The notes under the pieces: model-generated
What the model was told of the DNA's origin: nothing
Seen by the model: only the letters and a program-made list of their open reading frames with translations
The model's database searches: none
Assembly: GCF_048128805.1 (NCBI RefSeq)
Contig: NC_135997.1
Coordinates: forward strand, 8,683,116 to 8,747,115
DNA: 64,000 bases
Reading direction: 5' to 3'
From: Centroberyx gerrardi
Lineage: Eukaryota > Chordata > Actinopteri > Beryciformes > Berycidae
Made by a program: the position numbers and the translations under genes
Part shown: one piece after another, positions 1 to 64,000 of the stretch
Layout of the letters: each line of letters begins with the position of its first letter
Numbering within the stretch: position 1 is the stretch's first letter

Positions 1-783
1 GGTTAGCATAGTGTTTGCTTACCGTTTCCCTTCATGTGGTCACTTGCTTCTCATATACAATGAATGGAGCCAAACTGCTTCAAGTAATAAAAAAAACAAA
101 CTTGTAGTTGACTATTTTTATACGTCAAACATGTAAAGCCACACAGTTGTAATTCTCTCAGAGTGGATTTTTGCAGTTTTTGTTCTACGGGTTGGTCTTT
201 CCTCTTTAGTGCATTCCACCAGCAAGTGAGAGAGAGACGCAGATAGAAATACAGAGAAAGCAAGGATGTTCTGGGACACACGGATCCACGGTGGCCTAGT
301 TTTCCTCAGCCATGCCAATGACTCACCTAAAGTCTTCTGCCTGGCTGACTGTGGGCTTGGTCACCGTGGATAAGACATGTGGACGGGGCCAGAATACACA
401 CACACATGGTTACTGTTATTTTTCTAAATGGATGAACTGCAGTAATTACATTAACACGTTAGACAAGTGCCTCGTTTTTATAGGGGCGGGGGGTTGTTCT
501 TTCACTCGGGTGAGTCTTTTTGCTGCTCTTTGGCTACAATATCAAAGCACTGGAGCCACAGCAGGGCCAGATAGAAATACTGGACCACCAATATTATCTG
601 CTAACATTTGCCTCTCATTTTTGTGTCAGTGTAATATTAACGTCTGCATATTACCTGACCTTCCACCTTATAGCCCTTCCTTTCCTTTTGTCTAATTCCA
701 TGCATTCTGGTCTTTATTTAATTTTACTGCATACTGCCTGACCATTGCTCTAATATCCACTCATTAATCTGCATGCAGGTGCC

Positions 784-787
784 CACA

Positions 788-818
<31 letters not shown>

Positions 819-819
819 T
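784..819. repeat. (CA)n microsatellite
   Basis: Mostly uninterrupted CA dinucleotides, with one ATA interruption near the start. Confidence 0.9.
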
Positions 820-899
820 CCTTTTCTGTTTCATGGAGTTTGTGCTGTACTTGTCTTATCTCTCTCATTATCATTTCTTTCATTATCTCTTGATTTATC

Positions 900-975
900 T
901 GTATCTGTGTCCTTTGCTTTCTGTAAAACACTTTGTGACAAACTTGTGTGTGTTAAGAGCAGTTTGGACATAAAT
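900..975 (+). repeat. Possible L2-type LINE 3' tail fragment
   Basis: The stretch reads CTTTGTGACAAACTTGTGTG, then a GTTAAGAGC-like segment. This resembles the 3' tails of fish L2 LINEs, which end in CTTTGTRAC...GCGCTATATAAA. It is short and diverged, so the assignment is weak. Confidence 0.3.
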
Positions 976-1047
976 TTAACTTAATGTGATGTGACTTGAT
1001 GTGATAGGTTGTAGGCTACACTGAATGAATGGGTCTTGAGTCTGGGC

Positions 1048-1431
1048 TTAAAGTCACAATGAAATGAGCAATGGCTTTTTCACCTTGGTTGCTAATTTTC
1101 CATGTCATAATATTTTCCTATTCAATAATATATGCCAAAAAAAAAATAAAAAATTGTTTTCTTGTATTTTTATATCAAAATCCCATGGTGTGTCTACATA
1201 TAGGCTTATGTACATAAAACGTACATAAAAAATCCAACCACATTTTTGAACAATCCCGCCCTTCCCATCAACTGCCTTTACCTCTCTGTGCCTAATGGAT
1301 ATCCCATTGGTTTTCACTTTTGAACAATCCCTCCCCTCGTTATGTCCCGCCCCAACATCCTGTTTCAACAGGAAATGCGTCATATTACAGAAGCAAGATG
1401 CTCTCAAAATACCGTTTCATTGTGACTTTAA
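1048..1431. mobile_element. TTAA-ended MITE with perfect 17-bp inverted termini
   Basis: The left end TTAAAGTCACAATGAAA (1048-1064) is an exact reverse complement of the right end (1415-1431). Both ends finish in TTAA, the target-site duplication used by piggyBac and Kolobok transposons. The 384-bp interior has no credible coding capacity, so this is a non-autonomous element. The superfamily is inferred only from TTAA; the termini lack the CCY start usual for piggyBac. Confidence 0.75.
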
Positions 1432-2238
1432 ATACAGAGAGAGTGTCTAATTCCTACAGTTCCTCTGTCTGAGCATTTTTGATTATATGGAAAAAGAAAA
1501 AGTAATCCCTGCTGAGAGAATAACAAAGAATACCAACACTTGTCTATGGTCAATTCTGAATTGTAGCACATAATGAAGTTCAAGTTGTTTGTCCGTTTAT
1601 GATCATTTGGTTCACTGTGTGTCCAGAGCCAGATTATGAAATAATGGTGCCTATGATGAATTCAATCTAAAAACAACAATCAACTTTTGTAATTTAAGTT
1701 TGTAATACAAATTACGATTTTTTTCTTTGATAATTAAGTCTTTGCAAGCAATGTATGGAAATGTCTAGTTGTTTCATGCTGTCACAACGTTTTTCTAGTG
1801 GCAGATCAATTTGGAATCTGCAATTTTGCTCCCAAATAGTAATCTAAATATGCTGTATCAGTCAGGCCTTAGAAAAATAGTACATTGTTACAGTTCAATG
1901 ATGATTAAAATGGATAGAATGATTTACTTTATGTTTCCGAGTCAGTAAAGTGGCTGTTGTAGTGAGGGTTTAGTGAAGTGCTTGCCAGGTTGGTTAGCGG
2001 GCTACGGGTCATTGATTGGTCAGAGTTGGAGCTGGTTGCAGGTTTGAAACCCCATTGTTATTGATGGCTTCAGCACAGTTCTAAGGGCAGCAAATGTAAG
2101 TGGCCACACATCAATGTGAATTATTCTCTTTGAGGTAACACACACAGCATGGACAGCCAGCACTACTATCTGAGTGGCTCGGCATGTGGTGGGGTTGACG
2201 TGTCACTCAATGCCATTTAGCCCATCGCTGAGCTCTCT

Positions 2239-2275
2239 GTGTGTGTGTGTGTGTGCGTGTGTGTGTGTCTGTCTG
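2239..2275. repeat. (TG)n/(TCTG)n compound microsatellite
   Basis: A TG run is followed by a few TCTG/GTCT units. Confidence 0.8.
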
Positions 2276-2993
2276 TCTGACCGTCTGTCTGGTACATAGT
2301 GTGCGTCCCACACCTGTGGCTGGGACTGCTCCCCCTAATCAGCCCTAATGAAGAACATTGATTCATCTCCATTTGGTCCACACTTTTAGACTGTTGTACA
2401 GCACACGGACAGCCTCTGGAACATACACACACATGCGCGCACACACACGCACACAAAACCCCCCACCCCCCATCCTCACCCTCTCCCCCACCACCACCAA
2501 TTGTGAGACCAGCACCAACTCAAGGCTCTGACTTCTTCTAACAGAGGAAGAAATACCGGTCTCTTGTAGTACGGCTGATAGTTGTCTTCATTACTTATAC
2601 TCCTTTATCATTATCAGTTCTGAATATAATAGACTTAATGACATGTATGGAGATATTTAAAAGAGGGGAAAGAAGTGTCGCAAGGGAATTGAAGGAGGGG
2701 AGGCATCAGAGAGTGGGAGGAGGTAGAGCGAGCATGTTAGCAGGAGAAAGCTCTGTCAAAGCGAGGGATCTGGAGATTGTTAGTTAATGGGGCCGCCATG
2801 CACATTTTCCTAAGAAGCACGAGTAGGGCAGACATCCCAAGATTCCCTGCATCCTGGTCCCAGCTCTGGGGTGGAGGAAGCTGTTTACTCTTTCTATCTC
2901 TCACTGCTGACGTCGGCGCACCGAACAATGTCATCCAATTTCCTGTTTTTCACTTTAGTGGAAAGCCACTCTCCCAGTGTGTATGATGTAGTG

Positions 2994-3032
2994 TGTGTGT
3001 GTGGGTGTGGGTGTGTGTGTGTGTGTATGAGT
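2994..3032. repeat. (TG)n microsatellite
   Basis: An interrupted TG/GTGG run. Confidence 0.8.
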
Positions 3033-3574
3033 GTGAGAGAGAAGGGCTGGTGGGCTGGAGGAGAGGAGGAGATCCATAGGGCCGGATGCACAGGGAGCAG
3101 GATATGGGGTCAGAGGCAGCTCTGCTATGTAAATACATTAGGTGTATAGAACGAGAGTAGCAGTCGACTGCAGCCTGGGACGACTGTAGACGCCTAGCGG
3201 CTCTGATGCGATCAAACCGGCCCGAACAAGGAGGAAAGGTGTGTTATCACATGCCATATGATCAATTGGAGCGATGAGGCTGGAAACTGTCACTTGACGG
3301 CGTGAGATTGATTTCTAAGGTTATTGTGTTAAGTAGCACTCAAGCATTTGATTTTGAATTCCTCCCTGGTCTTGTATTCTAGGTATTTGCTATTGTAGAG
3401 CTGCATTTTTTTAACTGTGGGGAAATGTATGAGTCAAGAGAAACTACAAGAACCAGAATGCATTGCATTGAACTCAGACTTCCATTCAAAGTGTTTGCAC
3501 AGAACAAAACTGCATCTACACTATGCCCAAGTCAACAAACTTGTCATCTACGTTTACCACCTGGCCCTGTGCAG

Positions 3575-3625
3575 AAAGAGAGAGAGGGAAAGAGAGAGAG
3601 AGAGAGTGAAAGAGAGAGAGAGAGA
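3575..3625. repeat. (GA)n microsatellite
   Basis: Interrupted GA repeats. Arg-Glu rich frames over it are artefacts of the repeat. Confidence 0.85.
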
Positions 3626-4401
3626 TCCCAGTGTGACTGGTACAACGCAGCACATAGCAGGAGGGAGGGACATGGATTACGTAGGCACACACACCATGTC
3701 CGTACTGCCCGCCCGCCTGGCCTGCATGCTCACTCACTTCCCCCGCTTTGTTTGCCCCTGGTTGGGTGCCAGCATGATGTTTGCGGGATGCAAATGCTTG
3801 GGTGAGTGATTCATTGCTGTGTGTGCGTGTGTGTACTGTACAAGAGGAGTATGCTGCCCGAGGAGGCTGGCAGACTGGCTCGACGCTGTGTGTGTGGCAG
3901 GCTGGCTATTCGAGTTACACAACCTCAGCTGCAGTTGCATTGGTTGTGTCAGTGTCAATTAGAGAGGGAAGTCTCTCTGGACCGAGACAGAGCGCTGCGT
4001 TCTGCTCTGCTAGGCCTCGGCTAGCTGCAGGCCCTGTGGCCAAACTCCATACGTCAAGGCCCTGACCTCAACTACTTCGCTAGCAAATGCTGTCACAACG
4101 GAAACATGATGTACATGTGTGTGTGTGAGTGCGCGCATTCGGGCACTTGCACATTCCATCTGGGACATTTACTCCATAGGAGAGAGAATGTTTTGCTTCA
4201 CTTCCACAGTAAAATGAATGATTTGGTTAAATCTCTAATCAAAGTCGATAGAGCTGAGGACTGAGGTTATTTGTTCTGACACACATGGCCAAAGAAATTA
4301 AAATCATATCTGACAGCAGTAAAAACTGGGTTTTGTCCTGTCAAGCCCTCTTGGAATACCAGGAGTTTGTTGCATTTCCATACATTGGTCCCTTTTCACA
4401 G

Positions 4402-4402
<1 letters not shown>

Positions 4403-4444
<42 letters not shown>
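4403..4444. repeat. (CA)n microsatellite
   Basis: About 21 uninterrupted CA units. Confidence 0.9.
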
Positions 4445-4448
<4 letters not shown>

Positions 4449-5203
4449 CATACACATACATACCATCTCTCCAGGACACATGAGCTAATCATGCGACCAG
4501 GCCCTCGTGTCTGTGAAAGATCAGATTATCACACAGCCCATCAACTGCTGGCCATCCTGATGTCATACTCTTTGTTAGTGGACGTTACAACAAACAGAGC
4601 CTAGAGTCACTGTGACGTCAATTTGGCTACTACTGAGAACTAATCAGCTTTTTTTCCCTTTGTTGTTAATGTTGCTCACAAAAAGGCTTACAATTTAGCG
4701 AGAAGCGATTTACTGCTGCCCGGCATGTTCTGAAATTCCTCTCTGTGTTCCTCCTCACGTGTGTAGATTGTTTACGGAGAAGAGGAATTCTAGAGGGATG
4801 GCGGTCCGCAAGGGGCTTGGTTGCTATGGTTACTAACCCCTGCGCTGGGTTCCATTTAGCAGGAAGGAAGCTAAATTATTTGCAGACAGAAAAGAGTACT
4901 CTCATGTAGGGAAAGTGTAATGAGTTGAAAACGGGTCTATTTGGAATCAGTAATCAAGTTTTTTTCCTTTTTTCTTTTTTTCTTTTCAAAGCTCTATAAT
5001 TACTTGATTTTTACAAATTATGAGATTTGTTTTTGATGGCAAGATATGCAATACATGGCAAGAGGCTCATGGTAGATATTTACATTTTCTTTTATATAGA
5101 CAGAGTAACTGAGTGATCTGCATTGATTAAAGATACCAGGAAATATCTCATTTATGAAATGATTTTTTTTTCTAATCCTTGTATTCTTCTTGTTATTTTT
5201 CAG

Positions 5204-26418
<21,215 letters not shown>

Positions 26419-27100
26419 GTGCGCCATGCGTGGGTTCAGCCCTCGGCCCCGGGACTCTGCGGTCCAGGGTGGCCCTCCTCTCCTCTCTCCTGCCGGGGTG
26501 TCTCTCTCCCTGCCGGCCCAGCCACCCAGGGCCTCCTCGCCTTCACTCTCCTGCTTCTGTAGCACGCCGAGCGTCCACATGTCCGTCCACGCAGAAACAC
26601 AGAGGGACTTCCTGACAGACAGCTGCGCAAGCGCTGCTGGCTTTGTAACCCTGTCAGATGGGAACTGTGACAAACAGAGAGATGGATGGCTAAAATGGAC
26701 ACACAGCATCCTTATGAACTCCTTGTGCCTCTTAGGCGTCGGCGGTGTAGCTGGTCAAGTGACATGACTGAGAGAGGGTCCTCATGGGCCTCCTGGCAAA
26801 GCATCCGTCCCCTATTTACTACGTGGGTTCTCCCTTTCTGCCCGCGAGGCAGATGTTGCTGTCTGAGTAAAAAAACTGCTTGTTCACTGATGGAGCGATA
26901 AACACTGACCGGGTGTTGCAGCGCTCGGGTTTTCTAGAGAAACTCGAGGATCGGATGGAGGAGCGGTCTGGAGGCGAAGGCGTCCAAATCCACGTCCGGA
27001 CCGTGAAAGATCACCTCGGGCCTCCATCCCTCTGCTCGCGGCAAGGCAGGACTACTCTCTTGTGCCCCTGGAGGCCGCACCATAGAACAACACTCCACTG

Positions 27101-27101
<1 letters not shown>

Positions 27102-27132
<31 letters not shown>
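27102..27132. repeat. Poly(T) tract of 31 bases
   Basis: An uninterrupted T homopolymer in the PDE8A 3' UTR. It would be a poly(U) tract in the mRNA. Confidence 0.95.
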
Positions 27133-27133
<1 letters not shown>

Positions 27134-28527
27134 GCTTTTTTTGGCAATATTTTTGTCTGTCCTTCAGAAACACATCCACTAATCCAGGCAAGGAAGATGT
27201 ATAGTGACACGAAGCTGTCATAAGAGACAAGTGGGTTGGGATGCTTTCTTTGGGGTCAGGGAGTGGAACTTTACTTAGGCCACTGGTGAGAGACAAAAAC
27301 CTCAACATCATGATCATAGGTAACTAATTACAGATGATTTGGTATATTAATTTTTCTTAGATGTTCCATATTTTCTATATTAAAAAATACATACATGAAT
27401 TAGTTGATAAATAAGAACAAAATAAATTTAAAAAGAGAGAAAAGCCAAAGCTGATTAAGACGAATACTACTATAACTCTCAAAGTCTTGTCCACGATTAT
27501 TATTCATATGAAGCATTACCATTATAAACATTTTTATTTTCTTATCAAAAGTACAGTACCAGTTTGAATGAACACCTTTGTATTGCACTGTAAACAATAT
27601 TAGAAATGTCTACGTCTCAGTGATTTGTCCAGGGATGGGATGTTGCATTGGAGAATAAGCTGTGTTATGGTTGATCATCAGGAGTGTGTGTGTGTGTGTG
27701 TGTGCGCGTGTGTGTGTGTGCGTCAGTGGGTGTATTCATTGTTGCAACAATCCCTTACTCTTGGTTTAATGCTGTAAACCGCTTGACATTTGACAACAGC
27801 AGAAATATGTGAAAACATTTTGGACTTGAAAGATTTTTTTCTCCCAGAAATTTTTGTATCTGGTTTATCCTACTGAAAAGACTGCCTTATTTTATACAAT
27901 ATTTATACAGTACATCCCACTGTGCAACTGCAACGGACATCTGGAGTTTTTATTATAACATAGTCAAAAGGTTATGTTCAAGTAAATCTCAATATTTTTA
28001 TAGACAATGAATTTTACACTGGATTTGCAGCAAATGAGATCAACCATTATAGCTATCTGAATACCTGTGAATTGGATGGTCACAAAGAGGCATTTTAGGC
28101 ATGTATACAGAGAACTAAATGGTTTAGAAGGATGTGGATTACAGAATTGTCTATCACTGTCTTTAACCAGTCTCCTAGAGGCCAGCTTGCTTTGATTTTG
28201 ATCAAACATCATTCTATTTTGGCCACTTGTCCAACATCCTTATGCACAGACCCAGGGAACAACTTCTATCCAAGGTTGCTTTCAGATTAGGATACTAATA
28301 TATGTTAAAGAATGTTGCTTATTAAGAATATTTCCTATTTAAACAGTATATAAATGCCATAACAACTAAGCAAATGATGGTTAATAAGATGTATTGACCA
28401 TGGTATCTTTGTTTCTCTCTTATGACAGAATTGTACACTCAATCAGGGGATTTGTTTGTTCCTTCTGATTCACTTCTTGGTCTGAAGGCACGGAAAAAAT
28501 AAAAAAAATAGAAACTATTCAATGGAA

Positions 28528-28533
28528 AATAAA
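28528..28533 (+). promoter_or_regulatory. PDE8A: Candidate PDE8A poly(A) signal AATAAA
   Basis: A canonical hexamer in an A-rich context, the last good candidate before the next gene. A second A-rich hexamer-like stretch lies about 30 bp upstream. Confidence 0.5.
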
Positions 28534-28560
28534 ATAATGTCAACAATAAGTTTGGAATCT

Positions 28561-29339
28561 CTTTCCTGCCATGATTCAAACTCTCTCCTCTATCTTTCCC
28601 TTCCTCTCTACCTATCTATTTTCATTCATCCTTGATGATTAAGCCAACAATGAAATGCCTTATTGATGCATTGGAAACAGTTTTTGTGCTGCATTGTGTC
28701 TGTCTAGTTTTCTTTATCAGCTTGGGTTCCTTGTTTACCACCCAACCAGACTACCTTGCTTTACCAGATTAAGAAAAAACTGTTTTAAGTTTGCAGGGAA
28801 TTTGTTCAGGTTTGAAGTAGGGAAACTGTACCACATGTAATTCACACACAATTGCACTATAGCAGACTGAGACCCCGGCCTGGACAACCACCTATTTCTT
28901 TTTAGTCACCTTTGGGAGAGCTGTAACGTTTGGTAAAGTCTAATTTTGAGTAGATCCATGCCAGCCTATCAAGGAGGTTCTATATTAAGCCTATCCGTTG
29001 GGCCTGTGTAGGAAAGGTAACTCAGGGGACGCAGCGTAACTGTAGCAAACACGGCATTAATATGAACAAAAATCAAAGGAGACGCAGATGAGAGTTTATA
29101 TTAACTACTAGACCGAGGACTAATCGTCTATCATCTCAGTCCAACATTATTCCTACGTACAGGCGTGTAGTGTCTGCCTCGTTACATAACAGGCGCTCAA
29201 CTTCCGCCTAGTCAGAGTTTGCGACAAGTCGTCAGAAGAAATTGCCGGCGTTGGAGTGAAGCTAGATGGCTAACGTTGTCCAACGTAAATTATTTTAGAT
29301 ACAGTTTTTATTTTACTGCAGATTTAGTAGAGTGGTGCT
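28561..29339 (+). promoter_or_regulatory. Intergenic region and promoter of the KHDC4-like gene
   Basis: No coding sequence is seen. Close to the start codon, AACTTCCGCC (29199-29208) fits an ETS-family site (ACTTCCG), common in TATA-less housekeeping promoters. No TATA box is evident. The segment 29260-29339 is probably 5' UTR. Confidence 0.45.
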
Positions 29340-32300
29340 ATGTCTTCGGGAATGACTGGACAAACACCGTAAGTATCCGTTTATTTGGGTTCAGTTAGTT
29401 TTGACAAACCCTACTAACTTGGGTAACCGAGCTAACAACACATTGCATATTTTGAGCGGAACAGCGCGCTAGCTAGCTAAGTTGTATTTGAAGCTACTAG
29501 CTTTAGTTTACCACCAACTAGCATATATGGTCGTGGCAGTGGCCTGCTAATAAATCTTAGCTGCCGAGCTATCGTTTGCGCGCTTATCAACCAGGATGAA
29601 TAGACTGTCGTCTGTGTACCATATCACAATACTCAAGCATGATATTCCAAAATGTCTTGTTAAATAGCTAAGATATAATTTGAATATTAAGATAATCAAG
29701 TAGCTATAGCAACTTGCTGAGCTTTTTTTTAGCGCAGCCTTAGCTCATGCCATGTATCAACTAGCTAACGTTGGCTATTGTTAGCTTAGAATAAACATAC
29801 CGTAAAGCCAGTTTACTTGGCAAAAATACAAATAATTGCTGTTAAATCAATGTTTCAATAAGACAGTTTACCAACGTACAATTATTTAATTATCATATTT
29901 TCCCAGTCAGACAGTCATGATGTACGACGACACCAGACGGCTAACGTTAGCCATAAACGCTACCGGCTTGATGGCTTGGCTTAAAACTTTCCATGATATA
30001 TCGTTCGTCTATGGCGAGTCATTTTTTCTTGTTGTTAACGCGTGTTTGGCAGTAGACCTGTATAACTAATGTAAGTGAATGTTAATCGTTATCATAATGC
30101 CGCATACTTAATGTTTTTATTTTATTTTCTTCTCAGGTGCTTAACCAGCCGATGGGATCAGCCCGCCCAGCCCAAACAGAGTGTAGATGTGAGGCAGCAG
30201 AGCAGTGTTGAAAATGCAGCTCATCCTGTCTCCTTATCAGGAGTAGCTGCCACTGCGGGCTCAAACAGCAGAGTTTCTAAAAGTCAGCCACTCAACTCAG
30301 CAGCTGCATCCTTTATACCTGAAGTGGAAAAGCCAGCACCTCAGGGAGGAGTTGAAATGGCTGCAGCCATGGCTGCCAAAATCAATGCCATGTTAATGGC
30401 AAAGGGAAAGCTGTTGACTCCCCCACCATTACTTGCAAAGGTGCTCAACTTTCAATAACCTTTAGTGAGTAGCTGTTAATTTTCCCATATGTATGGATTC
30501 ATTAAATATGCTTACTGTGTTTCTTGTCATTTGGCATCTGTCTTTCAGACCCCTCCAAGTGTGCCCGTGCTGACGACTACAGAAGAGACGGTGGTCACAG
30601 AGGTGGACATAAATGATGTACCAATAAATTGCAGGGACCTGCTTACCAAAGGCAAAACACAGGAGGAGGTAAATGGAAAGTAGTCATGGCAGTGTTGCAT
30701 TAAGAACAATAACACTGTTTGAGAAAATGGCAAAACTATTATAAAAAAAAGTACATTTTAGCCAAACCTCCCTCTTAAACGCGAAGAAGCATTGTCCTAC
30801 TGTTTAGACTTTGTCCTTTTTTACTATGAAAAAATGCCAAAATAAACCTTCATTTTATCAAGTAAAATCCTTTTTTTTGTCGCCATCAACTTTTCTGTTC
30901 CTTTTTCCAGATCCGACAATTTAGTGGAGCAGTAGTCTCAACAAAAGGTCACTACATGACTGATACAGAAAAGGGAAAAAGAGCAGGGTATGTATTCAGT
31001 CATAATCTTGTTGACCAGTCATAGCATTTGTACTTCAGAAAATGAAGAGGAACTGCAGTGTTTACAAATCGTTGCAATTATAGTGATAAACAACTGTTTG
31101 TTGTCATAATGATGATGGGAAAATATTTTTGGAGGGCTTGCATAAGTTCTGTGTTGTCCATGACATATTCTGATTTGCTTTCTTTAGAGAAAGGCCTTTG
31201 TATTTGCATGTCCAGGGAAAAAACCAGGAGCAGGTCAATAGTAAGTAGTATTTAACTTCTTATCAGTCCATTGTAGAGGGTTGGGAATTGTTTGCACTTC
31301 GTAAGTTCCAGTAATGCCTTTTTGTTTAATTTAATCTTTTAAAGGTGTACAGCTGTGAATCCTCAGAGGCTTCAACATGTTTGTATAATACCTGCGACAA
31401 TACATATTTTTAACTCAGGAACATGGCACATTCCAGCAGTATTTTAGAGGATTTAAAAATAATAATAATAATGAGCAAGGGTTAGGGTTAGTCAAATAAT
31501 CAGGATAATCGTTTTAGCTATAATCATGTAGGCCTAGCCTTACACACATTGATTTGACTCTACTTTAATTCTTGATACTGCTTCTTACGCAAATTTTTGG
31601 ATGAAATTAATGCAACATTGTTTGTTCAAAATTCACTAAATGAACAGTATAATAGCAGGAATGGAGCAATCTGATACTTTATTGTCAAATAATTTATTTT
31701 AAAGCATTAATGATACGTTTCAATCAAATACATATTTACTTTCAGAAAAAGCATAAATATAGTCAAATAAATTGAAAAACAAATTGAACATTTCTAAAAA
31801 GCCTATACTTTGTGGGAGAAAGAAATAAAAAAAATGTTGCTGGAAGATTTAAGCATTCTTGTTATCAGTTCTGTTACTTTCAGAACTGGAATTGTTTTTC
31901 CAATTCCCAACCCTACTACTGCTGAGGTTTTGAGGCCAGGGGTTGAATATGGAGACAGTATGGCTGATGTCTAAACATTGTGCACTTCTCTTCTCAACAT
32001 CAGAGGCTGTGATCAGGATCAAGGAGATAATCTCTGAGGACGTGCTGAGGGCGTCGGCAGCATCAGGAGGACAGCAGATCCCCGTGATGCCCCCTCTCAC
32101 TCTCTACCCTCAGCCTCCTCGGCCCGTGATTCCACCGCCAATGCCAAGAATGCCCAACACCAACTCCACTTCAACCCAGGGACACCGACCTGCAGCTCCA
32201 CATTCAGGGGTAGGCAGATAGACACGACATCCGTGTTAAACATCATCCTATTACAAAAGTGGTGAAACTACTGATGTTATACAGAACGAAAATTGAATGA

Positions 32301-35300
32301 CACTTGAATGACAAAGTTGTCACGTACAATTAATTTAAATGTTACAAGAACATTTCTGTGTTCAGACGTGGAGGACAGATTTGCCTCTAAAAATGGCATT
32401 TAATCATCAAGTTCAAGCACTGGTCTACTTCTCTCTTCCGTGTGAAGTGAGCTGGCAGCTGACTTGGCTTCCTTTTTGTGCATGCTTCAGTCATGCTAAA
32501 CATGTGACGGAGACAAATAAGCTGCATCCTGTGCGCTCAGTGGTTGTGATTTGTTATAGCGGTAATTGTGAAGAGCCAAGGAATGTAAATGCAACTGCTT
32601 GTGTTAAGTACAGCAAATAGGAGCAGTTCATTTGATACTGGAGGCGTTCTCAATGAAATTAAATAAGACATCCATAACATTGCCACATTAAATGATTATT
32701 AAACATGCACAGTAAAATCGGGGTTATTGTATACAATTAATGATGCAGCCCAACTCTCTTGTACTTAAAATTGGTTGGTGTCAATAAGATAGGATTCAAC
32801 TAATGGAGGTAAAGAAGGTGAGGCAAGTCAAGACCATGCAGCCTTCTCCGATACCCACCTCCAAGATCAATCAGCAGAGAGAACAACCCTTGTCTACAGA
32901 GAAAAGCCTTGGGTTACAGTGTCTGCTTACAAACCTGTTCTCCTTCTAGACACAAAGTTGTTTTAGATGTCTTTTGTCAATGAATGGCAACTTAAACTCA
33001 CAAGTCATATTAATAACTCGCATTTTTCATGTCCTCAGAGTTTTGTGCACACAAAGATTTTTGTGGGTCTGGACCAGGCGCTGCCCTCATTCAATGTGAA
33101 TGAAAAGGTGGAGGGTCCAGGGGGTTCGTACCTGGGTCACATCCAGACGGAGACGGGGGCGCGGGTCTTCCTCAGGGGAAAGAGTTCTGGCTACATTGAA
33201 CAAGCATCAAAAAGAGAGTCCTTCGAGCCTCTTTATGTCTACATCAGGTAATGTTCAATCCTAAATGCTAAATACAAGATCATGTACCATATCAGGGCTC
33301 TAAATGGACTTTTTTACTTGGTAGCATTGGTGCTCCTAACCTCCAAAACATAGGAGCACCAACAAAAATGTAGGCGCACCCCAAAAAATGTAAGGAACAC
33401 CAGTTTATTTTTTATATATAAATATACACGCAGTGTCAGTAAGATGGTATTCCACTAATGGAGGTAAAGAAGGTGAGGCAAGTCAAGACCATGCGGCCTT
33501 CTCCGATACCCACCTCCAAGATTAATCAGCAGAGAGAACAATCCTTGTCTACAGAGAACAGCCTTGGGTTACTGCGTCTGCTTACAAACCTGTTCTCCTT
33601 CTAGACACAAAGTGTGTGTGTATGTATATATATATATATATATACACACATTTATTTTTATATATATATATATATTTTATTATTTTTTTATTGGAAAAAT
33701 AGCCAATGCTTTACAATCATTACAGTTTCATGCTATGTGTATATACTCTCTATCTAGATATGGAACATAGAAACACATACCAACACTAATTATTTACATA
33801 GATTGGCAAACATTAGCATCATAATGATAATAATACACAGCACATTTAGCATCAGTAGTTGACATGGCTTCCATACTCTCTAAAAGTCACATCTCCGCTT
33901 AGTCATAGAAAATCCCCGCTTTCGAGTCAAAACAAACTGGCCAGTGCAGTAATGCTGTCCTTGAGTGGTATTGCACTCATGTTCACTGTATATCTGAGTG
34001 TTGGGCAATTATACACAAAAAAGTGGCACGTTAATTTCTAGCACACACTATTAACACATACATGAGGTTTGGAGCACTTTTCACTTTTGCTTTCATAAGG
34101 GTCTGGCTAGATAGGAGTCAGTTATAATCTGGACAGCCAGCACTTGTGGAAAATAGTGTTTCTTGTGAGAGGAAGCCTGAGGAAGGGGATTTAATTTTAG
34201 CCAATAAAAAAAGAACAGCCTTAAGGTAAATACAATCACGTTGTTTTTTGGCCAGAACCAAAAGGGAGAGGAGTTGACATGCTCAGTCTAAAAAAGTTAT
34301 TCAGACAAAGGCGCACCAAGACAATTATTTGTAGGCACACAAGCGCTCCCAAATTTAATTTCCAGGTTGCACAATTTCAATTTTAGTGGCCGCACTTTAG
34401 AGCTCTACATATACTTCACAATTAGGCTAAAACCATTTTCTTTCTTGTTAACTGCTACTCTTTTCCTGAGTCTGGTTCATCCTAGTTAACAGTGGTCCCT
34501 TGTGTGTTATAGCCATCCAAATGCAGCTGGATTGGAGTCAGCAAAGAAACTCACTGAGAGTCTGCTGGAAACTGTAAGTTTCTAATTTTCTCACAACAAA
34601 TAAAGCGGTGGAGTGTGTCGGAACTGTATGAGAGTCTGATGGGAGGTACAAGAAGGTGAAACTATTAAAGCATATAGTTTTCACTGATACCCACCTCCTA
34701 AAGTAAAAGTGGTAGCGTGAACCACCTGATCTCCAGAGATAGGTTTTGAGTGCTCTGCACCTACCCACAATGCTTACTGCAACTCTGCTGTTAAACTAAT
34801 ATAAATCAACCCTGCCTTGGAATGTTCTCTTCTTTAGCGTCTCACATTTTGTTTCTCCCCGGTTTTCCAGGTGAGAGCTGAACACGGCCGCATGGTGTCG
34901 ATCTACACAGCCACCGGCTCCACCCAACGTGAGTTTTCCTTTACACCTTGTAACTAAACAGGCAAATTCCAACAGGGTGACCTAATATCAGATACTAGCT
35001 GATTTAATGTATTCTTCTTGTGGTAATTAACCCTCTCCTGACGTCTTTAGTGGCCCAACAATAGGTTGGAATAGGTCAGAGTTTTCAAAAACCCTGTGTT
35101 ATTGATCCATGTGATACGTGCTATTAACTCCATGTTCTATACTTTCATTTCAGCATACGCAGCACATGGATTTCCACCTAATAGCAATTACTCTAGCCAG
35201 GGGTCCTGGTATAACTACCCAGCAAATGGGTATGCTGGCGGCTATTCAGCGTACCCAGGAGCCGGTGGTTATTGGAGTAATGCAAATGGTCCCCCAAGTC

Positions 35301-37582
35301 ATTCTAACCTGTCGACAACCCCTCCATCTTCTCAGGCAATGGTTCAGTATCCTGTGTGTCCTAGGAAACCACATCCCTATCTCGTCCAGGTATGTGTATT
35401 GTGCGCACACACTCGCATATGACATCACATGCTTCATAAAAGTTAATGTCAACAAGGTCTTGAGCTCATTGTGGACGCAATAATACATAGTATAACACTG
35501 TCAGGCCACAGGAGATCTGTCAAGGCCGTTTTATCTGTTAACAATCCTGCCGTAGCGTCAGTGTGTGTGTGTGTTTCTGTTCTGCCCAAGGATCCTGGGA
35601 GCAGTGACACAGTGGAGCCTGAAGGATCCTCAACCAGCCCCCCTGAGTCAGGAAGTCCCAAGCGTCATTTCCAGGAGGGGGCTGAGGAAAAACAGGTGAG
35701 CTGAGAGTTGCATTTAAGTATTGTACACACTATTAAAGGATAATTCTGGCCATTTTTAACCTGGACCCTATTTTTGCCCCATACTGATAGATTCTGCCTG
35801 CACACACAACTCCAATACAGTGCTTTCGGGTCAATGGACAGCTCCCAAAGCATGTCTTTTTCAACACATTGCTTGCTTGCTCTATAATGAGAAGTGTTTG
35901 TAAATAGATGTAAATGAAAATTATCTAAAGCCATGTTTTGCTCGTACAGTTTAAATGCTGCCTTGACCATTGCTTTAGCACTTCCTTGTTTACCCTTTGC
36001 CAGCTGGCTGTGGGCTGCCTGTCTGCATACGCCACAGTTTTGGCTCCAACTCGTAACACTCCGTCTACACTCACTAGCTCACCACTCAGCAGGGTAGCAT
36101 GACATTTCTTGTGTGCCTCCGCTTTGTAAAGTAGTGCAAAATAAATGGTGATAGTTGTCAGGTCATGGATAAACTGTAATGAGACATGTCTATATTTAAT
36201 TTTCAGAGTGAGTGTCAGTATGTTGAAAAGGACATGCTTTGGGTGCTTCTGGTGTTTATTTTTATTGATGTATGTATGTACTTATTTTTTGGGTGTCCAC
36301 TGGCCCAATAGGACTGTATTGGAGAGCTGCAAGGTGTATGTAGCTCTATAGTGTAGCACTTGAAGAGGTTTTGTTGGGGCGTCCTGGTGACTCGGTGGTC
36401 TAAGGCGCGCGCCATGTAAGCACAATGTCCTGGGTTTCAATCCAGTCCAGGACCTTTGTCATCCCTCCCTCTCTCTCACAGTCTGTCCTGTCTGTCTTGA
36501 CTTTGAACTGTCTAATAAAGGGGAAAATGCCCCAAAATATAATCTTTAAAAATAAAAGAGGTTTTGGTCAGAATCAGTATGTTGGAAAATGGGGTTCAGG
36601 TCAAATGGCTGGAATTATCTAACTTTCCTAATTTATGCATCAAACTTTTCTCTGTATAGGTTGATAAGTTTTGAACAGTCCTAAAAGTCTGTGCTTTTCT
36701 ATTTAGCCTACCAGCAGCTCCTCAGAAGACCCTGCTAATCAAGAGTCTTCACTTCCTGCCTCCAGTGTTGCAGAGAAAGGAGCAGAAAGGTTTGTGGATA
36801 GATCTCATTTCCCTTGGGTGTTAGACTTCATGAATCTTATGTGATGCAGATGTTACTTAACGCTCCTCTCTTTTTAGGATACTGATGCCTCCACCACCAC
36901 GTCCTGTCGTGGCCCCCGCCCCTGCTGCACGCAAAAGGCCGAGGGAGACGACGACAGAGCATCCAGCCAGTCTGCCCAGCAACTCCGCACCGATGGGTAT
37001 GCATCTCTCACTCTCCTACCATTCTCAGACCCGAGTAGTCAGACATTTTATCAGTGGAGTTGTCGGTAGTATGAAATGGCTTCTCCCCCCGTGGAGGAAT
37101 GGGAGAGCAGTGGAGACCTGTGTGAATCCCTCGGCTGGTAGAACCCACTAACACGCTCTTCTTGTATATGTTCTTTGTCTTTCCCTTGTTTTCTCTCTCA
37201 ACATGTGTCCCCGGACCTGCCTGTTATGGATGTGTGCTCTGCTGCGGTTTCATTTGATATCCCCCCTCTGGCTGTGGATCAAACGAACTCAAAACCACCG
37301 CTAACATGGGGCTCCTCAATGGGTTTCTTCTTTGTTTTTGCTCTTTCTCGCTTTGTCTCCCCCACTCTCTCTCTTTGTCTCCCGCCTCTCTCTTATGTCT
37401 CCCCCCTTTCTCTCTTCTTTCCTGTCTCTCCATTTTTTTGTGCCCTCACAGGTGTTCAAGAGGAGGTGTGTGAGAAGAAGTCTAAAGTGGTTGAGGATGC
37501 GTCAGGGCTAGTGCCCTACGGAGGAGATTCCTCCGACGAAGAGGAGGAGAGGACACGCAGCAGTAAGACAGCTAACTCATAA
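29340..37582 (+). CDS. khdc4: KHDC4-like KH-domain splicing factor (BLOM7/KIAA0907 family)
   Basis: Family role: RNA-binding protein that associates with the Prp19/SNEV complex in pre-mRNA splicing. Exons: 29340-29368, 30137-30440, 30549-30668, 30911-30987, 31188-31240, 32004-32209, 33039-33247, 34513-34573, 34871-34928, 35154-35389, 35591-35695, 36707-36789, 36878-36996, 37452-37582. They sum to 1791 nt, 596 codons and TAA, with consistent phases. Features in order: [11 protein letters not shown] near residue 14 (RSKWDQPA in human), [19 protein letters not shown] near 90-108, first KH region about 120-200 ([31 protein letters not shown]), second KH about 265-365 ([34 protein letters not shown]), a Tyr/Gly/Pro-rich region, and [16 protein letters not shown] near the end. 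It ends about 35 residues earlier than human KHDC4, lacking the final Trp/Tyr/Pro-rich tail. Start chosen because exon 1 joins in frame and has no better upstream ATG. It may be a KHDC4 paralogue rather than the orthologue. Introns 6-8 hold snoRNA-like genes. Confidence 0.9.
31275..31917. mobile_element. hAT-like MITE with AGGGTTGGGAATTG termini
   Basis: The left end AGGGTTGGGAATTG (about 31277-31290) has an exact inverted partner CAATTCCCAACCCT (31901-31914). The interior is A+T-rich and non-coding. No convincing target-site duplication was found, so the boundaries are approximate. It occupies most of KHDC4-like intron 5. Confidence 0.7.
32800..32957 (+). ncRNA. H/ACA snoRNA-like gene, copy A (KHDC4-like intron 6)
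   Basis: The sequence can fold into two hairpins. Hairpin 1 is closed by GGAGGT (32805-32810) with ACCTCC (32857-32862). The hinge contains ANANNA-type hexamers (AGATCA, AGAGAA). Hairpin 2 is closed by GTCTA (32892-32896) with TAGAC (32947-32951). Immediately after comes ACA followed by exactly three bases (ACAAAG, end 32957), the defining H/ACA 3' end. It lies 81 nt upstream of the acceptor for exon 7, a typical position for intronic snoRNAs. Human KHDC4 introns host SNORA80E (SNORA42) and SCARNA4, so this may be a homologue of one; I could not confirm which, nor its target. Confidence 0.7.
33293..34407. mobile_element. hAT-like element (CAGGGCTCTAAAT termini) containing snoRNA copy B
   Basis: The left end CAGGGCTCTAAA pairs with the right end TTTAGAGCTCTA (2 mismatches). 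Just inside the left end lies GGTAGCATTGGTGCTCCTAA, then inverted GGAGCACC units, as in abundant fish elements beginning CAGGGCTCGA. The interior holds the snoRNA-like copy at 33455-33612, an AT-rich TATATA block and A+T-rich filler. Flanks near TACCATAT and TACATATA are similar but not a clean duplication, so the superfamily and exact ends are tentative. Confidence 0.55.
33455..33612 (+). ncRNA. H/ACA snoRNA-like gene, copy B (KHDC4-like intron 7)
   Basis: This is a direct copy of the sequence at 32778-32957, found at an offset of 655 bp over 180 bp (33433-33612). By eye there are about 10 substitutions and no gaps. Both closing stems and the ACAAAG end are kept. In hairpin 2 the inner stem is fully paired here (GAGAACAG with CTGTTCTC), whereas copy A has one mismatch, so B is not simply decaying. 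It lies about 900 nt upstream of the next acceptor, inside a transposon-like element. It could be an active second gene or a recent pseudogene. Confidence 0.55.
34640..34772 (+). ncRNA. H/ACA snoRNA-like gene, copy C (KHDC4-like intron 8)
   Basis: A diverged member of the same family with the canonical length of about 133 nt. Hairpin 1 is GGGAGGT (34641-34647) with ACCTCC (34693-34698), plus an inner stem in which ACTAT pairs with ATAGT. The H box is AAAGTA (34700-34705). Hairpin 2 is GTGGTAG (34709-34715) with CTACCCAC (34761-34768). The ACA box is 34767-34769, followed by three bases. It shares with copies A and B the left arm GAGGTA..AGAAGGTGA and the right arm GATACCCACCTCC, the segments flanking the likely guide pocket. 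It ends 98 nt before the acceptor of exon 9. Hairpin 2 is unrelated in sequence, suggesting a different second target. Confidence 0.7.
35733..36000. mobile_element. Fragment of a TTAAAGGATAATTC-type MITE
   Basis: It begins TTAAAGGATAATTCTGGCCA, a terminus form common in teleost TTAA-ended MITEs. The matching right end was not found, so this may be truncated. It lies in KHDC4-like intron 11. Confidence 0.4.
36376..36560 (+). mobile_element. tRNA-derived SINE
   Basis: The head carries RNA polymerase III boxes: box A-like TGACTCGGTGGTCTAAGGCG and box B-like GGTTTCAATCC. The body has CT-rich CCCTCCCTCTCTCTCACAG. The tail has CTAATAAAGGGGAAAATGCC and ends in an A-rich run. This structure fits a widespread teleost SINE whose tail reads AATAAAGGCAAAAATGCCC. 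It is in KHDC4-like intron 11. Confidence 0.8.
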
Positions 37583-37673
37583 CCCCTACCACACCCCCTC
37601 CCCACTGTCCAGGATACCCACAGCCCAAAGCCTAGCTCTTCTACGTACATCAACACAACTCTCGAAAAACCCC

Positions 37674-38055
37674 TTAAAGGAAAAAGTCCACGCCCCTCAC
37701 TCAAAACACAACATGTCTTGTGGCTGCATTGCATTCTGGTCTATTGAAGCTGCTGTCAGTGAAGAAGTTGGAAATCTCTTCCTCTTCTACGATGGATTTC
37801 TCCCTGTGTGATTGTTGAACATCGGTGCAAAATGGTGAATCTAGAAAGAAGCCCTTGCTCTTTGATTCTGAGGGACTGACACCAAAACCTGACGTTTACC
37901 ACTGATGTCTCGGATCGCAGAAAAATGTTCTGCTATCAAAGAAAAGAGAATAAAATAAACCACCAAACCACAAAATAGGCCCAGAAATGCAAGGCACATC
38001 GCCAATGGCTGTTACTTAAACAGTTTTAGTGTTTTAGGGTGGATTTTTCCTTTAA
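37674..38055. mobile_element. TTAA-ended MITE (TTAAAGGAAAAA termini) in KHDC4-like 3' UTR
   Basis: The left end TTAAAGGAAAAAGTCCAC is matched by the inverted right end, whose reverse complement is TTAAAGGAAAAATCCACCC. Both ends finish in TTAA. A second copy, internally inverted, is at 51266-51726 in WHAMM. It starts 92 bp after the KHDC4-like stop codon and carries AATAAA hexamers (37949-37959), so it may supply poly(A) signals. Confidence 0.85.
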
Positions 38056-38283
38056 GACACGAATGCAATTGTATAGTAATTATAAATGACACCTTTTTAT
38101 TAAGACCATTTTATTTCAATTCTCAAAGCATATTTTGTCCATAAATGAGCCAAATCTTTTTGGGATTTTCATCACTTGCTCTGCACCAGTTGCTGATGAT
38201 ATAAATATATACATATTGTAAAATTCAGTGGAACTTTTTCTTATCTTGGAAAATGGTGTATGCCTGTTCCCATGGAATACTGT

Positions 38284-38289
38284 AATAAA
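38284..38289 (+). promoter_or_regulatory. khdc4: Candidate KHDC4-like poly(A) signal AATAAA
   Basis: A hexamer 702 bp after the stop codon, followed by A-rich sequence. Alternative signals lie inside the MITE near 37950. Either use would bring the transcript close to the convergent FSD2 3' end. Confidence 0.45.
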
Positions 38290-38534
38290 AAAAATGGAAA
38301 AACCCTTGTCTTTGGGTCTCACACATTTAATACAGCTGCAAGATTTCCTTTTTTGTTATAAAGGCAGAGATGCATATTATGTAGGGATAAATCCTTTCCA
38401 TGCTCCTGTTGGTGTCCAGTCATTTAGAAAACACTTCCGAAGGTATTCAAACAGACATCCTATATTCTGCTTACTACAAGCCATGGATTTTATTTCATGT
38501 AGAAGACTCAAAATTGCAGACATGGTAATTGATG

Positions 38535-41500
38535 TCAGATAAATGTGTACTCGGGAGCCTCTATGCCGTTGTGCACAGTGAGAGCTCCGGGGTTGTCCAG
38601 GGCAAAGCAGGGGTGGACGTAATTTTGGAAGTGACAGTGGAAGGTGTGGAGGTGTTGTTCTAGGTCGACGTTAAAGAAGGACAGAGCCCCCTTCTCATAG
38701 TCGAGTGCCACTCCTATGCGCACCGGGTTCACCGTGATCCTCAGGTCGGGGCTCCAGCCGTTGTGCAGAAACTCATACTTGTGTCTAAGGAAAGAAAAGG
38801 GCAACGTCATGACGGCTTACCTGGGAAGTTATAAATGTTCTGCCGCTTAGGAGTGAGGTGACATCTCATGTGAATCCTGATAAAAGAAATTTGCTGTAAT
38901 TTAAATCATGACTCTTCATGCTGTCAGAATAATGTTCCAACTCGCTAAGCCATTAGTGATGTCGATGCTGAATTGTCAGCCAACAACGGGAAGTCCTGTG
39001 GCTGCGGATTAAGGAATGAGAAGTGTGTATTGTGAAGTTGTGCGTAGGCAGCGCCACACATAGCAGGATGACATTAAGACACCCGCAATGTAAAGCGCAT
39101 TGGTGGCTTGTGTGATATGCCTTGGTGAATGATCCGCTAAATTGGCGATTCAACTGTCCTGCTGCTTTGTTCCAAGAAGAGTTGCTATAGCAACTGCTAT
39201 AAAGTAATATTTATTCTACTCTGGGCCTTTTGCATGAATAAAGTCTACCTTCAATAGGCTTAGTTTTGCACAAAGCAGAGGCACAACATTTTTTGCTTAG
39301 GAAAGGAATTTGTTTAGTGACTAAAAATACTGTCTTGGCCCACTTTCCATGAAGTGTGTGGTAGTTCCTCTGAGAGGATCAGCACACTAATTCTGGTATC
39401 ACATGAGCTGAAAAACTTCTACTTGGTCTGTCCAGTCCTGTGAAACTAATAGCCAGTCTCTCCTGTCCAGCTAGTATGTAATGAATGGGAATAACTAATA
39501 TATCCTTTGTGCAAACCATAGAGCAGCAGACCAAGGCTACAGATTATTAATAAAGTTGTATTTTTGATAAAGATGTACTGATACCTGGATGGAGTGAGGA
39601 TGTGTCTCATACACCATGAAGTGTTGTTGGCCCCCAGGTACGAGTTTCTCTGGGTGTCCTCATATGCAACTCCAATCCTGAACTCCGTCCCATCATCCAC
39701 CTCTACCTCCCAGTAATGTCTGCCGCGCACTGGAATCAGATCCCCCAGAACAGCTACACATCTACACACACACACACACACAGGTTAATTTCACATATCT
39801 ACACTAAATGCATGAAGGGATATCTTGAGTATATACATTCAACAGTCATCAGGACACTTCCAGTTACTATGTGCATATTGGTTGTAGGGCTAATAACTAC
39901 TAAGAATTATTTTCATTATCGATTAATCTAGCAATTATTTTCTCAATTAATCATTTAGTCTATAAAATGTCAAAAATAATGAAGTTACTTTTATGGGTAG
40001 CAGCCAAATAAAAACAAGTATTCATTATATAATGATATGAAAAAAGCGAGCAGATCTTAGCATTTGTGAAGCTGTAACCAGCAAATCTTTGGTATTTTGA
40101 CTTGATGAATGACTAAAACAATTAATCGATTATCAGAATTATAATCGATTAATTTTCTGTCAATAGACTAATCATTTCAGTTCTGATTGGTTGTCACATT
40201 AGTAGCCATGCAATATTAACCTGGCAAAGGTGTTATCGTCAAACGCCATAGCGCTTAGTGGCAGCTCCTCATCTCCGTAAAACATGGTGAAGCCATCTTC
40301 AGACATGGACAGGCAGGGATGGGCAGTATCCTCTAGAAGATGGAAGAATGTACCTGCACAGATGCACATAAACGTACACAGTGTTATTCATCACATGAAT
40401 ATGCTGCAAGCACAACGAGCAGGCTGATGCACGCTGCTCCTCACCTGTTGTGGAGACAGTAAACGCCTCACTTCTGTCACTGGGCCCTCCGATGTTGACT
40501 GCTCTGACAGAGATGAGGTAGCGCCTTCCTGTCTGCAGCTGGATCAGACATTGACAGGTGGGCACAGCTACTATGGACCTGGGGGATTAACCAGTGGGAC
40601 AGAAGATAGATATCGCTTCCTTTTCAATGTATTATCTGCCTAAGAATGGCAACGTTTGGGTTAACGTCATTATTTTCCACACTGGTACCACAGAGAAAAG
40701 TCTCCAAACATCTTTTCTCGCAAGTTCTGAAATACTAGGTTCATATTGCACTTTGTGGGATGGGCAAGCAGTGAATGATGTAAACAAAGAAGGCATCCAA
40801 CTGTATGCACCCATCTCATTCACACGGTTTAGAAGGTTTGATTTCTGTTGTAATTATATGGAAATAAATAGAGCATTGTAATAAATGGTTTGACTTTCTT
40901 TCAATTCACTCTCTGAAGTGACCAGATGAAAAATGAAAATGACCCCAAACGCTGGGACAATATTCTAGCTGAGGCTAACAGTGCTGCAGGAGGCGAAGCT
41001 AAGAATAGATTTTCTAGGACAGACTGTGTCTTGAATCAGCAGCTCTACAACCATGGGACCTCAAAAATCCCAGGCAAGCACTAACAGAGGCATGTTTATG
41101 GATGTATTGAAGCAAAAGCCTTATGAAAGGGCAGCACAGTAAAGACAAATATCATGTGGTACTGCATCTAGTATGAAGCTCTGCAGATCCAACAGACCAT
41201 TTCTGACCCGGGCTTCTATTTATACAGTGCCTTTTTTAAATTTAGCTTTTTGCAGAATTTAAAAACATCTATCATGCAAATGTTAAAAAAGTCAAGGAGT
41301 GCACAATAAAGTCCTGAGCTTGTTCCCATGCAGAATCAGTCACGTTCATTCTGAGCCAGGATAATCAATGCGATACAGGTGTGTGTTTGTATTAGGGCAA
41401 GACAATTCTTACTCAGTAATGCCACTCTGTCTGCCATCTGTACCCATCTCACTGAGCTCCACAGTGTAGGAGTCAACAGGGTTGGGGTTTCCTGACTCCC

Positions 41501-41567
41501 AGCGAATCAGAGCAGCCTCTGGACAACTGGTACACTCCCTCTGCTTGATCACTGGAGGCGAGGGCAC

Positions 41568-41609
<42 letters not shown>

Positions 41610-42738
41610 TCCACAATTTGGGCCTCATTCTCATAACATCAGTCTTGTGAGTCTGGAATGACTACAAAGTTGAGAGTAATAAATCTGAAACTCTGCAAAG
41701 CAATTTTGGTGGATAACCAGAAGTCTAGCCAGGGCATTAGAACAATTATTTTCGACTGTCGGGACTTTAATGACTGCTTGCGTCATGGCAGGACCGGGGC
41801 ATTTATTACCTGTCATGTATAGGGCTTTCTCGCTGGCTGGGCTGATGCCTGTGGTGTTGGTAGCCGTCACCCACAGCTCATACTGAGCGTTAGGCAACAA
41901 ATCTGTCACAGTGCAGTGGGTCTCCTTCACTTTTACCTTGGTTACTGAAAAGGGGACAGCAACCACAGATTTAATATACGATTTGTTTGTTGATCAGACT
42001 TCCGGTACAAGGATCCCTCAGCGTGAGAAACCTATATCAACAGATACGATTTCAACAGTAAACAATGTGATAATTCAGTTCAGTAGGCAATGTGAAACTG
42101 CAATATTTCTGTCCTGTACCGTCTGGTCCACAGGTGCTGTCTGCTGGTGTGTCCTCCAGCACCGGTCTGTAGTACAGCTCATAATACTCCACTGTATCAT
42201 CTGAGAACAGGCTCCAGCACACACGCAGGGACGTCTGTGTGGCAGAGTTGGCCATCTGGGGGTTGATTACTGGGGCGGATGGGGCTGGAATCACATTGGA
42301 AAAACATTATAATCCCAATCCTGTTACAACAATATAACATCAGTTGCATTGCAATGATAGTACAGTAGCAATTTTACAAAAAAAACAATACGTTTTGACC
42401 AGGATTGGGGCCATTCATGAATTGAATTGAGAATGCATGGGTAATTCCAATTCAATTCCTGGAGTTCCTGGAAACAGAATTGAATTTCATGAAATTCCAT
42501 TTCTATGACAAGTTGTCTTGACTTGCTGAACATAAATCAAACATTATGAATCAAATAAAAGACAGTTAAACAAATCAAATATGTTCAATCATAATGTATG
42601 TATTACGATTACATGTTATGCATCAAATACCACCTGAAAGGCACCTTTAACACTTTATGATATTCAGTATTGATAATATATAACACTACATTTATTATTT
42701 TGCCCAAATCGCTTGAGACTTTAAGCTCAACAACTGGG

Positions 42739-42801
<63 letters not shown>

Positions 42802-45418
42802 GGACAGTTGACCAAAGTGATTCAAATATGAAAGTGAATCATGGATAGGCATCATAGCAAGATTCTCTCATTCAGAAAATGGGTGGTAACAGTGCTGTAT
42901 GCATGTTTTCCCATTAAGAGCATCACTGGATTATTGACAAATTAGAGATCATCCTATAATTAAATACACAAAGGCAGTAAATTGCTAGTTATTGGTCTCT
43001 AGGCAACCATTATGCCACATTCTTCTCCAAATTGTAATTACGCACATATGGAGTCTGGAGTGTCCAACTGCACAATGCCTTCAAGGAAATTAATAATCTA
43101 TTCTCATCATGCTTGAGAGAGAAAGAGCATTTGGCTGATTCATTCATTCAAGAGTCAAATTGTCTCAGACAGCTGTGTGGGACAAGAAATTGCCCGTTAT
43201 CTACAGTATGTACAGACAGACAGTAACTGTAACTACACAGTCTATTGATTGGTATGTAACATATGGGTGAACATCAGACCTGGAACAACGTTGATGGAGT
43301 CCATCATGGTTTTGACATCTGATAGGTCAGCAAGGGGCGTGCTAAACTCAAGAGGTGTAGACAGTCTGAGGTCAGTCTCCTCTTTGGCAAACTCCTCGAT
43401 TCTGGTGAAAAAAACACACATTGAATGCTAAAGTTTTAACATAAAGGTAAGGCAGCTTGTGTCATGCCATTCACTGTCACTGGCATCAGATGGATTAGTC
43501 AAAGATAATCCATTAGCACAATGTCATTCTGAAACTACGTGCAAAAAGTATCTTGAAACACAGCATCACTCTTGAATAAGTGAGCATCACTTCATAAGCA
43601 ATTAGTCTTTTGAAATATCACTAGAGTCGCTGTCACTGCAGTGTCATGCCACATCAGACATTCTCTCTGAACAGCATCACACAGAATTACCTCTTAATGG
43701 TGGGCATGACTGCCTGTCAATAAAGTTCAGAACAGAGCAATTCAACAACACAGTAAATACATATATAAATACTATTCAGTATATCCAAGTCAGAACAAAT
43801 CAAGAGTCCAGTATCAATTCAATCTTAAAGAAAACAAAATATCTGTTTTTCAATGCAATATGGTTTTAATAGGATAAAAACTTGGTAAAGCAGCATGAGT
43901 TTGATTTCTATGATCAGTTTCAACTTCAATAAATTCAATCATTCCATACTAATTCAGAAAACAGAATTTAAATTTAGTTGTCTGGTGGAACAAATCTCAT
44001 CACTTTCAGTCTGAGTCATTTACACAAACACAAGAACAAATCAAGTCATGTCTCAAGTATTCTCTTCATGCAACAAGTCAAGTCTTAAGCAATTAAAAGT
44101 CTAGGTCAAGTCCAAGGTGAATCCAAGTCATGTGACTCAAGTCCCCAACTCTGAATATTTCATATTGATAATCGAATCAGTGCTTTATTCTACATTACTA
44201 TCATGACAACAAAAAACATCTGCTGGCTGACTCTTCTACTTTGTTTACATGATGATCATGAATCATGAATCCAACTGTACGTTGGATTCTGCACGTTCTT
44301 ATGACTGGACTTGGTGAAGGGAACTGTTGCAGAGCTGGAACAAACACAAGTCAAAAAGCCGACAGACCTTTAGGAACAGCCTCTTGTCCTGGCTGCGGTA
44401 GATCTCCTGGGCCGCCTCGATGAGCTCCTTGGAGGCGTCCAGCGTCTGGCCGCAGCCCAGCAGCTGATTGTACAGAGCCTCCAGCTTGCCCTTCTTCTCC
44501 TCCTCCAGCCCGGCTGCCCGCTCGTCGTACCGCTGAGACAACGTCTGCAGCACGTCGTTATAGTGCTGCTCCAAGTGCTGCTCCTGACGGCCAAAATTCT
44601 CCTGCACAGACATTTACATGTTCACAAAGCTGTAGTAAGAGATTGATTTATATTAACAGATTTGTTTCGCGTTTAATTGATTATTCAGACGCAAGGAAAT
44701 GAAGAGAAGAAGACAGATCAAGGGAGGCAAAGCATGAAATTAGGATGTGGCGGTTGTTGAGCTCAGGCCCTCAGGAGGGAGGGACACACATGGACTTTCC
44801 AGCAGCCAAACCGTCTCTGGTACAAACTGAAAGATCGTTATTGAGGATGATATTTACCTCCACAGTGAGGAAGATTTCTTCCAGATGACCTGCAAAGTTC
44901 TCCATCTGAGCAACCTTCTCTTGCAGCTTATTCCTGGTCTTGAAAATCTCACTCTGAAAGCAGTTGAGAGCCACACACACACACAAAAACAATGAAGATC
45001 CATTCAGTTTGTACTCGATTTCAGCCGTACCCCTTTAATTCAAACCAGTTTCACAGAACAGGCCACTGCAAAACATGTTCAGAGGTAACTGGAAACTATT
45101 TTTTTCAATAAAAGGTCAGTCTCTCAGTCTCCCCACCTCAGTTTCTTGCTCCTCAAACACATCATCATGCCCATCTTCAGCTCCAGTAGGGGACGGGGCT
45201 TCATCTTCACAAGGCTCAAAGTGAAGGGACTCATTGGTGTCGACAGAGAAGCGCTGGAAGGTGGAAATGTCTCGGGTTGCCCTCCCTCCTCTGTCTGACA
45301 CCGAGGCGAAGGGCTCCATGCTGGTGAACCCTCTGTTGAGCTCCTGGTGCTCGTCACCACTGAGGGCTTCCTCTGTAATCACATCCAGTCTGCCTCCTCT
45401 GATGTCATACAGGTCCAT
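38535..45418 (-). CDS. fsd2: FSD2, fibronectin type III and SPRY domain-containing protein 2
   Basis: A cytosolic protein of striated muscle, reported near ryanodine receptors at the sarcoplasmic reticulum (family knowledge). Coding exons, 5' to 3' on the minus strand: 45418-45137, 44953-44858, 44601-44368, 43713-43691 (23 nt), 43401-43280, 42284-42120, 41944-41810, 41566-41413, 40578-40445, 40353-40221, 39761-39585, 38784-38535. They total 1905 nt, 634 codons and TGA, with all phases consistent. Domains: acidic N-terminus 1-94, coiled coil about 95-205 ([16 protein letters not shown] is nearly identical to human), FN3-1 about 253-352 ([20 protein letters not shown]), FN3-2 about 353-448 ([20 protein letters not shown]), B30.2/SPRY about 450-634 ([30 protein letters not shown]). 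Human FSD2 is about 115 residues longer. The missing part is the N-terminal region including a CxxC segment before the coiled coil; only 183 bp separate exons 1 and 2, so it is probably absent rather than overlooked. An upstream non-coding exon cannot be excluded. Confidence 0.93.
39764..39782. repeat. (CA)n abutting FSD2 splice acceptor
   Basis: On the minus strand this is (TG)n running into TGTAG, the acceptor of the FSD2 exon whose 5' edge is 39761. The alternating purines make it a poor conventional polypyrimidine tract. Confidence 0.8.
39885..40184. mobile_element. hAT-like repeat with ATCGATTAATC-rich ends
   Basis: It contains ATTATCGATTAATCTAGCAA at the left and a matching inverted ATTAATCGATTATCAGAATT / AGACTAATCATTTCAG region at the right. 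This is characteristic of fish MITEs whose ends read TAGRGCTGAAACGATTAGTC. The borders are approximate. It lies in the FSD2 intron between 39761 and 40221. Confidence 0.6.
41571..41606. repeat. (GA)n forming an FSD2 polypyrimidine tract
   Basis: On the minus strand this is (CT)n leading straight into CCAG at the acceptor of the FSD2 exon with 5' edge 41566. Confidence 0.9.
42741..42795. repeat. (CA)n microsatellite
   Basis: About 27 uninterrupted CA units in an FSD2 intron. Confidence 0.9.
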
Positions 45419-46498
45419 AACAGGAAGGGGAAGGAGACACCTTAAGAGGGACTGTGGAGGACAAAGTCAGGACACAAGGTTACATACATACATCTAATCT
45501 AATACAATACAATCTAATACAATACAATCTGATCTAATATCAGACCAATTCAGCCCTTTCTGATTCTATCTCACATTCATAGATCAAGAAGAATGATTTT
45601 AGATGATAATATTGTGTTGGCTCATGTTGAGAAAATCTTGCACCATACAAGCTGCACAGAATGAAGTCAACAGTAGCAACAGCACACAAGATCTGAAAAC
45701 TACTTTGTCCATAACTTGCCTGTGCAATACAATTAGGCTGTTGTGTTTTCTTGATCCAATTAAATTCCTTATAGTGAACAAGAGACTGGTGGCAAATTTA
45801 CCTGGGTGATGAATCACTTAAAAAAAACTGTTCAAAATAACATTTAAAGGGCGGCAGTGGTTTTCGACAGCACAACTCTGCAAGCAGCCTAACGTGCAGC
45901 CAGCACTTGTGACAAAAATAGATAGGATGCAGGCAGCTCAAATGTCAGGAATGTCAACCATCAGTGGGGGATGTTAGTTATTCATTGAATAAAAATATAA
46001 AGTGAGACCAATTAATGACCTGCCTTTTTTTTACATTGTTAAATTAAAACATAATTAATGCTGTTGCCAGGTTTGTGCTCAGCATAATTTATTGCCTCGA
46101 TGTTGCAAGAGTGGAATTCCCCGAACATGTGATTCAAAGGTCAAAGTTGAGCATGATAAAGCGACCTACTGTTGCCTTCAAGTGTCCCCCGTAAGCTCCT
46201 ACATACGGTCATCCAAATGCTTTTGGTCGGAAATAACAATAAAATGGATTCTGTAATATAGGTCGTTTTTGGTGGCTTTTGCTTTAATTTAGAAAAGGTC
46301 TAGTTTATGCAAATATGGTATCAAATTCCGCCTTTCTCAGTCGTATTTATCACTTTGTTAAGTCGTTCATGTGAACTTAAAAATCGTTATTCCTATAATT
46401 TTTGAGAGCACTGAAGGCAGCATACGTCACGCAAATGGCGGACGGTGTAAACAGAGGCTGTAACGTCGCAGACACAAGTGAAATATCTTTAGTTTAAG
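45419..46498. promoter_or_regulatory. Shared divergent promoter region of FSD2 and WHAMM
   Basis: This 1.08-kb interval separates the two start codons, which face away from each other. Near the WHAMM start are a CRE-like TACGTCAC (46423-46430) and a YY1-like AAATGGCGG (46433-46441). The latter is typical of ubiquitously expressed genes, with transcription starting nearby. No element was clearly assigned to FSD2. No coding sequence is seen here. Confidence 0.5.
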
Positions 46499-49400
46499 AT
46501 GAATAACGTAGAATATGAGCGTTTAGACAGCTTGGACGGCTGGGTCGCTGTAAAAAGTAACATATTTGAAGAAAACGAGACGTTTAAGCTGGGATTTATC
46601 GTGCAGTGGAATGTCATCGAGTCTAAGTTTGCTGTCACCTGTCACAACCGGACGTTACAACGGCAAAAACGCAAAGACCAAGTTGCCGTCGGAGACTCTC
46701 AAATGAGCTGGGCTGGACTCTTCTCTGTCAACGATCTGAAACACATCCATCAACAGTTTACATGTGTGGCTGATGTCTTGGTAGCCTATCTTCCGGATTT
46801 ATCCGATTTTGAAGAGGGCAACATTTGGGACTTGCTATTCCTGAATCGGAAGTCGAGTCCAGACGATGACGAGAGAGATTTTGATACACCTTGTCGAAAG
46901 CTTGAGAAATATTTCAGCACGGCGATCGATATCTGCGGACGCAAAATAGTGCTGGATACCTTATTCACACAGGATGAACGCGACGTCGAGGAGTACTTTG
47001 AAAATCTCCAGGAGTTCAAAAGGAAGACCATGCAGGATGAGATGGCGAGAGCCAAGGGTCAGCTGCGAGAGGTGAGGCACTGGACTGCTGCTCAGTGTCT
47101 GCTCTGTCCTGAAAACTAGGGGAGAACGGGGTCAAATGAGCCGCAGGATAGGGTTATGCAGTTTTAGAAGTAAAATAGGTGTCTTTTGGCACAACTTGCC
47201 CCAGGGAAGGGGTAAGGTTAGCCATAAGGACTATTTTTATGATTGTATAGGTCTAAATGAGCATGCAGTGGACCCCAGGAAGACTAGCTGTGCTTTAGGG
47301 CAAAGCTAATGGGGATCCTAACAAATAAACAAAAGCAGTAAAATGGACAGTCATACCGAACAGGGAGAACACAGTTCTCTAGATGAGACCTCGTCTGAAG
47401 CTGGGGAGCTAACATGCGGTGCACCTCAGGGATCTATTCTGGGACCCCTCCTATAATAACCTGTCATTACACCTTGGCAAAACCGAATCTGGTTTGTTTG
47501 GCACAAAGCATAGCTGAAGTAAAGCAGTTGGGATCAAGGTAACCTGTGATGGCAAAGGAATTGAGTCCAAATCTCCTGTCACATATTATTTAGGGCCCAT
47601 ATTAGATCAGTCACCTTCTAGCGAAGCGATAGCAGACATAATCCTAAGTAGGATGCCAACAAACTGAATTATCTGCACCGCAGAACAAGGCAGTTTGGCA
47701 TAAAAACCAGGCAACTACTAGTAACAGCTCTAATACAGTGCCATCTTGATTACGCCTGTTCAGTGTGCCACAGTCTCTTAACATCCAAACTTAAGAGAAA
47801 GATGCAAGTTCTCCAAAACAACATGATACACCATCTACTTGATCCTCCAACCAGAAGTCATGTTGGGCCAGAGGACTTTAAGACAGTGGACTTGTTACCT
47901 GTGCAGCTAGCAGCTTAAATTCAACTACATGTTTAACATCATAAAACCATAAAAAACACACCATACTCGGCACAGGGAGGACCACATTGGAAGCAAGTGT
48001 CATTTCACTTTCATTTCACTTTCCCCTGGGTTGGCACAGTACTTTGGACTCTCTATCTTACCCAAATCGAGTCAAAACAAATCAAATCAAGGACGGGGCA
48101 AATTGAGCCCTATGGGGGTAAAATATTGAAAAGAAAAAAATTAAAACCTTTATTTTTGTCTTTTTCAGTCCTTTTACTAGGGCCTTACCAGCATGCCACA
48201 AGTTCAGTGTGTCTCTCCATTCTGTCTCCTCTGAGAATGTCTCCCATTTTTTCCTCTTTGACATTCTAACAATATAGCCTAACTTCAACTACTTCAACAT
48301 AACATGGGATACTTTCTCTGATTCCCAAAAGGATAACAATGCACCAGGTGGCTCAGCAACTGCCAACACAAAGTTTGTGTAGTGATTGTGTGTTTAAATT
48401 AATTACATTTAACTGAATGTAAATGTAACTCGATTGTTGTAAGCTGAGCCATTGGCTTATTGGCCCCATAGCTCGTGGCACATTTACCCCACAACCACCA
48501 TTTTGACAAAACTGCTTCACACAAGCCCTCAGTTATGCCAAGTTTTTACCCTCATAAATGAATAGGCCTATATAATAAATCCTCAAACATATCTACTTCC
48601 TTTTAGATACAAGAATCATGACAGCTTTACCATGATGAAATCACCTCACATAGCAAAAATCACGTTTTTTTCCCCCTCACTTATCACTTCACTTACCACT
48701 TTCTCCATGTGCTCTCTTCCATCACAGATTCAGGGAAACTAATTACTGTTTCTATATCTGTGATCAAATGATTCATTTTGTGTATGGTTGCCTAGATACA
48801 TGGGGTGGCTCATCTTACTCACATGCTCAGCATACCCCATTCTCCCCTGTGACTGCCAGCTTAAATTTCAATGACTGACTCAGCTGACCTAGGGACAAAA
48901 CCTTCATCAGATGGGGGTCTGTGGTCTAAAGTGTATCAAACTGGAGATCCCCGACATGAAAAGGTTTGGGAACCTCAGGGTGTGGATGACACACAAGATG
49001 TTAAAGAGTTGAGGAGACTCATTTGTTAGACTTCTGTGGTAAGGGTCAGAGTTGCAGTCTACACCACTAACTTTATCTTGAAGTGGCTGCACCAGTCGAC
49101 CTTCAGCTACAGTAACTTGGTTGTCAAAGTAGTAAACAGTACCTAAGTTCTGTGCTTGCTTGATGCTGTACTCATCATAGTATTCATCAGAAAGCTTATT
49201 GCCACTTGATCTGACTTCGCCAGCTACGTCCTCTGTAAGGCACACTGCAGGAATGATGAGATCTATTTGCTTAGCTGCTGTAGTCGCGGTATTAGATAAC
49301 TTCTCAGTCTTATATATTTTTTCAAAACAGTCATATTGGTGTGCTCAGGTGTGATTGGTACAAAGAACAGCTCCCTGCACAGATTTTTCTAGTGCATTGC

Positions 49401-51151
49401 AAACATGGAATAGGGCTGCGCAATAATTCAATATTATCGTATATTGTCTTTCAATAGAATCATATCATGATGAAATAATGATTTCGAGTTATTTTGATAC
49501 ACAATTCTTCATTCACAAAAATTCACAATTTTTGTCTAAAATTACAGTTTTATCATAATTTAAATTCCCATGCAGTTCAATGCAATGAACTGGCCTGCCT
49601 CTACAAGATGGAGATCCTGGTAAACATAGACTCATACTTGCCAACTGTGGGCTTTTGATAATTTATTATGATTATTGTTATAATAATTTTGTCCATATCC
49701 TCTAGCCCTAGAATGGAATAGCTATGCCGAGCGAAGAGTTGGCCGAGGGCAGAGGGAATAAGCCCAAGCAATGGTGTTTATGTCTTCTCCATCCACAGCT
49801 GCTGCAGAGCCACGGCAGCGCTGACGGCATGGTTCTGCTGCTCAGCATCTACCAGGAGGAGGACCAGGCCTACCAGGACCTGGTCACAGTGGCCACCACC
49901 TTCTTCCAGTACCTGCTCCAGCCATTCAGAGACATGAGAGAGCTGGCCTGCCTCTACAAGATGGAGATCCTGGTAAATATAGGCTTGACAACTTGACAAC
50001 TGTGGGCTTTATTTTTAGGATAGTGTGTATTGCATATGCTCCTTTTAAGGTACAATCTGCAGTTTGTTAGCATCTACACATTGGATATACAGTATGTAAA
50101 CATCAGGTATTGAAAAGTTTGACTTAAATGAAAAGGAAGTTTTGTGGAACTGTCTTCACTCAAAGCACAGGTCTGCTTACAGATTCTGCCAATGTAAATA
50201 CACATTTTACACCCTCAGAACACATGTAAAACTCATCTTTACTGCCAGTCCTTGTATCAAAAGCTCAGATAGTAAATCTCAGAGTGGAAAATGGCCAATA
50301 AACCACTATGTAAACAAATTCAGTTTTGGGGTGACAAATCCTGCAGTGACATGACTGTTTAATCACTAACCTTCTTTGTTATTGAAAATACAATATTTCC
50401 TTTCACTCAATGGACAATTCAAATAATTATTTTGGTTGCTATAGGTCCCCCTGCTGGTCGGGGGTGTTTAATTTGTAACTGCTGATATTCCCAAAACATG
50501 CCACCCAGGGAGTGATTGGCCTATGTTTCAACCCTAAATTGGAGTCAAATTAGGACACTGATTCACAGCTTTTTTCCTCCAGTAATTTGCATATGGTTGC
50601 TGTGCTGGAGTGTTAGCTGATCCTAGAACTGGCGTGAACCTCAGGGATTCAGCAGCCGGAGCGGCTCTAATGTAATCATGAGCCTGAGTGATTACCAGGT
50701 CACCCTGCCTGGAGCGCATGGGAGCCCCAGTCAGAGAGGGACATGACCAGAGCTCTCCATCATGGTCTAGACACACACATACACACACACACACACGGTA
50801 GGAGAACGCTGGACACAGTTTGATCTTTTTTTGTTCATTCCTGCAAAATGTGAGGCAGATTTTAAATTTCTCACCAAACTAAATTTGAGTAAAAGCCAAA
50901 GGCATATATATATTAAGTAACTGTTCTGCATTAAATCGCTGAGTGCAAAGTTGTCTAGTTTTTGCTTACTGTGGTCTTTTGCAGAAGTCTTTGGAGTATG
51001 AGGACTTGGGTCCTAAGAGAATTGCAGCTCTGGAGAAGGAGGCGGAGGAGTGGAGGAGAAGAGCGGAGGATGCAGTCGCCTCAATTCAGGACATCACTGT
51101 CACCTACTTTGTGCAGACATCAAAGGCTCTGGCTGGTATAGGCGACTATGT

Positions 51152-51198
<47 letters not shown>

Positions 51199-53564
51199 CA
51201 TGTGTATAACCACTAAGCAGGTGTTCACATGCCACTTGTTTGTGTGTTGTGTTATATTTATGAACTTAAAGGAAAAATCCACCCTTTAACGCTGTTCAAA
51301 AACAGCTATTGGCAATATACCTTGCATTTCTGGGCCCATTTTGTTGTTTGGTGGTGTATTTTTCTTTTTCCTGTGGATAACTGGCCAAATGTAGACAATG
51401 AGACGTTACATCGAGATGTTTTCAGCACAGCTACAATGGAGCAGAACATTTTTCAGCCATCTAAAATATCAGCAGTAAATGTCAGGTTTTGGTGTCAGTC
51501 CCTCAGAATGAAAGAGGAAGAGCTTCTTTCTAGACTCATCATTTTGCACCGACATTCAACAATCATACAGGGAGAAATCCATCATAGAAGAGTAAGAGAT
51601 AGCAATTTCTCCACTGACAGCAGCCTGACATTTATGACAATACTTCATAACTCCTGGAATGCACTGAGCATCACAAATTAATGACATCTAACAGTGTAAG
51701 AGTATCCAAGGGTGGTTTTTCCTATTCTTGTGTTATGTTCCTATGTTTACATGCATGTACTTATGTGTGGTGCGGACATGCATAATAGATCATTGTGTAC
51801 ATGTCTAGGTATGTTGAAGCAGATGGAGGAGGATAAGTGTCGTTTTGGAGCTGCTGCCTGGGCCTCTGCGGCTCCCAGACTGGAGAAACTACGCTTCCTA
51901 TTGGCCAAAGAAACCCTGCAGCATATGAGAGCCACAGAGATGTGCCTCAGCCGCAAGAAAGATGGCATCAGAGAGAGGGTGCGTGTCTCACTCTGTTTTC
52001 TGCTGAACAAAAACCATGGTACAACATGTATCTCTGATTTTGAAATTAGTCGACACTTTCCAAGTTGGCATATTGGACCCTTGCACGCTCGCAGGGCTTT
52101 GGCTGTCATTCAGATCTTCCTCAGCAGTGCCAAGGTCTTCACTGCTCTAGCGCTGTTTGTATGTCTGTAGCAAAGAGACGTGACACAGTGTCTACCCGCT
52201 CTAGTGTATCTTTCACTTGGTATTCCAGTCCGATCTGAATCTCTGGCTGCTATAGGCCTTTGATCTATTTATAAAACCCTGACTAGAAACACAGAGAATC
52301 CCCCAGATACACCCCCAAAACCTGTGTGTATGAATAAGTGAGTGAGTGAGTGTGTGTGTGCCAGCTAACATGCCAGCTATATGTCTATCTGTGAAGGCAT
52401 ATATTTCTTCTGATTTGCTGCTAGTTTTTTGCAAGTCAAAATCACAGTATGTTGGAAAACTGCAACAAACAACATGGTGGTTTCAGGGTGTCACGCTGTG
52501 CATTTCAGCTTCTGGAAGAGAACACAACACCTTTAGCACCTTCACCTTCATGCAGCTGCATTATTCATCTGATTAAGTTCTTTAAAAATCAGGTTTCAGG
52601 ATGCTGGCAGCAGCTACCACTGTGAAATCGACATGAGCCTTTAAAGAGACAGCTGTGTGTGAATGTGTATAATGAGATTAGTGAGCTACACCTACGCACA
52701 TCTTCTGCATAAAGCACTGGAGCCAGCATAGCTTGGTGGCACCGCTAAGTGTGCATGTGCGCCTGCGGATGTCACAGCGAGAACACATGTGCACTCATAA
52801 CATGTTTGTGTGTTTGGAATGGATTACAAAGCTTCAGTCTCATATCCAGTGTGCCTATTTGACACAATCCCAGCATTCATGAGGCTGATTTAGCACTCTT
52901 CTTTTGTTGTGGTGCAGTTGGGCGGTCTGTCTGGCCAGAGATCTGTTTCTGGGTCTGCACCTGAGGGTGGCCAGCAGCAGGACACAGTGGATCAGCTGGA
53001 GCTGCAGTTCTACGAAGCCCAGCTGGAGCTCTACGACACCAAGTTTGAGATCCTGAAGAATGAGGAGCAGCTGCTGGTGGCTCAGATAGACACCCTGCGG
53101 AGGCAGATTAAAGGTATGCCATACATGATAATTAGTACAATGGCGAGAGTAACAGTTTATAGAGTAGTTCTGTTTTATGGTAGCCTGGTTCCAGACTCCT
53201 GAATCGCGTCCCGCCCACTCTTCAGATTTTGTCGAGCGATTCAGAGAGTCTGGTGCTGCTCCAGTCAATGGCTCGTTCTTGCTCAGAGAAACAGTCGAGC
53301 CAATCAGCGCTTTTGTGGGCGGGACTAAAGTTTAAACCATTTGTGCAACGGTTTTTCATTGCCGTTTCAGCAGAATAATATTTGTTGAAATCACCCCCTT
53401 AACCAACATATTGTCTTTGCAAAGACAATATTTTTGTCAAAAACGACTGACATTCTTGGTAAAGTTGATAAATACACCGTCAGTGTCAATGAAAATAACC
53501 TCAGAGTGGCCGGATATGTCAGTCACTAGTGATTGGTTTGGGGAAAATCTCCCCCCCCCCCCCG

Positions 53565-53605
<41 letters not shown>

Positions 53606-54130
53606 ACGGCTAACAAGGGGGCAATCCCAGGCCGAATAATGGAGTGGTAACAAAATGGCCATTCAGTCTGAATATCAGGCTAGTTTTGCAGTGTGAGGGT
53701 GAAGAGTAATTTAACATGACTCCTTTCTGAGCAATATGAATCACGCTGCAGGACAGACAGGTTTTCAAGTGGAATTGTGATTCTTGGCCTTTTACAGTCC
53801 ACTGTAAATCATTCAAGGAACCTTCATTCAAAGGTCTCTTAAGCTCCATAGAGGTGACTCACTGCCTTTTTCAGAATTCATAATACAAGAAGTTCAAAGT
53901 ACAAAACACAGGTAAGCTGAGAGAAAAGGTTCAAGGTTGCCTCTGACTGAAAATTTGATTAGAACATAAAGGCAGCTTGTCCGCACACAGATTGGCATTT
54001 TTGCCAGAAAACTGTATTTAAAATAATGCAATAATATGCTACAAAGCATGTTTACTTTGGGGAAATATTTTGTGCATTTACATGTTCCCTAATTGCTCCT
54101 CCTGGGAAATGTGATTTTTGCTTTCCAAGT

Positions 54131-54172
<42 letters not shown>

Positions 54173-57100
54173 TCTCTCTGCCTTGGCTGTGTGTATGCTT
54201 ACCTTGGCTGGCTTCTGGTTTATTTTCCAAACCTGAAAAGCAGGAAGGGGTCCTCTACCACTCGTTGCTCAGTAAAGGAAGCAGGAGGACACAGGAAGAG
54301 ATGAAAGAATGGTTTGTGAATGAAAGAAGGCTGCCGCGAGTCTGTGGAGCCTTTCAGAGGAGTTCAGAGTCAATACCTTGAATTAAATATTCATCAGCGG
54401 GCAAGGGTTTGTTTCATATTGGGGCCACACGCTGAAAATGTATGCAGGCTGTGCTGTAAGGTGGTACTGTAAATGTTATGTAGGTTGTTGGAGAAAGTGA
54501 TGTTAACTTTGACGCACTTTTCAGAATGAATGAATTATATTAAAAATGTACTGTAGTTAGTCACTTAGACCCCTTTCACACTAGACTAATGACTCAGGAA
54601 AATATGCAAGTCATCTGTCAATGTGAAAAGGTCAAAGCAGAACAACTTTGGCCAAGATCAGGGTCACACTCTCTTCGGCACAACTGTAGTGTTTACAAAG
54701 TTGAGACACTGTTGCGGCCCACAGAACAATGTCTGAAGCATCATGTCACCCGCCATGCTGAACACACAATGTAAACACATCTGCTTTTAATGGTGCATAA
54801 AGAAGAGCTGATGAAAGAAGTATACTAGTGAGATGTGCTGGTCATGCACGACATTCCTGTGTACGAGGCTCGGTGTGGATTCCCTCCTACATGGGATGGA
54901 ACCAGATCAGCTTATTTTAATATTCCCACGCCGCGTGTGTGTGTGTGTGTGTGGGGGGAAAAGGGTGTTAGATTGACGGGAAGTCTGCGTTTGTGTTTCA
55001 GAAATGAAGGAGGAGGTGGTGTATTATGATGTGTGTGAGGATCCAGAGGAGCTGCACAGCCTGGCCCACACAGGTATTCAGCAGACAGACTCTCCCGCTG
55101 TCAGTCAGCTGAGAAGACGCCTACAGACCCTGGAGACCAAGAGAGGCAACATCTGTGCCCGGCGAGCATATCTCCGCAATAAGAAGGTAGGGTGTGCACC
55201 AGGGTACGAATACAAACTTTTTTCCACAAGGCTTTGTTTGTCCCTTTGATCTGAACTTTGAAATAATACATTTTCATTGCATATTGTCAAATAAACACTC
55301 AATTTGTACCACTAACATCTGGTTTATTTTAAAGCATACCACACGTCCCACACTTTCCCTTCCCACTGCTGGAAACTGGCGGTAGATCTTATAAAAGAGG
55401 ATGGTGTCGTTTTCCCCACTCTCTGTCCCCAACCAGTCCATCTTCCTCCCCTCAATTGTTTTTACAATATTGTTTGTTTTATTTTTTATTGACACAGTGA
55501 TTTGTGTGGTGTTGGCATCTTCTTCTGCCGCTGGCTGTGTGCTCATTTGTTTTCTGATTAAAAGCCGGTCTATTTTTCTCACCCAGAAGCATCCCCGAGT
55601 CATAGGCTCCCACGAATCCCCTATGGTGGCCCACAGGGAACAATAGTTGCATTCACGTGTGACTACTTGACAACTCAGTGAAAAAAATGTGAACTGGGTG
55701 AAATTTTTAAAAGGGTGCTCCTAATTATCGGGGGCATTTTTTGCCCCTCATTTTTAATTTCACTGACATTTTATGAACTTTCAAGGCCTTTTTTGCCCAA
55801 ACTTCTGATAATTTCTGATTCTTGTGTGTACACGTCAAACAGCACTATTCTCACTCTTACACATGTTTTTGTATGTATATGTTTATGTACATGTGTGTGT
55901 GTGTGTGTGTGTGTTATGTATGGGAACCCCAAATGTGTGCCATGTGTGTCTGTAGGATCAGTGCGTGGAGGCCCAGGAGCAGAAGCATCATGTAGCCGAG
56001 CAGAGCTCCATAGTCTTCACCCAGCACCACCAAGTCCAACTGGTACGTCACCATGGCAACGGGGCAACCCTACCCACAGAGACGCCAACACCGGCAGAGG
56101 CCGCAGATCAAATTGGATCCAATTCTCTCTCATATTTGTCTTCCCCTCACTGTCTCCCTCTGTTGTCTGCAGAAACGAGAGAAGAGGAAAGAGGAGGAGC
56201 AGAGGAGGAAGGAGTGGGTGGACCAGGAGAGAGAGAAGACGCTGAGCAGATTACGATCCTTCAGAGAGGTCAGGCTCTCTCGCTCTCTCTGTTTTGCTCC
56301 CCCCTGCAGCTTCCCCCTCTCTTCCTTTAATAAAGTCCCACAAAACCCCTGCTCCAAGGAATAGTTCACCCTAAAATGAAAATTCTGTCATTATTTACTC
56401 ACCCCCATGTCGGTTCATTGAAGTTCGTAGGATTATATTTCCCTCACTGACAATGCTCTAGAAAATATAGGAGATAATGAGGTAAATATTGGACTTTTGG
56501 ACCGACTGCAGTTCTTTGGCTACAAAACTCTTATGCTGGCTATGCTGTGTGATCTGTTTGGAGAAATTAGATGGACATTTTATGCGTTTTTCGGAGCTGT
56601 ATAAAGATGCCCCGTTAAGTTCAGTAGTCTGGGAGAAGGCTGAGATGGAACTGCGGGGGGTAACTCGCTGTGTGTTCGGTGTTCCTACCAACTTCAATGG
56701 AGTTTCTGCTGACTGTGAGTAGACGCTGAATTTTAATTTCGGGGTGAGCTATTCCGTTAATCCCAGTTGTTCATTTTCTCTATGCATCAGCATCATGGCT
56801 TTGTGTGTGTCTGTGTCTGTGTGTGTGTGCGTTGTGCACATTCGTTCTGTCACTTAAAATTAATCTCAGTCGCTGTGAGACCTATTTAAAACAAAACGTC
56901 AGACTGATGTGTGGGTGGCGTCATGTCTCTGTGCTGTCTGTCTCTCCTAAACCGTTGGATTGATAATATCCTTGTCCCTAAAGCCATTTCTTCTCTTCTT
57001 TTCCAAGAAGCGACACGGCCAGTACATGCTGAAGACCCCTCAGTCCAAGATGTCTTCCTTGGGGCTGCCGTGGCCCGACGACTCCTCCCAGCCGCTGTCC

Positions 57101-59719
57101 ATTATCAGCCTCGGCCCCTCTCTCTCCTATGCCGGGTCCTCCGCCCGTCCCGCGCCCAGCACCAGGAAAACACCCAAGAAACAGCAGCCCAAACACAAAC
57201 CCAAAGACATCCCTGTCCAAATCTACACCCCACCACCGCCACCACCAACAGCCGACCCCACTGCAACCCCGCCACCGCCCCCTCCCCCTCCGCCTCCCCC
57301 ACCCCCGCCGCTGCCTCCCGCTCTACCTCCCCCTCCACCCGCCCGTGCCCCTTCCTCCCAAGACACTCCGATGCCGCTCAGCGAGAAAGAGGTCGCCCCT
57401 TTCCCAGCCAAGAACACCCTCAAGCAAAACATAGGTGAGAGCGAAATATATGATTCTGCTCTCGCCTTGTTTATATTTCTGAGGCATCAAAATGTTTTTC
57501 TCTTTCCCAAAGCCACCAAGAGGTCTATGAATCATTCATCAGATAGTTTCATTTCTAACCCAGTCAGAGCTCCCAGACCCATCATGACTGTGTGAATGGA
57601 AGCAAAGCTGCGTCTCCACTTCCTGTTTCTGTCACCGGCGGACGATAAATACATATTCTGGCTGTTAGCTCAGGATAGATGGAGGAGGATGTGTGAAAGT
57701 ATCCGACCACTGGGAAGGTTATGTTTGTTTGTTCCAGAGAAAAGTGTGCTTGTAGTGTGTGTGTGTTTTTATGTGTGTGGGTGTGTGTGTGTTGTCTGCC
57801 TGCCTGTACTTGGTGTTCTGTCCTAAATCCCCAACTTCCCCATGAGGCCAGGGGAGGCATTTACCTCAGTTGTGCTTATGCACACTCTCAGCTCCAGGGA
57901 GACAATGCGGTCTGGTACAGCTTCATTTTTCTGAACCTTTGGAAAATGGAGGCCATTCAAGAGGATGACATTTTTGAAATGTATTGAGATTCTGTACCAA
58001 TGCTTATTCAAAATATGCACTTGGGAATGCTCTGTGCAGTCTACATTGTAGTTAGTGTTTTTAATTGCTTCACCAGTGAAATGAACACAATTATGCATAA
58101 TTCATAGAGCATATTATCAGCACATTTGGTCAATATTTCTGTTCAAAGTGAAGTCTGTGGTTAAGGTGAACAATGTTAAACTTTACAAAATGAAGGAAAG
58201 CTTGTTCTGCCCAATTTCCCTCGTTTACTCTCAAATCTTTCCATTGTTGTAAAATTTGGTGTTTTCTGTCACTCTCATACTAGGAACAATGGACGAAGTG
58301 TTGGCCTCGTTGCAGCGGGGTCAGATCCAGCTTCGAAAGGTCCCTGCCCCTGGGACAGCGCCCCCTGCAGGGGACCTGAGGAGCAACCTGATGTCTGCCA
58401 TCCGACAGGGAGTCACCCTGAAGAAGGTGAGGAGAAAACATACAGACATGTTTACTGTGTTTGCTTTAAGGGTGCAGAAGGAGAATCGAGTTTGATTTTA
58501 CTGTCAGTGGTCTAAGTGAAGGGCCGGTGTGTGAATCAATTGTTAGATCATTCCCCCTTTAATCACTTTGATGGTTATAACTGAGTAACTGAGGGCAACT
58601 TCAGTATGATATGAAAGACAAATGAGGTAAATGTCCATGGGTCACTGCTGCGGCTTGGACTGAGTTCAGTCGGCTTGAAGCGGTCAAAAATAAGTTAAAA
58701 AACATAGAACTTATATAACTTATATAACTATAACTATCCTTGTCTGGTTTTATCAACTGATATTCATCTATGTGTGTATATTGTGATGATTTGTCTTGTG
58801 TTTTATTATATGTGTTTTTATTGTGGCTTTATTGTTTGTTTTTTTATGTTTTTATTGCGCATTCTTAACTGAAAACCTTGTCTGCAAAATTTCTTTAAGG
58901 GACAATCAGTGTCTGACATTAACGTTTGGCTCACCTGCCAACAGTTGGCAAACTAAAAATAATTACCTGCCAAGAATACATTTTACTGGCCAAAATAATT
59001 CATATAAATTTTTCATAGAAATGTGTCATCCTACCCATTTTCAGTGCTAGTTTGTGTAAAGAATCAGGTACTTGTGTTAATTTAAAACTTGCTCGATCAC
59101 TTATACATGGATCAAATTTGTAATACACACATAGACACACACACACACACACACCGAGTTATGTTTCACATTTTGATATTAATCCTCAAGTAATGTTAGG
59201 CTAGTTAACTAGGCAGGTGAGAAACAGGAAGAAACGTTTGCACTCCTTTTTCTAGAGCCATTGTAACAGGTAGCCAATCAACAGTCTGTTTGATACAGAC
59301 CTTTGATTTGATTGGCTCACGGTCAGAGAGACTATGGTGGTCAACAGGGACAAAGTTTGAGAACCAGCCAAGACCAAAGACTGTATACAACTGAGGCGTT
59401 CAAATGTTATCGTCTCAAAGATGTGACCCTTACTGATTTATCCTCCAACAACAATTTTTAAACGCATTTGGCGCTTGGCGGGTGTTCATTTCAGACCGTG
59501 GGGACAGTAAAGTTTTAACAGAAAACTGAAATTGAATTGAATCCTCTAATGCTGCAGATGGTCCCTGTGCGTGCAGAAGTCCAGACGAGTCCAGACAATG
59601 AGCTGGAGCGCAGCATCAAGGCCGCCATGCAGAGGATGAAGAAGGTCTCAGCCGACTCCGATGAGGACGATGAGGACAGAGGAGACGACGAGACACAGTC
59701 TACAGAGTGGGACAGCTGA
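46499..59719 (+). CDS. whamm: WHAMM, WASP homolog associated with actin, membranes and microtubules
   Basis: Activates the Arp2/3 complex and binds membranes and microtubules during ER-Golgi transport and autophagosome formation (family knowledge). Exons: 46499-47071, 49799-49972, 50985-51135, 51809-51978, 52918-53113, 55002-55186, 55956-56042, 56173-56268, 57008-57434, 58284-58426, 59558-59719. They total 2364 nt, 787 codons and TGA, phases consistent; human WHAMM has 809 residues. The start is fixed by RLDSLDGWVAVKSNIFEE, aligned with human PDSLEGWVPVR. Order: membrane-binding N-terminal domain about 1-250 (KFAVTCHNRTLQ, DQAYQDLVTVATTFFQYLLQ), coiled coils about 260-560 (VDQLELQFYEAQLELYDTKF, EEVVYYDVCEDPEELHSLA), a proline-rich region with an unbroken run of about 15 prolines near 57280, two WH2 motifs (MDEVLASLQRGQIQLRKV and NLMSAIRQGVTLKKV), then the connector/acidic tail with LERSIKAAMQRMKKVSADSD and a penultimate-region Trp (TEWDS). 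Everything needed for nucleation appears intact. Intron 1 is filled with nested transposons. Confidence 0.96.
47119..48847. mobile_element. DNA transposon with GGGGAGAAYGGGG termini, host to a nested LINE fragment
   Basis: The left end GGGGAGAACGGGG (47119-47131) and the right end (48835-48847, reverse complement GGGGAGAATGGGG) differ at one of 13 bases. Subterminal GGGGTCAAATGAGCC and GGGGTGGCTCATCTTAC segments are also related, and similar GGGGCAAATTGAGCC motifs recur inside. The element begins 48 bp after WHAMM exon 1. No transposase is recognisable. The superfamily is not assigned; no clear duplication of the target site was seen. Confidence 0.65.
47390..47950 (+). mobile_element. Non-LTR retrotransposon fragment nested in the GGGG-ended element
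   Basis: Translation shows LTCGAPQGSILGPLL, the reverse-transcriptase motif preceding the catalytic loop, then HLDYACSVCHSLLTSKLKRK and HVGPEDFKTVDLLPVQLAA from the thumb/C-terminal part. The catalytic segment is deleted and stops are present, so it is dead. It differs from the L2 fragments at 8035 and 13570, and I could not name its clade. Confidence 0.65.
48907..49344 (-). other. Unidentified coding-like open frame in WHAMM intron 1
   Basis: The frame is open for about 145 codons on the minus strand, with an ATG at 49245. Its composition is protein-like rather than repetitive, with stretches such as KLSDEYYDEYSIKQAQNLGT and VYYFDNQVTVAEGRLVQPLQ. I do not recognise the family. It lies just outside the right end of the transposon at 47119-48847, so it may derive from a transposon protein or be an exon of a decayed gene. 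No splice sites were confirmed. Confidence 0.35.
49411..49710. mobile_element. hAT-type MITE carrying a WHAMM exon fragment
   Basis: The left end is TAGGGCTGCGCAATAATTCA; the right end ends ...TCTAGCCCTA, giving inverted TAGGGCT. The flanking 8-mers ACATGGAA and GAATGGAA match at 6 of 8 positions, as for an aged hAT duplication. The interior is rich in TATCATGAT/ATAAT, like the GGGCTGGGCGATAT family at 16919. Unusually, it contains a copy of WHAMM exon-2 sequence at 49587-49655. Confidence 0.75.
49587..49655 (+). pseudogene. Duplicate of WHAMM exon 2 3' end with splice donor
   Basis: The sequence corresponds to 49940-50010, at an initial offset of 353 bp. The coding part (GGCCTGCCTCTACAAGATGG and onward to the donor CTGGTAAA) is almost identical; the first intronic bases including CAACTGTGGGCTTT also match after a 2-bp gap. 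The preceding 18 bp show weaker similarity. It lacks the exon's 5' part and its acceptor, so it should not be translated, but it keeps a usable GT donor context. Confidence 0.85.
51158..51187. repeat. (TG)n microsatellite
   Basis: A TG run, then TATG units, 23 bp after WHAMM exon 3 ends. Confidence 0.9.
51266..51726. mobile_element. TTAA-ended MITE (TTAAAGGAAAAATCCACCC family), second copy
   Basis: The left end TTAAAGGAAAAATCCACCC is matched by the inverted right end GGGTGGTTTTTCCTA. Interior segments such as AATGATGAGTCTAG-like and GGTGTCAGTCCCTCAGAATG occur as reverse complements in the copy at 37674-38055. It lies in WHAMM intron 3. Confidence 0.8.
53181..53684. mobile_element. MITE-like element with TAGCCTG...CAGACT termini
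   Basis: The left end TAGCCTGGTTCCAGACT and the reverse complement of the right end TAGCCTGATATTCAGACT agree over most of their length. It contains a poly(C) and CA microsatellite at 53551-53601. Flanks GTTTTATG and GTTTTGCA are only partly alike. It lies in WHAMM intron 5. Confidence 0.55.
54134..54170. repeat. (TG)n microsatellite
   Basis: About 18 uninterrupted TG units in WHAMM intron 5. Confidence 0.9.
56353..56760. mobile_element. MITE of the AAGGAATAGYTCACCC family, second copy
   Basis: The left end AAGGAATAGTTCACCCTAAA and the right end GGGGTGAGCTATTCCGTTAA are inverted. The interior GAGAAGGCTGAGATGGAACT...CCTACCAACTTCAATGGAGT is the reverse complement of 23600-23690, so the two copies face opposite ways. 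It lies in WHAMM intron 8. Confidence 0.85.
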
Positions 59720-61111
59720 GAACACACTCTCTCTCTCTCACACACACACTAATGAAGATGTTCCCTTACATCAGCCCTGCTCTTATTTTTTTCTCCATAG
59801 TACTGAGCTACAGCATGTTGCTGCCAAATATTCACCAAAAGGCTTCTTGTTTGACAAGGCTGGGATTATGTCTCCTCTAAATGTGACACTGCTGTTTGCT
59901 GAAGTTGTCACCCAGTTATCTTATTTGTCATTTCAAAATAATCCTAAAGTGACAGTAACGCCACCCAAAACTGCTTAAATCAAAATAATCGGCAAGTGGT
60001 AAAGTCAGAGTTTCCTCTCTTCCTAGCAGTTGGTTTACAGAAATCCCAAGCTGAGTGTATGAGGTGTTGAAATTTAATAAGCAGTAGTATGTAAATGATT
60101 GAATCGCTCCCATCTCTCAGTGTCTCAAAGGCCTTTGGTGAGCTAGACAGTCACACAGCAGGGGAAGCAGAAAAAAAACCCTGTGCTTGAAGCAGAGACA
60201 ACAGGGAAACCCTGTGAAACAACTACAACTCCACTGTCATTCAGTACTCATTTTTCTCACTGTGCTGATCTTGGACATAATAGTCTGAAAAAAACTATTT
60301 TGACTCGATTGTACCTTTAATGAGGGCTCCCGCAAATCATGAGTTTTGCGGCTTTTGGATTTTCTTTCTAACCCGAGGAGGAGTTAATAACGGTGTAATC
60401 AAGTAGCATTAATTAGAATCTACGTTTGTCACTGTTGTATTATAGACTGTCTTATGTACCGTCCCTGTTTTTTGTCTTTGAATTAGAAATGTGTGAATGT
60501 CTTCTGTCATGCATAACATGAAGCTGACTCCTTTAAGGTGCAATTATTATTACATGATCTGACGTTTCTTCCTCTATGATGCCATAACAAATGAAGCTTG
60601 AATGTTGGATTCTTTTGCCTTTCGTTAACCAACAGGGTTTCTTATTTTTAGCACTGAACATTGAAATGCATACATGTACACACCTGTCAGCTCACGGTTC
60701 TGTGCTCATCTTCAAATCCCCAGAAAAGCTTTAGATGGGCATGTTGACAGGTAATTCGTAATGTTTAGGGCAAACTTTGTACTTATGACCTTTGAACGTG
60801 TGACACACAGCACTTAATTTACTAGGACTTCTCAGAGAGTTGAGGGTGTAACACATAAGAGGACTATGAAGCACTGGTCTTTATTCTGTTTTGGTTTCAG
60901 TTCTTATAATATTGGATGGTAAACAACATTATAAAGGTTTGCAGATAATGATAATAAATGCAGATAATGAATGCTAGTTCTGCAGTTTCCTTTTTATTTT
61001 GAACTTTTGAATGTGCACACATGAAAAGTATTCCGATGTGTTACAGGTCAGCTATGGGCTGAAACGCTGAAGCGCGTTCACCTGTTGCTGCTGCCGTCTT
61101 TTAAGAATAAA
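59720..61111 (+). other. whamm: WHAMM 3' untranslated region
   Basis: No splice signals or protein-like frame follow the TGA at 59717-59719. Two AATAAA hexamers at 60953-60958 and 61106-61111 are candidate ends, so the UTR would be about 1.2-1.4 kb. It begins with CT and CA repeats. Confidence 0.5.
61106..61111 (+). promoter_or_regulatory. whamm: Candidate WHAMM poly(A) signal AATAAA
   Basis: A canonical hexamer; an alternative lies at 60953-60958. Confidence 0.4.
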
Positions 61112-61586
61112 TGAAGACATATTAGTCTATACTCTTGGGAGTGCTGGTCATTTCTTTTTAATTCATTATGTGTTGGGCCTTGCACCCAGTCCGAGATATA
61201 TTCTTTGACATTTGAACCTTTATGAGTTGTGCGTGCTACAACCTGATCTCTGTAGGTTAGCTTTACCCTGGTCATAATGAAAGCCAGTTATTTAAATGAG
61301 CCACATCATCTACTAAAGAGATGCCTTATCAAACTGTGCCGGTGAACCCCAGTGAGTGTGCTTTGGCAGATCCGAAGCCCACATGATGATGAGTCATATT
61401 GCAATATCCAATCTAGCAGTCCTCGCTCTGAAATATCTCTCCTGCAGTGAGGGCTTAGACATCCCCAGCCAGCTGTAATTGGGTTTATTCAGCTCTATGT
61501 ACTTAGAGAGCTGCCACTAGCAGAGTAATAATGACTGCTCTTAAACAACATCTTGTTTCCAGGGCCCCCTACACTTTGCATCTGTC

Positions 61587-61617
<31 letters not shown>

Positions 61618-61791
61618 CATGTACTGGTAGCATTCAGGTGATGCAGGTGAAAAAAGGGCCATGCACCTAGGGAAGACACACATGGCAGGTACTGGGCAAA
61701 CCAACTGATTCAGCGTCAACGTGAAATTCCGGCAGCTACTGTTACTATGGCAACAGGAAGTCTCAGTGGTAGTGGCCCACGGTGCGCTTTT

Positions 61792-61836
<45 letters not shown>

Positions 61837-64000
61837 GAGAGCAGCATACTCTCTTAATGATGTTTCACCAACTCGCCCACTCATCACCAGTCACACAATG
61901 AGCCTTGCCCAGAGAGTTAAAGAGAGAGAGGGACGGGCAGGAAAAAAGGATAAAGAAATGCTGCTTTGCGACATTGCCACCGTGTTGATTGGAGTGTGAT
62001 TGATAATTGATGCTTATACACCGACAGAGTCATTTTCCCCTTACCCAGAAGCCCCGTGCATTCCTATATGAAACCCCAACCAACTGATCTCAGAAGGTCA
62101 GCAACAAAATTTTAAAAGGCTCCCAGGGAGTCTCTTTGGCTGGGAAAGATGATTGACTCTCTAGTGTAATTAAAAATTAGTTAGGAAGCAGCACTGGACA
62201 CACACTTTTCATAGTCAAACAATAATTCACACAGCTATTTACAACAAAAGGAGTGAGTGGGATTAAGTTGCCTAGGCAACATGTCCTCTGATCCACCACT
62301 GCAGCTATTTCCACATTATGATGAGGACATTTTGGAGTTTAGGGTTTTCCGTTCCTCAAAACAAGATCATCTGCTTCCTTTCATTTGTCCTGATCTGAGA
62401 GAAATTGATACGTGCCACTGTGATCAAATCCCACCTCATTCGTTTTGGTTATTTGTCTTTCTGTTAGGATTAGAGCTATATTTAGTGCTATGTAAATCAA
62501 CATCAGGGGGAAGATGTGAGGTGGCGGAGCTTCTGTACTGGATGCAGCTCTGGTGCTATACAGTAGCTCTAGGTTCATTCCCTCTCACAGCTTCTCACCT
62601 GTGAACTTGGAGAAAAAAATGCCTCAAGCAGAGTAGACCTTGACAATGTCATGCTTTACCTTCTACCTTTGACAGTATCTTGATTTTCTACACAGTACCC
62701 ACAATGCTGATCTGTAGCCGAGTGCGGATTAGAGACGCTTCCCTCGTCCTCGCTGCAGAACTGTTGCTGAAATGTGGCCCAGCGCCGCATAGTAACCAGT
62801 GAGTCATATTCCTTAGTTACATCTTAAAAGGCATTTGAACTGAAAGGAGGACACTGGCCCGGCATTGTAATTAAACTAAATTTTAACAATTGTCAGTTCT
62901 ATAGTACAATATTGAACAGGAGTCACAAAAGTGGATAAGAGGCATTTGTTTGACAGGAAGGATCATACGTTCTGTTATCCAGGTTCAGATGACAGGAGGG
63001 TTAAACAGAGAGAGAACAATAAGCAAAAGTCCCTTCATAGACGACTCCACCTTATAATGAGATCAAAACGGTGATGGAAAATATAGAACATCATAGTGTT
63101 TCCCCATAAATATTCCACTACATGATGTGCCTTTGATTTCAATTAAAGTACTATATTTCAAAACAGCATATTGCTGTATTCTAAAAAGGTGGATTTCCCA
63201 TCTTAAAAAACAGAACAAAAAAAAAAAAAGAAAAAGGATTCATGACACCATCCTGCAATCAAATTCCTCCATTATAAAAACTCTGAAGCCAGACAATTTG
63301 GTATACATATATTGTACAGTGCGTTTGTGGAGACATTAGGTTAAGGTATTGTTCATGTACTGGGTACGTTCTAGAAATACTAGTTGCAGATAGGCACCAA
63401 AATAAATAAATATGTAAAACAAAAATCAAGAATCTCACAGGGTTGTATTGAAGGCCCATGCCATCTTATGGTATCAATGAAGTACACTTTCACATTATTC
63501 ACCCATCTAGCAGCACCAAGTCCCCTCACCCAAAATAACCACCACCATAACAAAAACTAGTGTGTGGGAAGCACATCAACAACAGCTTTGAAGACATACT
63601 TCTTTGTTCTACAAATGGACAAAAATACTATCGCACATGCAAAATCCTTTGAACACTACACTCATGGCAAATGGGTTTTCTACTATTATTTTTGGATGAC
63701 TAAGAACAGTCCTCGGCTGAGACAAGGAGTTTTCCTTCTTTATGCAAATATAATCTTAAGGACTGTGTATTGCAAACAGCTGATGAAATCCTGCTCCAAT
63801 CCCTTCTTGGAGTAGTTTTTGTGCCAACACCCGTTTTACCCTTTGTGTTTCTCACTCCACAAGGAAGCATTAACATCCTCAGGATTGGCTCGCCTGCCTG
63901 CAGTCTCCTTTCATCTTGTTTCCTTAGTGAGGATGTGTGTTTTTCTTTAACACTATCATTTTTAATCAGGTTTTCCACAGAAAATAACCAAGTTATTATT
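61112..64000. other. Intergenic DNA after WHAMM
   Basis: I find no exon here. By conserved synteny with human 15q25.2 the next gene would be HOMER2 on the minus strand, whose 3' UTR could reach into this region, but no Homer coiled-coil coding sequence is visible. It contains TG (61591-61617) and CA (61806-61830) microsatellites and A-rich tracts. The 115-codon frame at 62257-62604 has no recognisable features. Confidence 0.5.

Follow-up and report, generated by a model that had tools for sequence, protein, structure and literature searches.

A copy of exon-end and splice-donor sequence inside an intronic hAT-like MITE of a WHAMM-like gene in Centroberyx gerrardi

The closest described counterparts of the locus presented here are the single-copy Pack-TIRs, which according to the survey of Tan et al. 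(2021; PMC8277862) arise mostly by transposition-independent gap filling with nearby DNA. In that survey 56.9% of the single-copy cases lie within 15 kb of their parent, their breakpoints are skewed towards the interior of the element, some have exonic sources, and microhomology at one or both breakpoints is reported for 67.6% of published Pack-TIR cases. The detection filters given there comprise an insert of >100 bp and an identity of >=90%, both chosen for young cases, and require the 100 bp around the parental copy to be free of any TE. Two further systems are related. The Pack-MULE, Pack-TYPE (PMC8903248) and Pack-MITE elements of plants hold gene fragments within non-autonomous TIR elements and shuffle the captured DNA genome-wide, and templated insertions made by template switching, as in MMBIR or Pol theta repair, leave short DNA copies at the repair site (PMC8421209, PMC13015775). 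Less close is the model in PMC7954356, as described there, of template switches within about 100 nt, in which the alternative template is read oppositely.

The window, i.e. the whole 64,000-nucleotide stretch of Centroberyx gerrardi DNA that was analysed, contains a patch of host sequence within a MITE of a WHAMM-like gene that can be compared with each of these systems. As in the single-copy Pack-TIRs of PMC8277862, host DNA lies between the ends of one TIR element, the parent is nearby, the breakpoints are internal and a single copy is found; the exonic content is likewise shared with some of them. At 69 bp and 89% identity the patch falls below the filters of that survey (>100 bp and >=90%), but these are search cut-offs and not biological definitions, and we therefore place it with the Pack-TIRs. 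It differs from the published cases in the share of the element that has been replaced, approximately 18% where the published median is 4.6%, and in a parent that belongs to the same gene and lies only some 285 bp from it. With the templated insertions it shares a short DNA copy at a presumed repair site; here, however, the acceptor is a transposon, and the copies have had time to diverge by 11%. The gene fragment in a non-autonomous TIR element resembles that of the plant Pack elements, whereas the patch has no second copy among the genomic places found. The process is already known, and the patch is another single-copy Pack-TIR-like case. As the survey's cut-offs for size and identity would miss it, such events are probably undercounted. 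Literature searches returned no paper on a hAT Pack-MITE in vertebrates and none linking a splice donor or pseudoexon, template switching, introns and local duplication; transposition-independent gap filling of Pack-TIRs matched only PMC8277862.

The host gene, the MITE and the copied segment

The relevant features of the locus are as follows, with the strand given where one applies and with putative exon boundaries.

46499..47071, + strand, coding part of exon 1, 191 codons, ending in phase 0 at GAG/GTGAGG
49403..49410, left target-site duplication ACATGGAA, 6 of 8 bases identical to the right one
49411..49710, hAT-like MITE copy of 300 bp, starting with TAGGGCT and ending with AGCCCTA; family consensus 355 bp
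49411..49508, left part of the MITE, consensus 1-98
49509..49537, second scar in the MITE copy, 29 bp without a consensus match; consensus 99-183 lost
49538..49590, middle part of the MITE, consensus 184-236
49587..49655, + strand, copied segment: 33 nt from the 3' end of exon 2 (49587-49619), then 36 nt of intron 2 from the GT at 49620-49621
49656..49710, right part of the MITE, consensus about 302-355 (BLAST match of 49658-49710 to 303-355)
49711..49718, right target-site duplication GAATGGAA, 6 of 8 bases identical to the left one
49799..49972, + strand, exon 2, 174 nt, phase 0-0, predicted from Pfam JMY and splice-site scores
49940..50010, + strand, parental segment, comprising the 3' end of exon 2 (49940-49972) and the first 38 nt of intron 2 (49973-50010)

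Exon 1 is predicted from its open reading frame, a Pfam WHAMM-JMY_N match (E 6.5e-89, submitted stretch 46499-47074) and the top-scoring donor of the five GT sites at 47030-47130; a PDB search with it gave a single match at chance level (E 0.52). Exon 2 matches Pfam JMY over 49799-49972 (E 1.1e-23), with an acceptor (AG 49797-49798) and a donor that rank at the 98.1th and 97.5th percentiles of 909 AG and 880 GT sites, respectively, all splice scores being from a human matrix. The Pfam matches support a gene of the WHAMM/JMY family, which, in line with the initial annotation, we provisionally take to be WHAMM rather than its paralogue JMY. By these coordinates the MITE lies in intron 1.

The initial annotation described a 300-bp element with inverted TAGGGCT ends and similar 8-bp flanks, and the comparison with the rest of the genome bears this out. 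At least 39 other genomic places match the MITE; 38 align with its left 81-100 bp (83-89% identity) and one with positions 2-180 (72%). As this search of the 779-Mb genome (278 contigs) scored the best 40 of 882 first-look candidates, the count is a minimum, and the family may be far larger than these 39 relatives, from whose fetched sequences the 355-bp consensus was built. Both ends could be placed in 11 of the 39. In 8 of these the two flanks agree at 6 or more of the 8 positions, 3 of them exactly, with 5, 5 and 0 agreeing bases in the remaining 3. The MITE copy in the window agrees at 6 of 8, a level reached or exceeded by 0.58% of random 8-mer pairs drawn from the window. The many copies, inverted ends and 8-bp target-site duplications that define a hAT MITE are hence all present, and the suspicion that the ends might not belong to a real transposon is dispelled. 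The hAT label itself follows from the 8-bp target-site duplications and the terminal sequences, which we take to be typical of this superfamily. An Rfam scan of 49000-50500 gave nothing at gathering score.

A self-BLAST of the window confirms the duplication of 49940-50010 at 49587-49655 (88.9% identity over 72 alignment columns, E 4e-18). The 33 exonic nucleotides of the copy show 1 mismatch to the parent, and the intronic part, 36 nt against 38 nt, shows 3 mismatches and gaps of 3 and 1 nt. Copy and parent lie 353 bp apart from start to start, with a spacing of 353-355 bp throughout; the template is thus in the same orientation some 285 bp downstream of the copy, the end of the MITE being 229 bp upstream of the parental segment by coordinates. 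The similarity ends sharply on either side, as had been noted initially. A genome search with 49570-49670, which scores only the best candidates and skips very common words, hit two genomic places, one being the query and the other the parent (89%, 89.7 bits, E 7.8e-17), and hence a single unambiguous parental copy. At this E value, chance similarity can be set aside almost with certainty, and so can an assembly artefact, since two copies that differ by 11% are not a duplicated assembly stretch.

The copied segment is absent from the 355-bp consensus and has no BLAST match (E up to 0.01) in any of the 39 fetched relatives, several of which do not reach this part of the element. It is therefore not a normal part of the MITE, nor is it carried by all MITE copies, as the initial annotation had considered. 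Instead, approximately 69 bp of host DNA stand in place of approximately 65 bp of the MITE (consensus about 237-301), with both breakpoints internal (about consensus 236 and 302 of 355), and this non-TE stretch is flanked by both MITE ends, each flank reaching the end of the consensus. The insert is foreign to the MITE family and derived from the adjacent exon. As the source crosses the exon-intron boundary, the template was unspliced and so not a mature mRNA.

The copied splice donor

The copied donor reads CTG/GTAAAC against CTG/GTAAAT in the parent. The GTAAA core is kept, and the C at +6 in place of the parental T lowers the score from 3.03 (97.5th percentile of the 880 GT sites) to 1.48 (95.3th percentile); 9 of the 134 GT sites of intron 1, itself included, score at least as high. 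The extra donor had been placed at 49621, and a GT is indeed present there, its exact position being 49620-49621 and that of the real one 49973-49974. It had also been suggested to act as a decoy in WHAMM splicing. As worded this does not hold, since the copied donor lies upstream of the acceptor of exon 2 and so cannot substitute for the donor of that exon. It could only serve as donor to a new upstream exon or, remotely, to exon 1.

An exon of the former kind can be drawn:

49548..49619, + strand, hypothetical pseudoexon of 72 nt, open in the WHAMM frame and in phase, using the copied donor

The patch might accordingly be functional now, with its donor defining a new alternative or poison exon of WHAMM, a reading compatible with either of the origins by local copying discussed below and one to which the kept GTAAA core, the percentile of the donor and this open, in-phase exon would lend themselves. 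We nonetheless regard it as very improbable. Apart from the weakened donor, the acceptor of the pseudoexon is weak (76.7th percentile of the 909 AG sites); the alternative exon start at 49576 (79.3th percentile) gives a 44-nt exon that is out of frame, and the top-scoring AG of the element (exon start 49458, score 2.6) brings in an in-frame stop, as judged from the limits of the open reading frames. In addition to the 9 of 134 GT sites noted above, 771 of 2600 overlapping 72-nt pieces of intron 1 are likewise open. Most likely the patch is without function. It would be correspondingly far-fetched to propose that, when a broken transposon in the intron was repaired, a functional 5' splice site was copied from the adjacent exon of the gene and an in-frame alternative exon of 24 codons thereby arose; were this true, transposon-guided copying of exon edges inside one gene would be a route to new exons.

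Origin of the patch

Of the two origins offered in the initial annotation, a Pack-MITE-like capture of host sequence and a copy filled in by template switching during repair of a break, the latter fits best. In a transposition-dependent origin the MITE or its ancestor would have taken up the segment and transposed together with it as a Pack-MITE; alternatively, the gap left by excision of the MITE would have been repaired with the segment. Elements that capture and move DNA do exist among the plant Pack-TYPE elements (PMC8903248), and PMC8277862 describes a few multicopy Pack-TIRs from animals too, such as hAT-N8_XT of the frog. Here, however, no second insert-bearing element is present among the genomic places found, the parent adjoins the MITE, and the breakpoints are in the interior of the element and not at its ends, all of which makes such an origin improbable; the specific case of a mobile Pack-MITE was rejected, the segment having a BLAST match in 0 of the 39 fetched relatives and only two places, itself and the parent, among those found. 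Also rejected were spliced mRNA as the template, the source including intron sequence, and homology-driven gene conversion, the homology at the junctions amounting by eye to no more than 1-3 nt.

We therefore consider it probable that the patch originated by transposition-independent gap filling or template switching in an old MITE. A non-autonomous hAT element would have been long resident in intron 1 of the WHAMM-like gene when its AT-rich interior was broken or became a stall site for a replication fork. In the ensuing repair synthesis approximately 65 bp of the element would have been lost and, in one template switch, approximately 69 bp copied without change of orientation from a template some 285 bp downstream that spans the boundary of exon 2 and intron 2, followed by rejoining to the element. 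The outcome would be a single-copy Pack-TIR-like patch that has been immobile since. As such it would be a small, clean case, with acceptor element and donor template both identifiable in a span of 600 bp. It agrees with the notion that inactive MITEs of introns are points of breakage or stalling that are filled with DNA from nearby, and it shows that a splice signal can be included in such a patch.

The second scar is consistent with a break-prone interior of the MITE. The 29 bp at 49509-49537 contain the inverted repeat ACAAAAATT-CAC-AATTTTTGT with 9-bp arms and are matched over their full length in none of the 39 fetched relatives, and two private lesions 53 bp apart suggest either that the interior of the MITE is fragile or that both lesions stem from a single complex repair. 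An element-to-flank match such as that of the MITE copy in the window was seen in none of 20 other copies (approximately 4.5 kb of flank per side, E up to 1e-3). Two of these 20 have consensus-free stretches of their own, one copy with 227 and 188 bp (L053), which are probably two neighbouring fragments, and another with 31 bp (L065); neither copy's stretches are derived from its flanks at E up to 1e-3.

Timing gives weak support to a capture after the insertion of the MITE. The MITE parts differ from the consensus at 20 of 202 sites, a figure that errors in the consensus would raise, and the copied segment shows 4 substitutions in 103 site-branches, with the exon taken on the copy's branch only and the intron on both. 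The difference (Fisher p = 0.074) is not significant, so that the insert would only tentatively be called younger than the MITE. Microhomology judged by eye is approximately 1 nt at the left junction (C; with GAAC/GAGC included, 3 of 4) and 0-1 nt at the right; as random junctions share at least 1 nt in 46% of cases, this is uninformative. The MITE shows a weak tendency to form a hairpin (z -1.90), and equally good folds arise in 7 of 200 shuffles. The lack of informative junction microhomology, the non-significant age difference, the weak hairpin propensity and the large share of the element that has been replaced, compared with the published median, all stand against gap filling.

The initial annotation held that the abrupt ends of the similarity speak against a simple tandem duplication of the whole interval. 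This is right as worded, but a tandem duplication plus a later deletion gives the same structure. A duplication of approximately 355 bp, from 49656 in the MITE to 50010 and including all of exon 2, followed by a deletion of approximately 350 bp in which the spacer was lost together with consensus 237-355 of the MITE and the greater part of the first copy of the exon, would yield a sequence identical to the present one. The constant spacing of 353-355 bp agrees with this route. Furthermore, with its 174 nt and phase 0-0 a tandem extra exon 2 would have preserved the frame for a while, and losing it again may have been advantageous; further local direct duplications are also present in the window. 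The route requires two events rather than one, however, and no other remnant of the first unit is seen, so that we judge it possible but unlikely beside gap filling or template switching within the MITE.

Self-BLAST of the window gave 5 local repeat pairs of at least 40 bp and less than 2 kb apart, the WHAMM pair included. Given the four others, short local duplication alone is not unique here, and the WHAMM pair may represent local duplication in which the transposon played no role, which is a further point against gap filling. The distinguishing feature of the WHAMM pair is its position inside a MITE.

Some of the other repeats in the window have features of their own. The segments 32778-32958 and 33433-33613 form a direct duplication of 181 bp, 94.5% identical and 475 bp apart, that is not a simple repeat; this pair is more alike than the WHAMM pair and perhaps younger. 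At 6625-6906 and 8664-8898, direct repeats 1.8-2.0 kb apart, which align over 70 columns with 86% identity and over 177 with 80%, are perhaps two copies of one repeat element. Finally, 23545-23617 and 23847-23916 form an inverted pair that starts with TTAAAGGAATAGCTC, has 81% identity across 74 columns and a separation of 230 bp, and may represent two transposon ends.
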